A DNA stretch of 64,000 bases from Terrimicrobium sacchariphilum (GCF_001613545.1 NZ_BDCO01000002.1:2170001-2234000); one strand, 5' to 3'. Counted from the first letter of the stretch, positions 1 through 64,000 are shown. A program made the numbers and translations. The notes: generated by a model from the letters alone, not told the origin.

Positions 1-591
1 CTCCTCCCCCTGGCGGTTCTTGCCGCGTCTGTCGCTTCTCTTTCCGCGGACCTCCTCAGCGAAGTCCCCAAATACGCCCAGGACGAACTGGCCGAGGGCC
101 AGATCGTCGTCAAGAGCGAGAATATTCAAGGCGCACCCTGGCCGAAGCTTATGCTCTACCAGGTGGTCAATGCCTCGCCCTCCGTGGTGTGGAATCTTTT
201 CAACGACTATGCCGCGGCCCCGGAGTACACCCCGGGCCTGATCGCAGCCAAGATCATCGAGACCTACCCCGATGGCAGCAAGGACGTGCAGTACACGGTC
301 AAGGTGCCGATCATCCAGCGCGCCACCTACGTCGTCCACAATACGTATACGACGAAGGGTAAAATGCAGGAGGTGGCCTGGAATCTGGTGAAATCGCCAT
401 TGGCCAAGTCCAGCACCGGCTCCCTGCGCATCGAGCCTTACGGCAAGAACCAGACGCTCCTTTGTTACACGAACCTCGTGGTTCCGATCACCAACCTCGT
501 GGCAGGCCTCAAGAACGAGGCGCTTTCCGAGGCCAAGACCACTGTGCGCGCGCTCAAGGCTGAAGCCGAGCGCCGTGCCTCCGGTTCCTAG
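1..591 (+). CDS. Secreted START/SRPBCC-like protein, 5' end outside window
   Basis: The reading frame is open from the first base, so the start codon lies upstream. The first visible residues (LLPLAVLAASVASLSA) look like the hydrophobic core and cleavage region of a signal peptide, so few residues are missing. The rest, about 170 residues, has the layout of a START/SRPBCC (polyketide cyclase-like) lipid-binding domain: an early helix with ASPSVVWNLFNDY, then alternating strands and a long C-terminal helix rich in Ala and Glu. Members bind hydrophobic ligands; the ligand here is unknown. An exported copy suggests a periplasmic role. It ends 8 bases before the UGPase gene, so the two are probably co-transcribed. 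The family call is by overall pattern only. Confidence 0.6.
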   Translation, partial: LLPLAVLAASVASLSADLLSEVPKYAQDELAEGQIVVKSENIQGAPWPKLMLYQVVNASPSVVWNLFNDYAAAPEYTPGLIAAKIIETYPDGSKDVQYTVKVPIIQRATYVVHNTYTTKGKMQEVAWNLVKSPLAKSSTGSLRIEPYGKNQTLLCYTNLVVPITNLVAGLKNEALSEAKTTVRALKAEAERRASGS

Positions 592-599
592 ATTTTTCA

Positions 600-1943
600 A
601 TGTCAGCATCATTCGATCCCTTCCGCCAAAAAATGGAATCGGCCGGCCTGAGCAAGGCGGCCATCGCAGCATTTGAACGCTCCTACGGCCTGCTGGCCGC
701 CAATGAATCGGGCCTGATCCCCGAGAGCGCCATCACTCCCGCCCAGGGACTGCCGCTTTACGAAGATGTGGCAACGACGCAGGCAACGCCCGACCTCCTC
801 GCCAAGACTGTCCTGCTCAAGCTCAATGGCGGTCTCGGCACCGGCATGGGACTCGAGAAAGCCAAGTCGCTCCTGCCCGTGCGCGACGGTCAGACGTTCC
901 TTGACCTCATCGTTCGCCAGGTGCTCGCCGCCCGCAAGGCCACGGGATCGGATCTGAAATTTCTCCTGCTGAATAGCTTCAGCACCAGCGAGGATACGCT
1001 TGCGCATCTCGCGAAGTATCCCGAGTTGGGCAAGCCCTCCGACCTTGAGCTGATGCAGAACAAGGTGCCCAAGATCGACGCCGCCACGCTGGCTCCGGTC
1101 GAATGGTCGGTCGATCGAGACCACGAATGGTGCCCGCCGGGTCATGGCGACCTGTACCCGGCCATCCTGGGTTCCGGCATGCTCCAGCAGCTCCTCGACG
1201 CCGGATATCGCTATCTTTTCGTCAGCAACTCCGACAACCTCGGTGCCACTCTCGATCTCGGCCTGCTCGGCTGGTTCGCCGCCTCCGGCAAGCCCTTTGT
1301 CATGGAGGTGACGGCCCGCACCGCCGCCGACCGCAAGGGTGGCCATCTCGCCAGCCGCGCCACGGATGGCCAGTTGCTCCTGCGCGAGTCGGCCCAGTGC
1401 CCGGATGAGGACATGGATGCCTTCCAGGACATCTCGAAGCATCGCTATTTCAACACCAACAACCTCTGGCTCCGGCTCGACCTCCTTGCCGAGGCGCTCG
1501 ACGCCAACGGCGGCCTGCTTCCGCTGCCGGTCATCAAGAACAAGAAGACCGTCGACCCGCGCGACAAGAAATCGCCCGCCGTCTACCAGCTTGAGACCGC
1601 CATGGGCGCTGCCATCGAGTGCTTTGCCGACGCGGGTGCCGTGGTCGTGCCGCGTACGCGCTTTGCCCCGGTCAAGACGACCGCAGACCTGCTCGCCCTC
1701 CGCTCGGATGCCTATGTCATCACCGACGACGGCCGCGCGGTGCTCGCCCCCGAGCGCAATGGAATTCCGCCGGAGATCAATCTCGACGGCGACCACTTCA
1801 AGATGGTCGACCAGCTCGATGTCGCCCTCGCGGGAGGCGTGCCGTCCCTCATTCGCTGCAAGCGCCTCGATGTCAAAGGCCCGGCCAAATTCACCTCCTC
1901 AGACGTATATGAGGGTGATGCCGTGGTCGATGTTCGTAGCTAG
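600..1943 (+). CDS. UTP-glucose-1-phosphate uridylyltransferase, eukaryote-type (UDPGP family)
   Basis: Makes UDP-glucose from UTP and glucose-1-phosphate in the cytoplasm, feeding glycogen, trehalose and envelope sugars. The nucleotide-binding signature KLNGGLGTGMGLEKAKSL near residue 80 is that of the UDPGP/UGP2 family, not of bacterial GalU. Further family features are the VSNSDNLGATLD segment near residue 210, HRYFNTNNLWL near 285 and KNKKTVDPRD near 315. The length of 447 residues fits bacterial UDPGP proteins, which lack part of the eukaryotic C-terminal beta-helix. The start is ATG. The gene follows the START-like gene closely and precedes the flavoprotein gene. UDP-N-acetylhexosamine as substrate cannot be ruled out from sequence alone, but the motif set favours glucose-1-phosphate. 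Confidence 0.9.
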   Translation: MSASFDPFRQKMESAGLSKAAIAAFERSYGLLAANESGLIPESAITPAQGLPLYEDVATTQATPDLLAKTVLLKLNGGLGTGMGLEKAKSLLPVRDGQTFLDLIVRQVLAARKATGSDLKFLLLNSFSTSEDTLAHLAKYPELGKPSDLELMQNKVPKIDAATLAPVEWSVDRDHEWCPPGHGDLYPAILGSGMLQQLLDAGYRYLFVSNSDNLGATLDLGLLGWFAASGKPFVMEVTARTAADRKGGHLASRATDGQLLLRESAQCPDEDMDAFQDISKHRYFNTNNLWLRLDLLAEALDANGGLLPLPVIKNKKTVDPRDKKSPAVYQLETAMGAAIECFADAGAVVVPRTRFAPVKTTADLLALRSDAYVITDDGRAVLAPERNGIPPEINLDGDHFKMVDQLDVALAGGVPSLIRCKRLDVKGPAKFTSSDVYEGDAVVDVRS

Positions 1944-1979
1944 TTGCCAGCCCGTGCCCGCTCGTTTATGGAGAATCGC

Positions 1980-3503
1980 GTGAACGAGCTGTACGATGTC
2001 GTGGTGGTAGGGGGAGCCTTTTCGGGGGCTTCCACCGCCTTGCTGTTACGCCGTGAGCGTCCACAGCTCCGCATCCTGATCGTGGAGCGAAGCGAGCATT
2101 TCGATCGCAAGGTGGGGGAGGCGACTACGGAAATCAGCGGGTGCTTCCTGACGAAGCGCCTCGCGATGAACCACCACCTTAACCATCACCACGTGCCCAA
2201 GCACGGCCTGCGGTTCTGGTTTTCGCAGAATGCCTCCGACAGCTTCGGGGATTGTGGCGAACTCGGAGGGTTCTATCAAACCCGCCTGCCCACCTTTCAG
2301 GTCGATCGCGAGGTATTGGATGAATACATCCTCGCCGAGGCGGTCGCCGCAGGCGCGGAACTCCTTCGCCCCGCGCGGGTGAAGGATATCGAACTCGGTG
2401 AAAAACTCCAGACGCTCCATCTGGAAACCACCACGGGCGAGCATACCGTCTCGGCAAAGTTCCTCGTCGATGCCAGCGGACGCGCGGGAGTGCTTTCGCG
2501 CAAGCTCGACCTTCGCCGCTCGCTGCCGGATCATCCCACCCGCTCCATCTGGGCGCGTTTTCGCGGGGTGAAGGATTGGGACGGCTACGAACTCAAGAGC
2601 CGCTTTCCGGGGTATGCAAATTCCTGTCAGGTCAGCCGCGCCACCGCGACGAATCACCTCACCGGCTATGGTTGGTGGTGCTGGATCATTCCGCTGAAGG
2701 GCGGCGACTACAGCGCGGGTCTCGTTTACGACGAACGCCTCTACACTCCGCCTGTCGGGGCAACCGCTGCCGACCGGCTCAAGGCGCACATTCTCAATGA
2801 TCCTGTTGGCCGGGAAATCTTTGGTCAGGCCGAGGTCGTCGAGGGCGATGTGAAGTCCTATGCCCCGCTGCCGTATTACGTCGACCAGATCGCGGGTCGC
2901 GGCTGGCAGATCGTAGGCGACGCCGCCGGGTTCCTGGACCCGCTTTACAGCGCGGGCCTGGACTATTGCTCGTGGACGGTGAGTTCGGCGGTCTATCGCA
3001 TCGAGGCGGAGCTGGATGGTTCGCCGGTTGATGTGCCCATGATCAACAAGCATTGGCTCATGTCCTATCACGGCTGGTTCAACGCCCTGTACCGCGACAA
3101 ATACTATTACCTCGGCGACAAGGAGCTCATGACCGCCGCGATGCTGATGGATCTCGGGCTGTTCTTCTTTGGCCCGGTTCGCTCCGTCGTGCATTGCCTG
3201 AAGTACGGCTTTGGCCATCTGCCATTTACCGGACCGATGGACTCTTTCGTTTGCAAGCTCATGGCGTTTTATAACGGGCGTCTGGCGCACATCGCCCGCA
3301 AGCGCCACGCGGCGGGAGTCTATGGCAGCGAGAACCTGCGTAGCCGCACGCTCATCGCAGGTTTTGCCCCTACGCCCGAGGTGCTCAAGGTCGTGTGGCG
3401 CGGAGTGAAGGTCTGGCTTCGCGCGGAACTCCGCAGCGCGCGCCTTCCCGCCGTGGCGGAGAAAGAAATTTCTGCCCCTGCGGCTCCGGCCACCGTATCA
3501 TAG
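1980..3503 (+). CDS. FAD-dependent oxidoreductase of the flavin-halogenase/geranylgeranyl-reductase fold
   Basis: A flavoprotein of about 507 residues. The N-terminal Rossmann motif is VVVGGAFSGAS. KVGEATTE near residue 44 corresponds to the lysine/VGEAT region of flavin-dependent halogenases, WWCWIIP near residue 233 matches their WxWxIP signature, and GDAAGFLDPLYSAG near 313 is the second FAD motif with the DPLxSxG pattern. These motifs also occur in related non-halogenating reductases, so the substrate is open. I chose GTG at 1980 because GGAG sits six bases upstream; TTG 1944 and ATG 1968 in the same frame have no such site. The gene ends three bases before the UbiD gene, suggesting they act on the same aromatic or isoprenoid compound. 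Confidence 0.75.
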   Translation: MNELYDVVVVGGAFSGASTALLLRRERPQLRILIVERSEHFDRKVGEATTEISGCFLTKRLAMNHHLNHHHVPKHGLRFWFSQNASDSFGDCGELGGFYQTRLPTFQVDREVLDEYILAEAVAAGAELLRPARVKDIELGEKLQTLHLETTTGEHTVSAKFLVDASGRAGVLSRKLDLRRSLPDHPTRSIWARFRGVKDWDGYELKSRFPGYANSCQVSRATATNHLTGYGWWCWIIPLKGGDYSAGLVYDERLYTPPVGATAADRLKAHILNDPVGREIFGQAEVVEGDVKSYAPLPYYVDQIAGRGWQIVGDAAGFLDPLYSAGLDYCSWTVSSAVYRIEAELDGSPVDVPMINKHWLMSYHGWFNALYRDKYYYLGDKELMTAAMLMDLGLFFFGPVRSVVHCLKYGFGHLPFTGPMDSFVCKLMAFYNGRLAHIARKRHAAGVYGSENLRSRTLIAGFAPTPEVLKVVWRGVKVWLRAELRSARLPAVAEKEISAPAAPATVS

Positions 3504-3506
3504 GAA

Positions 3507-5033
3507 ATGGCTTATTCGTCCTACCGCGATTTTGTCGAGACCCTCGAGCGTCACGGCGAGTTGAAGCGTATTTCCTCGCCCGTCGCGACGGAGCTGGAGA
3601 TCACGGAACTGGCCGACCGGGAAATGAAATCACCCGGAGGGGGCAAGGCCCTGCTCATTGAGAAACCGACGATCAACGGCGTGGTCAGCCCATTTCCCGT
3701 GGCGATCAATACCATGGGCTCGTGGAAGCGCATGGCGCTCGCCATCGGCGCGGAATCCGTCGAGGCGGTGGCGGAGGAACTCGGTATGCTGATGAAGGCC
3801 AAGCCGCCGACGAGCATTAAGGAAGCCCTCAAGCTTTTCAGTACGGCCATTGAGTTGCGCCACGCCAAGCCGCGCAAGGTGAAGACGGGTCCCTGCAAGG
3901 AGATCATTCATCGCTTTGACGCCCCGGCCTCGCACACTGGCGAATGGCCTGCCGCGCCCGATGTGGCCGATCTTTCCACCATCAACACCCAGCCGCCAAC
4001 GCTTCTCGATATCCCGATCCTGCGTTGCTGGCCGCTCGATGGCGGGCGCTTCGTCACGCTGCCCTGCGTGGTGACGCGCGACCCCGATACCGGCGAGCGC
4101 AACCTCGGCATGTATCGCGTGCAGGTTTACGATGGCCAGACCACCGGCATGCACTGGCAGCTCCAGAAGGTCGCCGCGCGCCATGGCCGCCGGTACTACG
4201 AGACCGGGCAGAGAATGCCGGTGACGATCTTTCTCGGTGGCGATCCGGCATTTCCATTTGCGGCGACGGCCCCGCTGCCCGATGGCCTCGACGAGTTTCT
4301 CCTCGCCGGTTATCTGCGCCGGAAATCCATCGACCTCGTGAAGTGCGAGACGAATGACCTCGAGGTGCCCGCCGATGCGGACTTCGTTATCGAGGGTTAC
4401 ATCGACCCGACCGAGCCTCTGCGCATGGAGGGACCCTTCGGCGACCATACGGGCTACTACACGCTGCCCGAGCCGTACCCCGTATTCCACGTCACCGCGA
4501 TCACGCATCGCAAGGACGCCGTTTACCCCGCGACCATCGTGGGCATTCCTCCGATGGAGGATTTCTACATGGGCGCGGCCTCGGTGAAGCTCTTCATGCC
4601 GATCTTCAAGATGAACTTCCCGGAGATCGTCGACATCGCTCTCCCGGCCGAGGGCGTCTTTCACAATGCCGTCTTTGTCAGCATCAAGAAGACCTATCCC
4701 ATGCAGGCCTACAAGGTCATGCACGGCCTCTGGGGGATGGGGCAGATGATGTTTACGAAGTACCTCGTGGTGGTGGATCACGATGTCGATGTCCACAATA
4801 CCAGCGAAGTGCTTTTTCATCTCTGCGCGAATACCGACCCGCAGCGCGACAGCATGCTCACGCGCGGCCCGGCCGATGTGCTCGATCACGCCACCAGCGA
4901 GATCGGCATCGGCGGCAAGATGGGCATCGATGCCACCCGCAAGATGGCGGGCGAGGGCTTCAAGCGCGGCTGGCCGCCTCTTATCAAGATGGACCCGGCG
5001 GTCAAGGCCGCCGTGGATCGCCTGAAAGGCTAG
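3507..5033 (+). CDS. UbiD family (de)carboxylase
   Basis: A 508-residue member of the UbiD family, which reversibly decarboxylates aromatic or unsaturated acids with prenylated FMN supplied by UbiX. Family hallmarks are the long central beta-rich domain and EGPFGDHTGYYT starting at Glu308, which holds conserved acidic residues of the prFMN site. KVMHGLWGMGQMMFTK near residue 398 and the C-terminal IGIDATRK (near residue 468) also match UbiD proteins. In ubiquinone and menaquinone pathways the substrate is a polyprenylated hydroxybenzoate or a related acid; no ubiX or other quinone gene is visible here, so the pathway is uncertain. It is the last gene of the leftmost plus-strand run and overlaps the end of the convergent permease gene by four bases. 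Confidence 0.88.
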   Translation: MAYSSYRDFVETLERHGELKRISSPVATELEITELADREMKSPGGGKALLIEKPTINGVVSPFPVAINTMGSWKRMALAIGAESVEAVAEELGMLMKAKPPTSIKEALKLFSTAIELRHAKPRKVKTGPCKEIIHRFDAPASHTGEWPAAPDVADLSTINTQPPTLLDIPILRCWPLDGGRFVTLPCVVTRDPDTGERNLGMYRVQVYDGQTTGMHWQLQKVAARHGRRYYETGQRMPVTIFLGGDPAFPFAATAPLPDGLDEFLLAGYLRRKSIDLVKCETNDLEVPADADFVIEGYIDPTEPLRMEGPFGDHTGYYTLPEPYPVFHVTAITHRKDAVYPATIVGIPPMEDFYMGAASVKLFMPIFKMNFPEIVDIALPAEGVFHNAVFVSIKKTYPMQAYKVMHGLWGMGQMMFTKYLVVVDHDVDVHNTSEVLFHLCANTDPQRDSMLTRGPADVLDHATSEIGIGGKMGIDATRKMAGEGFKRGWPPLIKMDPAVKAAVDRLKG

Positions 5034-5920
5034 TGTTTTTCCTCATCCCACCGGCTGAGTGATTCCTCATGCAGGTGGCGGGCCTTGAGATGGCGGATGA
5101 TGATGCCGTATTTCGGGCTGAAGAGATACGCGGCGAGAAACACCGTGCCGAGCACCATGATGATGGCAGGACCCGAGGGAATATTGGTCCAGTAGGAGAG
5201 GATCAATCCAGCCACCGCGCCGCTCGCGCCGAGCAGGCCGCCGCACCAGGACATCTTCGAGTAGGAGTCCGATAGCAGGTAAATCGTCGCCGCCGGGAGA
5301 ACCATGAGCCCGAGCGAAAGCAACACGCCCACGGCCTGGAGGGACGACACCATCGTGAGCACGATGAGGACGATGATCAGGCCGAGCAGCCAGTCGACCG
5401 CGACGCCCTGGGTCTTGGCCACGGAGGGCTCGAAGAGCGCCAGCAACAGCGGTCGATGCAGGATGACGAGGGAGAGCAGCACGATGGCGCTCACCGCAAA
5501 GCTCGTCCAAAGGTCGCTGTTGGCGATGCCGAGGATGTTGCCAAAGAGGAAGTGATCAAGGCTCACCTTGACGTGGGCAAACTTGATGATCGCGACGCCA
5601 AGCGCGAAGGCGATGATGTAGAGCGACGCGATGGCCGTCTCGTCCTTTACCCGCGAACTGCGCGCAATGAGATGTCCGCCGATGGCGACGAAGAACGCCG
5701 CCAGCAATCCGCCCAGCAACAGTCCCGCCGTGCTCAGGCCCACCAGCATCGCTGCGATGGCCAGGCCCGGGAGGAGGGAATGCGAAAGGGCGTCGGCCAT
5801 CAGTGCGAGACGACGCAATACGACGAAGGCGCCGATAAAGCCGTTGGTAAATCCGATCAGCACGCACGCTACCAGCGCGCGCTGCATGAACTCATAGTGG
5901 AACAACTCAAAGAGACTCAT
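5030..5920 (-). CDS. znuB: Zinc/manganese ABC transporter permease (ZnuB/MntB family)
   Basis: An ABC-3 family membrane permease of 296 residues with about eight hydrophobic segments. LMADALSHSLLPGLA near residue 39 is the family's conserved coupling region. It forms the channel across the inner membrane for a divalent metal, probably zinc, because the binding protein and the ATPase of the same operon are histidine-rich. It is the last gene of the operon and its start overlaps the ATPase stop by four bases, so the two are translationally coupled. The C-terminus carries scattered histidines (ARHLHEESLSRWDEEKH), consistent with metal contact but not proof. The symbol is by analogy; manganese cannot be excluded. 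Confidence 0.85.
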   Translation of the reverse strand: MSLFELFHYEFMQRALVACVLIGFTNGFIGAFVVLRRLALMADALSHSLLPGLAIAAMLVGLSTAGLLLGGLLAAFFVAIGGHLIARSSRVKDETAIASLYIIAFALGVAIIKFAHVKVSLDHFLFGNILGIANSDLWTSFAVSAIVLLSLVILHRPLLLALFEPSVAKTQGVAVDWLLGLIIVLIVLTMVSSLQAVGVLLSLGLMVLPAATIYLLSDSYSKMSWCGGLLGASGAVAGLILSYWTNIPSGPAIIMVLGTVFLAAYLFSPKYGIIIRHLKARHLHEESLSRWDEEKH

Positions 5921-6672
5921 GACGCGTGCGGCTCGTGGTGATGATGATGGTGCGGCTCCGAGCCGGAGAAGATTTTCATCGCGAACGTCTTCTCAATGTT
6001 GGCCGTGGTGAAGGTCTCACTGGTCGGACCCGAGGCAACGAGTTCGCCATTGATGAGCAGGACATGGTCGAAAAGCTCCGGAACCGATTTCAGGTCATGG
6101 TGCGAGGCGATGATCAGCTTGCCGCTTTTGCGGAGCTTGTGCAGCGCTCCGGAAAAAGCCTCCTGCGCGTTGCGGTCGAGCCCTGTGAAGGGCTCGTCGA
6201 GCAGATAGATCTCCGCCTGCTGCGCCCAGGCTCGGGCGAGAAAGGCACGCTGCTGCTGGCCGCCAGAAAGGGCCTTGATCTGGCGGTCGGCGAAGGCTTC
6301 CAGCTCGGTTACATGGAGCGATTCCTCCACGATACGATCATCCTCCGCGCCGAACTTGCGCCAGAGCCCCAGTGACGGATACCGGCCCATCTCGGCCAGT
6401 CCGCGCACGGTGATGGGAAAATCCCAGTCCACCGCCTCGCGCTGCGGGACATACGCGATGGCGTTCTTCCGATTCCCTCCGTGAACGGTGACTTTCCCGG
6501 TTTCCATCGGCACGAGTCCGGCGATGGCCTTGAGCAGCGTGGTCTTGCCTGCACCATTGGGACCAACGAGGGCCACCAGCGAATGCGAGTTGAGCGTGAC
6601 GCTCAGGTGATGGACGGCGGGGACGCGGTTATACGAGACCGTCGCGTCGGTGATGGTGAGGCGAGGCGTCAT
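5917..6672 (-). CDS. znuC: Zinc-type ABC transporter ATPase with natural His-rich tail
   Basis: A cytoplasmic ATPase of 251 residues that powers the neighbouring permease. Walker A is GPNGAGKTT (near residue 37), the ABC signature is LSGGQQQR (near 135) and Walker B is [12 protein letters not shown] (near 155). VPQREAVDWDFP is typical of the metal-importer ATPases. The last 15 residues include six consecutive histidines (EPHHHHHHEPHAS), an unusual tail that could bind the transported metal on the cytoplasmic side and tune ATPase activity; this is inference. The gene overlaps the upstream 141-residue protein gene by four bases and the permease gene by four. The paralogous ATPase at 46342-47229 lacks such a tail. 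Confidence 0.9.
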   Translation of the reverse strand: MTPRLTITDATVSYNRVPAVHHLSVTLNSHSLVALVGPNGAGKTTLLKAIAGLVPMETGKVTVHGGNRKNAIAYVPQREAVDWDFPITVRGLAEMGRYPSLGLWRKFGAEDDRIVEESLHVTELEAFADRQIKALSGGQQQRAFLARAWAQQAEIYLLDEPFTGLDRNAQEAFSGALHKLRKSGKLIIASHHDLKSVPELFDHVLLINGELVASGPTSETFTTANIEKTFAMKIFSGSEPHHHHHHEPHAS

Positions 6673-7094
6673 TGGGCGGGGGCGGTGAAATCAATAACCT
6701 CGGTCGCGGTCTCCGCTCCCCATATGCTTTGGTCGGCGAGATCGTCGCCGTCATGCGTGATCTTTACGCGGGCGGCGTTCTCCGATTCGGTGTGCGACCA
6801 TTTGATGGTGGCGACGAGTTCCACCGGGGTTCCGGCTTCCACGGAAATCTCCCGCGAGACGCGGGGAGTTTCCGGGGGAGTATCGAGAACGACCTTCCCG
6901 TTGTTCTCGATGCGAAATGCGGCGGGAGAGGTGCTCGTCGCCTCGACCGTGACAGTGACGACCTTCTTTCCACTCTCACTGGCCGCCGGGAGCGCAGGTG
7001 TGGGCCGGGGTTTCGTCAGGTTCGCGATGGCGACCCCGGTGATTCCCAGGAGCACGATGATGGCGCAGAGAGCGGCCAGTGGAGGATTACGCAT
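6669..7094 (-). CDS. Uncharacterised membrane-anchored protein embedded in the zinc operon
   Basis: A 141-residue protein I do not recognise. Residues 5-26 form one hydrophobic segment (signal anchor or uncleaved signal peptide). A Pro/Ala/Ser-rich linker follows, then about 90 residues predicted to be beta-rich (alternating V/T/E patterns, for example VVTVTVEATSTSP), likely a periplasmic immunoglobulin-like or cupredoxin-like sandwich. No cysteines and few histidines are present, so it is not an obvious metal binder. It starts directly after the znuA-like stop codon and overlaps the ATPase start by four bases, which ties its expression tightly to the transporter. A periplasmic accessory to zinc delivery is plausible but inferred from context alone. 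Confidence 0.75.
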   Translation of the reverse strand: MRNPPLAALCAIIVLLGITGVAIANLTKPRPTPALPAASESGKKVVTVTVEATSTSPAAFRIENNGKVVLDTPPETPRVSREISVEAGTPVELVATIKWSHTESENAARVKITHDGDDLADQSIWGAETATEVIDFTAPAQ

Positions 7095-8003
7095 TTATTG
7101 AAGGGCTTCTACGATCGTCGTCACGTTGTGGCGAATCATGGAATCATACGTGTTCGCCTCCTTGTCGCCTAGTCCATCTGCGTAAATTGTGCCGCCGAGC
7201 TTCGCCCCGGTCTCGCGGGTGATTTCCGAGAGCACCTTTGGATTCTCGATATTCTCGGCAAAGATCGCTTTTACGCCCTTGTCCTTGATCTCTTTGATCA
7301 GGAGCTGAACCTTCTGCGACGAGGGCTGGTCACTCGTGCTGATGCCCTGCACCGGGAAGATCTCAAAGCTGTAATCCCGGGCGAAATACCCCAGTGCGTC
7401 GTGCGAGGTGACGAGGATGCGCTTGGATTTCGGGAGCTTTGCGATCTCGATCTTGGTCCACTTGGCGAGATCATTGAGCTTGGCAAGGTACGCCTTGGCA
7501 TTTTCCTGGTAGGTGGCGGTGTTGGCCGGGTCGATCTGGATCAGCGCATCACGGATGACGCGGGTGGCAATCTTTACATTCTCAATGCTATGCCACCAAT
7601 GGGGATCAGGCACCTTGCCGTCGGCATTAGGCGCAATGTGCTCGTGATCGTGGCCGTCGTGATCTTCCTCCTCGGTGGTCATGATGGGAGTGATCGATTC
7701 GCCAACAATGACGAAGGTCGGGCCGGACCCCACGGCGGTTTTCACCTTGGAGAGGAAGGACTCAAACCCGAGGCCAGCGGCGAGAACGAGCTTGGCCTGC
7801 GAAATCGCCTTCACGTCGCCCGGGGATGGCTCAAACTCGTGCGGATCGATGCCCGGTTTGACAATGCTCGTCACCGTCACTTTGTCTCCGCCGACGTTCG
7901 TGGCGATGTCGGAAAGGACGGTGCTGAGAGAGGCCACCGGTACGGTGTCAGCCGCCTGAAGGGCTACTGCACCGGCGAGAAATGCGATTATTGCAAGCTT
8001 CAT
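7095..8003 (-). CDS. znuA: Zinc-type ABC transporter substrate-binding protein (ZnuA family)
   Basis: A periplasmic metal-binding lipocalin-unrelated protein of 302 residues with a signal peptide (LAIIAFLAGAVALQAA). Cluster A-1 binding-protein features are GIDPHEFEPSPGDV (first ligand histidine near residue 52), the acidic His-rich loop EEEDHDGHDHEHIAP near 112-126, WWHSIENVK, VTSHDALGYFARDY and the C-terminal YADGLG. The His-rich loop is typical of zinc rather than manganese binders. It captures zinc and passes it to the permease. A perfect inverted repeat ends one base before its start codon and a second palindrome lies just upstream, so it probably has its own regulated promoter behind hupE, although the 51-base gap also allows read-through. 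Confidence 0.88.
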   Translation of the reverse strand: MKLAIIAFLAGAVALQAADTVPVASLSTVLSDIATNVGGDKVTVTSIVKPGIDPHEFEPSPGDVKAISQAKLVLAAGLGFESFLSKVKTAVGSGPTFVIVGESITPIMTTEEEDHDGHDHEHIAPNADGKVPDPHWWHSIENVKIATRVIRDALIQIDPANTATYQENAKAYLAKLNDLAKWTKIEIAKLPKSKRILVTSHDALGYFARDYSFEIFPVQGISTSDQPSSQKVQLLIKEIKDKGVKAIFAENIENPKVLSEITRETGAKLGGTIYADGLGDKEANTYDSMIRHNVTTIVEALQ

Positions 8004-8004
8004 G

Positions 8005-8029
8005 CGACAAGAATGGATGATGCTTGTCG
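8005..8029 (-). promoter_or_regulatory. Inverted repeat abutting the znuA start codon
   Basis: CGACAAG, eleven bases, CTTGTCG: a perfect 7-bp inverted repeat that ends one base before the start codon. In RNA it would form a hairpin exactly where a ribosome binding site is expected, and no Shine-Dalgarno sequence is visible. It may be a protein operator or an RNA switch; which cannot be told from sequence. Confidence 0.4.
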
Positions 8030-8032
8030 TTT

Positions 8033-8047
8033 TGCAAGTGATTTGCA
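8033..8047. promoter_or_regulatory. Candidate Zur/Fur-type operator (TGCAA-N5-TTGCA)
   Basis: TGCAAGTGATTTGCA is a 15-bp palindrome with perfect 5-bp arms between hupE and znuA. On the minus strand it reads TGCAAATCACTTGCA, which resembles, from memory, the TGAAAATCATTTTCA-like Zur boxes of actinobacteria (12 of 15 positions). Its place upstream of a zinc-binding protein gene supports a zinc-dependent repressor site. No zur gene is in the window. Confidence 0.4.
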
Positions 8048-8054
8048 GATAAAT

Positions 8055-8624
8055 TTAAGCGAGGAGAATTCCGCCTACGAGGACGGCGGCTCCGCAGGCG
8101 CGAAGAGCCCAATCCTTGGCGGTCGTACCCACCAGCTTGCCCGCGCCGATTCCGACGAGGTGCAGCGAGGCGGTGGCGAGGACGAATCCGGCACCGTAGA
8201 GCAGGCTCATGCTGTTGGCCGGGCACTCGGCGCCATGGGCGTAACCATGGAACACGGCGAAGACCGCGACGAGCGCGGAGCTGGCCCAGAGCGGAACCTT
8301 CACCGCAAAAGTGATCAGCACGCCGAGCAGCAGCACCGAGGTAAGGATGCCGGTTTCCACCATCGGAAGCGGTATGTTGGCAAAGCCGAGGACGCTGCCG
8401 AGGATCATTACTCCCACAAAGCTGGTCGGAACCGCCCAGAGTGCACGACCGCCGAGCTGCACGGCCCAAAGCCCGACGGCGATCATCGCGAGAAGGTGAT
8501 CAAGCCCGAAGAGCGGGTGGGTGAGTCCATGCGAGAAATCATGTACGACGTCGACTCCCGTGTGGGCGTGAGCAAGCAACGGTGTGAGAGCAAGCAGTGC
8601 AACGAGCGCGGATTTCTTGGCCAT
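8055..8624 (-). CDS. HupE/UreJ family metal permease
   Basis: A 189-residue integral membrane protein with a cleavable N-terminal segment (SALVALLALTPLLAHA) followed by about six transmembrane helices. THPLFGLDHLLAM near residue 37 is the HupE/UreJ signature HPxxGxDHxxAM, and FHGYAHG near residue 123 supplies further histidines. Family members are thought to move nickel or cobalt for hydrogenase or urease. No such enzyme is encoded here; instead the gene leads the zinc operon, so zinc is an equally plausible substrate. It diverges from the D,D-carboxypeptidase gene, and the 133-base gap between them must hold both promoters, although I see no clear consensus boxes. Confidence 0.82.
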   Translation of the reverse strand: MAKKSALVALLALTPLLAHAHTGVDVVHDFSHGLTHPLFGLDHLLAMIAVGLWAVQLGGRALWAVPTSFVGVMILGSVLGFANIPLPMVETGILTSVLLLGVLITFAVKVPLWASSALVAVFAVFHGYAHGAECPANSMSLLYGAGFVLATASLHLVGIGAGKLVGTTAKDWALRACGAAVLVGGILLA

Positions 8625-8757
8625 GGGGGGCGTTATATGCGCAACGGCCTCGCGAACAAAGTGGAATTTCCCCGGAAAGCGCGCCTTTTTTCGTGGGAAT
8701 CCCGCCGGACGATTCTTCGTGCTTGATTGATGAAACGCCGGAAGATTTCGTGCCCGG

Positions 8758-9666
8758 ATGTTTCGTCATAGGGTGTTGATCTTAGGTTTGCTGGCGCTGG
8801 CCGGCTGTGCAACGGAATCCACGACTCGCACCTCGACCCCCGCGAGAGTCGAAGCCGCCCGCCCGATGATCGCGGCGGCGCCGGTGACAGCTGGTCCGAT
8901 CTGGCCCGCCTCGGCACCTCAAATTCACGCCCGCTATGCGATCATGATCGATGCTCGTACGGGTCGCACCTTATACCAGAAGAACGCCGACGTGCATTCC
9001 CAAGTGGCGAGCACACAGAAGCTCATGACCGCTCTCGTGCTCCTGCAGCGGGGCGATCTGGCGGGAACTCTGACAATCGCGCGGGAGGATACGTTGGTGG
9101 AACCGGGTAAGCTCAATGTCCGCGCCGGGCAGACCTATTCCCGCGTCGCCCTGCTCTCGGCCATGATCGTGAAAAGCGAGAATGACGCCGCGGCAGCGCT
9201 TGCCCGCGACCATGCCGGCAGCATTCCGGCTTTTGCCGCCGAGATGAACCAAGTCGCACGCGAGATCGGCGCAAACAATTCCTATTTCGTCAATCCGCAC
9301 GGCCTGCCCGCCTCGCAGTTCTCGACCGCCCGCGACATGGCGATCATCGCCTTTCATGCGTATCGCGAGCCAATTCTCCGCCGCCTGATGGCCACGAAGT
9401 ACTACACCTTCCTCTATGCCGACGGCCGCACGAGGCAGCTGGAAAATACCAACAAGCTCCTTGGGCGCTCCATGATTTGCAACGGCATGAAGACCGGCTT
9501 CACCAATGCCGCCGGGCGTTGCCTCGTTTCCAGCGCGACGAATGGCAGTCGGGATGTGATTCTCGTCCAGCTCGGCAGCAAGACGAATTACATCTTCGAT
9601 GATGCGGAGACGATGATGCAGTGGGGGCTGAACTCTGCTTCGCCCTTCTCGCTCGCGTCCTACTAG
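8758..9666 (+). CDS. D-alanyl-D-alanine carboxypeptidase (peptidase S11), lipoprotein
   Basis: A 302-residue penicillin-binding protein that trims the terminal D-Ala from peptidoglycan stem peptides in the periplasm. Catalytic motifs are complete: SxxK at Ser85-Lys88 (STQK), SxN at Ser140-Asn142 (SEN) and KTG at 245-247. The N-terminus is a lipoprotein signal with lipobox LAGC and acceptor Cys17, so it is membrane-anchored by lipid. It is shorter than PBP5 and lacks the C-terminal beta domain and amphipathic anchor, the lipid probably replacing the latter. The stop overlaps the end of the convergent helicase gene by four bases. Confidence 0.9.
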   Translation: MFRHRVLILGLLALAGCATESTTRTSTPARVEAARPMIAAAPVTAGPIWPASAPQIHARYAIMIDARTGRTLYQKNADVHSQVASTQKLMTALVLLQRGDLAGTLTIAREDTLVEPGKLNVRAGQTYSRVALLSAMIVKSENDAAAALARDHAGSIPAFAAEMNQVAREIGANNSYFVNPHGLPASQFSTARDMAIIAFHAYREPILRRLMATKYYTFLYADGRTRQLENTNKLLGRSMICNGMKTGFTNAAGRCLVSSATNGSRDVILVQLGSKTNYIFDDAETMMQWGLNSASPFSLASY

Positions 9667-11999
9667 CCGACCAGTTCCCGCAAATCCTCGGTGTCGAGCC
9701 GCTCCAGAGCGGTGTCGGCATCGACCGTGCCCTCGAGGAGTTCGCGCTTTTTCTGCTGCATGCGCAGCACACGCTCCTCCACCGTATCGCGGGCGATCAG
9801 CTTGATCGAGGTTACCACGTTCTTTTGTCCGATACGGTGGGCTCGATCGGTGGCTTGCGCCTCGACGGCGGGGTTCCACCACGGGTCAAAGTGGATCACC
9901 GTGTCCGCCGCCGTGAGGTTGAGACCCACGCCGCCCGCTTTCAGGCTGATGAGAAAGACCGGGATGCCTGCATCCGTCTGGAACCTCTGCACCACGCCCT
10001 CGCGGTCTTTCGTTGAACCATCCAGCCGGCAAAAGCTGATGCCTGCCTCGTTGAGATTCTCTCCGATGAGGTCGAGCATTGAGGTGAACTGGCTGAAGAC
10101 GAGCACGCGGTGCCCGCCGTCGATCGCCTCGGACAATAGCTCACGCAGGGCGTTGAGCTTCCCGGACTCCGTTCCATCAGGTGCGCCGAGCAGTCGCAGG
10201 TCGCAACACGCCTGCCGAAGGCGCAGTAGCGCCGTGAGCACGCGCATGCGGGTGGCTCCCGCGCTGCTGCCCGCATCCTTCATCGCGTCGACTTGCGAGC
10301 GCGCAGCCTGCTGGAGCTGGGTGTAGGCGGTTTTTTGCTGATCACTGAGCTCCACCTCGATGACCTGCTCGATCTTGTCCGGGAGTTCGGTGAGGATTTC
10401 CTGTTTGCGGCGGCGGAGCAGGTAGGGGCGCAGACGGCGGTTGAGCCGCTCCCATGCGGAACCAGCGGCTCCGTTCAGAAGCGGTGTTTCGTAGGTGTCT
10501 TTGAAATCCTGCCGTTTGCCGAGATAGCCAGGGAGCAGGAATTCGTAGAGCGACCAGAGATCCCGCAGCGAGTTTTCGATCGGCGTGCCGGTGAGAATGA
10601 ATCGGCTCTTCGAGCGGAGCGCGTAGGCCGATTTTGCATTCTGGCTCTCCGGGTTCTTGATGTGCTGGGCTTCGTCGAGAATGACCGCGCCAAACTCGTA
10701 ATCCCGGAACATCTCGATATCGCGGCGCAGCAGCGCATAGCTCGTGATCGCCAGGTCATGCTGCGGGATCTTTGGGAAGAGCTGGACGCGTTGCGGGCCG
10801 TCGAGGGTGAGGACCTTCAGGCCGGGCAGGAAGTGAGCGGCCTCGCGCTTCCAGTTCCACACTAGAGATGATGGGCAGACGACGAGGGCGGGGGACCGGA
10901 GCGACTCCAGCATGGCGAGCGTCTGGACCGTTTTGCCCAGGCCCATCTCGTCGGCCAGCAAGCCGCCCAAGCCCGAGCGGGCGCGTTGCAGGAGCCAGAG
11001 GGCGCCTTCGCGCTGGTAGGGGCGCAGGGTGTTTCGGAGCGAACCCAGTTCGCTTTCCGGCAGTAATTGCGACGCCTGAGGGTTGGCGCGCCCGGTCCAC
11101 TCCGCGACGCTGGCCTCCATGTAGGCGCGATGCAGGGGGGAGAGGCGGTAGCCGCCGCGCTCCTGCTTCGGGTCGCAATCCCGCAGCACCTGCTCGATCT
11201 CTGCTTCCAGCCCCGCATCGGCCACGGCGATGCGACCATCGCCCAGCTTCACGCTGCCCTTGCTGGTCTGGAGGAGATTGCGCAGATCGGTGGGGGAAAA
11301 GACGGCGTTCTTCCCGGCGGTGTAGTGGACGTGAAAGTCCAGCCACCCGTCGCCGCGCTCCTTGAGGGCAAAGTGCGGCTCGATGCGCACGATGTCCTTC
11401 GTCACATGCTGGAAACGCTCGCCTTCCTCCACCTGCCAACGGCCTTTCCACTGGGGCAGGGTATTCGCAAAGAACTGTACGATCTGCTCCTCGCTCTGAA
11501 GCGCGGCCTTGCCCTTGTACTCCTGGAAGCCCGCTCCGAGCATTTCGGTGAGCACCTGGGCCTCGGCTGCCGGGTTGGAAACGCCGGGCTGGGAGTAGGA
11601 AAATGAGATTTCCGCCTCGAGATGGCGGAGGGAACCCTCCAGTTTCACCTGCACTTTGGGAGCTTCTGCCGTGGGAGCAGATGCAGGGCGCTCGACGCGA
11701 GCGGGCTCTGGTTTTGCGGCCTTGCGGGGGTGCAGCACCTCCAGCCCCACCGCGACGGAGTGCGCGCAGATGATCCCGCGCACGCGGGAGTCCCGGCACG
11801 GGCAGAGGTTCTCCACGTCGATCGGGTTGCGCATGCGCAGGCCGGCGGGGAATTGCTTCCCGCCTTCGGAATACCTGCCCCGCAGGACGGGTGGCTCGTA
11901 CCTGGCCTCGATAATGCGCCCCGCCTCATGCAGGGCGCGGGCTTGTTTGACGACCGGCCAGCCGGCCATTGAGATGAGAAGTTTTTCCGTTAGCTCCAC
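9663..11999 (-). CDS. SNF2-family helicase with N-terminal SWIM zinc finger
   Basis: A 778-residue DEAD/H-like ATPase of the SNF2/RapA type. The N-terminus holds a SWIM zinc finger with CPCRDSRVRGIICAHSVAV near residues 66-84 (CxC-n-CxH). The ATPase core has Walker A DEMGLGKTVQTLAM near 362, the DEAQ box ILDEAQHIKNP near 450, LTGTPIENSLRDLWS near 484, and the C-terminal helicase lobe with VFSQFTSMLDLI, SLKAGGVGLNLTAAD and the arginine motif QATDRAHRIGQ. Such proteins remodel nucleoprotein complexes or recycle RNA polymerase; the exact task of bacterial SWIM-SNF2 proteins is not settled. The start is GTG at 11997-11999; an in-frame ATG ten codons later is possible. Confidence 0.9.
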   Translation of the reverse strand: MELTEKLLISMAGWPVVKQARALHEAGRIIEARYEPPVLRGRYSEGGKQFPAGLRMRNPIDVENLCPCRDSRVRGIICAHSVAVGLEVLHPRKAAKPEPARVERPASAPTAEAPKVQVKLEGSLRHLEAEISFSYSQPGVSNPAAEAQVLTEMLGAGFQEYKGKAALQSEEQIVQFFANTLPQWKGRWQVEEGERFQHVTKDIVRIEPHFALKERGDGWLDFHVHYTAGKNAVFSPTDLRNLLQTSKGSVKLGDGRIAVADAGLEAEIEQVLRDCDPKQERGGYRLSPLHRAYMEASVAEWTGRANPQASQLLPESELGSLRNTLRPYQREGALWLLQRARSGLGGLLADEMGLGKTVQTLAMLESLRSPALVVCPSSLVWNWKREAAHFLPGLKVLTLDGPQRVQLFPKIPQHDLAITSYALLRRDIEMFRDYEFGAVILDEAQHIKNPESQNAKSAYALRSKSRFILTGTPIENSLRDLWSLYEFLLPGYLGKRQDFKDTYETPLLNGAAGSAWERLNRRLRPYLLRRRKQEILTELPDKIEQVIEVELSDQQKTAYTQLQQAARSQVDAMKDAGSSAGATRMRVLTALLRLRQACCDLRLLGAPDGTESGKLNALRELLSEAIDGGHRVLVFSQFTSMLDLIGENLNEAGISFCRLDGSTKDREGVVQRFQTDAGIPVFLISLKAGGVGLNLTAADTVIHFDPWWNPAVEAQATDRAHRIGQKNVVTSIKLIARDTVEERVLRMQQKKRELLEGTVDADTALERLDTEDLRELVG

Positions 12000-12052
12000 A
12001 AGTTTCGCCTTCCAGTCTACGGGGAGACCTGATCGAAGAAAGGAAGAATGCC

Positions 12053-13168
12053 GTGAGCCGATACCTCTTTTTCTCTGCGTTTTCCTTCTGCTGCCTGATC
12101 AACTCCGCCCTGGGGGCCGATGCACCTGTCGCCACGCCGACCCCGACTCCCTCTCAACCCATCAAGGTCGCGGTGATCGACCGCCCTCCCTTCGCAATGA
12201 AGGACAAGGACGGCGAATGGACCGGGCTGTGTGTCGAGCTGTGGGAAAACATCGCGAGCGAGCTGAATATCCCCTTCGAGTATCACGAGACGGACCTTGA
12301 GCACATCGTCTCGGAGATTGCGGACGGCAAGTTCGACATCGCCATCGGTGAGATCGGCGTCTCCGCTGAGAGGGAGCGCGAGGTGGATTTTACCCAGTCC
12401 TTTCTTTCCTTCCCGTCTGCCGTGGCGCTTAACCGACAGCGCGGCACCGCCCTGATGACGGGTTTTTTCTCGGAAATGTCCCAGCATGGCGTGATGTCAG
12501 TCGTTTATGTCATGCTTGGTACTCTGATGGTCTTCAGTCTGCTCCTGTGGCTCGTCGAGCGCGGGGTGCATAGCTCCCATTTCGGCGGAAAGCCGATCCA
12601 TGGCTTTGGTTCCGCGCTCTGGTTTGCCGCCGTCACCATGACCACGGTCGGCTATGGAGACAAAACTCCTCAGACGCCGCTCGGTCGCTTCCTCGCCTTT
12701 CTCTGGATGTTCTTTGGTATTTTACTGGTGAGTGCGTTCACCGGCGCCTTTGCCTCGAGTCTCACGGTTTCCAGGTTGAATTCCGACGTGACGCGGCTGA
12801 GTGATCTTTCCCGCTATCGGACCGGAGTGCTGGAGGGTTCGCTTGGGCACGGTGCGCTTTCCGCCATGGGCATCACCGTGGATACCTTCAAGACGCCGGA
12901 GCAGGGGATGAGCGCACTCGCTGAGGGACAGATCGGGGCATTCGTTACCTCCGAGGCGACCCTGCGGTATCTGAATCACTTCAAATATGGAGATCGCTTC
13001 GAGGTCGTCCAGCTCCCGACGACCAAGGTGTCCTTTGCCATGGCGGCCCGGCAGAATTTCCCCCTCCTGCGCGAGATCAATATCGCGCTGGTCGCCGAGA
13101 CCACCCGGCTCGAGTGGGAAAATGATGTCCAGCGATGGCTGGGGCCGCCTCCCGGTTCCGGAAACTGA
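12053..13168 (+). CDS. Prokaryotic ionotropic glutamate-receptor-like K+ channel (GluR0 type)
   Basis: A 371-residue ligand-gated channel candidate. After a signal peptide (to about residue 22), lobe S1 of a periplasmic amino-acid-binding domain contains SAEREREVDFTQSF, matching the iGluR segment whose Arg holds the ligand carboxylate. Hydrophobic M1 spans about 146-170. A re-entrant pore loop carries TMTTVGYGDKTP with the K+ selectivity filter TVGYGD at 198-203, and the next helix (about 212-235) ends in SAFTGAFASSLTV, resembling the SYTANLAAF gate of glutamate receptors. Lobe S2 follows to the C-terminus. This is the GluR0 architecture. Start GTG has GGA eight bases upstream. The ligand is unknown. 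It precedes nuoI by 92 bases. Confidence 0.88.
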   Translation: MSRYLFFSAFSFCCLINSALGADAPVATPTPTPSQPIKVAVIDRPPFAMKDKDGEWTGLCVELWENIASELNIPFEYHETDLEHIVSEIADGKFDIAIGEIGVSAEREREVDFTQSFLSFPSAVALNRQRGTALMTGFFSEMSQHGVMSVVYVMLGTLMVFSLLLWLVERGVHSSHFGGKPIHGFGSALWFAAVTMTTVGYGDKTPQTPLGRFLAFLWMFFGILLVSAFTGAFASSLTVSRLNSDVTRLSDLSRYRTGVLEGSLGHGALSAMGITVDTFKTPEQGMSALAEGQIGAFVTSEATLRYLNHFKYGDRFEVVQLPTTKVSFAMAARQNFPLLREINIALVAETTRLEWENDVQRWLGPPPGSGN

Positions 13169-13260
13169 TTTCTCACCTCGAAGAAATAGGCCTTTGCCCG
13201 ACAAGTTCCGCATAAGAGCTTGCGTGCAGGTCGCAATCTCTACTACCACAATTCACACGC

Positions 13261-13791
13261 ATGGCACTCGTCGTCCAACGTCCCAAATTGACTCTCGCCG
13301 AGAAACTCTACCTTCCGTCGATCATCGCCGGTCTGCTGGTTACTCTCAAACACTTGCGCAAGGTGGTCACCGGCAAGACCAAGGTCACGATGCAATATCC
13401 CGAGGAAAAGTGGGACAGTCATTTGCCCGACTGGTATCGCGGCGCGCCCACGCTCGTGGCCGACGAACATGGCAAGGAACGCTGCGTCGCCTGCCAGCTT
13501 TGCGAATTTATCTGTCCCCCCCGGGCCATCACGATTCATCCCGAGGAAATCCCCGGTGATACGAAATGGGCCAAGGTTGAAAAGCGCCCGAAGGAATTCG
13601 AAATCGACATGATCCGCTGCATTTATTGCGGCCTTTGCGAAGAGGTCTGTCCCGAGCAGGCAATTTTCCTCCAAAAGGATTACTCCATCACCGGTTACAG
13701 CCGCGCGGAGATGAAGCACGATAAGAAAAAACTCTACGAACTCGGCGGCATAAAGACCGGCCTCGTATACAAGTGGAACGAAAAAAAGTAG
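13261..13791 (+). CDS. nuoI: NADH-quinone oxidoreductase subunit I
   Basis: A 176-residue peripheral-arm subunit of respiratory complex I carrying two 4Fe-4S clusters (N6a, N6b) that pass electrons toward quinone. Ferredoxin motifs are CVACQLCEFICPP near residue 76 and CIYCGLCEEVCPEQ near 120. An N-terminal amphipathic stretch leads into KVTMQYPEEKW, a conserved NuoI feature. It is the first gene of a six-gene nuoI-N set; nuoA-H are not upstream, where the channel gene lies instead. No strong Shine-Dalgarno sequence is visible before the ATG. Confidence 0.95.
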   Translation: MALVVQRPKLTLAEKLYLPSIIAGLLVTLKHLRKVVTGKTKVTMQYPEEKWDSHLPDWYRGAPTLVADEHGKERCVACQLCEFICPPRAITIHPEEIPGDTKWAKVEKRPKEFEIDMIRCIYCGLCEEVCPEQAIFLQKDYSITGYSRAEMKHDKKKLYELGGIKTGLVYKWNEKK

Positions 13792-13831
13792 CCGAGCTAA
13801 CTGCCGGTTGTTAGAAACTTTGCCGCTAAAT

Positions 13832-14323
13832 ATGGAGGTCGCTCTATTTTGGATTTTCGCCGCGCTGATGCTGGGCTTCGGTGCTGCGGTAATCTTCCTC
13901 AAAAGTCCCGTCTCGAGTGCGTTGAGCCTCGTAGTTTCCTTCCTTGGGCTCGCCGCCCTGTTCCTTCTGCTTGATGCCTTCTTTATCGGCATCATCCAGG
14001 TCCTCGTCTATGCAGGCGCGGTCATGGTGCTGTTCCTATTCATCATCATGTTGCTGGACTTGAAGACGGAGCGCGCTCGCAAGTTCAACATTCCCGCCAT
14101 GATCGGCGGTTTGATGGTGGTCGTCGGGTTCATTGCCTTGCTCGTCAAGCTTCTCGCGGGATTTGATATCGCCAAGCCCGCGCTCGCCCGTCCTGTGAAT
14201 GACGTGGCTGCGGTAGGCATGCTTTTGTTCAGTGATTACAATCTGCCATTCCAGATTATCGGTGTGCTCCTCCTCGTTGCGACGGTGGGAGTCGTGCTGC
14301 TCAGCCGCAAGGAGTTGAAATGA
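13832..14323 (+). CDS. nuoJ: NADH-quinone oxidoreductase subunit J
   Basis: A membrane-arm subunit of complex I, 163 residues and five predicted transmembrane helices, contributing to the proton path near the E-channel. [20 protein letters not shown] is the characteristic helix-3 segment with its pi-bulge. I start at ATG 13832, giving the usual length; TTG 13808 in frame would add eight residues but has no better ribosome binding site. The stop overlaps the nuoK start (ATGA). Confidence 0.93.
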
Positions 14324-14643
14324 CCCTCACGCTCGGCCACTTCCTTCTTGTCAGCGGACTTCTCTTCGCGCTCGGCCTTGCCGGTGTGATGCTGCGCCGC
14401 AACATCATTGTCATCTTTATGTGTCTGGAGATGATGCTCAACGCGGCGAATCTCTCGCTCGTCGCTTTTTCCCGCTTTCGGCCTCCGATCGACGGCATGC
14501 CCGATTACAATGCCCAGATTCTGGTGTTCTTCATCATTACCGTCGCAGCCGCCGAGGTCGCTGTCGGTCTGGCTATCATCGTGGCTCTCTTCCGTGCCAA
14601 GCAAACCGTCCATGTCGAGGACCTCAATAGCCTGAAATTCTGA
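14320..14643 (+). CDS. nuoK: NADH-quinone oxidoreductase subunit K
   Basis: The small three-helix membrane subunit of complex I (107 residues, usual about 100). The membrane glutamates essential for proton coupling are visible in [16 protein letters not shown] (near residue 36) and in [17 protein letters not shown] (near residue 72). Start and stop overlap nuoJ and nuoL respectively (ATGA and TGATG), so translation is coupled through the cluster. Confidence 0.95.
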
Positions 14644-16451
14644 TGAGTACGTCCCTCGCACCCTGGATCATCCTCTTCGCCCCCCTCGTTGCAGCGACGC
14701 TGATCCTTTTCTTCGGTAAATACTCCAAGCCCCTGAGCGCCGGGCTGGCCATCGCCGCCGCCGCCCTCGGAGCTTATCTGAGTTGGACGCTCTTTCTTTC
14801 GCATGAGCCCATCGAGGCGGCGAAGTTTACCTGGCTCAGCCTGCCAAACTTCACCGTCGAGATCGGTGTCACCATCGATCAATTGAGCAAGGTGATGCTC
14901 CTCGTCGTGACGAACATCGCGACCCTCGTGTTTATCTACTCGATCGGGTACATGGACCACGAGGAGGGGTACTGGCGCTATTTCGGCGGTCTCGCCCTGT
15001 TCCTTTTCTCGATGCTTGGCATCGTGCTCGCCGATAACCTGGTGATGATGTTCATCTTCTGGGAGCTCGTCGGTGTCAGCTCCTATATCCTGATCGGTCA
15101 TTATTACAGCAAGGACTCTGCTGCGGATGCTTGTAAACAGGCGTTTCTGGTCAACCGTATCGGTGATTTTGGCTTCATGCTGGGCATTTTGTTCGTCTGG
15201 CTTGCCACCGGCTCGATTGTCTTCAGTGAAATCTTTGCCAAGATCCCCGGAGCGCAGTTCGCCGGTCCCGCGACTCTGACCATCGGCGCGATCCTTCTAT
15301 TCTGCGGTACCGTTGGCAAATCCGCCCAGCTTCCGTTGCATGTCTGGCTGCCGAACTCGATGGAGGGCCCGACACCGGTCTCCTCGCTCCTGCACGCCGC
15401 CACGATGGTGGCTGCCGGTGTGTACATGCTGGCTCGTATTTTCCCGCTGCTCCTCACGGTCGACATCGCTCGCGATGTCATTGCCTGGGTGGGTGGCATT
15501 ACCTGCTTCGTGGCGGCTCTCATGGCTACCCAGCAGAATGACATCAAGCGCATCCTCGCTTACTCGACCATCTCCCAGCTCGGGTACATGGTTCTGGGAG
15601 CGGGTGTGGCCTCGACCGCCGATGTGCCGATGTTCCACCTCTTTACGCACGCTTTCTTCAAGTGCTTGCTCTTCCTTTGCTCTGGCTCGGTCATCCTCGG
15701 GATGCACCATGAGCAGGACATCTGGAAGATGGGTGCACTGAAGAACAAGATGCCCCTTACACTCCTGTGTACCCTCATCGGTCTGCTGGCGCTTTCTGGC
15801 TGTGAGTTCTTCAGCGGTTTTTACAGCAAGGACCTGATCATCGCCTGGGCGGTGGAGAAACAGCCCTTCCTCGGCTGGCTCTCGGCGGCTGCGGCTGGTC
15901 TGACTTCCTTCTACATGTTCCGCCTCTTCTTCGTGGTGTTCTTCGGCAAACCCCGGAGCGATCACGCCAAGCATGCCCACGAGTCTCCTGCGGTCATGAT
16001 CATCCCGATGCTTCTCCTTGCGATCCCCGCTTGGATTGGCGGCTACGGCTTCATCGAGCATCCTTTCTTCCCGAATATCGAGCACCCGCATCATGTGCCG
16101 GAGATCCTGCATTACGTGTTGCTCGCTCTTTTCCTTGCCGGTGGTATCGGAGGTTTCCTCCTCTACTTCAAGGCGGACAAGGACCCGCTAAATATCCCGT
16201 TCTTTGCCAACCGCTTCTACATCGACGACCTGTACGCATGGATCGTCAAGACCTTCCAGGACGGCCTTGCCTGGGTTAGCGCCTGGGCCGACCGCTGGAT
16301 CGTCGATCTCATCCTGGCTCGCGGTACGGCTCTCGCCGCTGTGGTCTTTGGCCATGTGCTGAGGTGCCTGCAAATTGGCAACATTCAAGCCTACGCCTTC
16401 TTCTTTGGCGCGGGCGTGGTTGGTCTCCTTTACTTCCTGATCGTTCGATGA
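14643..16451 (+). CDS. nuoL: NADH-quinone oxidoreductase subunit L
   Basis: The distal antiporter-like subunit of complex I, 602 residues. Visible are the Mrp-type signature region with the lysine/glutamate pair (for example FWELVGVSSYILIGHYY near residue 140), the proton-channel lysine in GTVGKSAQLPLHVWLPNSME, HAATMVAAGVYML, and TISQLGYMVLGAGV, all typical of NuoL. The C-terminal part contains the hydrophobic helices and the long lateral helix region. It overlaps nuoK by one base and nuoM by four. Confidence 0.95.
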   Translation: MSTSLAPWIILFAPLVAATLILFFGKYSKPLSAGLAIAAAALGAYLSWTLFLSHEPIEAAKFTWLSLPNFTVEIGVTIDQLSKVMLLVVTNIATLVFIYSIGYMDHEEGYWRYFGGLALFLFSMLGIVLADNLVMMFIFWELVGVSSYILIGHYYSKDSAADACKQAFLVNRIGDFGFMLGILFVWLATGSIVFSEIFAKIPGAQFAGPATLTIGAILLFCGTVGKSAQLPLHVWLPNSMEGPTPVSSLLHAATMVAAGVYMLARIFPLLLTVDIARDVIAWVGGITCFVAALMATQQNDIKRILAYSTISQLGYMVLGAGVASTADVPMFHLFTHAFFKCLLFLCSGSVILGMHHEQDIWKMGALKNKMPLTLLCTLIGLLALSGCEFFSGFYSKDLIIAWAVEKQPFLGWLSAAAAGLTSFYMFRLFFVVFFGKPRSDHAKHAHESPAVMIIPMLLLAIPAWIGGYGFIEHPFFPNIEHPHHVPEILHYVLLALFLAGGIGGFLLYFKADKDPLNIPFFANRFYIDDLYAWIVKTFQDGLAWVSAWADRWIVDLILARGTALAAVVFGHVLRCLQIGNIQAYAFFFGAGVVGLLYFLIVR

Positions 16452-17911
16452 ACCTGCTGCTTGCTTCAATTCTCATTCCCGTCCTTGCCGCGATCCTCGT
16501 CATCGCGGGCTTCAATGCGCGGCGGACGGCGATCTTCGCAGCGGCGCTCAACTTTCTGCTTACGCTGGTCATCGTCGGCCAGTTTAAGCAGGACGGTGGT
16601 TATCAGTTCCTGCTCAGTGTCCCGGCGGTGCCTGCTCTCGGTATCAAGTTCTCGCTCGGCGTGGACGGTCTCGGCGTCGCGATGCTCTTTCTCTCGACGG
16701 CCGTCACCCTCGCGGCCATAGCCATCGCCCGTCCTCCGAAGGCAAATGTCTCGTGGTTCTACGCGAGCCTGCTCTTCATCTCCGCGGGTGCGGTGGGTGC
16801 GTTTGTCTCGGTCGACGCATTCTTCTACTACATGTTCCACGAGCTGGCGCTTGTCCCGACCTTCCTCCTCATTGGTATTTGGGGATCGGGAGATCGGCAG
16901 ACGGCAGCTTGGAAGATCACCGTGTACCTCGCTTTTGGCAGCTTCGTCCTGCTGGTCGGCCTCATCGGCCTGTACCTGTCGCTGCCTGCTGGCAGTCGCA
17001 CATGGGACTTCCGCGAGCTCGCTCAGGCGGCTCGTATCGGGACGCTCGCTCCGGCGCCGTGGGTCTACCTCACGTTGTTCTTCGGCTTCGGCATCCTGGT
17101 TTCGCTCTTTCCGTTCCATACCTGGGCGCCCCAGGCTTACGCCTCGGCTCCTTCGCCTGCCGCCATGTTGCACGCGGGTGTGTTGAAGAAGTTCGGTCTC
17201 TACGGTCTGCTCCGTCTGGTGACACCGATCTTCCCGCCAGCGATCACGGAACCCTTTAACAACCTGCTCCTCGTCCTTCTGCTCGGCAACATCCTGTATG
17301 TCGGTCTCGTGACGATCTCGCAGCGCAAGCTCGATCTCATGCTCGGTTACTCCAGCGTGATGCACATGGGCTACATTTTCCTCGGTATCCTGAGCTGGAC
17401 CACGATCGGCCTCGCGGGTGCGGCTCTCATGCTCGTGGCTCACGGCCTCTCGATTGCTGCACTTTTTGCCCTCTCTGGCGAACTCCGCGAGCGCACAGGT
17501 ACTCTCAAGTTCTCCGAGTTGGGTGGTCTGGCCCGTACAATGCCCAAGTTTGGCCTCCTGTTCGGTTTCGCTGCCATGGCTTCGATCGGCCTGCCGGGTT
17601 TTGCAAACTTCGCCGGTGAGTTGATGGTGTTCTTCGGCGGCTTTTCCGCTGGCAAGCCTGTTGTCGGACTCAACAATTTTCAAATCGCCACGGCCATCGC
17701 GGTCTGGGGTGTTGTGATCTCTGCGGTGTACATGCTCCGCGCCTACCGCCGCGTCTTTTTCGGTCCTCCGCTTGAGCGCTGGAAGGATCTTCCGGAAATC
17801 TCCACCCACGCCAAGATCTGCGTGGTCGGCCTGCTCATCCTCCTGCTCATCTTCGGCTTTGCTCCTCAGCTTCTCGTGAAATTCGTCCTTCCTGCCATCG
17901 TCCAGCCATGA
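16448..17911 (+). CDS. nuoM: NADH-quinone oxidoreductase subunit M
   Basis: The second antiporter-like proton-pumping subunit of complex I, 487 residues, about 14 helices. FYYMFHELALVPTFLLIGIWG near residue 123 carries the key glutamate, SLFPFHTWAPQAYASAP holds the HTWAP signature, HAGVLKKFGLYG the channel lysine, and VMHMGYIFLG follows. The true start is ATG 16448, overlapping the nuoL stop (ATGA). The frame is open for a further 84 bases upstream inside nuoL, but that extension is not conserved-looking. Confidence 0.95.
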   Translation: MNLLLASILIPVLAAILVIAGFNARRTAIFAAALNFLLTLVIVGQFKQDGGYQFLLSVPAVPALGIKFSLGVDGLGVAMLFLSTAVTLAAIAIARPPKANVSWFYASLLFISAGAVGAFVSVDAFFYYMFHELALVPTFLLIGIWGSGDRQTAAWKITVYLAFGSFVLLVGLIGLYLSLPAGSRTWDFRELAQAARIGTLAPAPWVYLTLFFGFGILVSLFPFHTWAPQAYASAPSPAAMLHAGVLKKFGLYGLLRLVTPIFPPAITEPFNNLLLVLLLGNILYVGLVTISQRKLDLMLGYSSVMHMGYIFLGILSWTTIGLAGAALMLVAHGLSIAALFALSGELRERTGTLKFSELGGLARTMPKFGLLFGFAAMASIGLPGFANFAGELMVFFGGFSAGKPVVGLNNFQIATAIAVWGVVISAVYMLRAYRRVFFGPPLERWKDLPEISTHAKICVVGLLILLLIFGFAPQLLVKFVLPAIVQP

Positions 17912-19356
17912 TTGTTCCCTACGCTCTCGAAATTTCCGTCGTCTGCGTGGGCATCTTCCTGCTCATGGTGGATGCATTCCTCAAGACTGACAAAACCACC
18001 ATCGCCTGGACGGGAGTGGTCGTGCTCCTCGCGATTTTCGGCCTTACCTTTGCGCTGGGACCCATGCCCAAGGGTGTCATCCCGGAGGGGTTCTACGTAC
18101 TCGATCCTACGTCGCTGTTCTTTAAGCGGTTTCTGCTGCTGGCGACGGTTCTTACGCTCATCCTCTCGGTCGACTACTCGCCGGTTTACCAAAAATTCGT
18201 TCCAGCGGCTTCTCCTCAAGCCGGTCTGGGTGAGTTCTTTACGTTGCCGGTTTTTGCCTGCGCAGGCATGATGTTCATGGTTTCGGCCAATGATTTCATC
18301 ATGATCTTCGTCGCCCTCGAACTGGTGACGATTGCCTTTTACGTGCTCGTGGCGAGCATGCGGAAGAACCAGGGAAGCCTCGAGGCGGGCGTGAAATACC
18401 TGATCCTTGGCGCTCTTTCAACCGGGTTCCTCGTCTACGGCATCACCTGGCTCTACGGCATCACGGGTTATACCTCGCTGGAAGGCATTCAGAGCGTCCT
18501 TCCGCGCGTGCCTGAGCAGTATCAGCCCAGTGTGCTTTTCGGCCTCGGCTTGGTGCTGGTGGCGCTCGGATTCAAGGTTGCCGCCGTGCCATTCCAGTTC
18601 TGGGTGCCCGATGTCTACCAGGGCGCTCCCACTCCGGTGACCGCCTATCTTTCCGTCGCCTCCAAGGCAGCGGGCTTCGTGGTCTTGCTGCGGGTCCTTG
18701 AGCCGTTCGTCACCACTCCGGCCTTTCAGGTCAAAGTCTTCGGTATCCTGACGATTCTCGCTGCAGTGACGCTCGTTCTCGGCAACCTCGCCGCGATGTC
18801 CCAGCAGAATCTCAAGCGCCTTCTCGCCTACTCCAGCATCGCTCACGCCGGTTATCTGCTCGTGGCGGTGGCCAGTCTCTCGGCTCCGGGGGCCAGAGTG
18901 GCGATCGGGTTCTACCTTGGCGGCTATCTGGTGATGACCTTCCTCGCCTTCCTTGTGCTGCTGAATGTGGCCAAGGCCAGTGGCGGCGACGACATCCGCG
19001 ATTTTAACGGCCTCGGCAAGCGCTCGCCAGTTCTCGCTCTTGGCCTGCTCATCGCCATGCTCTCGCTGGCTGGCCTTCCGTTCACCATCGGTTTTCTCGG
19101 TAAGTTCTTCATTTTCGAAGCGGCTCTCGCCAGTGGTCAGTACGTGCTCGTGGTCCTAGGTGCCATCACCGTGGCCTGTGGCTTCTACTACTACTTGAAG
19201 GTCGTGATGGCTATGTACTGGCAGCCCGCCGCGCCCAGCGCGACGAGTATCCAGGTAAGTCCCTTCGGGCACTTCCTGATTGGGCTTCTGGTCCTGGCGA
19301 TCATTCTCTTTGGCATCTTCCCGCAGCCGCTCCTCGGTGCCCTGACGCACCTCTAG
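17908..19356 (+). CDS. nuoN: NADH-quinone oxidoreductase subunit N
   Basis: The antiporter-like subunit of complex I next to NuoK, 482 residues with about 14 helices. IMIFVALELVTIAFYVLVA near residue 130 carries the conserved glutamate, FKVAAVPFQFWVPDVYQGAP holds the channel lysine, and YSSIAHAGYLLVAV follows. A quinone site is not formed here. It overlaps nuoM by four bases and closes the nuo set; the small membrane gene 10 bases downstream may be co-transcribed. Confidence 0.95.
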   Translation: MIVPYALEISVVCVGIFLLMVDAFLKTDKTTIAWTGVVVLLAIFGLTFALGPMPKGVIPEGFYVLDPTSLFFKRFLLLATVLTLILSVDYSPVYQKFVPAASPQAGLGEFFTLPVFACAGMMFMVSANDFIMIFVALELVTIAFYVLVASMRKNQGSLEAGVKYLILGALSTGFLVYGITWLYGITGYTSLEGIQSVLPRVPEQYQPSVLFGLGLVLVALGFKVAAVPFQFWVPDVYQGAPTPVTAYLSVASKAAGFVVLLRVLEPFVTTPAFQVKVFGILTILAAVTLVLGNLAAMSQQNLKRLLAYSSIAHAGYLLVAVASLSAPGARVAIGFYLGGYLVMTFLAFLVLLNVAKASGGDDIRDFNGLGKRSPVLALGLLIAMLSLAGLPFTIGFLGKFFIFEAALASGQYVLVVLGAITVACGFYYYLKVVMAMYWQPAAPSATSIQVSPFGHFLIGLLVLAIILFGIFPQPLLGALTHL

Positions 19357-19366
19357 GCGGAGGCTC

Positions 19367-19765
19367 TTGCAAAAATCGTTCCCCCTTGGTGCCCGCGTCT
19401 TTCGTCTCCTTGTCCTGATGGGGTTCGTTCCCCATCTGGCAGGCAGCGCGATCTTTGGCATGGTCATGCATGGATGGACGGGAGCTTTGTTTCTGCCGCT
19501 CTTCGCCTTCTTCGGCTGGTTCCTCCTGCCGGTGCAGTGGGCGGTGTCGTTTACCCAGTGGATCCTCTTCGTAAAATACCGGAGGAGCTTCCCGTGGGTG
19601 ACAGCGGCGCTGGCGGTCGTGGCCCCCATTTTGTTGGCATCGGTGGGCCGGCTTGAGTCAGACGATGGATTCGATGTCGCAATAGCGTTTGCCTCAGCAG
19701 GGGCGGCATCCGTGCTGGTGTCGGCCTGGATTCTCTGGCTGGAGTACCAGAACAGTGAGGACTGA
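19367..19765 (+). CDS. Small uncharacterised membrane protein after nuoN
   Basis: A 132-residue protein with about four hydrophobic helices and a short acidic C-terminus (LEYQNSED). I do not recognise the family. TTG at 19367 is chosen because GGAG lies four bases upstream; ATG at 19418 is an alternative. Its position ten bases behind nuoN suggests co-expression with complex I, but no known complex I accessory matches it. The 96 bases before the convergent folA gene show no clear terminator. Confidence 0.6.
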   Translation: MQKSFPLGARVFRLLVLMGFVPHLAGSAIFGMVMHGWTGALFLPLFAFFGWFLLPVQWAVSFTQWILFVKYRRSFPWVTAALAVVAPILLASVGRLESDDGFDVAIAFASAGAASVLVSAWILWLEYQNSED

Positions 19766-19861
19766 GGGTCGCTGAACGGGCGGGGCAATTACGGACCAGC
19801 ATTTCTGCGTGCTCCGAAAGGTTGCCTCCGGCCTCGGTTTGTATTGCCTGGAAATTTGCGT

Positions 19862-20314
19862 TTAGCGGCGGACGTATCGCTCCACGGTCATCCCGGGACT
19901 GGATATCACTGTCTCCCGGAGTGCGAAATCCTGCTCGAATGCCGGGAAATATGCGTCACCTTCGACCGGCTCGGGCAGTCGGGTGAGCAGAATCTCTCGG
20001 CATTTGGGTAGCAGGGCGGCATAGAGCTCGGCTCCGCCGATCAGGAAGATCTCACACCCTTTTGGCGCTGTGGGAATGCGGTCCAGATCATGCAGCACCG
20101 TCACGCCGGGAATGGCGATCTCCTGGCGCGTCAGCACCCAGTTTTCCCGGCCAGGCAGCGGCTTTCCGATGGAATCGTAGGTTTTACGCCCCATCAGGAC
20201 GACATGGCCGAGAGTAGTGCGCTTGAAGAATTTCATGTCCTCGGGCAGCCGCCACGGGATAGTGCCAGCCTTTCCAATCACCCGGTTGGCCGCCATCGCA
20301 GCGATCGCGATCAT
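19862..20314 (-). CDS. folA: Dihydrofolate reductase
   Basis: Reduces dihydrofolate to tetrahydrofolate with NADPH. The 150-residue protein begins with [20 protein letters not shown], the standard N-terminus, followed by [12 protein letters not shown] (catalytic acid in PEDM, substrate-contact residues in FKRTT). [18 protein letters not shown] is the NADPH-binding region and [15 protein letters not shown] the glycine-rich loop. It overlaps the thyA stop by four bases, the usual pairing that recycles the dihydrofolate made by ThyA. Confidence 0.97.
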
Positions 20315-21105
20315 ACGGAGATAGGCGCCTTGATGGCCGGATGCGGATCGTAGCCTTCCAGGGTGAAGTCCTCGTAGCGGAAATCTCCGATCTCCTTCAC
20401 CGCCGGGTTCAGTTTCATGCGGGGCAGGGGGCGAAAGTCGCGGCTAAGCTGTTCACGGGCCTGATCGAGATGATTTGAGTATAGATGCAAGTCGCCGAAG
20501 GTATGCACAAACTCTCCCGGCTGTAGGCCGCAGACCTGTGCCACCATAAGCGTGAGCAGCGCATACGAGGCAATGTTGAAGGGCACGCCGAGGAACAGGT
20601 CGGCGCTACGCTGGTACAGCTGGCAGCTCAACTCGCCATCCTGCACATAGAACTGAAACAATGCATGGCAGGGTGCCAGCGCCATCTGGGAAATCTCACC
20701 GGGATTCCAGGCTGACACAATAAGCCGTCGGCTGTCGGGATTTTTACGGATCTGGTCGATGACCTCTGCAATCTGGTCGATTGATTGCCCCTGGGAGTTG
20801 CGCCAGTCCCTCCACTGAGCGCCGTATACGCGGCCAAGGTCGCCATTTTGATCGGCCCACTCGTCCCAGATCGTCACCTTGTTCTCCCGGAGATAGGTGA
20901 CATTGGTGTCTCCCTGCAGGAACCACAGCAACTCATGAATGATCGAACGGAGATGGAGCTTCTTGGTGGTGAGCAAGGGAAAGGTATCGCGCAGATCGAA
21001 GCGCTCCTGCGCCCCGAAAACCGAGTATGTGCCCGTGCCCGTCCGGTCGGACTTGTATTTGCCCTGTTCGAGGACGAGGCGGAGCAGGCGATGGTATTGC
21101 TGCAT
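20311..21105 (-). CDS. thyA: Thymidylate synthase
   Basis: Methylates dUMP to dTMP using methylene-tetrahydrofolate. At 264 residues it matches the short E. coli-type enzyme. Seen are the phosphate-binding arginine region [14 protein letters not shown] near residue 18, the catalytic cysteine in [12 protein letters not shown] near residue 146, the arginine-rich [18 protein letters not shown], and the C-terminal [10 protein letters not shown] closing segment. It is translated together with folA. The ATG start lies in the gap that also holds the divergent hydrolase promoter. Confidence 0.97.
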
Positions 21106-21206
21106 AGGCTTGAAAAGGATGCACGGTACTGCATGGGGAGGCGAAAGAAAAATCGCCGGAAAACCTGCTGGTCGTGGACAGGGGGAATTGCCGTATATTT
21201 GCCTCG

Positions 21207-21986
21207 ATGTTTGAGGTTATCACCCTGGGAAGCGGCAGTGCTGGCAATTCCATGCTCGTGCGCGGCACCTCGAGCGCATTCCTGGTCGATGCGGGCCTGA
21301 GTGCGAAACAGCTTTCTGTCCGGCTTCAGGCCTGCGGGGTGCGTGTCGAGGACCTTTCGGGAGTTCTCCTCACTCATGAACATCAGGACCATTGCGGAGG
21401 GCTGAAGGTTCTCATGAACCGCTGCCGTTTCCCGGTGTATTGCAACCCGCTTACCGCTCGCGCCATGTCCGATGCTGGATTCCCGCATGCGAATTGGCAG
21501 CTTTTTCAGAACGGATGCGCATTCGCCTTGAGTGAGTTCACCATTCTGCCATTTCAGGTTCCGCACGATGCCTCTGATCCTGTTGGGTTTCGCATCTCTA
21601 CTCGAGGGGCATGTCTTGGCGTATTAACCGACCTCGGCTACGCGACGCGTAACGTCTTCGATGTGCTCAAGGGCATCCATGCCCTGCTCATCGAGACGAA
21701 TTACGACGAGGAGATGCTCCAGCGCGACATCCGCCGGCCATGGTCGGTGAAACAGCGCATTCAATCGAAGCACGGGCATCTTTCAAATACCGCAGCCGCC
21801 CGAGTGGTGGAGGAACTCCACGCGCCTGACCTGAGACATGTCATTCTTGGCCACTTGAGCAAGGACTGCAACTCCCCCGACCTGGCCGAAACCTGTGTAC
21901 GATCCACCCTGGAGGCGCGTGGACGAGGAACCTCGGTTTATTGTGCCGGGCAGGACGTGCCGAGTCCGGCTTTTGCCCTTATTTAG
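21207..21986 (+). CDS. MBL-fold metallo-hydrolase, YycJ/WalJ type
   Basis: A 259-residue metallo-beta-lactamase-fold hydrolase. [15 protein letters not shown] opens the fold, [10 protein letters not shown] is the HxHxDH metal motif, [11 protein letters not shown] supplies the third histidine region, LTDLGY the bridging aspartate and [10 protein letters not shown] the last histidine. [12 protein letters not shown] and GHLSKDCN resemble YycJ/WalJ, which has been linked to cell wall coordination and DNA repair. The start is ATG 21207; the frame is open 33 bases further upstream. It ends inside the last eight bases of the convergent GYF-Yip1 gene. Confidence 0.82.
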
Positions 21987-22842
21987 GAAGCACCTGGGGA
22001 GCGAGTCCGATAACCAAAGCGGTCAGCCCGAGCATCAGCCCGCAGCAAAAAAGCATCGGGATGACGACGCCAATCGTTGCCTTGGCCGAGGAAACCTGGT
22101 GTGTCTCCCGCAGGGCGATCACCATCAGAATCGAGAAGGCGAAGAAGAACAGCGGACCCCCGCAGATGGGGATGAACTGGACGAGGGACGCCGTGCCCCC
22201 CGCGTAGCAAAACGCTCGGAATGTGGCTTCAAAGGGTTTGGTCGTGCCGCCTATCACCGAGAGCAGGCCATGAAAGATTGCCGCGGAAATCACGGTGCCG
22301 AGCATCACGAGGAGAGGGACAAGGGGAAGCACCGATGCCTGACTCCAGAGAAACTCCGACTGCGACATACCCTTGGGAATAGTCGGAGCGAGAGCCTCGG
22401 GGTTCACCTGCGCGAGCGCGACCCGGTAGAGGAATGCAACCCAGATTGTGAGGGTCGAAATGAGGGTGAAAAAAATCATCGGCCGCTTGTAGCCCGAGGT
22501 CGCAGATGAGGCGCGAAACGTCTGTACCGGCGTGGCAAAGATCTGCCGGAAAGTTTCAAACAAGGCTTTGAAGAAACCCAGCTCGCCCACCCGTTCCCAG
22601 GCAGGCTGGGGAATGTCTTCTTGTTTGCGCTCGATGATGGAAGGGAGAGACTCGAGCTCGGGCTCCGGGTCGGGAACCTCCGGGAGATTGTCAAACTCGC
22701 CCAATGGCTTCCAGGCATCCATGGGCTCCCGCCAGGCGAGATCAGACGCGAGGAAACGCCCGGTTTTCAGTCCTTCCGCGACCTCTTCCGGGGAAAACTG
22801 ACCGAGGGGTTGCCTGTTGCGGGCGATGTGAATACGGAACAT
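21979..22842 (-). CDS. GYF_2 domain plus Yip1-like membrane protein
   Basis: A 287-residue protein with an N-terminal GYF_2-type module (DUF4339): IHIARNRQPLGQFSPEEV, then TGRFLASDLAWREPMDAWKPLGE. A polar linker follows (to about residue 90), then a Yip1-like bundle of about five transmembrane helices with LVMLGTVISAAIFHG and GGTASLVQFIPICGGPLFF. GYF_2 modules in bacteria sit on the cytosolic side and presumably bind proline-rich peptides; Yip1 domains organise membranes in eukaryotes. Function is unknown. The combination is common in planctomycetes and verrucomicrobia, to my knowledge. Start ATG, 58 bases after the small membrane gene. Confidence 0.75.
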   Translation of the reverse strand: MFRIHIARNRQPLGQFSPEEVAEGLKTGRFLASDLAWREPMDAWKPLGEFDNLPEVPDPEPELESLPSIIERKQEDIPQPAWERVGELGFFKALFETFRQIFATPVQTFRASSATSGYKRPMIFFTLISTLTIWVAFLYRVALAQVNPEALAPTIPKGMSQSEFLWSQASVLPLVPLLVMLGTVISAAIFHGLLSVIGGTTKPFEATFRAFCYAGGTASLVQFIPICGGPLFFFAFSILMVIALRETHQVSSAKATIGVVIPMLFCCGLMLGLTALVIGLAPQVLPK

Positions 22843-22900
22843 GAGACTGGGGCGGGGTTACACCAAGGACGCTGTGCGGTCAACCTTGAGCAGGCGGGGG

Positions 22901-23191
22901 CTAGTTCTTCTTGAGAAGCTTGCGGCTTCCCAAAGCGAGAAACAACCCGATGCCAAAGAGCAGGCATACGCTCCCGATTGCCATGGATATCGCGGGCTGG
23001 AGCGGAGAGTTCGCCGCCCAGGGATTGTTCTGAAGGAAATCCTTGGGCATGACGCTTGGCCACGCACAGCCGAGCACTCCGATGAGCAGGGAGAGGGTGG
23101 CGAAATAAGCAAAAGGCCGCACCAGATGGGAGGGGGCAAAATAGGCTGGAACGCAGAAAATGAGAATGAAGAGTACGTAAAGGTAATGCAT
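22901..23191 (-). CDS. Small three-helix membrane protein, unknown
   Basis: A 96-residue protein with three hydrophobic segments (about residues 3-20, 28-46, 68-88) and a basic C-terminus (GSRKLLKKN), implying cytoplasmic C-terminal placement. The sequence MPKDFLQNNPWAANSPLQP between helices two and three is probably periplasmic. I do not recognise the family. It lies upstream of, and in line with, the GYF-Yip1 gene, so the two may share a transcript; it diverges from the FAD monooxygenase gene. Confidence 0.6.
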   Translation of the reverse strand: MHYLYVLFILIFCVPAYFAPSHLVRPFAYFATLSLLIGVLGCAWPSVMPKDFLQNNPWAANSPLQPAISMAIGSVCLLFGIGLFLALGSRKLLKKN

Positions 23192-23331
23192 GCCTCTGGT
23201 TGCTTACGGAAAATCTTTCGACTCGGCGAGCCTCTTTCTATGCGGTGGTGCAGACACATCATGGGGAAAAATGAAACGGTCGTGTGCGCGCAGTCTTGCT
23301 TCATCGGCCCGGTGGAGAGAAAACGTCTGGA

Positions 23332-24918
23332 ATGAGTCAGACAACGTCGTCCCCTGCGGATGTCTTGATCGTGGGAGCCGGCCCCGTCGGCCTCAGCGCC
23401 GCCCTTTGGCTGGCGCAGGCCGGGGTGAAGGTGCGCATCGTGGATCGTCTCGCCGCTCCGATGCGACAATCCCGCGCAGCGATCATTCATTCCCGCACCT
23501 TGGAGCATTTCGAGAGAATGGGGATCGTGGAGGACTTTCTCTCGGCCGGGGTGAAGGTTCATGGCGTCAATGTCATGGGAGAAGGAAATACCACCCTGCT
23601 TCATCCCCGGCTGGACAAGCTGCCCACGGCGTACCCTTTCATGCTGGGGTTGGATCAGTCCCATACCGAGGCCATCCTGGCGCGCAGGCTGGCGGGCTGC
23701 GGCGTGAGGGTGGAGCGCGGGACGGAGTTTCTGGCCTATGATGAACGTGACGCGGCGGTGTCGGTGCGATTGCGCATCGCCTCCGGCGGGCTGGAGGCGG
23801 CCTCGTTCCGGTACGTGATCGGCGCCGATGGCGCGCATAGCGCGGTGCGGGCCGCCATGAAGCTGCAGCTCGAGGGGGAGACGCTGGATTCCGTCTGGAT
23901 CACCGCCGATGTGAAAATCAGCTGGGAGCGGCCGCCGGATGAGCTGTTTGCCTATCTCGGACGCTCGGGGATGATCTTCATCGCCCCGCTCAATGACGAT
24001 CGCTGGCGGGTGATTCTCAATGTCTCCGGCATGACCATGCGTGACGCGGAGAAGCTGGGCTTGTCCGAGATCGAGGCCATCATCCAGGATCGCTTTGGCT
24101 CCCGCATCCCGATGTACGATCCCGTGTGGATCAGCCCCTTTGGCATCAATACCCGGCTGAGTCCCGCGATGAAAAAAGGCCGGGTCTTCATCGCTGGCGA
24201 TGCGTCGCATGTGCACAGTCCGGTCGGCGGACAGGGGATGAACACCGGTATCCAGGATGCGATTAATCTCTCGTGGAAGCTCGCCTCCGTCCTGCACGGA
24301 AATGGTGGAGAGGGCCTGCTGTCCAGCTATCAGATCGAGCGTCATGGCAATGCCCGCAAGCTGCTGGAGCGCGTGGGCCCCGCCACCCGCATGGCGGACC
24401 TGCATTCTTCTCTTTCCATCGAGGTGCGCAATCATCTCATCCGATTCGTCGGCCTCGTGGGCATGGACAATGCCATGGCCGAGACGGTGAGCATGTTGAA
24501 TGTGGCTTACCGGGACAGCGCCATCGTGGAGGAGGGGCATCTGGGCTGGCTCAGCGGCGCTCCCCATGCGGGCGAGCGGGCACCGGAGGCCTGGGGGTTG
24601 CAGACCCGAAGCGGGGCGCACACCCGCCTTCATGCTCTTTGGAAAGGGGATGGCCGGTTTCAGCTCTTGATCTTTGGCAATGCCCTGGCTCCGGCAGATC
24701 TGCCGGGTTTTGTCCGGGTGATCCGCATCTTCCGCGAGGGCAATGCGGGCGATTCTGTGGTCATCGACCGCCGAGGCGAGGCTCATAAGGCCTACGCTGT
24801 CGGAAAGGATGGCGCCTGCTATCTCATCCGCCCCGACGGTATCATTTCCTACCGTGGGATTTCCTCTGATATGAGTTTGTTAATCAGGCATTTGGAGAGA
24901 AATTTTGGCACTGAGTGA
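23332..24918 (+). CDS. FAD-dependent monooxygenase of the PheA/TfdB (phenol hydroxylase) type
   Basis: A 528-residue class A flavoprotein hydroxylase candidate. GxGxxG is VLIVGAGPVGLSAAL near residue 13, the DG motif is VIGADGAHSAVR near 162, and the GD motif is GDASHVHSPVGGQGMNTG near 288. The C-terminal ~130 residues resemble the thioredoxin-like tail of phenol hydroxylases. Such enzymes add one oxygen atom to an aromatic ring with NAD(P)H. The start is ATG 23332; the frame is open upstream to 23284 but that region has no ribosome binding site. It stands alone, with no ring-cleavage genes nearby, so the substrate is unknown. Confidence 0.85.
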   Translation: MSQTTSSPADVLIVGAGPVGLSAALWLAQAGVKVRIVDRLAAPMRQSRAAIIHSRTLEHFERMGIVEDFLSAGVKVHGVNVMGEGNTTLLHPRLDKLPTAYPFMLGLDQSHTEAILARRLAGCGVRVERGTEFLAYDERDAAVSVRLRIASGGLEAASFRYVIGADGAHSAVRAAMKLQLEGETLDSVWITADVKISWERPPDELFAYLGRSGMIFIAPLNDDRWRVILNVSGMTMRDAEKLGLSEIEAIIQDRFGSRIPMYDPVWISPFGINTRLSPAMKKGRVFIAGDASHVHSPVGGQGMNTGIQDAINLSWKLASVLHGNGGEGLLSSYQIERHGNARKLLERVGPATRMADLHSSLSIEVRNHLIRFVGLVGMDNAMAETVSMLNVAYRDSAIVEEGHLGWLSGAPHAGERAPEAWGLQTRSGAHTRLHALWKGDGRFQLLIFGNALAPADLPGFVRVIRIFREGNAGDSVVIDRRGEAHKAYAVGKDGACYLIRPDGIISYRGISSDMSLLIRHLERNFGTE

Positions 24919-24967
24919 TGGCGATCCTGAGTCGCAGTTAAGCTGCGAATGAGATTGGATTTCAAAA

Positions 24968-24984
24968 AATAAGAAAATCTTATT
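24968..24984. promoter_or_regulatory. Perfect 17-bp palindrome upstream of the radical SAM-Feo locus
   Basis: AATAAGA-AAA-TCTTATT, a perfect inverted repeat 36 bases before the first start codon. It abuts the candidate -35 box and would suit a dimeric repressor. An iron or redox regulator (Fur-, DtxR- or Rrf2-like) is inferred from the downstream genes; the sequence does not match a consensus I can name. Confidence 0.45.
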
Positions 24985-25012
24985 GTTGGTTCAAGACGGG
25001 ATGCTGTATGAT
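24983..25012 (+). promoter_or_regulatory. Candidate sigma-70-like promoter, possibly giving a leaderless mRNA
   Basis: TTGTTG (24983-24988), 18 bases, TATGAT (25007-25012). Transcription would start around 25018-25021, that is, at or next to the ATG at 25021, and no Shine-Dalgarno sequence precedes that ATG. The palindrome overlaps the upstream edge. Based on pattern only. Confidence 0.35.
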
Positions 25013-25020
25013 TTCGTCTT

Positions 25021-26058
25021 ATGAACTGGATCTCTTATTGCGATCGCCCGGAAGTGGTCGTGTGGGAGATGACCCGGGCTTGTCGGCTGGCGTGCACTCA
25101 TTGCCGCGCCGAGGCCCAGCCCAAGCGCGATCCGCTTGAACTGGATACGAATGAAGCCCGGACTCTCATCGATCACGTAGCAGCCTTTTCCCCACGATTT
25201 TTCATCTTCAGCGGAGGAGATCCCTCCCGGCGACCCGATCTCGTCGAACTCGTCGCCCACGCCGCCAGTCGAGGACTGCGCGTAGCCCTCAGCCCCAGCG
25301 CCACGCCGGATATGCTGGCTCTGGATTTTGAAGCCCTCGCCGAGGCTGGCCTGGCTTGCTTGTCCTTCAGTCTTGATGGGGCTACGGAGGAAACTCACAA
25401 CACCTTTCGCGGGGTGAAGCGTGCCTGGGAGTGGACGATGCAGGGCATCGCAGCCACTCGCAAGGCGGGCATTCCGTTCCAGATCAACACAACGATCACC
25501 GCGCAGAATTATCATGAGTTTGACGCGATGACGACGCTCGTGGAATCCCTGAAGCCCTCCGTCTGGAGCATTTTCATGGTGGTGCCAACCGGCCGTGCCG
25601 ATGCGCATCAATTGCCCGAGCCCAAGCAGGCCGAGGCGCTTCTCAACAAGCTCTGTGAGCTTTCGCGCCGGGTGCCCTTCGCCATTAAAACGACGGAAGC
25701 TCCCCAGTATCGCCGCATTCAGCTCCAGCAGGCTGAGCGTGCCGGGTTGGAACGTCCTCATGTGGGAGGCACCAATGACGGGCGGGGCTTTGTTTTCATC
25801 TCGCACCGCGGTGAAGTGTGCCCGAGCGGGTTCCTGCCTGTCTCTGCTGGCAATGTCCGACGTTTGCCATTGCTCCAGATTTATCGCGAATCACCGCTTT
25901 TCCGCTCCCTGCGCAATCCCACCGCGCTCAAGGGCAAGTGCGGCCGGTGCGACTACCGCATGCTTTGCGGCGGATCGCGTGCCCGTGCCTTCGCTCTTCG
26001 CGGCGACCCGCTCGCTGAGGAACCCCTTTGCACCTATCAACCTAAACCGCAGGAATGA
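25021..26058 (+). CDS. Radical SAM/SPASM protein, AhbD-like (TIGR04053-type)
   Basis: A 345-residue radical SAM enzyme. The SAM cluster motif is CRLACTHC near residue 20 (CxxxCxxC), followed by FSGGDPSRRPDL (GGxP-like) near 61. The C-terminal SPASM-like region has CPSGFLP near 262, GKCGRCDYRMLCGGSRARA near 303 and a final cysteine in EEPLCTYQP, enough for an auxiliary 4Fe-4S cluster. This C-terminal pattern is that of AhbD-type enzymes, which decarboxylate Fe-coproporphyrin III to heme in the siroheme-dependent route, and of close relatives of unknown role. It overlaps the next radical SAM gene by four bases and leads an operon continuing into feoAB. Exact reaction unproven. Confidence 0.82.
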   Translation: MNWISYCDRPEVVVWEMTRACRLACTHCRAEAQPKRDPLELDTNEARTLIDHVAAFSPRFFIFSGGDPSRRPDLVELVAHAASRGLRVALSPSATPDMLALDFEALAEAGLACLSFSLDGATEETHNTFRGVKRAWEWTMQGIAATRKAGIPFQINTTITAQNYHEFDAMTTLVESLKPSVWSIFMVVPTGRADAHQLPEPKQAEALLNKLCELSRRVPFAIKTTEAPQYRRIQLQQAERAGLERPHVGGTNDGRGFVFISHRGEVCPSGFLPVSAGNVRRLPLLQIYRESPLFRSLRNPTALKGKCGRCDYRMLCGGSRARAFALRGDPLAEEPLCTYQPKPQE

Positions 26059-27227
26059 TTAATCTGACTCGTCTTTATCTCGGAGCCAGCCAGCCGGCCG
26101 ACGGCTTGCGTTACGGCACCGGTCATCATCGGCCTTTTGCCTCCGCCCGGGAGCGTCGCCCCGTGGTCGTCTGGAACATCACCCGCCGGTGCAATCTCTC
26201 CTGCATGCACTGCTACTCCGACTCGTGCAACCAGAACTACGAGGGAGAGCTTTCGTTTGAGGAATGCAAGGGTGTCATCGACGACCTGGCCGATTTCGGT
26301 GTCCCGGCGGTGTTGCTCTCCGGTGGAGAGCCCATGATCCGGCAGGATTTTTTCTCCCTCGCCCGTTATGCGGCCAAGCGTGGGCTGCCTTTTACCCTCT
26401 CAACCAATGGCACCCTGCTTTCGCGACCGGCGGTTTTCAGCCTGCGTCAGATGTCCTGCCGCTACGTGGGGATCTCGCTCGACGGTATCGGCAAGGTGCA
26501 CGACAAATTCCGTGGCCGCGTCGGGGCATTTGAGCGCGCCGTGGAGGGCTTCCGCAACTGCCAGAAGATCGGACAGAAGTCCGGCCTGCGTCTCACCCTG
26601 TCCCGCAATAATATCGATGACCTCGACAACGTCCTGAAGTTCATCGAGGACTACGACATTCCTCGCGTTTGCTTCTATCATCTGGTCTTCAGTGGGCGAG
26701 GGTCCAATCTCCAACTCGTTGAACCTGAGCGCACTCGCATGGCTCTCGACAAGATTCTCGACAGGATCAAAATCTGGCAGAGCAAAGGAATCGAGCGTGA
26801 GGTCCTTACCGTGGATCAACCGGCGGATGGCGCCTACCTCTACCTGCGCCTGCAGGAGGAGGACCCTGCCAGGGCCGACGATGCGTTCAAGCTCATGCAG
26901 TGGAATGGCGGCGGCGCCAATAGCTCCGGTGTCGGGATCGCCAATATTGACAGCCAGGGCAATGTGCATCCCGACCAGTTCTGGCAGACCCACACGATCG
27001 GAAATGTGCGAGATCACAAATTCAGCGAGATTTGGACTCAATCCAGTGATGAACTTTTGACCGGGCTTCGCGACCGATTGCCGAGATTGAAAGGTCGCTG
27101 TGGATCGTGCAGATTCCAGAAAGTCTGCGGTGGCGGCTTCCGGGTTCGTGCAGCGCAGGTGCATAACGATCCTTGGGCCACAGACCCCGGATGTTACCTT
27201 ACTGATGAAGAAACGCTCGCAGCATAA
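26055..27227 (+). CDS. Radical SAM/SPASM protein, NirJ/AhbC-like
   Basis: A 390-residue radical SAM enzyme. The cluster motif CNLSCMHC lies near residue 48 and is followed by LLSGGEPMIRQDFF. The segment NGGGANSSGVGIANIDSQG and VHPDQFWQTHTIGNVRDHKF near residue 290 is the signature I associate with NirJ and AhbC, which remove side chains from didecarboxysiroheme for heme d1 or heme b. The C-terminal SPASM cysteines are in GRCGSCRFQKVCGGGF and DPGCYL. It is translationally coupled to the AhbD-like gene upstream and the feoA start lies two bases after its stop. No nitrite reductase genes are present, so heme d1 synthesis is unlikely here. Confidence 0.83.
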   Translation: MINLTRLYLGASQPADGLRYGTGHHRPFASARERRPVVVWNITRRCNLSCMHCYSDSCNQNYEGELSFEECKGVIDDLADFGVPAVLLSGGEPMIRQDFFSLARYAAKRGLPFTLSTNGTLLSRPAVFSLRQMSCRYVGISLDGIGKVHDKFRGRVGAFERAVEGFRNCQKIGQKSGLRLTLSRNNIDDLDNVLKFIEDYDIPRVCFYHLVFSGRGSNLQLVEPERTRMALDKILDRIKIWQSKGIEREVLTVDQPADGAYLYLRLQEEDPARADDAFKLMQWNGGGANSSGVGIANIDSQGNVHPDQFWQTHTIGNVRDHKFSEIWTQSSDELLTGLRDRLPRLKGRCGSCRFQKVCGGGFRVRAAQVHNDPWATDPGCYLTDEETLAA

Positions 27228-27228
27228 G

Positions 27229-27510
27229 ATGGATCCAGCCGTTCCCCAGTCGACCGGAGAAACTCCGAAACGCCGTCGTACGGTGAACGATCTGGCTCCC
27301 TGCGAGCAGGCGAAGGTAACCGCCATTCATCATGACGAGGGTATGGGCCAGCGGCTGATGTCGCTGGGGCTCGTACCCGGCTGTCCGCTTCAGTTTGTCC
27401 GCTCTGCTCCTCTGGGTGATCCTCTCATGATCAAGATCCCTGGATGTTTGCTCTGCCTCCGGCGAGCGGAAGCCCGGTTGGTCGAGATCGAGGACGAAAT
27501 CGCCGCCTGA
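27229..27510 (+). CDS. feoA: Ferrous iron transport protein A
   Basis: A 93-residue cytoplasmic SH3-like FeoA protein that supports FeoB. The core reads VNDLAPCEQAKVTAI, GQRLMSLGLVPGCPLQFV, APLGDPLMIKIPGCLLCLRRAEA, the family's standard pattern. It has an extra N-terminal ~20 polar residues (with TPKRRRTV) compared with the usual 75-residue form. I start at ATG 27229, one base after the radical SAM stop; an ATG 24 bases upstream in the same frame would overlap that gene. It is followed by feoB after 11 bases. Confidence 0.9.
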   Translation: MDPAVPQSTGETPKRRRTVNDLAPCEQAKVTAIHHDEGMGQRLMSLGLVPGCPLQFVRSAPLGDPLMIKIPGCLLCLRRAEARLVEIEDEIAA

Positions 27511-27521
27511 GGGAAATAACT

Positions 27522-29633
27522 ATGGGGAATCGCCGCGCCACTACCGGAATCGCGACCATCGCGTTGATCGGGAATCCCAATACGGGAAAAAGCACACTTT
27601 TCAATCGCCTGACGGGTTCCCGTCAGCGCATCGGTAACTACCCGGGTGTGACTGTAGCCAAGAAATCCGGGCGGATGGTTCTCGATGGGCGGGAGATCAA
27701 TGTTCTCGATCTTCCCGGTTCTTATTCACTCGCGGCGAGTTCGCCCGACGAACGAATTTCCTCCGACGTCCTGTCCGGCCGCGGCGAGGACGTGCCGGAT
27801 CTCACCATCTGCGTCGTCGACTCGCGTCAACTGGCGCGGAGCCTGCAACTGGCTTGTCAGATTGCGGACTTGGGAGTCCCGCTGATCATTGCCCTTAATT
27901 TCATGGACGAAGTCGTGGCTTCGGGCCAGTCGGTCAATGCGGCACTGCTCAGCCAGAGGCTGGGTGTGCCGGTCATTCCGATCTCCGCGCGAAAAGGCCA
28001 GGGACTTGATGGCCTGTATCGGGCGATCGGCGAGTGTCTGCAGACGCCCGTATTTCTTCGCACTCCGCAGTGGCCGCAATGCGTGAAAAGCGCCACGGAG
28101 GTGTTGCGCAATCAGCTCATAACAAACATCCATCTCTCGGATGCGGAACTCCGCCGCATCCTCTTTGATCATCGCTCTTCTTATCTCGACCTGGTGGGAT
28201 GCCCGGAGAGCGAGCGCAAGCCGATCGTGGAGAAGGGCCGCACTCCCATCCGTGACGCGGGATTTGATCCGTATTCGATCGAGATGGTGGTTTTTCAGAA
28301 GCTGATCTCTGAGCTTTTGGAGGGGGTCACTCGTGCGGACAATCATGCGCAGATCCAGATGACGGGACGCATCGACTCGATCCTGACTCATCGTTTCTTC
28401 GGTCTTCTCATTTTTGCGGGGCTGATGTTCATGGTCTTTGAGGCCATCTACACGCTCGCGGGACCTGCCATGGACCTGATCGATACGTTATTTTCCTGGC
28501 TGGGCGAAGTGGTGGGGAATTTCCTCGCTCCTGTCCCGGTCTTCCAGTCGCTAGTCTGCGACGGTATCATCGCCGGTGCGGGCGGTGTCGTGGTATTCCT
28601 GCCGCAGATTTTTCTTCTGTTCTTCTTCGTCTCGCTGCTGGAGGACACGGGCTACATGGCACGGGCAGCTTTCCTCATGGACAAGCTCTTCGGCTGGTGC
28701 GGCCTTAATGGCAAGAGCTTTGTGCCCCTGCTATCCAGCTATGCTTGCGCCGTTCCCGGCATCTTTGCCACCCGTACGATCGAGAATCCCCGCGCGCGGC
28801 TGGTCACGGTCCTCGTCGCTCCGCTCATGAGTTGCTCGGCTCGTCTGCCGGTCTATCTACTGCTGATCGGGGCATTTATCGAACCCGTGTGGGGCGTCTG
28901 GGCCGCTTCGCTGACGCTCTTCGCTATTCAGATGCTCGGGCTCTTCGTCGCCCTGCCCCTGGCCTGGGTGGTGAATCGCTTTATTTTCAAGACACCGAGC
29001 CAGCCATTTATCATGGAAATGCCGCCTTACCGTTTCCCGGTGCCCAAGGATGTGCTCTGGCGCATGTGGATGGGCGGAAAGGAATTTCTTCAGCGTGCGG
29101 GTACGATTATTGTCGTGATCAGCGTCATCATCTGGGCGCTCCTCTATTTCCCACATAAGCAGGGGGCGCATGACCAGAGTGCCGATCCTGTGGTGCAGGC
29201 AGAGCAGATCGAGCAAAGTTTCCTGGGCCGCGCCGGACATGCTTTGCAGCCGATCTTTGCCCCGGCGGGTTTTGACTGGAAAATCACCGTTGGCGTCCTG
29301 GCGAGTTTCCCGGCCCGCGAGGTGATTGTCTCCACCTTGGGAATCATCTATCGCCTTGGTGGCGATGTGGAGGATTCAGACGGCGCACTCGCCGATGCTC
29401 TTCGCGCCGAGCGCTGGCCTGACGGCCCCCACAAGGGGCAGCCGGTATTCACCCTCCCGGTGGCGCTCGCCATCATGGTCTTTTTCGCCTTTTGTATGCA
29501 GTGCTCATCGACCCTGGTGGTCATTGCCCGGGAAGTGGGCGCCCGGTATGCCGTCCTCACCTTTGTCTATATGACCACTCTGGCCTGGGTAGCGGCCGTG
29601 GCGGTTTATCAGACGACCTCGTTATTCCTATGA
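27522..29633 (+). CDS. feoB: Ferrous iron transporter B
   Basis: The 703-residue inner-membrane Fe2+ transporter. The N-terminal G domain has G1 GNPNTGKST, G2 region YPGVTVAKK, G3 DLPGSYSL and G4 NFMD; the GDI-like helical domain follows to about residue 280, then two Gate repeats and the CFeoB core with conserved cysteines (SYACAVPGIFATR and MSCSARLPVY). The last helices end at QTTSLFL. Start is ATG 27522, with GGGA seven bases upstream. The stop overlaps the small Cys-rich gene (ATGA). It imports ferrous iron, the form available without oxygen. Confidence 0.96.
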   Translation: MGNRRATTGIATIALIGNPNTGKSTLFNRLTGSRQRIGNYPGVTVAKKSGRMVLDGREINVLDLPGSYSLAASSPDERISSDVLSGRGEDVPDLTICVVDSRQLARSLQLACQIADLGVPLIIALNFMDEVVASGQSVNAALLSQRLGVPVIPISARKGQGLDGLYRAIGECLQTPVFLRTPQWPQCVKSATEVLRNQLITNIHLSDAELRRILFDHRSSYLDLVGCPESERKPIVEKGRTPIRDAGFDPYSIEMVVFQKLISELLEGVTRADNHAQIQMTGRIDSILTHRFFGLLIFAGLMFMVFEAIYTLAGPAMDLIDTLFSWLGEVVGNFLAPVPVFQSLVCDGIIAGAGGVVVFLPQIFLLFFFVSLLEDTGYMARAAFLMDKLFGWCGLNGKSFVPLLSSYACAVPGIFATRTIENPRARLVTVLVAPLMSCSARLPVYLLLIGAFIEPVWGVWAASLTLFAIQMLGLFVALPLAWVVNRFIFKTPSQPFIMEMPPYRFPVPKDVLWRMWMGGKEFLQRAGTIIVVISVIIWALLYFPHKQGAHDQSADPVVQAEQIEQSFLGRAGHALQPIFAPAGFDWKITVGVLASFPAREVIVSTLGIIYRLGGDVEDSDGALADALRAERWPDGPHKGQPVFTLPVALAIMVFFAFCMQCSSTLVVIAREVGARYAVLTFVYMTTLAWVAAVAVYQTTSLFL

Positions 29634-29827
29634 GTCTGTTGGATACAGTCCTTGTCTCGGCCAGCTTGCTGGCCTCGATCTGGTGGATCTGGCACATGGT
29701 CAGGCATCGCGGCCGTATCGACTGCTGCGGTGCGTGCAGCGTCAAGCGCAGTGGATGCAAATCCTGCGCCTTCAAGACGGATATCTCGCGGAAGGCGGCA
29801 GGGCGGAAAAATCCCGCCCAGCTCTAG
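29630..29827 (+). CDS. Small FeoB-associated Cys-rich membrane protein
   Basis: A 65-residue protein with one N-terminal transmembrane helix (LLDTVLVSASLLASIWWIW) and a cytosolic tail holding four cysteines in CCGACSVKRSGCKSC plus one more position nearby, followed by a basic tail. It matches the pattern of FeoB-associated Cys-rich proteins (FeoC-like in position, not in fold), which probably handle Fe2+ or a cluster at the cytoplasmic mouth of FeoB. Its ATG overlaps the feoB stop, and it ends 15 bases from the convergent channel gene. Confidence 0.8.
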   Translation: MSLLDTVLVSASLLASIWWIWHMVRHRGRIDCCGACSVKRSGCKSCAFKTDISRKAAGRKNPAQL

Positions 29828-29842
29828 CTTCACATTACTTCC

Positions 29843-30916
29843 CTACTCGGAAGCAGTTCCAAACCACTTTTTCTGGAGATCGGTATTGGCGCCGCTCTCC
29901 GAGAGTGCCAGCAGGGCACGGTTGATGCGTTCGCGGAGCGGGCTGTCCTGCTGGAGGCCGATGGCGTAGTTCTGTCGGTCAAAGGCGGGTTCGACGAGTT
30001 GAAGCTTGTCGTCGCCATCCTTGGAGACAGCGTACTGGACGAGCGGCGCGTCATAGACCACTGCGGCCACTTCCTTGCGCTTCAACGCGGTAAGGCACTC
30101 GGTCAGGGTCGCGTACGGCTTGGGATTCGCCCCATGATTGGTGAGCCAGTTTGCGGCGGTGCTGCCCGTGATCGTCGCCACGTCGCGACCGGGCAAATCT
30201 CCCGGTCCGGAGATATCGCCCTTGAGCGTGTTGACGGTGAGGGTGGTCGTGAAAGACGCGGTGAGGAGGGAAACCAGCACGATACTGAGCAGCATCCAGA
30301 TGATGGCAATGATACGACCTCCCACGCCGACCGGCCCTTTGTTATCCGCGCCGCCGACGAGCAGTGTGCTGATCGTCCACCAAAAGGACTCCCAAAGGCC
30401 GTGGCGATAGCTCTTCGGCCACATCTCCTCGTTGACTTTGTGTTCGTACAGCCAGACGAGGTGGGAAATGACGAGCATCACCACGATCAAAAGGGTGAAG
30501 GCGCCTACGAGTTTCCAGTTCAGGAGATTTCCAACCAGTTGGAAGATGGTGTCGGCGATGGAAGCTGTCTTTCCCGAGGTGACAATCTGAAGGCCGGATT
30601 CATAGAAGGGCTGGGAGAAATCCATGATTTCCTCGCGTTTGGATGTAACGCTCAGCGCACCGACCGCAGCATCCGCCGTCCGATTGGTCAAGGCGTCGAC
30701 CATCTCCTGGGCGGTTCCCACGACCTGTACGTCATAGTCCATCCCGGCCTCGCGGGCGACTTCCTGCCACAGGTCCATGGCATAGCCGACGCGCCTGCCG
30801 TTTTGCTCAAAGGAGAACGGCTCGATATTGCGGGTCACGATGTGGATTTTCTGACTCCAGGCCTCCAGGGTGAAGCTGGAAAAGAAAGCAACCAGAACGA
30901 GAAAGAAGCGATTCAT
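29843..30916 (-). CDS. Second glutamate-receptor-like protein with a non-K+ pore loop
   Basis: A 357-residue paralogue of the channel at 12053. It has a signal peptide (to about residue 21), an S1 lobe with VTSKREEIMDFSQPF (ligand-carboxylate arginine equivalent), M1 near residues 133-157, a pore-loop segment FWWTISTLLVGGADNKGP near 178-195 and a following helix ending in LLTASFTTTLTV, the glutamate-receptor gate pattern. Where the other protein has TVGYGD, this one has TLLVGGAD, so it should not select K+ by the usual filter. S2 completes the binding domain. It may conduct other ions or act as a ligand sensor. Convergent with the feo operon. Confidence 0.8.
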   Translation of the reverse strand: MNRFFLVLVAFFSSFTLEAWSQKIHIVTRNIEPFSFEQNGRRVGYAMDLWQEVAREAGMDYDVQVVGTAQEMVDALTNRTADAAVGALSVTSKREEIMDFSQPFYESGLQIVTSGKTASIADTIFQLVGNLLNWKLVGAFTLLIVVMLVISHLVWLYEHKVNEEMWPKSYRHGLWESFWWTISTLLVGGADNKGPVGVGGRIIAIIWMLLSIVLVSLLTASFTTTLTVNTLKGDISGPGDLPGRDVATITGSTAANWLTNHGANPKPYATLTECLTALKRKEVAAVVYDAPLVQYAVSKDGDDKLQLVEPAFDRQNYAIGLQQDSPLRERINRALLALSESGANTDLQKKWFGTASE

Positions 30917-31000
30917 GCGGGTAGGGCGGAGCTTGCGCAGATCGCACCCGCTCTCGTCAATGGGTCTCTGCGTCCGGTTGCGGAAAATCGTGCTTTTTTA

Positions 31001-31597
31001 CTATGGAGTGAACTCGTAAGCCTCGGTGATCCAGAAAATCTCGCACGCACCGTTACCGGAATCCCCACGCTCCAAGGAGCTTTTCCATGGGGGTGCTCCG
31101 TCCTTGGTGGCTTCCACGAGATAACCTTTGAGGCTCACGAGGGAGTTTTTGCGTAGCGACTGGAGGGTGTCGAGGACTTCGTCATTTGCCGGCAGGCAAT
31201 GGACGTTCGCACTCTGGGTGGCAAGTTCACCCAGGGAGACAGGACACTCCGCATCGGCAAAGAAATCATACCATCGCCCGGACTGGCCTACTGTCACATG
31301 AGACAGTACGGCTGTATCTGACATGCTGCCCCAGCCGAGGGCCAGGTCGATCGGCGCGATGGAGGCGGTGTCGTCAAAGTAATATCGCTTTTTGCTGAGC
31401 ACACGCGCCCGCATGGCGTAGGAGGCGAGGGGACGGATCGTCCAGCCCTTGGCCTGCCACGCGGGCTGGTCGATGATCTGCTGGTCGGGCTCGTCGGCGA
31501 TCCGGTAGCCGGCGGGTGGGTCCTCCGCCGGATTGTCGCGGAGAAAGCACCACCAGATCGCCCAGAGAAGCAGCAGGCAGACCAGCAGCCTCTTCAT
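31001..31597 (-). CDS. Uncharacterised membrane-anchored protein
   Basis: A 198-residue protein with a single N-terminal hydrophobic segment (LLVCLLLLWAIWWCFL) and a soluble, probably periplasmic domain. The stretch MRARVLSKKRYYFDDTASIAPIDLALGWG and a later HVTVGQSGRWYDFF resemble a conserved domain seen in proteobacterial and verrucomicrobial secreted proteins that I cannot name. Two cysteines in the domain (in AECPVS and VHCLPA) could form a disulfide. It begins nine bases after the HIT gene stop and is the last gene of the lipid A operon, which may be coincidental. Confidence 0.6.
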   Translation of the reverse strand: MKRLLVCLLLLWAIWWCFLRDNPAEDPPAGYRIADEPDQQIIDQPAWQAKGWTIRPLASYAMRARVLSKKRYYFDDTASIAPIDLALGWGSMSDTAVLSHVTVGQSGRWYDFFADAECPVSLGELATQSANVHCLPANDEVLDTLQSLRKNSLVSLKGYLVEATKDGAPPWKSSLERGDSGNGACEIFWITEAYEFTP

Positions 31598-31606
31598 TGA
31601 GCCGAA

Positions 31607-32125
31607 TCAACCCTCGAGCGAGCTGCGGGCTTCGCGGAGGCGCTTGTAGAGCGGGGTCAGTCCCTCGGGAATGACTCGGGTGCCGCTGATGGTGGTCATG
31701 AAGTTTGAGTCGCCGATCCAGCGGGGGACGACGTGCATGTGAAGATGGTCATCCACTCCCGCGCCGCCAGCCCGGCCAATGTTCCAGCCGACGTTGAAAC
31801 CTTGTGCGCGTACGCAGATGGTGAGGAGTTGCTGGGCATGGACGCAGAGCTCCCAGGTCTCCAGCACTTCTTCCTCGGTGAGGTCCTGGAGCTGGTTGAT
31901 CTTGCGATAGGGCACCACCATGAGGTGCCCCGCGGAATACGGGTACTTGTTCATGATGAGGAAACACGTCTTTCGCCGGGCCACCACGAAGTGCTCCTCG
32001 TCATCCGGGGAGTTTGCTGCGGTGAGAAGAAAGTCGGGGTCGGAGGTTTCCTTGTGTTCAAAATACTCAACGCGCCACGGGGCCCAGAGGCCTTCGAGGT
32101 GCTCGCGGGGAAAGGAGTCGCTCAT
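31607..32125 (-). CDS. HIT family hydrolase (Ap4A phosphorylase/FHIT-like)
   Basis: A 172-residue HIT protein that hydrolyses or phosphorolyses nucleotide compounds such as Ap4A. The histidine triad is DDHLHMHVVPRW near residue 112 and the nucleotide-binding N-terminal part has CFLIMNKYPYSAGHLMVVPYR. LWAPWRVEYFE at the N-terminus and GFNVGWNIGRAGGAGVDDH are typical of the longer FHIT-like bacterial branch, which lies near 165 residues. It starts 26 bases after lpxB. Confidence 0.9.
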   Translation of the reverse strand: MSDSFPREHLEGLWAPWRVEYFEHKETSDPDFLLTAANSPDDEEHFVVARRKTCFLIMNKYPYSAGHLMVVPYRKINQLQDLTEEEVLETWELCVHAQQLLTICVRAQGFNVGWNIGRAGGAGVDDHLHMHVVPRWIGDSNFMTTISGTRVIPEGLTPLYKRLREARSSLEG

Positions 32126-32151
32126 GGGTGCTGTGCGGTCGGTTGAACGTT

Positions 32152-33339
32152 TCAGGCTGGAGTCGATGATGCCCCGATTTGCGGGAGATGATCAAGTATC
32201 GCTCGCGCCGCTCGTTCGCTCGCCCCGTGCGCATCGAGGGAATTTACGATCGCGCTGACCTTTTCCGTGAGTTCCGTGCGCGCCTGTTCGCTGGCAAGAA
32301 GACGCAGGGCCTCCCCGGCGAGAGCCGGTGGCGTGGCGAAGTGCTGGATGAACTCGCGCACTACGTGTGGCGAGGCCTTGGCCGGGAGCTTCGGATCGGG
32401 CGGGGGATTTTGGATGTAGTTGTTGAGGATATTGATGATGCCGAGGCAATCGACGTCGACGAGCCTGCTGCCGACCTGGAAGGTCAGCCACGCCGCCTTG
32501 TAGATCAGGCAATACGGGAGGCCGAAGAACGCAGCCTCCAGAGTGGCTGTGCCGGAGCAGACGATGCCCGCCGTCGCCCGCTGCATCAGGTCGTGGGCTG
32601 TGCCGACGCGGATGGTGAGCGGGAAGTCTCCGGCCTGGGCGTGCATTTGAGCGGCCTGGGAGTCCGAGGCGGCGGCAAGCTCGAAGCGAGTCTGGGGGCG
32701 CTTCTCGCGGATGATCCGGCAGGCTTCCAGCATCGCGGGAAAGTTGCGCTTCACCTCGCGCTCGCGGCTCCCCGGGAAAAGTCCGAGCAGGTCGGTCTCG
32801 CGCGGCTGGTGAGTTTGCTCTGCCTCAAGCATCTCCAGTAATGGATGCCCGGTGAATACCGTGTGCAAACCGCTGGCCTCGTACATCGGCTGCTCAAAGG
32901 GAAACACGCAGATCATCAGATCCAGGATCGGGGCCATCTTCTTGATGCGCCCGCGATTCCAGGCCCAGACCTGCGGGCTCACGTAGTAGAGATTTTTTCC
33001 CGGGTAGCCGCGTTTGCGGAGCGCCTTGGCCATGCGCAGGTTGAAACCCGGATAATCGACGAAAAGCACGGCGTCGGGCTTGATGCGGTCGATGTCGCGC
33101 AGCATGGCGTCGAACTTCCCGCGGAAGTACCCGTAGTTCTTCAGCACGTCCCAGAGGCCGAGCACTCCGGCCTCTGCGATCCAGTTGTCAAAAGGCGCGG
33201 AGGCGTATTTCGCCATCTTCGGTCCGCCCGCGCCGATAAAGGTGAGGTCGGGATCGAGTTGATGGAGGGCGCGGAGGAGTTCCGCGCCGCGAGCGTCGCC
33301 GCTGGCTTCCCCGGCGACGACCCAGATGGTGCGCTTCAC
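32152..33339 (-). CDS. lpxB: Lipid-A-disaccharide synthase
   Basis: Joins UDP-2,3-diacylglucosamine and lipid X to form the lipid A disaccharide on the inner membrane (glycosyltransferase family 19). The 395 residues begin with VVAGEASGDARGAELLRAL, the LpxB signature; FVDYPGFNLRMAKALRKRG (near 93), YVSPQVWAWNRGRIKKM and FPFEQPMYEASG follow, and LLGLFPGSREREVKRN and GTATLEAAFFGLPYCLIYK near residues 185 and 260 match the family. It overlaps the Gfo/Idh gene stop by four bases. Confidence 0.95.
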   Translation of the reverse strand: MKRTIWVVAGEASGDARGAELLRALHQLDPDLTFIGAGGPKMAKYASAPFDNWIAEAGVLGLWDVLKNYGYFRGKFDAMLRDIDRIKPDAVLFVDYPGFNLRMAKALRKRGYPGKNLYYVSPQVWAWNRGRIKKMAPILDLMICVFPFEQPMYEASGLHTVFTGHPLLEMLEAEQTHQPRETDLLGLFPGSREREVKRNFPAMLEACRIIREKRPQTRFELAAASDSQAAQMHAQAGDFPLTIRVGTAHDLMQRATAGIVCSGTATLEAAFFGLPYCLIYKAAWLTFQVGSRLVDVDCLGIINILNNYIQNPPPDPKLPAKASPHVVREFIQHFATPPALAGEALRLLASEQARTELTEKVSAIVNSLDAHGASERAARAILDHLPQIGASSTPA

Positions 33340-34310
33340 GAGGTTGCCAGCGCCGCAGCGGCAGCGGCGTTTTTCCGCGGGTCGGCTTCCTGGATGCGGC
33401 GTGTGATTTCCAGCGCGATATCCAGTGCGTCGGCGGCTTGGCCGCCCGAGACCTTGGGCTTTGCCCCTTCCCGGGCACAGCGTACGAAGGATTCCAGCTC
33501 AATCATGAGCGGTTCGCCGCGCTGGACCTCGACGTTTTCGCGCACGATCTCTTTGCCCTTCTTGCCTTCGATGAGGCGAAAAATCACGCCATCCTGCTTC
33601 TGGTAGTCCAGCGAGAGGTATGCGTTTTCCTGGAAGACGCGGATCTTGCGTACCTTGTCCCGGCTGATCCGGCTGGCGGTGACGTTGGCCACGCAGCCGT
33701 TCGCGAAATGAAAGCGCACGTTGGCGATGTCCTCGCCCTTGCTGAGCACGGCGATGCCCACGGGGTCCATGCTGACGACGGGACTGTTCACCAGATGCAG
33801 GATGATCTCGATGTCGTGGATCATCAGGTCGAGAACCACTCCGACATCCGTGCTGCGGTTGGGGAAAGGCGAAAGGCGCGTGACCTCAAGGAATCGCGGG
33901 TTTTGCAGCTTCTGCTCCAGAGCGGCGAGCACGGGATTGAAGCGCTCGATGTGGCCCACCTGCAGCACACAGCTTTTCTGCGCGGCGAGATCGGATAACC
34001 CACGGGCCGCCTCAGGCGTGTCGGCGATGGGCTTCTCGATGAGGAGATGTTTTCCCTGCTCCAGGAGATACTTGCCGATCTCGTAGTGCGTGGTGGTCGG
34101 TGTGCAGATGGTGGCGGCGTCGACGAGGGAGGCAAACTCCTCCAGCGTAGCGGCGGCGCGGGTCTTGTATTTCTTTGCCACGCTCTGCGCCACGCCAGGG
34201 TCGGCGTCGTAGACGGCGGTGAGTTGTGAGTCCTTGAGTTCCGAGTAGACGCGGGCATGGTTGATGCCCATGTGGCCGACACCGACCACTCCTGTGCGAA
34301 GCGTGTTCAT
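33336..34310 (-). CDS. Gfo/Idh/MocA oxidoreductase within the lipid A cluster
   Basis: A 324-residue NAD(P)-dependent sugar dehydrogenase-type protein. The Rossmann motif VVGVGHMGINHARVY is at the N-terminus, KHLLIEKPIADT near residue 90 carries the EKP lysine and LQVGHIERFNPVLAAL follows. It sits between lpxI and lpxB, overlapping both by four bases, so it is translated with them. This suggests a role in lipid A sugar chemistry, such as oxidising UDP-GlcNAc as GnnA does for 3-amino lipid A. No GnnB aminotransferase is visible next to it, so that role is only a hypothesis. Confidence 0.85.
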   Translation of the reverse strand: MNTLRTGVVGVGHMGINHARVYSELKDSQLTAVYDADPGVAQSVAKKYKTRAAATLEEFASLVDAATICTPTTTHYEIGKYLLEQGKHLLIEKPIADTPEAARGLSDLAAQKSCVLQVGHIERFNPVLAALEQKLQNPRFLEVTRLSPFPNRSTDVGVVLDLMIHDIEIILHLVNSPVVSMDPVGIAVLSKGEDIANVRFHFANGCVANVTASRISRDKVRKIRVFQENAYLSLDYQKQDGVIFRLIEGKKGKEIVRENVEVQRGEPLMIELESFVRCAREGAKPKVSGGQAADALDIALEITRRIQEADPRKNAAAAAALATS

Positions 34311-35119
34311 GAGATTCCGTAGATGGTGATGCCGGCACTTTCCGCCGCAGCGCTCACGCGCGGACGGTCGAGGAGCAGAGTGCGGCCGGCTTCCACTCCG
34401 ATGATTTTGATTTTGGCGGCTTTCGCCGTTTCGATGGTGAGTTCCCCGACGACGGGAACGTCAAAGCGCATGTCCTGCCCGGGCTTGGATACCTTCACCA
34501 TGGTGCTGCCATCGCGACCCAGGGCTCCACCGCGCTTGATGCATTCGTTGGTGCCCTCAAAGGCCTCAACGGCGAGGACTGTGCCATTGCGGACCACGAC
34601 GGTCTGGCCAATGTCCAGGCGGCTGCTTTCCTTGGCAATCTCGTAGCCGTACTCCACATCCTCGACATGACGCTTCTTCAGCGCCGGTCCTGCGATGTGG
34701 CCTTTCGGAGCGATATGGTTGTCGAGGAAGGTGAGGGCGGGGAGAAGTTGGATGCCGATCTTGGCGAGTTGATTGGCCACCTCGCCGAAAAGCGTTTCGG
34801 CATTGCGGCGCTTGAGCTTGGCGAGAAGAATGAGGGCCTGGAGGTCCGGGCGCAGGTCAAAGAGATTCTTTGGCGCCAGTTGCCCGGCCATCATCGCGTG
34901 GCTCGCTCCGGATTTCTTCGCGGCGTCGAGCATCTTGCCGAGCTGTCCGACCCGGAGCATGCGCACCTCGTCTGCTGCAGCGATCGTCGACTGCTCCGTT
35001 TCGCCTTCGAAGGCGGCGAGGGAAATTCGACCGACTCCGGCGGCGCGGGCTTCTGCGATGACGAGGCCGGGATACTTGCCGCTTCCGGCGATGAGAAAGA
35101 GGGAGTCAGGTGTGCTCAA
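34307..35119 (-). CDS. lpxI: UDP-2,3-diacylglucosamine pyrophosphatase, LpxI type
   Basis: Cleaves UDP-2,3-diacylglucosamine to lipid X and UMP, the step before LpxB. The protein (270 residues, DUF1009 family) opens with LFLIAGSGKYPGLVIAEARA, contains GASHAMMAGQLAPKNLFDLRPD near residue 69, IGQTVVVRNGTVLAVEAFEGTNE near 166 and a C-terminal IIGVEAGRTLLLDRP. LpxI replaces the calcineurin-type LpxH in many bacteria outside gamma- and beta-proteobacteria. It overlaps the M23 peptidase gene stop and the Gfo/Idh start by four bases each. Confidence 0.93.
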   Translation of the reverse strand: MSTPDSLFLIAGSGKYPGLVIAEARAAGVGRISLAAFEGETEQSTIAAADEVRMLRVGQLGKMLDAAKKSGASHAMMAGQLAPKNLFDLRPDLQALILLAKLKRRNAETLFGEVANQLAKIGIQLLPALTFLDNHIAPKGHIAGPALKKRHVEDVEYGYEIAKESSRLDIGQTVVVRNGTVLAVEAFEGTNECIKRGGALGRDGSTMVKVSKPGQDMRFDVPVVGELTIETAKAAKIKIIGVEAGRTLLLDRPRVSAAAESAGITIYGIS

Positions 35120-35859
35120 GGTGCGGAAAAGAGATCGTCGAATCGATTGACCCGGAAAGGCTTTGTTCCCTCCGGTTTCGGTTTGTCCTTCAGCAGGCTC
35201 TTGGGCTGGTCTTCGGAGGAGGAGGCACTCCTCGCCTCGACGCTGAAGGTATTAATGGGGATCATCGTGCTGCGCCCGCCACCCGGGAGTTTGCGACGGG
35301 TGGAGATGAATGCACTCGGGATGTAGTAGCACGTCAGGTCGCGGGGGAACCCGCGCTGGTTGAAGCCGATATTGAGATTCTTGCGGATCTCGAAATGCAG
35401 GTGGGCCGGGTAAAGCCCGTGAGCGGTGCCGATGGTGCCTACCTGCTGGCCGCGGACGACCTGGGCATTCTCCTTCACCATGATCTGGTCGAGATGAGCA
35501 TAGACAGAATCGGCGAATTTTATCTGGCCCTCTTCGATGTAGGCGTGCCGGATAATGACAAGATTGCCCCAGCCCATGCGCATGTCGCGCGCGAGGACCA
35601 CATAGCCATTGGCGGTGGCATAGACCGGCTTGCCCTTGTCGGTGTTGCCCCCTCCGTCGCCATTCCAGTCCTCTCCCATGTGATAACGAGCCCGGAACCC
35701 GCGGCTTTTATAGTATCCGTCGGCATCAGGTTTACCCACTGGCTGGTCAAAGCCATCCGCCACCCGGGTACGCGCAGTCTGCACCGGGGGCGCAGCGATG
35801 AGTCCCGCGACGAGGAGCAGAAGACAAAACCAGTATCCGTGTCGTCGCAGGGAAGACAT
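35116..35859 (-). CDS. M23 family metallopeptidase (LytM-like), secreted
   Basis: A 247-residue peptidoglycan endopeptidase candidate. The N-terminal hydrophobic stretch (YWFCLLLLVAGLIAAPPVQT) is a signal sequence. The LytM catalytic motifs are HMGEDWNG near residue 60 (HxxxD) and AHLHFEIRKN near 151 (HxH), with VYATANGYVVLARDMRMGWG between them as usual. The last 60 residues are polar and Lys/Pro/Ser-rich. I start at ATG 35859; an in-frame ATG 39 bases earlier would precede the signal with charged residues. It heads the lpxI-lpxB operon, a coupling of wall and outer-membrane synthesis. Confidence 0.85.
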   Translation of the reverse strand: MSSLRRHGYWFCLLLLVAGLIAAPPVQTARTRVADGFDQPVGKPDADGYYKSRGFRARYHMGEDWNGDGGGNTDKGKPVYATANGYVVLARDMRMGWGNLVIIRHAYIEEGQIKFADSVYAHLDQIMVKENAQVVRGQQVGTIGTAHGLYPAHLHFEIRKNLNIGFNQRGFPRDLTCYYIPSAFISTRRKLPGGGRSTMIPINTFSVEARSASSSEDQPKSLLKDKPKPEGTKPFRVNRFDDLFSAP

Positions 35860-35953
35860 TACCCGGTAATTTCTAGTTATGACGGGGCAGGGCTGCAACC
35901 TTTTCGGGCTACTCGCTTGCTAGGACACCCATTGTCGGCGTAGCACTTTGCGC

Positions 35954-36724
35954 ATGGCGACGATCACTTTCCTCGGGACAGGGCATGGCGGTGGCGCTCC
36001 GGGACGTTTCCAATCCAGCATCCTCCTCCATACGGATGGCGCTCGCATCCTTCTCGATGCCGGGGAGCCGTGTACCTATTCCCTTCTTAGCAGGGGATTC
36101 GCCCTCGACGATCTCGATGCAGTCTGGATCACGCACGCACATTGTGATCATACGGCTGGTATTCCTATGTTGCTTCAAGCGAGTAAGATACGTCGACGGA
36201 GTCGAGCTTTGCCGCTCGGGCTGCCCACTCATCTGGTCGAGCCGCTGAAGGCTTGGTTAAGGGCGTCGTTTCTTCCCATCGAGCATCTGAAGTTCCCTCT
36301 GGATATCTTTACCTGGAAAGCGGGGGAGGCGGTTACCTTCCAAGGGACATCGGTTATCCCGAGACATACCAGTCACCTCGACCGGTATCAGGACGAACTG
36401 CAGGACAAATCTATCGAGTCGTTTTCCTTTGATATTCAGGCGGAGGGAAAGAGGGTCGTTTATACCGGTGACATAGGCGGAGCCAAAGATCTCGAACCCC
36501 TCCTTACGGAACCGGTCGATCTGCTAATCTGTGAACTCGCCCACTTGTCTCTTGCGGATTTGCTGGCGGCTCTTGCCTCTTCCAAGGTGGGCACGCTCTG
36601 CCTCACGCACGTCGTTGAGCGCGATGGGCTGGATCGGGCGGGAATCCGCCTCCAGTGTAGCCAGAGGCTTGATCAGGTGGATTCAGTCTACCTGCCGGAC
36701 GATGGCGAGCAGATCGAGTTCTAG
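35954..36724 (+). CDS. MBL-fold metallo-hydrolase (RNase Z-like)
   Basis: A 256-residue metallo-beta-lactamase-fold protein. It begins with ITFLGTGHGGGAPGRFQSS, contains the metal motif THAHCDHTAGIPML (HxHxDH) near residue 57, a later HTSHL, the bridging aspartate in VYTGDIGG near 170 and a C-terminal LTHVVE histidine. This layout fits the RNase Z/phosphodiesterase branch but the tRNase exosite arm is not evident, so I give only the fold. ATG 35954 is chosen over TTG 35948. It ends four bases into the convergent gene. Confidence 0.78.
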   Translation: MATITFLGTGHGGGAPGRFQSSILLHTDGARILLDAGEPCTYSLLSRGFALDDLDAVWITHAHCDHTAGIPMLLQASKIRRRSRALPLGLPTHLVEPLKAWLRASFLPIEHLKFPLDIFTWKAGEAVTFQGTSVIPRHTSHLDRYQDELQDKSIESFSFDIQAEGKRVVYTGDIGGAKDLEPLLTEPVDLLICELAHLSLADLLAALASSKVGTLCLTHVVERDGLDRAGIRLQCSQRLDQVDSVYLPDDGEQIEF

Positions 36725-37128
36725 TTGGCAGCAACGTTCTGCTGCGGGCGTACGACTGGCAGCGGAAAGCGGAGCTTCAACTCATCGTCGACGCGAATCT
36801 CGACGTGATAGATGCCGTATTTGGGAAACTGAATGCCACCGAGCACGTGGACATTCGTTGCGTGTGAGTCCAGCCCGGTGAGGGAAAACTCCACCTCGCT
36901 CTGCGCGATGGGCTGGTCATTGTCGCAATCCAGGATGAGCGAACGTTGCTTGAACCGGCCCACTCCGCCGCACCAGCGTGTCCAAATGCAAAGCTTGAAG
37001 AACCCGATAGGCGTCGTGGGGGCGGGGATGAGACCGATGATCCCCACGAGAGTTTGCTGTCCGCTGACTTCAGCGCGGACGTCTTCACAGAGCACGGCGG
37101 CCTGGAGATCGGGAATGATGGGTTCCAT
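36721..37128 (-). CDS. Conserved hypothetical protein (DUF6941-like)
   Basis: A 135-residue soluble protein of predicted beta-sandwich type with no signal peptide or membrane segment. It begins IIPDLQAAVLCEDVRAEV and includes GGIQFPKYGIYHVEIRVDDEL, a pattern I associate tentatively with DUF6941 proteins, which appear widely in bacteria without known function. The start directly follows the uppP stop codon with no gap, suggesting co-translation. No function can be assigned. Confidence 0.65.
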   Translation of the reverse strand: MEPIIPDLQAAVLCEDVRAEVSGQQTLVGIIGLIPAPTTPIGFFKLCIWTRWCGGVGRFKQRSLILDCDNDQPIAQSEVEFSLTGLDSHATNVHVLGGIQFPKYGIYHVEIRVDDELKLRFPLPVVRPQQNVAAN

Positions 37129-37911
37129 TTATTTCGGCCAGAGGGCCCACAGTAGCACCAGACCGACAACGATGCGATAAATGCCGAAGCTGACAAAGGT
37201 GTGGCTCTGCACGTAGCGAAGCAGCCATTTCACTGCGAGGAAGGAGACGATGGCCGAGGCGATCGTCGCGAGGAGGAGAAGGGACCAGTCCTCATGTCCG
37301 CCGACTTTGAGCTCTTTGTAAATCTTGAGAGCTCCCGCTGCGAGCAGGGTGGGGATGCCCACCAGGAACGAGAATTCTGTGGCGGCGCCACGGCTCAATC
37401 CTAGGATCATCGCGATCATGATCGTCGATCCAGAGCGGGAGAGCCCGGGAAAGATGGCCGCGAGCAACTGGCCGACGGCTACCGCGACGACGATGAGCCA
37501 GGTGATGTCTGATCCGAGCTTCTTCCCCTTGAGGAGGCCCTCCACCGCGATGAAAATCACACCACCGATGATCAGGGCCAGTGCCACCGGGAAAACTTCC
37601 TCCGGCAGCTCAAAATGCATCTTGTCGAGGATGAGTCCGCCTACGCCGGTAATGAAGAAACAGGCGAAGATTTTGAGCGCAAAGTCGCGGCTTGCGGCCT
37701 CGCGCCAGCGCAGAAGCATCTCGATCCTACTGCGGAATAACGGTAGCACCGCTATTACCGCACCACACTGGATGACGACGTTAAAAAGGTCGCTCTGCTT
37801 CGCATTGAGCCAATGCTCAACAATGAGGAGATGACCTGTCGATGAAACCGGGATGAACTCGGTAAGGCCTTCAACGATACCGAGAATGACGACTACCAGC
37901 CAGTCGGGCAT
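37129..37911 (-). CDS. uppP: Undecaprenyl-diphosphatase (UppP/BacA)
   Basis: Removes a phosphate from undecaprenyl pyrophosphate so the lipid carrier can be reused in wall synthesis; loss or excess affects bacitracin tolerance. The 260-residue membrane protein has both catalytic boxes: EGLTEFIPVSSTGHLLI (near residue 13; the (E/Q)XXXE-type and serine region) and FPGLSRSGSTIMIAMILG near 169 (PGxSRS). About eight helices are predicted. It lies 40 bases after the P-II gene. Confidence 0.95.
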   Translation of the reverse strand: MPDWLVVVILGIVEGLTEFIPVSSTGHLLIVEHWLNAKQSDLFNVVIQCGAVIAVLPLFRSRIEMLLRWREAASRDFALKIFACFFITGVGGLILDKMHFELPEEVFPVALALIIGGVIFIAVEGLLKGKKLGSDITWLIVVAVAVGQLLAAIFPGLSRSGSTIMIAMILGLSRGAATEFSFLVGIPTLLAAGALKIYKELKVGGHEDWSLLLLATIASAIVSFLAVKWLLRYVQSHTFVSFGIYRIVVGLVLLWALWPK

Positions 37912-37951
37912 GGAAGTGTGGAGATAACCCTGCCGCCTCTAGACTGGGCGA

Positions 37952-38302
<351 letters not shown>

Positions 38303-38387
38303 TTATTCAGCAGAGAGCAAGTTGGCAAGAAGAGATGCCCCATCGAGGAGTATCAGATGACGATGTTTACAAGGCGGGAGGTCTGTT

Positions 38388-38927
38388 GTGAATCCGCGTG
38401 AATGGCGGAGGAGTGTGGCTGGCAAGTACTTGCGACATCTCCCCAGGATCAAACACATTCGTGGAACCTGGTTGCATCGCCGCCTCGGAGATCGACTTTT
38501 TAATTTGGAAATGTGGCAGCCGCAGCGAGAGCGTTTTGCCGCCGGATGCGCCATCGGGGTGTTTTTTGCGATGATCCCCTTGCCATTTCAGATGCTCGGA
38601 GCTGCGGTGATCGCATATTTTGGACGCGTCAACATCCCGGCAGCTATCGCCCTGACCTGGCTGACGAATCCGCTGACCGCCGCGTTCTTCGTCTATCTCG
38701 AGTACAAGATCGGGAATTTTATCCTCGGAACGGCAGCCGGCGAGCCGACGGGGAATCTTTTTGAATTGATCAAACGCGCGCCTTTTCCCGTTCTTACTGG
38801 AGCGGGCGTGCTCGCGATAGTTTCTGCGATCATCAGCTATCCGGTCGCCCTCTGGGGTTATGATTGGGTGGGCCGGAGATTCCTTGCTCCTGTGAGAAAG
38901 AATAATGCGCCCAAGTCCCAAGCCTAG
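38388..38927 (+). CDS. DUF2062 membrane protein
   Basis: A 179-residue protein of the DUF2062 family. A basic N-terminus is followed by LWQPQRERFAAGCAIGVFFAMIPLPFQMLGA-like conserved helix (residues about 50-72) and ALTWLTNPLTAAFFVYLEYKIG near 87, the family signature TNPxTxxPxyyxxYxxG-like. Two further helices close the protein. Function is not known; family members sit near lipid or glycosyltransferase genes in other genomes. The start is GTG at 38388 with GGGAGG six bases upstream. The following 160 bases, up to the Xer gene, show no clear element. Confidence 0.78.
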   Translation: MNPREWRRSVAGKYLRHLPRIKHIRGTWLHRRLGDRLFNLEMWQPQRERFAAGCAIGVFFAMIPLPFQMLGAAVIAYFGRVNIPAAIALTWLTNPLTAAFFVYLEYKIGNFILGTAAGEPTGNLFELIKRAPFPVLTGAGVLAIVSAIISYPVALWGYDWVGRRFLAPVRKNNAPKSQA

Positions 38928-39087
38928 ACAGGGACAGCAGGATGTTCACTTTGCCGCGTTCATGCGTTCACCGCGTTAGCACATGGTGGTGTGCGTGGGG
39001 CGATTTTTAGTCCTCAGTATTTCACTGCACCTTCGGCGTGTTCCGGATGTGTAGACAGGGCTGCTGAGCCGGAAAAAACGGATACTG

Positions 39088-39981
39088 CTAGGCGCGAGGA
39101 TGAAATTTGCGGTGCACCTGTTTCAGGCGCGAGGAATCGACGTGCGTATAGATCTGGGTCGTCGAGATGTCGGCATGACCTAGCATCTCCTGGATGATGC
39201 GAAGATCCGCCCCACCTCCCAGTAGATGCGTGGCGAAACTGTGGCGAAAGATATGCGGGTAAACGGTTTGGTCGATCTGAGCGATCGACGCGTAATGTTT
39301 CACCAATTGCCAGATGCGTTGAGGGGTGAGTCTTTTGCCGCGAACGGAGAGGAAAATTTCCGCGCCCGTCTTTTTTGCGACGAGGGCAGGGCGTTCCTCG
39401 GTGAGATAGGATTGGAGTGCCTCTATTGCCTTTTGACCGACGGGAACGAGACGCGTCTTGTTGCCCTTGCCGGTGACACGGATGAAGCCCTCCTCCAGAT
39501 GGAGGTTCTCCAGCCGGGCGTTGCAGAGTTCGGATACACGGAGTCCGCTGGCGTAAAGGAGTTCCAGGATGGCGCGGTCACGTCTTCCGAGCTCGTGGTT
39601 CGTGTCGACGGCTGAGAGGAGTCGCTCGACGTCCCTCGGGTTGAGGGTTTCCGGGAGATAGCGTTCGATGCGGGGGGTTGGGAGATTCTCGGCAGGATCA
39701 TGTGGGATGATCTGCCGAAAATGCAGGAAACGAAAAAAAATGCGTATTGCGACGGCCTCTATCTTTACCGAGGCGGCGGCGAGGCCGGCTCGTTTGCGCC
39801 ATGCGAGGTAATCCGTGATTGTTGCCGGCGTGACCTTGCCTAGAGTCAGTTTTGCATGACTCTCCAGCCAACTGGCAAACGACTCGAGGGAACGCCGCGT
39901 CGAAAGCTGATAGTTGTCGGAGAGTCCTCGCTCGGTGGCGAGATAGAGGATGAAAGTATCGATGGCCTCGGGGGCCGTCAT
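39088..39981 (-). CDS. Tyrosine recombinase XerC/XerD
   Basis: A 297-residue site-specific recombinase likely acting at dif to resolve chromosome dimers. The SAM-like N-terminal core-binding domain is followed by the catalytic domain with Arg in LYASGLRVSELCNAR near 149, Lys in RVTGKGNKTRLVP, HxxR in HIFRHSFATHLLGGG near 245, and the nucleophile Tyr in STTQIYTHVD near 281. Length and motifs match XerD or XerC of chromosomes and not phage integrases. It overlaps the purC stop by four bases. No attachment site is visible here. Confidence 0.92.
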   Translation of the reverse strand: MTAPEAIDTFILYLATERGLSDNYQLSTRRSLESFASWLESHAKLTLGKVTPATITDYLAWRKRAGLAAASVKIEAVAIRIFFRFLHFRQIIPHDPAENLPTPRIERYLPETLNPRDVERLLSAVDTNHELGRRDRAILELLYASGLRVSELCNARLENLHLEEGFIRVTGKGNKTRLVPVGQKAIEALQSYLTEERPALVAKKTGAEIFLSVRGKRLTPQRIWQLVKHYASIAQIDQTVYPHIFRHSFATHLLGGGADLRIIQEMLGHADISTTQIYTHVDSSRLKQVHRKFHPRA

Positions 39982-40868
39982 TGTGCCTTGAACAGGCTGC
40001 GTCCCGTGAGCCTCTCGAAGGCCTCGAGGTATTTTTCCGAAGTGCGGGTGATCACATCCGCGGGAAGGGACGGAGCAGGAGGCTGCTTGTCCCAGTCGAG
40101 CGTCTCGAGGTAGTCGCGGACAAATTGCTTGTCGAAGCTCGGCGGGCTGCCGCCGGGAGCAAACTCTGCCTCGGGCCAGAAGCGCGAGGAGTCAGGCGTG
40201 AGCACTTCGTCGATGAGGAGGATTTCATCCTCAAAGACGCCAAATTCAAACTTCGTATCCGCGACGATGATTCCTTTTTGGGCGGCGTAGGCTCGGCCGT
40301 GTTCGTAAAGCTCGATGGAGCGGTCGCGTACCTCATGCGCCACGTCGTCCCCGAGGATGCGGCGACATTCCTTCCACGTGATATTTTCATCATGGCCGGT
40401 CTCGGCTTTCGTGGCGGGAGTGAAAAGCGGTTCCGGCAGTTTGTCGCCCTGGCGGAGGCCGGGAGGGAGAACGTGGCCGCAGATGGTGCCGCTGGCCTGA
40501 TATTCTTTCCAACCCGATCCGGCGATGTGACCTCGTACGACGCACTCCACGGGGAGAGGCGAAGCTTTTCGTACGATCATCGAGCGTCCGGTCAGTTCGG
40601 CTTCGAATGGCTTCAGGATCTCCGGGAACTGGCGAAACTGCGACGTGATGACGTGATTGGGTACAAAATCGAGCTTGTCGAACCAGAAAGACGAAATCTG
40701 CGTCAACACCTCGCCCTTGTGCGGTATCGCGTTGGGAAGGATGCAGTCGAAGGCCGAGATACGATCGGTCGCGACAAAAAGGAGGGTTTCACCCAAATCA
40801 AATACTTCGCGTACCTTGCCGCTTCTCAGTTTCGGGATGCCAGGGAGGCTGCACTCGAGCAAATCCAT
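39978..40868 (-). CDS. purC: Phosphoribosylaminoimidazole-succinocarboxamide synthase
   Basis: Joins CAIR and aspartate to form SAICAR in purine biosynthesis, using ATP. At 296 residues it belongs to the longer, yeast ADE1-like branch rather than the ~240-residue E. coli form. Seen are the ATP-binding start SGKVREVFDLGETLLFVATDRISAFD, the substrate region VECVVRGHIAGSGWKEYQ near 108 and IIVADTKFEFGVFEDEILLIDEVLTPDSSRFWPE near 198-230, all hallmarks. Last, it overlaps the xer gene start by four bases. Confidence 0.95.
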   Translation of the reverse strand: MDLLECSLPGIPKLRSGKVREVFDLGETLLFVATDRISAFDCILPNAIPHKGEVLTQISSFWFDKLDFVPNHVITSQFRQFPEILKPFEAELTGRSMIVRKASPLPVECVVRGHIAGSGWKEYQASGTICGHVLPPGLRQGDKLPEPLFTPATKAETGHDENITWKECRRILGDDVAHEVRDRSIELYEHGRAYAAQKGIIVADTKFEFGVFEDEILLIDEVLTPDSSRFWPEAEFAPGGSPPSFDKQFVRDYLETLDWDKQPPAPSLPADVITRTSEKYLEAFERLTGRSLFKAQ

Positions 40869-40933
40869 ATGACGCCTCGTTGACTACCCTTGCAAAGGCT
40901 TCCTGACAAGCGCGTAGAACGCACCCGGTCGTA

Positions 40934-42151
40934 TCAGGATTTGCGGCGGCCCTTTGGACGGGAGGTACCGCTTTTGTCTTCGCTCTTTTCTGGCGAGGCA
41001 TGGCGGTCTGGTCGGGGGGATGGGCGCAGTTCCCCGACCGGAGGGAGAATGTCCTTGAACGCTGCGCCATAGATTTCCCAGGCGAGGAGAAACAAACCGC
41101 AGACCACCGGCCCGATGACGAACCCTATCGGTCCGAAGAGAAACAATCCCCCGAGTGTGCCGATGAAAATCATGAGATCGTGCATCTGGGCGTCCTGCCC
41201 GACGAGGCGAGGACGCAGGACATTGTCGATCGTGCTTACCACTGTGGCGCACCAGATGAGCAGGAGGGTTGCAGGCAGAGCCTGGCCAGCGACGTAGAGA
41301 TAGATGACCGCAGGCACCCAGACGAGGCCGGCACCGACGCCTGGGATGACCGACAGGATCACCATGATGACGCCCCAGAAGGCCGATCCTCCTATGCCGG
41401 CGAAGAAGAACCCCAGCCCGCCAAGTGTTCCCTGCAGCAGACCGATCAAAAGCGTGCCCTTGATCGTGGCCCGAGAGATCGAGATAAACCGCTCGAGGAT
41501 GCGCTCTTCGTCATCGTGGGCGAGCGGCATGTAGTAAAAGATCTTCGCCAGGATCTGCCGGCCGTCCTTCAGGAAAAAGAACATCGCATAGATCATGATG
41601 AAAAACTCGAGGAGGAATCCCGCCGTGCCCGCGGTGAAGCTCGATGCGCTGCTCACGAGATAGGTGCCCACCCCCCGGATAGCGTTACTGACGCTATTGA
41701 CGATCTCCTTTTGGCTGGGGGCGAAATCCTCGGCGAACGGAAAATGGTCGACGATCCAGCGATTGGCGTCGAACGAGGTGGCCGAGCCGAAGCGATCCTG
41801 CAACCAAGGCAGCGCGCGATCGCTCACCGTCACCGCCTGCTGAACGGCGAGTCCCAGCATGGCGCTGATCGGACCTGCGATGATGATGAAAAGGACGAGC
41901 AGCGTCGCGATCGAAGCCAGCCCTCTGCGCCCGCGGAACAACCGGACAAACCAGTTGAACATCGGCGTACACAGGCCCGAGAGGATCGCCCCGATCATCA
42001 GGGGCCGGAGGAGAGGCCAGGCCAGCGCCAGAAACAGTCCCGAGACAACGGCGACGAGCAGCACGACAAATGCTGTCCGGAATTTGCTGCCATCGACCGC
42101 TGCGCGCTCCAAAATAGTCTCCTGATCCGGAATGTGTGGGGATTCGGCCAC
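40934..42151 (-). CDS. AI-2E family transporter (PerM-like)
   Basis: A 405-residue integral membrane protein of the AI-2E exporter/PerM family. N-terminal polar residues are followed by paired helices (VVLLVAVVSGLFLALAW near 33), a long amphipathic mid-region (residues ~130-170), and then the family core LLIGLLQGTLGGLGFFFAGI near 240, GVGAGLVWVPAVIYLYVAG near 285 and VSTIDNVLRPRLVG near 318. Members export autoinducer-2 or have other unproven transport roles; no luxS is present. The C-terminus is Lys/Arg-rich and disordered. Four bases separate its start from the LysR gene end. Confidence 0.85.
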   Translation of the reverse strand: MAESPHIPDQETILERAAVDGSKFRTAFVVLLVAVVSGLFLALAWPLLRPLMIGAILSGLCTPMFNWFVRLFRGRRGLASIATLLVLFIIIAGPISAMLGLAVQQAVTVSDRALPWLQDRFGSATSFDANRWIVDHFPFAEDFAPSQKEIVNSVSNAIRGVGTYLVSSASSFTAGTAGFLLEFFIMIYAMFFFLKDGRQILAKIFYYMPLAHDDEERILERFISISRATIKGTLLIGLLQGTLGGLGFFFAGIGGSAFWGVIMVILSVIPGVGAGLVWVPAVIYLYVAGQALPATLLLIWCATVVSTIDNVLRPRLVGQDAQMHDLMIFIGTLGGLFLFGPIGFVIGPVVCGLFLLAWEIYGAAFKDILPPVGELRPSPRPDRHASPEKSEDKSGTSRPKGRRKS

Positions 42152-42155
42152 CGAG

Positions 42156-43037
42156 TCAACGCCGTTCGCGTCCTGTAATGGCGAGAATGGCTTCGTTTCC
42201 TACTTTCCTCTCGACCGAGACCGCGAAGAACTCTGCACGGATGCCCTTGACTGCTCCCAGCATCGTCAGACCATAGCTCTCGCGAGCCTGCTGGAGGACG
42301 TTTTGATGGATGGGAGCGATGCCGATGCCGTCTGCAGCGAAATCCTTGAGCAACGCTGTGTCGTCAAACTCTGCCACTATCCGGGGAGTGATTCCCTCAC
42401 GATGAAACCACGCGTCCAGTTCTCTCCTTAATGGCATGGCGGGAGTGGGGAGGAGAAACGGAGCACCCTCCAGAGAATGGGGGAACTTTTTTCCAAACCG
42501 ACGGGCGATGATGGGAGCGGCGCACAGGCTGATCCCACACGCGCCCAGTTTGTGGTGAAACGTGCCATGAGCGATCTCTCCGGAGATCTGTGTATCAGTC
42601 AGCAGGATATCGAGGCGATGCTGCTTCAGGCGCAGCACCAGGTCCTCAAGCACTCCCTCATGGCACACCAGCCGGACCGATGAGCCGATCGCAAATACCG
42701 GACGCAAGAGTTCCCGGGCGATGAGCTTGGGCAGGGAGTCTACGATGCCGACATTGAGGCGGTTGGGCTTTGATTCCATCCCTTGCGCGAAGGCGGCCTG
42801 CAACTCCGCGCCGAGGCCGAAGATTTCCTCCGCATACTCCATGGCGACGCGACCTGCCGCCGTGAGAATGAGTTTTCGACCGCTGCGCTGGAAGAGCGGT
42901 TCACCCAGCGACTCCTCCAGTTGATGGATCTGGGTGCTCATGGTTGGCTGCGTAAGGTGGAGCTTTGCCGCAGCCGCCCGCAAGCTTCCTTCACGTGCCA
43001 CAGCCCAGAAAATCCGGAGATGGTGGTAGTTCATCAT
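42156..43037 (-). CDS. LysR-family transcriptional regulator, NhaR-like
   Basis: A 293-residue LysR regulator. The winged helix-turn-helix is at residues 3-62 (NYHHLRIFWAVAREGSLRAA, TQPTMSTQIHQLEESLG, RSGRKLILTAAG). The rest is a PBP-type effector domain. NYHHLRIFWAV, IHQLEESLGEPLFQR and PTPAMPLRRELDAWFHREGI resemble NhaR of E. coli, which activates the NhaA sodium/proton antiporter. It faces the DUF1232-terC pair across a 63-base gap with a perfect palindrome, so it probably controls that pair as well as itself. No antiporter gene is in the window. Confidence 0.85.
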   Translation of the reverse strand: MMNYHHLRIFWAVAREGSLRAAAAKLHLTQPTMSTQIHQLEESLGEPLFQRSGRKLILTAAGRVAMEYAEEIFGLGAELQAAFAQGMESKPNRLNVGIVDSLPKLIARELLRPVFAIGSSVRLVCHEGVLEDLVLRLKQHRLDILLTDTQISGEIAHGTFHHKLGACGISLCAAPIIARRFGKKFPHSLEGAPFLLPTPAMPLRRELDAWFHREGITPRIVAEFDDTALLKDFAADGIGIAPIHQNVLQQARESYGLTMLGAVKGIRAEFFAVSVERKVGNEAILAITGRERR

Positions 43038-43039
43038 TG

Positions 43040-43056
43040 GTTAGATTTTATCTAAC
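43040..43056. promoter_or_regulatory. LysR-type operator palindrome in the divergent gap
   Basis: GTTAGAT-TTT-ATCTAAC is a perfect 17-bp inverted repeat ending three bases from the regulator's start codon. It contains the T-N11-A core expected of LysR sites and lies in the only shared promoter region of the regulator and the DUF1232-terC genes, which fits autorepression and control of the divergent pair. Assignment is by position and symmetry. Confidence 0.5.
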
Positions 43057-43100
43057 GGATCGTTAAAAACATCGTAATATTCAAACGATAAATCCTGGGT

Positions 43101-43541
43101 ATGCTTTCCCCCATCGTGAAAGCAGCAACGATCGATGAGTATATTGAGAATGCAGCTTCGGGGATCGTGCCGGGCGAATTGGGGCGCCTGGCCGATCTCT
43201 CGGGGCGCTTGTGGGATAAGGTTACCGAGGCCGATCCGGTCCGGCATCCCCGTCTCCAGGCGCAGGCCCGCATTCTCGAGATACTTCTCGTGACGTATCA
43301 GCCGCGCTACGATGAGCTTCCCTCAGATGAACGGCGTGCCCTGGGCGAGCTCGGCGTGGCGGCATCCTACCTGCTCAAGGGGTACGACGTGATTCCTGAT
43401 GAGGTGGAGGAAATTGGCTTCGATGACGATGCTTTTCTAGTCGACGCCGTCTTCAGCCGTAACCGTGATGTGATCGAGCGTTGGGTCGCATCCCGCCTCG
43501 AACGTTCGATATCCGCTTCGCTGTTCGCCCCGAGCCGATGA
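43101..43541 (+). CDS. DUF1232 (YkvA-like) protein
   Basis: A 146-residue protein with the DUF1232 core YLLKGYDVIPDEVEEIGFDDDAFLVDAVF (shown here in part near residues 94-121: the D-x-IPD and DD residues). Most DUF1232 proteins are small membrane or membrane-associated proteins; here the core lacks a long hydrophobic stretch and the remainder is soluble. Function is unknown. The gene is divergent from the NhaR-like regulator and overlaps the terC start by four bases, suggesting that the two work together. Confidence 0.75.
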   Translation: MLSPIVKAATIDEYIENAASGIVPGELGRLADLSGRLWDKVTEADPVRHPRLQAQARILEILLVTYQPRYDELPSDERRALGELGVAASYLLKGYDVIPDEVEEIGFDDDAFLVDAVFSRNRDVIERWVASRLERSISASLFAPSR

Positions 43542-44563
43542 CACTCTTTCCCTTTGAACACTACTGGGGATTTTATGCGGCCTTCTCCGCGTTGATTCTC
43601 GGATTGCTCGCCCTTGATCTCTTTGTCTTTCACCGCCGCGCTCATGCCGTGTCGATGAAGGAGGCGGCGGGATGGAGCGTCTTCTGGGTCGCCCTGGGAC
43701 TCATCTTTGGCGTCGGTCTTTACTATTACAGCCTTTCCAGCTTTGCCGGGAATCCGGCCATGGCGGGGATGAACCATGCCGCCATGGCTGGACAGGCGAC
43801 CATTGAATACTATACCGGCTTCGTCATTGAGAAGGCTCTGGCGGTCGATAACCTTTTCGTCTTTGTGATGATCTTCGCCTATCTTTCGATCCCGGCGGAG
43901 TTTCAGCATCGGGTTCTGTTCTTTGGCATCCTCGGCGCGCTCGTGTTCCGGGCGATTTTCATCGCGCTTGGGGCGGTCCTCTTCCAGTTCCACTGGGTGG
44001 TGATTTTCTTCGGCGTCCTCCTGATCCTGACCGGCATCAAGATCCTCCTCGTGGCGGATACGAAGGACGATCCTTCGAAAAACCCGATAATCCGGTTTCT
44101 CATGTCGCGTTTGCCCGTGACAGCGATGGATGGTCAGAAGTTCTTTGTCCGTAAGGCGGGCAAGTGGCTCGTCACGCCGTTGTTTGTAGCACTCATATTC
44201 ATCGAGGTCTCGGACATCATCTTTGCCGTGGATTCCGTCCCCGCGATCTTCGCCATTACGAAGGAGCCGCTGATCGTGTTCACCTCGAATGTCTTCGCCA
44301 TCCTTGGCCTGCGTGCCATGTATTTTCTGCTCGCGGGGGCGGTCGACAAATTTCACCTTTTGAAGTACGCGCTTGGCGTGATCCTGATCTTTGTCGGCCT
44401 GAAAATGGCATGGCTGAACGAAGCTTTCGGAGGAAAGTTTCCGATCACCTGGTCGCTTGGCATCATTCTCGGCCTGCTGGCTGTTGCCATCACAGCATCG
44501 CTGGTACTGGCGAAAAAGACGGAGGCGGGGATTGTCCCGGCCAATCCTTCCCGGGACGCCTGA
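43538..44563 (+). CDS. TerC family membrane protein (Alx-like)
   Basis: A 341-residue membrane protein of about nine helices. YYTGFVIEKALAVDNLFVFVMIF near residue 91 carries the conserved acidic residue and LVALIFIEVSDIIFAVDSVPAIFA near 216 the second, the two hallmarks of the TerC family. Alx and related proteins export manganese or respond to alkaline pH, and TerC proteins confer tellurite tolerance or assist metalation of secreted proteins. The start is ATG 43538, overlapping the DUF1232 stop. An NhaR-like regulator next door suits a pH or ion response. Confidence 0.88.
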   Translation: MTLFPFEHYWGFYAAFSALILGLLALDLFVFHRRAHAVSMKEAAGWSVFWVALGLIFGVGLYYYSLSSFAGNPAMAGMNHAAMAGQATIEYYTGFVIEKALAVDNLFVFVMIFAYLSIPAEFQHRVLFFGILGALVFRAIFIALGAVLFQFHWVVIFFGVLLILTGIKILLVADTKDDPSKNPIIRFLMSRLPVTAMDGQKFFVRKAGKWLVTPLFVALIFIEVSDIIFAVDSVPAIFAITKEPLIVFTSNVFAILGLRAMYFLLAGAVDKFHLLKYALGVILIFVGLKMAWLNEAFGGKFPITWSLGIILGLLAVAITASLVLAKKTEAGIVPANPSRDA

Positions 44564-44567
44564 GAAG

Positions 44568-45473
44568 CTATCTGGCGGGTGCCCGGACCTTCGATGCCGC
44601 CGAGCGCTCCCGAGTGGCGGAGAGAAGCCGTCTGGCCAGTAATCCGCGTCTGGGCGCAAACGTCATGGCGAGGAGGAACAGGAGAGCCAGTACGAGCACG
44701 ATGCAAGCTCCGGTTGCTCCGTTGATGAAGTAGCTGACATATACGCCGACGATGCTGGACAGGACCGCCGAGCCTACGGCTATCTGAAGCATGTGCGTGA
44801 ACCGGTGGCTTAACAAAAACCCGATACAGCCTGGAGTGATGAGCATCGCCATCACAAGGATGATGCCGACGGCCTGGAGAGAAACCACGATGGCCAGCGC
44901 CACGAGCGAGAGCAGTGTGTAGTAGAGTCGCGTGGTGTTCAGCCCGATCGATCGGGCGTGGTTCGCGTCGAAGCAGAATAGCAGGAGATCTCTGCGCAGG
45001 AGCAGGATTGCGAGCAGTGTGAGTCCGCCGATGACTGCGGTCTGAGCGATGAGTGATTGCGAGATGCCGAGCAGACTCCCGAAAAGAATGTGGTTGAGGT
45101 GTACGTCGGTTTTGACCTTGGTGAACAAGACCAGCCCCAGTCCGAAGAGGCCCGTAAAGACAATTCCCATGACGGTGTCTTCCTTCACGCGACTATGCGA
45201 TTTGATGAAGCCTGTCGCGGAAGCGCACAGCAGCCCTGCAGCAAATGCGCCCACGGAGAGAGGTAGTCCCGCGATGTAGGCGAGCACGATGCCAGGCAGC
45301 ATCGCGTGCGAGATGGCGTCACCCATCAACGACCAACCCTTCAGTACGAGGTAGCATGAGAGCATCGCACAAACGACGCCCACCAGCGCCCCCACGCCGA
45401 GCGCCTCGAGCATGAACTGGTGCCGGAATGGCGCGGCCGGGTCCTGGAGAAACAGTTCGATGGCTGCGTTCAC
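44568..45473 (-). CDS. troD: Second metal ABC permease of the Tro-like system
   Basis: A 301-residue ABC-3 family permease with about eight helices. The coupling region is SLMGDAISHAMLPGIVLAYIAG near residue 50. It is the fourth gene of a binding protein-ATPase-permease-permease cassette resembling TroABCD of treponemes and YtgABCD of chlamydiae. The start is GTG 45473, overlapping the first permease stop (GTGA); the frame is open further upstream inside the neighbour gene. Symbol by analogy; the metal (Mn, Zn or Fe) is not determined. It ends four bases from terC. Confidence 0.85.
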   Translation of the reverse strand: MNAAIELFLQDPAAPFRHQFMLEALGVGALVGVVCAMLSCYLVLKGWSLMGDAISHAMLPGIVLAYIAGLPLSVGAFAAGLLCASATGFIKSHSRVKEDTVMGIVFTGLFGLGLVLFTKVKTDVHLNHILFGSLLGISQSLIAQTAVIGGLTLLAILLLRRDLLLFCFDANHARSIGLNTTRLYYTLLSLVALAIVVSLQAVGIILVMAMLITPGCIGFLLSHRFTHMLQIAVGSAVLSSIVGVYVSYFINGATGACIVLVLALLFLLAMTFAPRRGLLARRLLSATRERSAASKVRAPAR

Positions 45474-46345
45474 GCCGAAACCTCCCGGAGTGTGGTGGTA
45501 ACCGCTTTCCGACCAGCACGCCTCGCCGCGAGCATCCCGTGTTTGGGAGCAAAGGCGAACGCCAGGAGGAATAGTGTCGTCTGGAGAACCACGATACATC
45601 CCCCGACAGAACCATCGAGGAAATAGCTGGCATACGCTCCGGCGGCGGCTGTCAATACACCCATTGTCGACGCGATGCCTAGCATCCTTCCAAATCGGTC
45701 GGTCAGCAGATAAGCCGTTGCGCCGGGAGTTACGAGCATTGCCACGACGAGGCAGGCACCGACCGCCTGGAGGGCAGCCACGGCAACGGCGGAGAGAAGA
45801 GACAGCAGGATAAAGTGCAGCGCAGTGGTGTTGAGCCCGATGGAGCGGGCCTGGTTCGCATCAAAGCAGAAAAGCAGAAGATCCTTCCATTTTGCCAGCA
45901 GCACAGCCATGGCGATGCCGCAGATGGCGATCGCCTGGAGGATGTCAAAATCCGCGATGCCCAGCATGTTCCCAAAGACGATCGTGCGGAGATTGAATCC
46001 CGTGGGATATAGCGAAATGAGAAGCAGACCCAATGCGAAGAAGCTCGTGAATACGATGCCTATCGTTGCATCCTCGCGAATAGGCGTCTTGGCTTTGACA
46101 AAGCCCATGGCAGCCGCGGCCAGAAGGCCCGCGAAGAACGCACCGACGGCAAACGGCAGACCGAGCATCAACGCCAGCGCCACGCCCGGCACGACGGAAT
46201 GGGAGAGGGCATCTCCCATCAGAGACCACCCCTTGAGCGTGACGAAACACGAGAGGAATGCGCAGACGCCTCCGATAAGCGCACTCACGAATATCGCCTT
46301 GAGCATGTACTCGTAGTGGAACGGAATGGTCAGTTGCTCGATCAT
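45470..46345 (-). CDS. troC: First metal ABC permease of the Tro-like system
   Basis: A 291-residue permease of the ABC-3 family, with [22 protein letters not shown] near residue 38 as the ATPase coupling motif and about nine hydrophobic helices. It and the next gene are paralogues and likely form a heterodimeric channel. Its stop overlaps the troD-like start, and its start overlaps the ATPase stop by four bases. Its N-terminus ([23 protein letters not shown]) resembles those of chlamydial and treponemal permeases. Symbol by analogy. Confidence 0.86.
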
Positions 46346-47229
46346 GAGTCCTCTCCCTGTTTCCTTTCCTCCGCGAGGCGGTGCTCCAGATGGCCGCCGC
46401 GTCCCAGCACTACGGGGCGTTCATCGTCGGTCAGCAGAGTCACTGCCCGTCCGTCCGTCTCATCCACGGTGGATTGGTCGAACTGGAACTGCCGCAACAC
46501 ACCACCGAAGGCAAGGGTCAGGTTGGCCTGGGTGAAGACCTCCTCCGTCGGGCCAAATGCCAGTACCGTGCGGTTAATCAATACGACCTGGTCGCAGAAC
46601 TCCGGCACGGAACCGAGATTATGCGTCGACACAAGCATGATGTGCCCGGCCTCTCTCAGCTCACGGAGAAGCTCGATAATGGCGGCTTCGGTTTTGACGT
46701 CCACTCCGGTAAATGGTTCATCAAGCAGGATGACTCGTCCGCCTTGTGCGAGGGCGCGAGCCAGGAAGACACGCTTCTTCTGCCCACCGGAAAGCTCGCC
46801 AATCTGGCGGTCCCGAAAGTCCCACATCTTCACCCTCTCAAGACTTTCCCGGACCAGGCGTTTGTCCTCCGCACGCGGGGTGCGCAGGAAATTCATAAAT
46901 CCGTACCGGCCCATCATCACCACGTCCCACACGCTCACCGGGAAGGTCCAGTCGACCTCCTCGGACTGCGGGACATAAGCGACCCAGCTTTTCTTTTGTG
47001 CCTCCTTGACGGGGCGTCCTCCGATCGTGACCGAGCCTCGCGATGGCCTGACGAATCCCATGATCGCCTTGAAGAGAGTGGATTTTCCGCTGCCATTCAC
47101 GCCGACGAGCGCACAGATGGACCCGCTTCTGAGATGAAACGACGCATCATGGAGCGCGGTGTGTCCATTGTTGTACGTCACGGTGACGTCGCTCACATGG
47201 ACGTCCAGAGAAGTTGACTTGCTGGTCAT
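46342..47229 (-). CDS. troB: ATP-binding protein of the Tro-like metal importer
   Basis: A 295-residue ABC ATPase. Walker A is GVNGSGKST near residue 45, the signature [14 protein letters not shown] near 145 and Walker [13 protein letters not shown] near 167. [12 protein letters not shown] is the metal-importer variant also present in the zinc system. A C-terminal tail of about 40 residues beyond the usual domain, polar and charged ([13 protein letters not shown]), has no histidine tract. Start is ATG 47229 with GGAAAGGA seven bases upstream; a longer frame of 324 bases before it is not gene-like. It follows the binding protein after 67 bases. Confidence 0.9.
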
Positions 47230-47296
47230 TTCGGTCCTTTCCGGCCATTTGTCCCGAGGGAAGGATTGGGAATCATTGCCTTTCGTTGTATTGACT

Positions 47297-48208
47297 TCAC
47301 TTCCCGGTGAAGCCTTTGACGATGGTGTCTGCGTTGTACTGGAGCAGTTTGAGGTAAGTCGGAGCCGGGCCCTCCTCGGCCGTGAGAGAATCGACGTAAA
47401 GCACGCCGCCGTATTTCGCCCCGGTTTCCTTGGCGACCTGGAGCATGGCCTTCGGGCTGATCGTGCTTTCGCTGAATACGACGGGAATTTTGTCTTTCCG
47501 CACCGTATCGACGACTTTGCGCACCTGTTGCGGCGTGCCTTCCTCGTCGGCATTCACGGGCCACAGGTAGAGCTCCTTCATGCCGTAGTTGCGGAGGAGA
47601 TAGGAAAACGCGCCTTCACAGGAAACAAGGGTCCGCTGATTTTCCGGGATCTGGGCGAGCTTCTCGCGCACCGGTTCGTCGATAGCCTTGAGCTCCTTGG
47701 TATAGGCCGCAGCGTTGGCGTTGTAGGTTTCCTCATTGGCCGGGTCGATCTGCACCAGCGCCTTGCGGATGTTCTCCGTGTAAATAACCGCATTGGCCGG
47801 GGACATCCAGGTGTGGGGATTCGGTTTTCCATTGTAGGGGCCTTCCGCGATGCTCATCGGTTCGATCCCCTCGGTGAGTACCGCGACCGGAACGCCCTTC
47901 ACGCTTTTGAAGAACTTTTCGAACCAGCGCTCAAGGCCCATGCCGTTATAAAGCACCAGATCGGCCGCCTGCGCTTTGACGATATCCAGTGGCGTCGGCT
48001 CATATTCGTGAATCTCCGCGCCGGGCTTGGTAATCGACTCCACGATGGCTTTGTCGCCAGCGACATTCTGAGCCATGTCCTGAATGATGGTGAAGGACGT
48101 GAGAATTCGCTTCGGTTTTACGGGTGAAGTGGTGTCTGCCGCAAACGCACCTGGCAGAGTCAGGCCGATAATCGCGACGTACAAAAGAGTGTGATGTCTG
48201 GTTCTCAT
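47297..48208 (-). CDS. troA: Metal-binding protein of the Tro-like importer
   Basis: A 303-residue periplasmic cluster A-I binding protein with signal peptide (to about residue 23). Metal-ligand regions are [14 protein letters not shown] (near residue 66), [12 protein letters not shown] (near 131), [16 protein letters not shown] (near 194; a Cys-Glu at the usual His position) and [11 protein letters not shown] (near 279). There is no long histidine-rich loop, unlike the zinc protein at 7095, which fits manganese or iron better than zinc. It leads the four-gene cassette behind a palindrome-bearing promoter. Symbol by analogy. Confidence 0.88.
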
Positions 48209-48259
48209 GGATTCATCTGTCTTCCTGCTTGTTGAGCGCGATGGGTGTTTGCGTCAAAA

Positions 48260-48275
48260 TGTAGCGTTAGCTACA
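48260..48275. promoter_or_regulatory. Perfect palindrome TGTAGC-GTTA-GCTACA in the troA promoter
   Basis: A 16-bp inverted repeat with perfect 6-bp arms, 52 bases before the troA start codon. A minus-strand TTGACA (48310-48315) could be the -35 box, placing the palindrome about at the transcription start, where a metal-responsive repressor (MntR, DtxR or Fur-like) would block RNA polymerase. The palindrome does not match a consensus I can name. Confidence 0.45.
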
Positions 48276-48447
48276 GGATGAAGATATGGCTACTTGCGGC
48301 AGTATGATTTGTCAACGGTCTTTTCCCGCGTCCGGAATGCGGATGGCCGACTCAGCGCCGAGGCGAGTCGGATATGCCCCTTGGCTTCCCCCAAAACTAG
48401 GGATGTGTGCGATGATACCACCCCAACGCCTGAGCGTTTGGCGGTAG

Positions 48448-48473
48448 CCCTCTCGGTTGGGCGCGCGAGAGGG
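48448..48473 (-). terminator. Strong hairpin downstream of the LssY-domain gene
   Basis: CCCTCTCG, ten bases, CGAGAGGG: a perfect 8-bp stem nine bases after the LssY-like stop codon (minus-strand transcript); GGT and ACC extend it beyond a two-base bulge. There is no following run of T, so it may stop transcription weakly or stabilise the 3' end. Confidence 0.4.
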
Positions 48474-48481
48474 ACCGTGAG

Positions 48482-49168
48482 TTATTTTTTGAGGATGATC
48501 GCGCCGAGCCTTCCATCGGTACGCCAGAGGTCTCCGCCACCATTGCGGCCCTCGTGTTCCGACTGGAAGTTAGTGACGTAATATTCATCCTGGATGAAGC
48601 CCGCCTGCTTAAGGCCTGTCATGACGAGATCACGCTCGGCGTCGACATCCGGGCCGATATGGTGGGTCACCTGGGCGTTGGCGTGACTAAGTCCGACGCG
48701 CTCGTCGAGGGTGGCTGATCCGAACCAGACGGGACGACCGTCCTTGAGCTTGTCCCATCGCCAGAATCTCACGTGATGGCGCTGGCGCGGACTGTCTCCG
48801 ATGGGAAGCTCAAAGGCCAGATCCTGCTTGCGATCGAAAAGAAACAAGCTGCTGACCGGAGCTTGGTCGTCGGGCTTTTTGATGACGGAATCCACCGCGA
48901 TGCGCACGCTGCTGTCGAAGGTGATCGGGTCGGCGGGATACCATCCAGCCTTGTTCATGGCGCGAACAAGTTCCGCCTCTTCTCCCTCGATGGCGATATT
49001 GACCGGATCTCCCGGATGTCCGTCCGACGTGTGAGTGATGCGCGGGCCTCCATTGAAATGATGGCGGTAAAACGACCGCGTGATCATGGGGATAAGGATG
49101 TAGGCCGCCAGGGCCCAGACCAGGAGAATGACGACAAACAGGGGGATACTTTTCTTCATGCGGAGCAT
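48482..49168 (-). CDS. Membrane-anchored LssY C-terminal domain protein
   Basis: A 228-residue protein with one N-terminal hydrophobic segment (FVVILLVWALAAYILIPM) and a soluble LssY_C-type domain. LVRAMNKAGWYPADPITFDSSVRI near residue 67 and LFLFDRKQDLAFELP near 107 and RHHVRFWRWD near 130 are typical of the domain, which forms the C-terminal part of LssY near Legionella type I secretion genes and occurs alone in many bacteria. The function is unknown. It is a monocistronic gene between troA and the HxlR gene, followed by the hairpin above. Confidence 0.75.
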   Translation of the reverse strand: MLRMKKSIPLFVVILLVWALAAYILIPMITRSFYRHHFNGGPRITHTSDGHPGDPVNIAIEGEEAELVRAMNKAGWYPADPITFDSSVRIAVDSVIKKPDDQAPVSSLFLFDRKQDLAFELPIGDSPRQRHHVRFWRWDKLKDGRPVWFGSATLDERVGLSHANAQVTHHIGPDVDAERDLVMTGLKQAGFIQDEYYVTNFQSEHEGRNGGGDLWRTDGRLGAIILKK

Positions 49169-49267
49169 GGTGCCGACGACCTATGAGTCTGACTGGATGG
49201 TAGCCTCGTTGTCGAGAGCGAGGAAAGCCCAAAAGCAGCAATGCGCTGATTGGGCTTCCTGCGTTCC

Positions 49268-49618
49268 TTACGTCTGGTGGCCACCATCGGGACGTTTGCC
49301 GGCCCACGTGAGAAGCGCGTCGAGGGCGGGACAGAGGGACTGGCCCCACCGGGTCAGTGAATACTCCACCTTGGGCGGGATTTCCGGATAGACCCGTCGC
49401 AAGACGATGCCGTCTTTCTCCAACTGCCGAAGCTGCTGCGCGAGCATCTTTTGGGTGACTGCGGGAATGGCTCGTTCGAGTTCCGAGAATCGTCGTACTC
49501 CTCCATCAAACAACTGAAAAAGGATCAGGAGTTTCCAGCGCCCTTCGAGCATCTTGAGCGCCTTTTCCACGTCGATCGCCGCCGTCTCGGGGGTATAGGG
49601 TACGCCCTGGGGATCCAT
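49268..49618 (-). CDS. HxlR-family transcriptional regulator
   Basis: A 116-residue winged-helix regulator of the HxlR family (dimeric, often sensing reactive aldehydes or redox state). The core LEGRWKLLILFQLFDGGVRRF, PAVTQKMLAQQLRQLEKDGIV and YSLTRWGQSLCPALDALLTWA matches the family. One cysteine lies in the last helix (LCPAL). I start at ATG 49618; an in-frame ATG at 49645 is possible but would read through the operator-like palindrome. It diverges from an NTF2-like/SDR pair that it probably controls. Confidence 0.85.
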   Translation of the reverse strand: MDPQGVPYTPETAAIDVEKALKMLEGRWKLLILFQLFDGGVRRFSELERAIPAVTQKMLAQQLRQLEKDGIVLRRVYPEIPPKVEYSLTRWGQSLCPALDALLTWAGKRPDGGHQT

Positions 49619-49638
49619 ACTTACTTTTTTGTGGGTTC

Positions 49639-49652
49639 TTCCCATTTGGGAA
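49639..49652. promoter_or_regulatory. Candidate HxlR operator TTCCCA-TT-TGGGAA
   Basis: A perfect 14-bp inverted repeat in the 54-base gap between the divergent HxlR and NTF2-like genes. HxlR proteins bind palindromes in the promoter shared with their divergent target, so position and symmetry both fit. It lies three bases before an upstream in-frame ATG (49655) of the NTF2-like gene. Confidence 0.5.
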
Positions 49653-49672
49653 CTATGGATTATCGTGGGGTT

Positions 49673-50011
49673 ATGACAACGAGCAATTCATCGGAGGTCC
49701 CAGCGCCGCTTGCGGATTATATCGAGGCCGCCAACGCCGGAATGATCGAGCCAGCTCTTGCCTCCTTCTCCGAAACCGCCGTCGTGCAGGACGAAGGCGG
49801 AGAATACTGTGGACATGTAGCCATCCGCGATTGGATCAAGGAGACGGTTGGGAAATATCAGTTCCGGGTCACGCCTCTCGCAGTTCACAAGTCGGGAGAT
49901 CATGTCGTGGTGCAGTGCCAGGTTGGTGGCAGCTTTCCCGGGAGTCCGGTGCAACTCGATTTTGATACTGTCGTCTCCGGCGGAAAAATCTCTCATCTTT
50001 CCATTCGATGA
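49673..50011 (+). CDS. NTF2/SnoaL-like protein
   Basis: A 112-residue small alpha+beta cone-fold protein of the SnoaL/NTF2-like type: an N-terminal helix (PLADYIEAANAGMIEPALASF), then a strand-rich half ending VSGGKISHLSIR. ALASFSETAVVQDEGGEYCGHVAIRDWI is the typical first-pocket segment. Many members are small hydrolases or isomerases, or have only a binding role. The start is ATG 49673; an ATG 18 bases upstream (49655) is possible. It overlaps the SDR gene by four bases, so both are likely one HxlR-controlled unit. Confidence 0.75.
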   Translation: MTTSNSSEVPAPLADYIEAANAGMIEPALASFSETAVVQDEGGEYCGHVAIRDWIKETVGKYQFRVTPLAVHKSGDHVVVQCQVGGSFPGSPVQLDFDTVVSGGKISHLSIR

Positions 50012-50799
50012 ACAGCATTTCTGTCCGGGAGTTTGAGGGCCGCCGGGTCCTGGTCACCGGAGGAACCAAGGGAGCGGGGGCTGCCATGGTTCATCGGTTT
50101 GCCCTGGCTGGCGCCAGAGTCGCCACCACGGCGCGTTCGGCAGTCTGTCCAGACGGGGTAAACTGCGAGCTTTACATCCCGGCTGATGTTGCAACGCCGG
50201 AAGGCGCCACGAATGTTGGGCGCACTCTCACTGAGCAATGGGATGGAGTGGATGTCCTGATCCACAATGTGGGCGGATCGGCCACGCCCGGAGGGGGCTT
50301 CGCCGTCATCACCGATGAACTGTGGGAACAGGAGTTGAATGTGAATCTCCTCGCGGCCGTGCGGCTTGACCGATTGTTGCTGCCTTTGATGATCGAGCGA
50401 GGAAATGGGGTCGTCATCCATATTTCCTCCATCCAGCGCCGCCTCCCATTGCCCGCATCAACCACGGCCTATGCTGCCGCCAAGGCGGCGTTGACCACCT
50501 ATAGCAAATCCTTGTCCAAGGAGGTCGGACCCAAAGGAGTGCGGGTGCTTTCAGTCGCGCCGGGCTGGATCTACACATCAGCCGCGGAAGGGCTCGTGAA
50601 ACGAATCGCCGATCAGGGAGGCGTCGACGAGGATGCGGCCCGCCAGCAAATCCTCGATTCCCTAGGCGGTATTCCCATCGGCCGTCCCGCGATGCCGGAG
50701 GAGGTGGCTGATCTGGTGGCCTTCCTCGCTTCACCTCGCGCCGCATCGATTCACGGAACGGAGCTGGTCATCGATGGAGGAACCATTCCGACGGTCTAG
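50008..50799 (+). CDS. SDR family NAD(P)-dependent oxidoreductase
   Basis: A 263-residue classical short-chain dehydrogenase. The cofactor motif VLVTGGTKGAGAAMVHRFA (TGxxxGxG) is near residue 12, IHNVGGS (NNAG-like) near 89, the catalytic Ser is in IHISSIQRR near 136 with YAAAKAA (YxxxK) near 153, and PEEVADLVAFLAS and GTELVIDGGT close the fold. The substrate is unknown. Overlap with the NTF2-like gene and divergence from the HxlR gene suggest a small detoxification operon. Confidence 0.9.
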   Translation: MNSISVREFEGRRVLVTGGTKGAGAAMVHRFALAGARVATTARSAVCPDGVNCELYIPADVATPEGATNVGRTLTEQWDGVDVLIHNVGGSATPGGGFAVITDELWEQELNVNLLAAVRLDRLLLPLMIERGNGVVIHISSIQRRLPLPASTTAYAAAKAALTTYSKSLSKEVGPKGVRVLSVAPGWIYTSAAEGLVKRIADQGGVDEDAARQQILDSLGGIPIGRPAMPEEVADLVAFLASPRAASIHGTELVIDGGTIPTV

Positions 50800-50805
50800 G
50801 CAGCT

Positions 50806-50827
50806 GGGCGTGTTTTATTATGCGCCC
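50806..50827 (+). terminator. Weak hairpin between convergent SDR and GGQ-factor genes
   Basis: GGGCG, twelve bases, CGCCC, seven bases after the SDR stop codon, in the 36-base gap between convergent genes. The stem is short and no clear T-run follows on either strand, so this is only a candidate bidirectional terminator. Confidence 0.25.
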
Positions 50828-50835
50828 TTGGCTTT

Positions 50836-51225
50836 CTAGGTCGCGACGCGTCCGCGCATCTTCTTCGTCTCACCGCGGCGGCGTTTGCCTTCCACCATCT
50901 TGGCTTTCGTCGCCCGGGAACGCTTCGCTTTTTGTCTGCGAGCCTTGGAAACGGCAGCCAGTCGGGCTTGGCGGCGCTCCGCCTTCCGGCGTTCGAGCTC
51001 GGCGATAAATCGTTCGATGGCCAGGTGGCGGTTTTGGGATTGAGACCGGGAGTCGCTTGCGACGATTCGGGTGCCAGTGGGCACATGCAGTAACTCGACT
51101 GCGGTGCTGACCTTGTTGACATGCTGGCCGCCGGGTCCGCTGGATCGGGTGAAGGAAAAGGTAATGTCCTCAGGGCGTATCCCCACCGCCTTCAGCCGGG
51201 CAGCCAGTTTCTCTTCGATTGCCAT
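50836..51225 (-). CDS. Peptide chain release factor-like protein (ArfB type)
   Basis: A 129-residue GGQ-domain protein. FTRSSGPGGQHVNKVSTAVEL near residue 25 holds the GGQ motif that triggers peptidyl-tRNA hydrolysis. The C-terminal ~60 residues are very basic (Lys/Arg runs such as RRQARLAAVSKARRQKAKRS), like the tail of ArfB/YaeJ that enters the empty mRNA channel of stalled ribosomes. It lacks codon-recognition domains. It therefore probably rescues ribosomes stuck on broken messages. Seven bases separate its start from the transglutaminase stop. Confidence 0.85.
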   Translation of the reverse strand: MAIEEKLAARLKAVGIRPEDITFSFTRSSGPGGQHVNKVSTAVELLHVPTGTRIVASDSRSQSQNRHLAIERFIAELERRKAERRQARLAAVSKARRQKAKRSRATKAKMVEGKRRRGETKKMRGRVAT

Positions 51226-51232
51226 ACTGATC

Positions 51233-53422
51233 CTAGGTCCCCGGCGGTCTGTTGCCTGGTGGCTGGAAGGGCGAGGCGGGCACCGGCTTGGCCCGGCGAT
51301 GCATGCGGAATGCCAGCACGGCGAAGAGCAGCAGAAAAAGCGAGCCCATGAGAAGCCCGGCGGCGCCAGCGGCCAGAATGATGACGGCCGAAGTTTTCCA
51401 AGCCGGGGAGGACCGGGGAGGTGTTTTCACTTCCTCGGACTCCTCCTGCGTCCCTCCTTTGGTCCAGGAATGTGGCACGGTGATCATGTAGCCGGTCGAC
51501 CCGTAGGCGCGGTCGAGGTTGGAGAGATAGCCGCTCATGCGATACGAGGGCACATGGTCGGCCTTGGCCTCGTATTTATGCCGCAGGGTCAGTCGGCTGC
51601 CATCCGGCGTGGCGGTGAAGGAGTAGTGAAAAGAAGGGTCGTTGACGGTCTCCGAGTCGGAATCGAAATTCATCGAGCGAGGAAACGAAAGTTCTATCAC
51701 GCTGTTGACCCTGGCGGGATAGTCCAGCGCATAGGGCATTTCGCGGGATGAGGACTCCGGGCGGGATAAGCGCTGGCTGACGATGTCGGCGTCGACCTTG
51801 CCCTTGAGATGATCCTCATCGTCGTCATTTTTCCAGAAATCCCGGATGACGTATTTTTCCCGGCAGGTGATGATGTTGCGGGAGCGATCATCCGTAAACT
51901 CGGGAACCTCGACGGATTGGATATTCTCGTGATCCCGGCCGTAAAAGCTGCGGTAGTTCTTGGTAATCTCCTCCTGGCTGTAGTTCTCGAGATTCCTCCG
52001 CATCACATCAGCCGCATGGCCACGGTAGACGGTCTCGACGGAGAGATTCACCAGGCCGGAGAAGTCGGGGAAATCGTAGTTCTCCTTCACATCGGTGACG
52101 GTCTTGTCGTAGCCGCCCGCCTTGATCTCGGTGAGGTCAGTGGTGTCGTCGCGGAGGACGAGAGCCTGATGATAATCGGGGAAATAAATATCTCCGAGTG
52201 CGCCGCCCTGATTGTCCTCGGTGGGGTCGAGCCAATACGTCTTGCCGTCGAGCGAAAGGTGGACGACGACGTGATTGAACGCCCATGCGGAGGGCAGCCA
52301 GTTATCATGTTTCAGCCAGCCTTCGGTGGTCACCAGGGCCGGGTCGGCCTGGAAGCCGAGGTCGCGGAGCATTGCGCAAAGAAGGACGGCCTTGTCCTTG
52401 CAGTCGCCAAAACGGCGCGAAACGATCTCCGACAAGGCATGGGGTTTGTGTGCGTTGGGGCCGATCTCGATGCCGAGATAGCGGATATTATCCTGCACAT
52501 ACCAGAGTGCGGCTCGGATCTGATCTTCCGGCTTGGGCAGGGTGCGGATGCGGGCGACCTCCTGCTTGATTTCATCGGGCAATTCCTCCGACGTATTGTA
52601 GAGAGGAGCGCCCCATCTCGCGACGTCCGACCAGGATTTCCACTCCGAAAGCTGCACCCAGCCCCAGGGATCATACCAGTCGGGCAGAGTGTCGTCGGGA
52701 ATCAGCGGCCGGACATTGCTGGCCGTCCAGCGGTATTCCGTCGTGCCGTCGGAAAGGGTGTTTTGTGTCGGAGCGAGATCGGAGTTGTGGCTTCGCACCT
52801 GCAGGGTGCGATCCCTGGGCCAGAGCAGGCGATAATGGAGCGACGAAACCGGCTCGTCACCGATAGTGCCGAACGAGTCCATGAACTTCCCTCCAAAGAT
52901 CGGATTCTCACCCTCATAGGTGAACGCGTACTCGACCACATCGCCCACCCGGATGTCGTTCAGCACCATGATGACCGAGAGCTGGCCGTCGAACATGTTG
53001 CGATCCAACTGTTCTTCGCGATGGAGAGTGCGTATTTCCTGATCTGGCAGGCGGTCGATCTCCTTCCCGTCGCGATGAATCACCAGCTTGTTCAGGACGA
53101 GGTGCTGGTAGGTCGGATCGACCAGGATGGTGATACTGGAGTCGTTCTCCACCGAGGACTTGGTGGAAAACTGACGCGCATAATGATGATAGCTGGTTTG
53201 CTCAGCGGCATTGTTTTGCTCGTCCTGCAGGAGCCAGACGCGACTGCCGTTGCGTTCCTTTTTGTCGACCGGCGGCGGCACCTTCTCCGGCTGCGCCCAA
53301 GCAGGTGCGGGGCCTTTGCGTACAGCCTGTTCCTCACTGGGTGTCTCGGCGGAGACAGGGTGGGAAAATGCCAGGAGGCAAACGATGCTCCAGAGCGCGA
53401 TCCCTTTACGGCCAGCTTTCAT
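51233..53422 (-). CDS. Secreted DUF3857/transglutaminase-like protein
   Basis: A 729-residue protein with a signal peptide (to about residue 25), an N-terminal DUF3857 beta domain (about 60-240) and a transglutaminase-like core. The catalytic triad is Cys341 in RRFGDCKDKAV, His384 in FNHVVV and Asp399 in YWLDPTED. A later beta-rich DUF domain and a C-terminal hydrophobic helix (about residues 683-705, AVIILAAGAAGLLMGSLFLL) anchor it. Family members are cysteine proteases or crosslinkers of the envelope; substrate unknown. Start ATG; it is the first of two genes ending with the GGQ factor. Confidence 0.85.
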   Translation of the reverse strand: MKAGRKGIALWSIVCLLAFSHPVSAETPSEEQAVRKGPAPAWAQPEKVPPPVDKKERNGSRVWLLQDEQNNAAEQTSYHHYARQFSTKSSVENDSSITILVDPTYQHLVLNKLVIHRDGKEIDRLPDQEIRTLHREEQLDRNMFDGQLSVIMVLNDIRVGDVVEYAFTYEGENPIFGGKFMDSFGTIGDEPVSSLHYRLLWPRDRTLQVRSHNSDLAPTQNTLSDGTTEYRWTASNVRPLIPDDTLPDWYDPWGWVQLSEWKSWSDVARWGAPLYNTSEELPDEIKQEVARIRTLPKPEDQIRAALWYVQDNIRYLGIEIGPNAHKPHALSEIVSRRFGDCKDKAVLLCAMLRDLGFQADPALVTTEGWLKHDNWLPSAWAFNHVVVHLSLDGKTYWLDPTEDNQGGALGDIYFPDYHQALVLRDDTTDLTEIKAGGYDKTVTDVKENYDFPDFSGLVNLSVETVYRGHAADVMRRNLENYSQEEITKNYRSFYGRDHENIQSVEVPEFTDDRSRNIITCREKYVIRDFWKNDDDEDHLKGKVDADIVSQRLSRPESSSREMPYALDYPARVNSVIELSFPRSMNFDSDSETVNDPSFHYSFTATPDGSRLTLRHKYEAKADHVPSYRMSGYLSNLDRAYGSTGYMITVPHSWTKGGTQEESEEVKTPPRSSPAWKTSAVIILAAGAAGLLMGSLFLLLFAVLAFRMHRRAKPVPASPFQPPGNRPPGT

Positions 53423-53463
53423 GAGATGATGCCCTTCTTAAGGCGGAAGCTCCCTGCTGGCAA

Positions 53464-54216
53464 CTACTCCCCGATAGAAAGCCGGTCGGCGTTCCGTCCA
53501 GAGATGCGCGTCGAGAAGATCCGACGGCGAGCGGATTCGATGTCGTACGGAATCCTACGGAACGTCACATCGCGACTCTCGCGTTCATAGATCACATAGC
53601 TGGCGCGAGGGTCTCCATCCCGCGGTTGCCCGACGCTGCCGACATTGATCGTGTATCTGTGTTCCTGCGAGAGCCGGACATTGGCCAGGGCGGGCTTGTG
53701 CGCCTTCACCACCGGGCCTTTCTCTTCCCAGATGATCGGGACGTGCGAGTGCCCGTGAAAAGAAACAGGCGTGGTTTGCGCCTTGAAGTTTCGCCGGGCA
53801 TCCTCGGTCCGAAAGACGTAGGGAAACTCACCTGGGTGGTGCAGAGAGGAGTGCACGGCTGTAAAGCAGCCGATCTTGCTCACCAGCGGCAGTTCGCGCA
53901 GCCAGGAAAGCTCGTCGTCAGTGAGTGACGTGCGAGCCAGTTCGATCGGGCGGCGGATACTGGATGGCATTTCTTCCAGGTATACGATGTCGTCAAATAC
54001 AGTCATCGCCTCATGGTTTCCCATGACGACGATCGGGCACAGGTCGCCAATCTTTCGGACACATTCAGCAGGAGCGCCGCCGTAGCCGACAATGTCGCCG
54101 AGGCACACAACCGCTTGCACGCCGTGTTCGCGAATGTCTGCGAGGACTGCATCGAGTGCGTCGATGTTTCCGTGAATGTCACTGATGAAGGCGACGCGGG
54201 GGTGAGCGTCCAACAT
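53464..54216 (-). CDS. Metallophosphoesterase (calcineurin-like)
   Basis: A 250-residue phosphoesterase. The dimetal site residues are in FISDIHGN near residue 12 (DxH), LGDIVGYG near 41 (GDxxGY), VMGNHEA near 68 (GNHE), AVHSSLHHPG near 120 and FHGHSHVP near 152 (GHxH). The pattern is that of YfcE/YmdB-like and bis(5'-nucleosyl)tetraphosphatase-like phosphodiesterases; the specific substrate is not deducible. ATG 54216 is used; the frame is open for 66 bases upstream without a start-site signal. Confidence 0.85.
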   Translation of the reverse strand: MLDAHPRVAFISDIHGNIDALDAVLADIREHGVQAVVCLGDIVGYGGAPAECVRKIGDLCPIVVMGNHEAMTVFDDIVYLEEMPSSIRRPIELARTSLTDDELSWLRELPLVSKIGCFTAVHSSLHHPGEFPYVFRTEDARRNFKAQTTPVSFHGHSHVPIIWEEKGPVVKAHKPALANVRLSQEHRYTINVGSVGQPRDGDPRASYVIYERESRDVTFRRIPYDIESARRRIFSTRISGRNADRLSIGE

Positions 54217-54285
54217 ACTCTTCGAGGAAGAGGAGTTAGCAAACGCGCCCGGGTGTGGCAAGTCTACGAAACGTTGCGCCACGTT

Positions 54286-55590
54286 TTATCTCGGCAGAGA
54301 GGTCGATTCCTTAGCGGGCGTGACGATGAATTCTGTCAGAATCTCGAGCAACCGTGCAGGGACGGAGGCGCGCACCATGGCGTACTCGGGTTCGTATGCC
54401 ATCTCGTGGATTTGCGCCTCGCGGTGAAGACGGGCCAGAAGATCGCCACGGTGAGTCGGGATATGGAGCATGGTTTCCTGGACTTGGTCGCTGACGAAAT
54501 CTCCGATGCGATTCACCAGTGCATCGATGCCGTCGCCGCTATGGACGGAGACGAAAACCGCCTCGGGGAAATGGCGGCGCAGGACGGCTCGAGTGGAGGG
54601 GTCCGAGACCTTGTCCATCTTGTTGAAGACCACGAGCGTCTTCTTGGTATCGGCACCGAGTTCCTCAAGCACCTTCATGGTCGTGTTGTAATACTCCATC
54701 ACGCGCGGGTTGGAGGCGTCGAGGACGTGAATCAGAAAGTCCGACATCGTAGCCTCTTCCAGCGTGGCGTGAAAGGCCTCGACGAGCTGGTGGGGGAGTT
54801 TGCGGACGAAACCCACCGTATCCGTGAGCAGGAGCGGCTGCTTGTTGGGCAGGGCGATCTTGCGGGTGGTCGTGTCGAGAGTGGCGAAAAGCTTGTCCTC
54901 GACCAGCACTTCCGCACCGGTGAGCCGACGCAGGAGGGAGGATTTCCCCGCATTTGTATATCCCACGATGGCTGCATTGGGCACGGGGGTGCGCTTGCGA
55001 TCCTTGCGCTGGGTGGCGCGGGCTTTGCGCACGCTCTGGAGTTCCCGACGCAGGCGATCGATCTGGCCGCGAATCTTTCGGCGGTCCTGCTCGAGCTGGC
55101 TTTCACCTTCACCCTTGGCCCCGATGCCGCCGCCCTGTTGACCGAGGTGGCTCCACGCCTTGGTCAGGCGGGGCAGAGAGTAGGCCATGCGGGCGAGATC
55201 GACCTGGATCTTGGCCTCGCGTGTCTGCGCCCGGGCGCCGAAGATATCGAGGATGATCTCCTGGCGGTCGATCACGAGCACCTTGGTGAGGTCCTCCCAG
55301 TTCCGCTGCTGGGCGGGGGTCAACTCGTTGTCAAAGATGAGCACATCGCAATCGAGTTCCTTGATACGGTCCGCGATCTCCTCCGCCTTGCCCGATCCGA
55401 TCAGATAGCGCGACTGGGGCTCGCGATGGTAGACAAGCATCTTTTCTCGTACGGGCACGCCCAGGGTGCGCACCAGTTCCTCGAGCTCGCTCAACAGGTC
55501 CTGCGCTTCGTCTTCCAGGTCGTTTCCGGTAAAGGCTCCGACGAGGAGCGCCCGCTCGACCATTTTTTCCCGCGCTTTGATTTCAAACAT
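54286..55590 (-). CDS. hflX: GTPase HflX
   Basis: A ribosome-binding GTPase that splits stalled or hibernating 70S ribosomes under stress. The 434 residues have the HflX domain (RALLVGAFTGND, GSGKAEEIADRIKEL, LVIDRQEIILDIFGARAQTREAKIQVDLARMAY), the coiled coil (LEQDRRKIRGQIDRLRREL) and a G domain: G1 VGYTNAGKSSLL near 208, G3 DTVGFVRKLPH near 256, G4 VFNKMDKV near 322. All family landmarks are present. It starts 40 bases from the divergent hypothetical gene. Confidence 0.95.
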   Translation of the reverse strand: MFEIKAREKMVERALLVGAFTGNDLEDEAQDLLSELEELVRTLGVPVREKMLVYHREPQSRYLIGSGKAEEIADRIKELDCDVLIFDNELTPAQQRNWEDLTKVLVIDRQEIILDIFGARAQTREAKIQVDLARMAYSLPRLTKAWSHLGQQGGGIGAKGEGESQLEQDRRKIRGQIDRLRRELQSVRKARATQRKDRKRTPVPNAAIVGYTNAGKSSLLRRLTGAEVLVEDKLFATLDTTTRKIALPNKQPLLLTDTVGFVRKLPHQLVEAFHATLEEATMSDFLIHVLDASNPRVMEYYNTTMKVLEELGADTKKTLVVFNKMDKVSDPSTRAVLRRHFPEAVFVSVHSGDGIDALVNRIGDFVSDQVQETMLHIPTHRGDLLARLHREAQIHEMAYEPEYAMVRASVPARLLEILTEFIVTPAKESTSLPR

Positions 55591-55630
55591 CTCGTGCGTA
55601 TCTTAGCAGGAATCCCTGCGGCTTTCCACG

Positions 55631-56107
55631 ATGGCATTTTCCCAGCTTCATCTTGTGCGAATCGGTCTGGCTCTCGTCATCCTGGTTTCTCCTTTGGCGG
55701 TCAACGCCTCGGACGAGGTGCCACCCGAGGTTCAGGCGGCTGATTCCGTGCTGGCTCGGGCGGGCCTGCCTGCCATTCCCGGAAACGCGACCGAGGTGAC
55801 ATGCTACTCCTGGAGCCAGACGTCCGCAGGGGTTTATGCCGTATTTGTCCTCAAGCCGGAGGAAATCGCCCCCTATGCCGAGCAGTTTCGCGGGTTTTCC
55901 CGGGCGGAGCCGATCCCTCCCTCCGTCCTGCCCGCTCCGCTCCCCGATGCGCCATGGTTCAACCCGGCGGGAATTGCCCAGGGCTACGTGCTCTGGCGCA
56001 CCCAGGTGACGATCAGCGCCCCGGAACTCGTCCGGCTCTTCGTTGATACCGAGGCGCATCGCTTGTTTCTTTATTACACGTGGAATAACCGCAACGTGGC
56101 CTACTAG
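55631..56107 (+). CDS. Secreted hypothetical protein
   Basis: A 158-residue protein with a clear signal peptide (IGLALVILVSPLAVNA) and a small mature domain of about 130 residues. The mature part has one visible cysteine (TCYSW) and a proline-rich middle (RAEPIPPSVLPAPLPDAPWF). Patterns such as FVLKPEEIAPYAEQFRGF and the C-terminal FLYYTWNNRNVAY do not match a family I know. It diverges from hflX and leads into the Nif3-like and mpg genes after 47 bases. Confidence 0.65.
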   Translation: MAFSQLHLVRIGLALVILVSPLAVNASDEVPPEVQAADSVLARAGLPAIPGNATEVTCYSWSQTSAGVYAVFVLKPEEIAPYAEQFRGFSRAEPIPPSVLPAPLPDAPWFNPAGIAQGYVLWRTQVTISAPELVRLFVDTEAHRLFLYYTWNNRNVAY

Positions 56108-56154
56108 CGGCAAAAGCGGTTTGCCCGACGAGGACGCCGCGCTAGATTCCGCGC

Positions 56155-56895
56155 ATGCAACTGAGGGAACTCGCCGCTTTTCTCAACACGGAACTCCGGC
56201 TCGCTGACATCAAGGATTACCCCAACGCCGTGAACGGCCTCCAGGTCGAGAACCTCGGTGAGGTCAGTCGTGTCGCCGTGGCGGTGGATGCTTGTGAATA
56301 CATTCTCCGCGCCGCCGTGGAGCAGGGGGCGGATTTGCTCATCGTTCATCACGGTTTGTTCTGGAGCGGATTGCAGCCCGTGACTGGAGCGCTCTATCGC
56401 AAGCTCAAGATCGCTCTCGAAGCCGATTTGGCCGTCTACAGCGCGCATCTCCCGCTCGATGCCCACCCCACGTTGGGAAACAATGCCCTCCTTTGCGATG
56501 CTCTTGGGCTGCCTCCGGAACGTGAGCCCTTTCTCGATCTCGGCTGGAAGGCTTCGTTGAAGATTTCCCGAGAGGAACTTTCGGATCGGCTGGCCCGGGC
56601 CGTCGGTGGCCGGGTGCATGTGGCGCCGGGCGGAGCGGGGACGATTCGCTCGGTCGGCGTTGTCACGGGTGGAGCCGGCGGCGAGGTATTCAAGGCCGCC
56701 CAGGCTGGTGTGGATGCCTTTGTCTCAGGAGAGGGGCCTCATTGGAGCTATACTGCGGCGGAGGAATGCGGCATCGACCTGTTTTATGGCGGTCACTATG
56801 CCACGGAAACCTTCGGGGTGAAGGCGCTGGGAGCTTTACTGGAGTCGCGCTACGGTCTCCCGTGGCAATTCATCGACCATCCCACGGGCCTGTAA
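56155..56895 (+). CDS. Nif3-like dinuclear metal center protein
   Basis: A 246-residue NIF3/YbgI-type protein that forms a hexamer with a two-metal site. Metal ligands are in IVHHGLFWSG near residue 63 (HH), YSAHLPLDAHPTLGNN near 98 and GHYATETFGVKAL near 211 (HxxxE). RGV/GGxxx segments (VGVVTGGAGGEVFKAAQAGVDAFVSGE) fit the second half. Reported activity is weak, including GTP cyclohydrolase I type 2 in some bacteria, and the true role is unsettled. The stop overlaps the mpg start (TAATG). Confidence 0.88.
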   Translation: MQLRELAAFLNTELRLADIKDYPNAVNGLQVENLGEVSRVAVAVDACEYILRAAVEQGADLLIVHHGLFWSGLQPVTGALYRKLKIALEADLAVYSAHLPLDAHPTLGNNALLCDALGLPPEREPFLDLGWKASLKISREELSDRLARAVGGRVHVAPGGAGTIRSVGVVTGGAGGEVFKAAQAGVDAFVSGEGPHWSYTAAEECGIDLFYGGHYATETFGVKALGALLESRYGLPWQFIDHPTGL

Positions 56896-57488
56896 TGCTA
56901 CCACGCTCGTTTTTTGAAAGGGATCCGGTGCCCTGCGCCCGGGATCTCATCGGTTGCGAACTCATCTGGGGCGAGGCGAGGGGAATCGTGGTGGAGACCG
57001 AGGCCTACGATGCTGAGGATGATGCGGCCTGCCACACATTTTCGCGGCCCAGTGCCCGCACTTTTGTGGCGAAACATCAGCCTGGAACGGCCTATGTGTA
57101 CTTCAACTACGGCGTACACTGGATGCTCAATGTACTCGTGAAGGGGAACCGCCAGGGTTTCGTTCTCATTCGCGCCCTTGAGCCGGTGGCTGGACTGGAG
57201 GCGATGATTCTTGCACGGGGGACGAACATCCCGACGCAACTGTGCTCAGGACCTGGCAAGCTGGCCAGGGCGCTGGGGGTTACTGGGGATGATCATGGCC
57301 GCGATCTGTGTTCCGATCCTCAACGATGCTTTCTCGCTGCTGGAGCGAGTCTGCCCGTTGCGGTCGGGCCTCGGATCGGTATTTCCCGCGCGATGGATTT
57401 CCCATGGCGGTTCCACGTACCGGCGAACCGGCATGTGAGTCACTTCAGAAGTCAAGACCGACCGCGACCGAGTCACGGCCGGTCTTGA
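56895..57488 (+). CDS. mpg: DNA-3-methyladenine glycosylase (AAG/MPG type)
   Basis: A 197-residue base-excision glycosylase that removes 3-methyladenine and hypoxanthine from DNA. The catalytic acid region is VVETEAYDAEDDAACHTFSRP near residue 32, YVYFNYGVHWMLNV near 70 holds the intercalating Tyr segment, LIRALEPVAGLE follows and LCSGPGKLARALGVTGDDHG near 118 and VGPRIGISRA near 162 complete the fold. It is co-translated with the Nif3-like gene (overlapping TAATG), so the N-terminal extension of the frame upstream is not used. Confidence 0.93.
   Translation: MLPRSFFERDPVPCARDLIGCELIWGEARGIVVETEAYDAEDDAACHTFSRPSARTFVAKHQPGTAYVYFNYGVHWMLNVLVKGNRQGFVLIRALEPVAGLEAMILARGTNIPTQLCSGPGKLARALGVTGDDHGRDLCSDPQRCFLAAGASLPVAVGPRIGISRAMDFPWRFHVPANRHVSHFRSQDRPRPSHGRS
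57454..57486. terminator. Inverted repeat at the mpg 3' end
   Basis: AAGACCGACCG, eleven bases, CGGCCGGTCTT: an 11-bp stem with one mismatch covering the last codons and the first base of the stop codon of mpg. It lies between mpg and the convergent 38-residue lipoprotein gene and might end transcription from both sides; there is no clear T-run. Confidence 0.35.
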
Positions 57489-57511
57489 AATTTGCTAGAG
57501 CGTAACTCCGA

Positions 57512-57628
57512 TTACTTGGAGTAGCCCACGGTCGGAGCCGGAGCCGGCTTCGGCTTGCTGGCGCAAGCGCCGAGGCTCAGAGCGCCCGTCGCGACCGCAA
57601 CAGCGGCCAAAATTTTGACGAATTTCAC
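57512..57628 (-). CDS. 38-residue lipoprotein
   Basis: A small gene whose translation reads VKFVKILAAVAVATGALSLG, then ACASKPKPAPAPTVGYSK. Residues 2-20 are a basic-hydrophobic signal, Cys22 stands in LGAC, a lipobox, so the mature peptide is a 17-residue lipopeptide with Pro/Ala/Lys-rich tail. It resembles entericidin-like and other tiny outer-membrane lipoproteins. The start is GTG 57628, with AGGAGG eleven bases upstream, strong for this genome. The leader can fold over the ribosome site (see separate entry). It lies downstream of the L,D-transpeptidase gene in the same direction but 168 bases away. Confidence 0.7.
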   Translation of the reverse strand: MKFVKILAAVAVATGALSLGACASKPKPAPAPTVGYSK

Positions 57629-57634
57629 TTAAAT

Positions 57635-57669
57635 GTCCCCCTCCTTTCTTAGCAGGTTGCTAGGGGGAC
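57635..57669 (-). promoter_or_regulatory. Structured leader masking the lipoprotein ribosome site
   Basis: In the minus-strand transcript, GTCCCCC pairs with GGGGGAC seven bases before the start codon, and TAGCA pairs with TGCTA inside it, around ACC; AGAAAGGA is bulged. The AGGAGG ribosome site (57640-57645) lies in the bulge and the 3' arm, so folding would hide it. The helices stack as a 12-bp rod. It could be a thermosensor, riboregulator or protein target. Confidence 0.45.
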
Positions 57670-57796
57670 TTTGGCAAATCCTATCCAACTGACAATAAAG
57701 AAGGTGTGAAATCGTAACAGGTTTCGCCCCTATCGAGGGGGAAGGGATCTCCCGATGCCGGGTGTCTGTCCGGGAAAAGTGGGAAATTTCGAACGT

Positions 57797-58276
57797 TCAG
57801 GCGACGATTTCGACGGGAGTTCCCTCGGGAATCAGATCGTAAAGTTCCTGGATATCTGCGTTTTTCATTCGCACGCACCCATGGCTGGCGGGCGTGCCGA
57901 TGAGCTGCTCCTGGTTCGTCCCGTGAATGTAGATGTAGCGATCCTTGGTATTGGCGTTGCCGGGTTCCAGTCCCTCCAGCCAGAGAATACGCGTGAGGAC
58001 GAGATCTTCCTCACCACCGGGAGCCGCAATGTTGCCTGTGAATTGCCTGCTGACGAAGTGCGCTCCCAACGGTGCGCCTGCACCGTGTTTTTCGGAAACG
58101 GCAAACTTTCCAAGAGGAGTCTTGAAGCTCCCCGGTTCGCTGCCAAGACCGAAGCGGGAGGTGGAAATCGGAAACTGCCGTAGCAACCGCCCGTCTTCGT
58201 GCAATTCCAGCGTCTGCCGGGGAACATTTACGAGGAGAGACAGTGTGGCGTGGACTTTTTGGTCAGGCTCGTTCAT
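57797..58276 (-). CDS. L,D-transpeptidase (YkuD domain)
   Basis: A 159-residue YkuD-fold protein that crosslinks peptidoglycan 3-3 or attaches lipoproteins. The active site IHGTNQEQLIGTPASHGCVRM near residue 118 holds the His and the catalytic Cys (SHGCVRM). The N-terminus (MNEPDQKVHATLSLLVNVPR) has no signal peptide, which is odd for a periplasmic enzyme; other starts upstream are not visible, so export may use another route or it may act in the cytosol. The 168-base gap to the small lipoprotein gene holds no other clear element. Confidence 0.87.
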   Translation of the reverse strand: MNEPDQKVHATLSLLVNVPRQTLELHEDGRLLRQFPISTSRFGLGSEPGSFKTPLGKFAVSEKHGAGAPLGAHFVSRQFTGNIAAPGGEEDLVLTRILWLEGLEPGNANTKDRYIYIHGTNQEQLIGTPASHGCVRMKNADIQELYDLIPEGTPVEIVA

Positions 58277-58299
58277 CGTAATGGTCTGTCTCTTTTGTT

Positions 58300-59298
58300 A
58301 TGTCCCGAGATTATCGTATCGCAATTGTCGGCGCAACTGGCGCCGTGGGTGTGGAAATGCTGCGCGTCCTGGAGCGCCGCAATTTCCCTGTGGCTTCCCT
58401 GCGCCTCCTGGCGTCACCTCGTTCCTCGGGTAAAACGCTCACCTTCCGCGGCAAGGATGTCGTTGTCGAGCCGCTCCAGCCGAGCGCCTTTGCGGGCATC
58501 GACATTGCGCTTTTCAGCGCGGGCGGATCGATTTCCAAGGAATATGCTCCTGTCGCCGTGGAAAGCGGTGCAGTGGTGATCGACAACTCCTCGGCCTTCC
58601 GTCAGCACGAGAACGTCCCGCTCGTCGTGCCCGAGGTCAATGGTGCCGACGTTGCCCACCATAAGGGCATTATCGCCAACCCGAACTGCACCACAGCTAT
58701 CACCCTTATGGCGCTCTACCCGCTGCACAAGAAGTTCCGGGTGAAGAGGATCTTTGCCTCCAGCTATCAGGCTGTATCTGGTGCGGGCGCCCGCGCCCTG
58801 GAGGAACTGCGCTTGCAAGTCAAGGCGGTCGCCAACGATCTCCCGATCGAGAAGGAAATCTTCCCGCATCAGATCGCGTTTAACGTAATCCCGCAGGTCG
58901 ATTCCTTCCTCGACACCGGCTACACCAAGGAGGAGATGAAGATGCAGAACGAAGGACGTCGCATCATGCACCTGCCGACCTTCAAAGCCTCGGTCACCTG
59001 TGTGCGCGTGCCGGTCTATCGCGCTCACTCCGTCGCCGTGAGTGCCGAGTTTGAACGTCCTGTCACGCTGCACGAAGCGCGCGAGGCGATCAACGCCTTT
59101 CCGGGCATCGAACTCCGCGACGACACAGCGTCGCGCGATTATCCGATGCCCCTCGACTATGCGGGCAAGGACGATTGCGCCGTCGGACGTCTGCGCCTCG
59201 ATTGCGCCTTGGAGAATGGCATCAGCTTCTGGGTGTGCGGCGACCAGCTTCTCAAGGGAGCTGCGCTCAACGCCGTCCAGATTGCCGAGCTTCTCTAG
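58300..59298 (+). CDS. asd: Aspartate-semialdehyde dehydrogenase
   Basis: Reduces aspartyl phosphate to aspartate semialdehyde with NADPH, feeding lysine, diaminopimelate, methionine and threonine. The 332-residue protein begins with IAIVGATGAVGVEMLRVLERR (GxxGxxG), FSAGGSISKEYAP follows, IIANPNCTTAITLMAL near residue 127 carries the catalytic Cys, and ASSYQAVSGAGARALEEL and RVPVYRAHSVAVSAEFERP with the catalytic His follow. It matches the ASADH II-type (Gram-positive-like) branch. It diverges from the L,D-transpeptidase gene by 23 bases. Confidence 0.95.
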   Translation: MSRDYRIAIVGATGAVGVEMLRVLERRNFPVASLRLLASPRSSGKTLTFRGKDVVVEPLQPSAFAGIDIALFSAGGSISKEYAPVAVESGAVVIDNSSAFRQHENVPLVVPEVNGADVAHHKGIIANPNCTTAITLMALYPLHKKFRVKRIFASSYQAVSGAGARALEELRLQVKAVANDLPIEKEIFPHQIAFNVIPQVDSFLDTGYTKEEMKMQNEGRRIMHLPTFKASVTCVRVPVYRAHSVAVSAEFERPVTLHEAREAINAFPGIELRDDTASRDYPMPLDYAGKDDCAVGRLRLDCALENGISFWVCGDQLLKGAALNAVQIAELL

Positions 59299-59325
59299 GG
59301 AAGCAATTTTGATCGCAGCGAACTC

Positions 59326-60339
59326 ATGAACATCATCGACCCACTTTCCGTTGCCTGGCAGGCCGTATCGAAACAGCTCTTCCAGAATTTTCGCTTCGGA
59401 AAGTGGTTCGCTCTGGGGCTTTCAGCCTGGCTGGCAAATATCCTGATCGGGAATACAGGCAACTGCACCTTCCCGTTCAATATTCTCAACGTCCTTTTGG
59501 ATGTAGGTTCCAAGTCGCACTCTTCATCCGGCTTGATACCGCAATGGCCGCAGTTTCTTGCCTCGGCACCGGTTCCGGGGCAGGCGACCACTCCGGATTT
59601 GTCCCAGGCCATTGGCGGCTCTTCAGCGTTTTTGGGCATCTTCGGTGTGATCCTTATCGCTGTCGTGGTGGTCGCACTGGCCTTGGGATTGGTCATGCTC
59701 TGGCTGGGATGCCGTGGGCAGTTCATGCTGCTCGATAACGTGCTTCACGATCGCGACCAGGTGATCAAGCCATGGAAGGAGTTTCGCAAGCACGGCAATA
59801 GTCTGTTTCTTCCCTTCCTCTTTCTTGGCGGCGGCAACATCATCCTGATCTTTGCCGTGGTTATCGGAGTCGTAGCCTTTTCGGAAGTACCGGGCCTCGG
59901 AAATTCCGTGGAGACATGGGTATGGGTTGTGCTCGGACTTGTCTGCATGCTTTCCGTCGCCCTGGTCGTGCTCGCTGCGATACTGCTAATGCTGGTGCGG
60001 GAGGTGGGCTCGGTGTGGATGTATCGCAATGGCGGCACTGCCTGGGATGCGATGAGGCGTATCCTGGCATTGGCCGCGGAAAAGCCTGCCGATGTTGTTC
60101 TCTACATCGTAGCGCGGATCGTACTCGGCATCGTTTTCTGGTCCGCTCTGATGCTTGTCGGATTCGCGACCTGCTGCTTGGGATTTTTGCCGTACCTCAA
60201 TACCGTGATTACTCTTCCTGTCAGCGTATTTCGCGTCGTGTACAATGTGGAGTTGGTCGCCCAGTTTGGTGCGGAGTTTGACGTTCGCATTCCAGGCACT
60301 CCGGCCATTCCGGGGCTTCCTCCGGACGCCGCGGTCTAG
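59326..60339 (+). CDS. Multi-helix membrane protein, unknown
   Basis: A 337-residue membrane protein with about six helices, including VILIAVVVVALALGLVMLWLG, FLFLGGGNIILIFAVVIGV and VWVVLGLVCMLSVALVVLAAILLMLV. The N-terminus IIDPLSVAWQAVSKQLFQNFRFGKWFALGLSAWLAN resembles the start of bacterial DUF7544/DUF4013-like membrane proteins, a tentative link. Its large hydrophilic loop (residues ~60-85) is rich in Ser/Pro. The stop is followed immediately by the LysE-type exporter ATG. No function can be assigned. Confidence 0.7.
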   Translation: MNIIDPLSVAWQAVSKQLFQNFRFGKWFALGLSAWLANILIGNTGNCTFPFNILNVLLDVGSKSHSSSGLIPQWPQFLASAPVPGQATTPDLSQAIGGSSAFLGIFGVILIAVVVVALALGLVMLWLGCRGQFMLLDNVLHDRDQVIKPWKEFRKHGNSLFLPFLFLGGGNIILIFAVVIGVVAFSEVPGLGNSVETWVWVVLGLVCMLSVALVVLAAILLMLVREVGSVWMYRNGGTAWDAMRRILALAAEKPADVVLYIVARIVLGIVFWSALMLVGFATCCLGFLPYLNTVITLPVSVFRVVYNVELVAQFGAEFDVRIPGTPAIPGLPPDAAV

Positions 60340-60963
60340 ATGTCGCCCGCACTCCTGGCCGCCTGGTGTGGAACCATGGCGGTGATCAGTCTCACTCCTG
60401 GTGCCGGGGCCGTGGCCTCAATGTCTAGCGGCGCGACTTATGGGTGGATGCGCGGGATCTGGACAGCCGTCGGGCAGCAGCTCGCCTTGGTGTTTCTACT
60501 AATGGTTGCCGCAGTGGGATTGTCCTCGTTGCTTCACACGGTTCCCTTTGCGTTCTTCGTCATGCAACTGGCGGGAGCGATGTATCTGGCCTGGATCGGC
60601 ATTCGCCTCATCCTTCAGTCGTTTCACGAAAAGCAGATGGGTGGTCCTGGTCGGCAGGCGATTCCCTCCACGCCGACAGGAATGATTCGCCATGGCTTTC
60701 TCGTAAATGCGACGAATCCCAAGGCGCTGCTGGCCATGTTTGTCATCACGCCCCGATTCTTGAATCCGCAGGAGGCCCTCATTCCGCAGTACGCGATCAT
60801 GGGGCTCTGTATGGTCACGATCGATATCGTGGTGATGGCAGGCTACACCGGAGTCGGAGCCTCCGTGCTGCGCTCATTGACCGAGTCCCGCTGGCGGCGG
60901 CGGGTGGATCGGCTTTTTGGATCGCTCTTCCTCATCGCCGCGGTGATCGTGGCGAGAGGCTGA
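60340..60963 (+). CDS. LysE/RhtB family amino acid exporter
   Basis: A 207-residue membrane protein of the LysE/RhtB superfamily with about six helices. LTPGAGAVASMSSGATYGWMRGIW near residue 19 is the family's N-terminal signature (TPGPxxxxxxxxxxxxGxxxG-like), and AGAMYLAWIGIRLIL near 71 the second conserved segment. FLVNATNPKALLAMFVI near residue 120 matches as well. Homologues export lysine, threonine or homoserine lactones; substrate unknown here. Start directly follows the stop of the unknown membrane protein. Confidence 0.88.
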   Translation: MSPALLAAWCGTMAVISLTPGAGAVASMSSGATYGWMRGIWTAVGQQLALVFLLMVAAVGLSSLLHTVPFAFFVMQLAGAMYLAWIGIRLILQSFHEKQMGGPGRQAIPSTPTGMIRHGFLVNATNPKALLAMFVITPRFLNPQEALIPQYAIMGLCMVTIDIVVMAGYTGVGASVLRSLTESRWRRRVDRLFGSLFLIAAVIVARG

Positions 60964-60968
60964 GAGTC

Positions 60969-61697
60969 TCAAGGACGGAAGTTTTCGAAGATGATCGCGT
61001 CCGCATGTTGACTGGCGGCCGCCGCCTCCTCCTTGCTGCGGACCGTCCAGGCCAGGATCGGCAGGCGGTATTTCTTGCGGATCAGCGAAGACGCGAAGGA
61101 CGGGAGATCACGCCAGTCGTGGCTGAGAAAGTGCGGTTTACTGATGCAATTCCACACGTAATTGCGAAGCAGGATGGTCTTCCACCACGGGCGGAAGTCG
61201 TCCTTGTACGAGTACGAGATCTGGCCGCGGGGAGCGCTGAAATAATTCGTGCGGAACCAGCCGAGGGTGAGGGGATTGAAGGACTGGATGGCAAAGGGAC
61301 CGCGGTAGGAAACGAGCTGGCGGCACACCTCCTCCTCCAGCATGCCGGGCTGGGCGGGATTTTTGATCTCGACGAAGATCGGTACGCGCCCATTAACAAG
61401 AGCCAGCACATCCTCGAGCATCGGAATCTTTTCCTGGGTGTCGAAGAGAGTCAGGTTGCGCAGATTGGCCGAGCTCACGCTCGACACCTGAAGACTCATG
61501 CCGCAGAGGCGATCCAGCGAGGCGTCGTGAAATACCGCTGCCTTCAGATCGAGCGTAGCGCGAACGTCGATCTCCACCGCGTAGTCCGCTTCGATGGCGG
61601 CCTCGATGGCCGCCAGCGAGTTTTCCGGACGGGAATAGTCATGCAGACCTCGATGAGCGATAGGTCTGTTGGCTATCCACGCGATGTTTGTGGTCAT
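60969..61697 (-). CDS. Glycerophosphodiester phosphodiesterase
   Basis: A 242-residue GDPD TIM-barrel hydrolase that splits glycerophosphodiesters to glycerol-3-phosphate and an alcohol. IAHRGLHDYSRPENSLAA near residue 13 (HRG and EN) and VEIDVRATLDLKAAVFHDASLDRLCG near 40 (ExD, HD) are the catalytic motifs, with EIKNP near 117 the third. There is no signal peptide, so it is cytosolic. The start is ATG 61697, one base after the rpiB stop; the longer frame is not needed. It is the last gene of the xseA-bioB-rpiB operon. Confidence 0.88.
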   Translation of the reverse strand: MTTNIAWIANRPIAHRGLHDYSRPENSLAAIEAAIEADYAVEIDVRATLDLKAAVFHDASLDRLCGMSLQVSSVSSANLRNLTLFDTQEKIPMLEDVLALVNGRVPIFVEIKNPAQPGMLEEEVCRQLVSYRGPFAIQSFNPLTLGWFRTNYFSAPRGQISYSYKDDFRPWWKTILLRNYVWNCISKPHFLSHDWRDLPSFASSLIRKKYRLPILAWTVRSKEEAAAASQHADAIIFENFRP

Positions 61698-61698
61698 T

Positions 61699-62151
61699 TT
61701 ACTGCATGGGCTGGCCGGCTTCGTAGCGGTCGAGTTCCGCGATGCGGTTGACGTGGCGGCCGCCTTCAAACTCGGTCGTGAGCCAGATGTCGACGATGCG
61801 CAGGGCGATCTCGATCGAGATCATGCGTTCGCCGATGGAGAGCACGTTGGAGTTGTTGTGCTGGCGGGAAAGCTGGGCGGTTTCATCGCTCCAGCATAGA
61901 GCGCAACGCACTCCCTTGACCTTGTTGGCTGCCATGGCCTCGCCATTGCCCGATCCTCCCAGCACAATGCCACGCTCGCATTCGCCCCTAGCCACGGCTT
62001 CTGCCGTCGGGATGATCCAGAGCGGGTAGTCGGTGGAGTCCAGACTGTAGGTGCCGCAGTCCTTGACCTCGTGGCCGAGTTCCTTCAGGTGGGCGATGAT
62101 CTGTTCCTTGTACTTGAAGCCGGCGTGGTCGGATCCGATGGCGATTTTCAT
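61699..62151 (-). CDS. rpiB: Ribose-5-phosphate isomerase B
   Basis: Interconverts ribose-5-phosphate and ribulose-5-phosphate. The 150-residue protein begins MKIAIGSDHAGFKYKEQII (Asp-His at the active site). In the position of the E. coli catalytic cysteine motif it has GGSGNGEAMAANKVKGVRCAL, the variant found in mycobacterial RpiB, where a glutamate acts as base. RQHNNSNVLSIGERMI supplies the phosphate-binding loop. It overlaps bioB by four bases. Confidence 0.93.
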   Translation of the reverse strand: MKIAIGSDHAGFKYKEQIIAHLKELGHEVKDCGTYSLDSTDYPLWIIPTAEAVARGECERGIVLGGSGNGEAMAANKVKGVRCALCWSDETAQLSRQHNNSNVLSIGERMISIEIALRIVDIWLTTEFEGGRHVNRIAELDRYEAGQPMQ

Positions 62152-63113
62152 ACGGGTTGGGGAAGGTCGGAGTAAGGGGCCTGGGGCGTAAGGTCGAGTT
62201 CGCGGAGGAGTTCCATGTCGGCGTCGGCCGCAGGATTGGAAGCGGTGAGCAACTTGTCACCGTAGAAGATGGAGTTCGCCCCGGCGAAGAAGCAGAGCGC
62301 CTGCGCTTCGCGGGTCAGCAGGGTGCGGCCGGCGGAGAGGCGTACCTTGGCCTTGGGCAGGACGATGCGCGTCGTGGCGATGAGGCGCACGATTTCAAAG
62401 ATGTCGACCGACTTGGATTCCTCGAGCGGGGTGCCGCTCATCGGCATGAGACAGTTGATCGGCACGCTCTCGGGCGCGGGATCGAAGGAACACAGCACCT
62501 CCAGCATCTTCAGGCGGTCGTCCTCCGACTCGCCCATGCCGATGATGCCGCCGCAGCACACGCTCAGGCCCGCGCGCTGCACGGCGCCGATGGTGTTAAG
62601 GCGGTCGTCAAAGGTATGTGTGCTGACGATATTCGGGTAATGCTCGGGCGAGGTGTCGATGTTGTGATTGTACGCTGTGACACCGGCCTCACGGAGTTTG
62701 CGGGCTTCGATGTCGCTGAGCTGGCCGAGGGTCACGCAGACCTCCATGCCGAGCTTGTTGACCTCGCGAATGGTATCGAGCATCTGGTCAAACTTCCGGT
62801 CGCCATCGCGCACGCCCTTCCAGGCTGCGCCCATGCAGAAACGGGTGGAGCCATTGGCCTTGGCGCGCTCGGCGTAGGGCATGACCTCCTCGGTGGTCAT
62901 GAGCTTCTCGGCCTTGACCCCGGTGGAGTACCGGGAACTCTGCGCGCAATACGAGCAGTCCTCGCTGCACCCGCCCGTCTTCACACTCAGCAGGGTGCAG
63001 AGCTGCATCTCGTTGTTCGGCCAGAATTCGGTGTGGACCCGACGGCTCGTTTCGATCAGTTGGAAAAAGGGCTGGGAGTAGATGCCCTTGAGGTCTGCGA
63101 AAGTCTTACTCAC
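62148..63113 (-). CDS. bioB: Biotin synthase
   Basis: A radical SAM enzyme that inserts sulfur into dethiobiotin. Its 321 residues have the CSEDCSYCAQSSRY motif near residue 49 (CxxxCxxC), ASR/GAAWKGVRDGDRKF near 97, ETGVTVCCGGIIGMGE-like segment near 186 (here AGLSVCCGGIIGMGESEDD) and GRTLLTREAQALCFFAGANSIFYGDKLLTA near 254. All ligands of the 2Fe-2S cluster, including Cys and Arg positions, appear conserved. No other bio gene is adjacent. It overlaps xseA and rpiB by four bases each. Confidence 0.96.
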   Translation of the reverse strand: MSKTFADLKGIYSQPFFQLIETSRRVHTEFWPNNEMQLCTLLSVKTGGCSEDCSYCAQSSRYSTGVKAEKLMTTEEVMPYAERAKANGSTRFCMGAAWKGVRDGDRKFDQMLDTIREVNKLGMEVCVTLGQLSDIEARKLREAGVTAYNHNIDTSPEHYPNIVSTHTFDDRLNTIGAVQRAGLSVCCGGIIGMGESEDDRLKMLEVLCSFDPAPESVPINCLMPMSGTPLEESKSVDIFEIVRLIATTRIVLPKAKVRLSAGRTLLTREAQALCFFAGANSIFYGDKLLTASNPAADADMELLRELDLTPQAPYSDLPQPV

Positions 63114-64000
63114 GTGGACGGTCTTTCTATCCGCCCCGGTGGCGGCGCGTCAACGCTGCGCGCTTCGGATTCCACCTCGCCGTCCAGGAAACGGGTGCGC
63201 AATGTTGCGCCGGGTGAAACGCCTGCCGCTCGCGTGACCGGCTTGCCGGAGGCATCGAGGGTGATGGTGTAGCCCCGCTGCAGAGTTCCCTCGGGACTCA
63301 GGGCGGAAAGGATTCCCCGGGTATGCTCCAGCCGGGCGTGGCGATTTTCCATCTCGCGCAAGATGCTTTCTTCGAGACGGTTGCCGAACCAGGTGAGCGA
63401 CTGGCGGGCTTGGGCCAGTTTGTTCTCGGGCGACTGGTTTTGCAGGCGGAGGGAGAGGTTTTTCAGCAGATGGCTCGGGCGTTCCCAAGCTTCAGTTGCC
63501 CGGCGCTCGATGATCTCGGCCATCCGGTCGGTTGTCTGGCGGAGTTCCGCGACCCGGCGCTCCGGCTCGCGCAGCGCGGCACTGGAGGCAAGAGCCCTGA
63601 CCTGGGCGGTAAGCAGGTCAAAACGAGCCTCCATCGTGCGGTGCAAACGGGCTGCCTGCTGGCGGAGGCTGGAGAGCACCTCGACCCGATCAGCCGCGAG
63701 GATTTCCGCCGCCGCACTCGGTGTCGGCGCGCGCAGGTCGGCAACAAAGTCCGCAATGGTGAAGTCAATCTCGTGGCCTACTGCGCTGACCACCGGCACG
63801 CTCGCGTCGGCAATGGCTCTGGCGACCACCTCCTCGTTGAATTCCCACAAGTCTTCAATACTGCCGCCGCCGCGCGTGACCACGATCACCTCGACGGGCG
63901 GGAGGTGGTACTTTTCCGGCTCGGAGAATTCCCGCACCGCCTGGGCGATCTCGCGGGAGGCTCCCGCGCCCTGGACGCGCACGGGGTTGATGATGACCTC
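63110..64000 (-). CDS. xseA: Exodeoxyribonuclease VII large subunit, N-terminus outside window
   Basis: The C-terminal 296 residues of the large subunit of the bidirectional ssDNA nuclease. The frame is open to the last base, where it reads EVIINPVRVQGAGASREIAQAV; the N-terminal OB domain lies beyond the window. Seen are VIVVTRGGGSIEDLWEFNEE and VVSAVGHEIDFTIADFVADLRAPTPSAAAE, the catalytic domain, then a long coiled coil (residues with LRQQAARLHRTMEAR and AELRQTTDRMAEIIERRA) and the C-terminal RGYTITLDASGKPV segment. No xseB is visible. Confidence 0.95.
   Translation of the reverse strand, partial: EVIINPVRVQGAGASREIAQAVREFSEPEKYHLPPVEVIVVTRGGGSIEDLWEFNEEVVARAIADASVPVVSAVGHEIDFTIADFVADLRAPTPSAAAEILAADRVEVLSSLRQQAARLHRTMEARFDLLTAQVRALASSAALREPERRVAELRQTTDRMAEIIERRATEAWERPSHLLKNLSLRLQNQSPENKLAQARQSLTWFGNRLEESILREMENRHARLEHTRGILSALSPEGTLQRGYTITLDASGKPVTRAAGVSPGATLRTRFLDGEVESEARSVDAPPPGRIERPST

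Follow-up and report, generated by a model that had tools for sequence, protein, structure and literature searches.

A predicted anaerobic heme-completion and ferrous-iron-uptake operon in Terrimicrobium sacchariphilum

Gene order and upstream region of the locus

Terrimicrobium sacchariphilum is a soil bacterium. The window is the whole 64,000-nucleotide stretch of its genome that was analysed, and five open reading frames are confirmed on its plus strand at positions 25021-29827: rSAM1, rSAM2, feoA, feoB and a small cysteine-rich ORF. The first (25021..26058, +) encodes a 345-residue radical SAM/SPASM enzyme of the TIGR04053 family, which is AhbD-like by profile and tree and is proposed to be an oxygen-independent heme b synthase converting Fe-coproporphyrin III to heme b. 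The second (26055..27227, +) encodes a 390-residue radical SAM/SPASM enzyme of the AhbC/NirJ1 type, for which profiles, cluster cysteines, the operons of orthologues and the tree point to the role of a 12,18-didecarboxysiroheme deacetylase (AhbC). The product of feoA (27229..27510, +) matches Pfam FeoA with 64 bits (cut-off 23), and that of feoB (27522..29633, +), a ferrous iron transporter, has FeoB_N, Gate and FeoB_C domains and scores 512 bits against TIGR00437, over the cut-off of 316. The last ORF (29630..29827, +) is predicted to encode 65 residues, with a hydrophobic N-terminus and the motif CCGACxxxxxGCKSC; neither Pfam, searched up to E≤10, nor NCBIfam has a family that it matches, and from its sequence it looks like a FeoB-associated small protein.

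The two radical SAM genes overlap by 4 bp (ATGA) and the ATG of feoA, at 27229, lies 1 base past the rSAM2 stop, both as described in an earlier sequence-only reading of the locus. That reading also had feoB and its small partner overlapping their neighbours, which holds for the small ORF, with a 4-bp overlap with feoB, but not for feoB itself, the most likely start of which is the ATG at 27522, 11 bp 3' of the feoA end; the two feo genes would overlap only if the in-frame ATG at 27444 were the feoB start. The arrangement of the genes is not a matter of chance, because the order is kept in two further congeneric species and the rSAM1-rSAM2 pair is found in other genera of the order. Comparison by eye of the upstream regions of the three genomes of the genus (G000, G001 and G002) reveals an imperfect inverted repeat, AATAAGAAAATCTTATT (24968..24984, +), upstream of rSAM1 and inside an upstream block common to both sister species, which is a possible operator. 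Promoter and terminator scans gave nothing convincing for the operon.

The two radical SAM enzymes

To judge from the operons of its orthologues, rSAM2 is an AhbC-type enzyme. It scores 495 bits against NirJ1 (TIGR04054), 466 bits against AhbC (TIGR04546) and 396 bits against NirJ (TIGR04051), under the NCBIfam cut-offs of all three (650, 650 and 515, respectively); the AhbC cut-off of 650 bits is reached by none of 97 relatives, which are genomes of the same order, and by only one of five matching control genomes. The alignment shows invariant cluster cysteines in a CxxxCxxC motif (C46/C50/C53) and in a C-terminal SPASM-type set (C349/C352/C358/C380). Sequence searches of the PDB return generic SPASM relatives only, such as PqqE and SkfB. 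Enzymes 50-54% identical to rSAM2 are encoded in cobA-hemD/AhbD/AhbAB operons of Actinomycetota and Paenibacillus. Two actinomycetotal loci (L181 and L196) have cobA-hemD followed by the rSAM2 orthologue (~54% identity), AhbD and an AhbAB-like gene, and a third (L201) also combines the orthologue with cobA-hemD and AhbD; the AhbD next to these orthologues scores 533 bits, over its cut-off of 500. A Paenibacillus plasmid carries, in this order, an AhbC-like gene, a NirJ2/AhbD-like gene and an AhbA-AhbB fusion of which both halves are over cut-off, and the orthologues of Riflebacteria and Ozemobacter adjoin hemA and a hemC-cobA/hemD fusion. In the tree, which was built by a quick method and has several long branches, the verrucomicrobial enzymes cluster with those of Actinomycetota and Riflebacteria. 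The company that rSAM2 keeps in its own genome includes AhbAB (siroheme decarboxylase) and ChdC (heme synthase). Two genomes of the order (G011 and G013) have rSAM2 with diverged N-termini, without rSAM1 or AhbAB and together with HemE and HemH; therefore rSAM2 homologues are not always part of a siroheme heme pathway, and so some of them have another or a lost role.

Enzymes with SPASM domains are often peptide modifiers, and the pair might act on a peptide, perhaps the 65-residue cysteine-rich product of the same operon, in the service of iron uptake. TIGR04347 homologues in haloarchaea have a candidate RiPP annotated next to them. The peptide-modifying SPASM profiles, however, give at most 112 bits for rSAM1 and at most 130 bits for rSAM2, against 466-495 bits for AhbC and NirJ1, so that the comparison on which the sequence-only reading had let its porphyrin assignment depend turned out in favour of that assignment. 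The pair usually occurs without feo and its distant orthologues are encoded in tetrapyrrole operons, and a peptide substrate is very improbable.

The top score of rSAM2 with NirJ1 raises the question of whether the product of the pair, instead of heme b, is heme d1 or a different modified iron tetrapyrrole, with a true NirJ or NirJ1/NirJ2 function. NirJ works on the same intermediate, didecarboxysiroheme being common to the NirJ and Ahb routes (PMC7242693), and a Thermus TIGR04053 gene adjoins NirS. Yet the NirJ1 profile also beats AhbC for the enzymes of Actinomycetota and Paenibacillus that are located in AhbD/AhbAB operons, and the NirJ1 label is therefore no argument for heme d1. Three NirJ proteins from annotated cd1 nitrite reductase clusters lie outside the rSAM2 clade in the same tree. 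PF02239, which covers NirS and NirF, has no match in the three genomes of the genus, and heme d1 synthesis is disfavoured because of this. Moreover, the haloarchaeal TIGR04053 genes lie near copper NirK (Halobellus) or beside nosZ (Natronorubrum), and the surroundings of one verrucomicrobial pair include a multicopper-oxidase/cytochrome c gene that resembles NirK. Heme d1 or another such product in place of heme b is highly unlikely.

rSAM1 belongs to the TIGR04053 family. The protein scores 423 bits against TIGR04053 (cut-off 395) and 319 bits against AhbD (TIGR04545), under the cut-off of 500, and it belongs to a 22-member TIGR04053 clade (support 100/100) that includes Haloferax larsenii and Thermus proteins and is sister to the AhbD of Actinomycetota. 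The H. larsenii member scores 502 bits against the same cut-off of 395, and its gene sits between DUF2249 and halocyanin genes, which are followed by a cbb3/NorB-type gene. In Haloferax volcanii, ahbD (HVO_2144) shares a cluster with the blue-copper gene HVO_2145 and norB HVO_2147, and deletion of ahbD impairs both denitrifying and DMSO-respiring growth, the latter being restored by heme (PMC5746218). The H. larsenii cluster is syntenic with HVO_2144-2145-2147, the blue-copper and norB genes occupying corresponding positions. From this synteny, TIGR04053 probably includes HVO_2144 and is probably a family of AhbD-type heme synthases. TIGR04053 genes, like the rSAM pair, are found repeatedly in nitrate/denitrification clusters, copper NirK being present in some of them, which fits an anaerobic heme role.

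The same neighbourhoods would also suit an accessory enzyme of anaerobic nitrogen-oxide respiration, and rSAM1 could be such an enzyme instead of a coproheme decarboxylase. TIGR04053 genes cluster with NirK, NirS, NosZ, NorB-type and NnrS genes; in addition, rSAM1 is under the AhbD cut-off and ChdC is also present in most pair-bearing genomes. On the other hand, the operon of the window contains no denitrification gene, the syntenic H. volcanii mutant is impaired in DMSO respiration too and is rescued by heme, and the rSAM1 clade is sister to AhbD. We regard the accessory role as fairly unlikely and retain the AhbD-like assignment of rSAM1.

Heme genes of the genome and of the order

The genome searched has 4,751,807 bp in three contigs. 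The search for heme genes in it covered AhbAB, ChdC, ferrochelatase, HemE and NirS/NirF. Away from the rSAM locus, the genome encodes one AhbA-AhbB-type fusion of ~390 residues with two PF17805 (AsnC_trans_reg2) domains. The fusion matches the solved NirD-like structure 4ch7 with an E value of 2e-11 and scores 56 bits against the NCBIfam AhbA model (cut-off 140) and 86 bits against AhbB (cut-off 125), under both cut-offs. AhbB has an HXYXR active-site motif with a catalytic arginine (PMC4145669); this motif is kept as HCYWR in the second half of the fusion in all 21 relatives examined, and the first half has HVVVR. There is also one ChdC-type protein, with 155 bits against PF06778 (cut-off 25) and 238 bits against NF008913, narrowly under 253. 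Ferrochelatase (HemH, PF00762) and HemE have no match in the genome. Siroheme-dependent heme synthesis had been put forward in the sequence-only reading, with AhbAB present and coproporphyrin-route genes absent as its supporting pattern, and the AhbA-AhbB fusion found here in a genome lacking ferrochelatase and HemE supports it, ChdC being present as well.

T. sacchariphilum NM-5T grows anaerobically and with 20% oxygen (PMC5532833). We consider it probable that the locus is an anaerobic heme-completion and ferrous-iron-uptake operon of a facultative anaerobe that makes heme b via the siroheme-dependent route. In the proposed route, the AhbA-AhbB fusion would decarboxylate siroheme to 12,18-didecarboxysiroheme, rSAM2 would form Fe-coproporphyrin III from this product by removing both of its acetate side chains, and rSAM1 would turn two propionates into vinyls without oxygen to yield heme b. 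The peroxide-dependent ChdC would take the place of rSAM1 when oxygen is present. FeoAB would bring in Fe(II), the form of iron available without oxygen, which is required in siroheme as well as in the [4Fe-4S] clusters of both radical SAM enzymes. The basis of the proposal is the gene order, the family assignments, the presence of AhbAB and ChdC, the absence of HemE, HemH, NirS and NirF, and the heme operon context of the orthologues; the catalytic activities, a single transcript and regulation of the locus by oxygen or iron are what we infer.

Among the 97 genomes of the order, rSAM2 is found in 14, ten of which have the rSAM1-rSAM2 pair. All ten pair-bearing relatives have AhbAB, an association that is weak when taken alone (Fisher p = 0.06, uncorrected for relatedness). 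Of the pair-bearing genomes, only G001 and G054 have no ChdC match, and both carry rSAM1, while the two genomes with AhbAB and rSAM2 in which no rSAM1 is detected (G083 and G088) both have ChdC, a pattern which, in small numbers, fits exchangeable last steps of heme synthesis. In a wider scan with named taxa, the rSAM2 family turned up in Verrucomicrobiota, Omnitrophota, Riflebacteria, Armatimonadota and Actinomycetota, and eight of the loci have NnrS-like genes in their vicinity. G001 has a second copy of the pair, which adjoins genes that by sequence reading are for a molybdopterin oxidoreductase, a Rieske protein, a NarK-like transporter, a CRP/FNR-type regulator and NnrS; this copy was considered as a pseudogene and the idea rejected, because its in-frame TAG comes only where the homology runs out and the open frame is normal.

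The survey of the order also exposes a gap in its heme route. HemE and HemH are distributed identically, both being present in one set of 12 among the 97 genomes. AhbAB and ChdC are each present in 72, with 66 having both, and 56 have AhbAB without HemE, HemH or any AhbC-like enzyme, 52 of these with ChdC; one heme step is therefore left without an identified enzyme. An aldo/keto reductase is one candidate, on gene content and position, for removal of the acetate groups. In one genome (G092) hemA is followed, further along, by cytochrome-c-maturation-like genes and then by AhbAB, ChdC, the aldo/keto reductase and cobA-hemD; the reductase gene is within ~4-5 kb of AhbAB in two 0.9 Mb genomes, and in one family it lies near a CbiX/SirB-type chelatase gene. 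G031 and G040, at 0.9 Mb, retain AhbAB and ChdC as well as the reductase. Orthologues are present in 56 of the 72 AhbAB genomes against 3 of the 25 others (Fisher p = 7e-9, uncorrected for relatedness) and absent from all eight genomes that have HemE/HemH only. They are also missing from 11 of the 56 genomes with the gap, and the reductase is therefore not the only answer and its role is a lead. A divergent AhbAB that performs more than two decarboxylations may be another option for this step. In the window genome the orthologue of the candidate is at C2:2490449; a different aldo/keto reductase encoded close to AhbAB there (L042) is not that orthologue and was set aside. Tentatively, a non-AhbC enzyme could remove the acetates between AhbAB and ChdC in most of the order, and the Terrimicrobium pair could be its anaerobic alternative. 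The gap makes the missing enzyme directly searchable in this order, and as a side result it may be weightier than the rSAM-feo locus itself.

Linkage to feo and comparison with known systems

Tight fusion of the pair to feoAB is limited, among the genomes of the order, to the genus of the window (G000-G002). In other genera of the order feo is not adjacent to the pair, and most of 80 wider loci are likewise without feo next to it. All this would be expected if the fusion were a neutral, lineage-specific accident and the pair a heme module with no functional link to FeoAB. Looser linkage recurs, however: feoA and feoB lie ~1.2 kb downstream of rSAM2 in a separate lineage of Chthoniobacteraceae (L162), a divergent FeoB gene lies downstream of rSAM2 in three loci (L142, L147 and L156), and in Omnitrophota (L176) FeoB is upstream. 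For comparison, AhbAB, ChdC and the aldo/keto reductase provided 62 control loci, and none of these has feo. This suggests that the recurring linkage is more than chance, in numbers that are small and uncorrected for relatedness; the feo-linked loci are relatives of one another, and some entered the count twice because they go by more than one name. An accidental fusion seems rather unlikely. Conservation of the rSAM-feo order in Verrucomicrobiota, which the sequence-only reading had left to be checked, is thus partial: the pair is widespread, whereas the tight fusion is specific to the genus, with looser linkage in some other lineages. The further suggestion in that reading, of radical SAM enzymes that serve iron transport itself, is unsupported, since most occurrences of the pair lack feo.

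A search of the open-licence literature turned up no report connecting AhbC or NirJ-type genes with feoAB, and none on AhbC in Verrucomicrobiota. The predicted module would extend the siroheme-dependent heme route, in a form that has an oxygen-independent as well as a peroxide-dependent last step, to a further bacterial phylum, and it would tie the oxygen-independent part of heme synthesis to ferrous iron uptake within one operon. The results also suggest anaerobic heme synthesis as the function of the TIGR04053 family, and that a protein carrying the NirJ1 label is often an AhbC.

Known systems share parts of this arrangement. The Feo operon (feoA, feoB and a small partner) has the same order as here, including the small cysteine-rich ORF, but here two tetrapyrrole-type radical SAM genes precede feoA and the small ORF has no Pfam family. 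The nir operon for heme d1, of the Pseudomonas and Paracoccus types, includes a homologous radical SAM enzyme, NirJ; in contrast to it, NirS and NirF are absent here, and rSAM2 is ~44% identical to Thioclava NirJ, which the tree puts outside the rSAM2 clade. Sulfate reducers and methanogens have an Ahb pathway (PMC7242693, PMC3942049) that passes through the intermediates proposed here, likewise with two radical SAM steps, and for which no feo linkage was found in the papers searched, whereas here the AhbC and AhbD scores are under the NCBIfam equivalog cut-offs and ChdC is additional.

Similar to the genome described here, H. volcanii has AhbAB, AhbC, an AhbD-type radical SAM enzyme and ChdC together in one genome (PMC5746218, PMC8305020). 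Neither uroporphyrinogen decarboxylase nor coproporphyrin ferrochelatase is reported in it, just as HemE and HemH are absent here, and its AhbD is encoded in an anaerobic gene cluster, a further likeness to this locus. AhbD (HVO_2144) serves anoxia and ChdC (PitA) serves oxic growth in that archaeon (PMC5746218, PMC8305020), and the division of labour proposed for rSAM1 and ChdC mirrors this arrangement (PMC8305020). The Terrimicrobium system differs in its verrucomicrobial host, in the fusion of AhbA with AhbB, and in having AhbC-like and AhbD-like genes that are adjacent and joined to feoAB.

Heme synthesis in the order and a candidate enzyme

AhbAB, a predicted fused siroheme decarboxylase, is found without HemE, HemH (ferrochelatase) or an AhbC-like radical SAM enzyme in 56 of the 97 genomes of the order (G000-G096), and 52 of these 56 encode the peroxide-dependent heme synthase ChdC. 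In these genomes no known enzyme accounts for the step that turns didecarboxysiroheme into coproheme. A group of aldo/keto reductases (L091:6721-7752, orthologues at L105 and L215-L234) is a candidate for this step. The group is co-distributed with AhbAB and ChdC; in genome G092 the reductase shares one operon with AhbAB, ChdC and cobA-hemD, and in family f8 a CbiX/SirB-type chelatase gene lies near it. Seventeen relatives, including most of family f12, have neither AhbAB nor HemE/HemH and are possibly heme auxotrophs or assemblies with missing parts.

Of 21 ChdC loci, 7 (L043, L111-L113, L120, L128 and L129) have a LarE-like gene close to ChdC; its likeness to this PP-loop ATPase comes from reading the sequence.

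Surroundings and other copies of rSAM1 and rSAM2

The window operon is flanked by an FAD-dependent monooxygenase (23284-24918, + strand) and a glutamate-receptor-like channel with SBP_bac_3 and Lig_chan domains (29843-30916, - strand), both of which still adjoin it in the sister species. The sister species G001 has a second rSAM1-rSAM2 pair (L032:8991-11220), whose neighbours, by sequence reading, are genes for a molybdopterin oxidoreductase, a Rieske protein, a NarK-like and a CRP/FNR-type protein, and NnrS; in trees the feo-linked copy is not the nearest relative of this pair. Elsewhere in the order, G011 and G013 encode an rSAM2 homologue (L035:1439-2716 and L036:10297-11478) together with HemE and HemH, and lack rSAM1 and AhbAB. 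These homologues have an altered N-terminal motif and possibly a different function. In some Verrucomicrobiota, among them one MAG labelled Methylacidiphilum, the genes after rSAM2 encode a protein that weakly resembles Radical_SAM and a FeoB of divergent sequence (L142:8339-11694, L147:1164-4902, L156:9213-11549).

Context and naming of TIGR04053 and TIGR04054

Outside Verrucomicrobiota (L235, L236, L241-L244), the Thermus and haloarchaeal TIGR04053 genes cluster with NirS, NirK, NosZ or NorB-type genes, and in Deinococcus ficus the cluster contains CbiX/SirB and cobA. The NCBIfam labels of TIGR04053 and TIGR04054 may be misleading: enzymes in AhbD/AhbAB operons score higher with NirJ1 (TIGR04054) than with AhbC, and TIGR04053, a nameless model, probably includes an AhbD that is backed by genetics.
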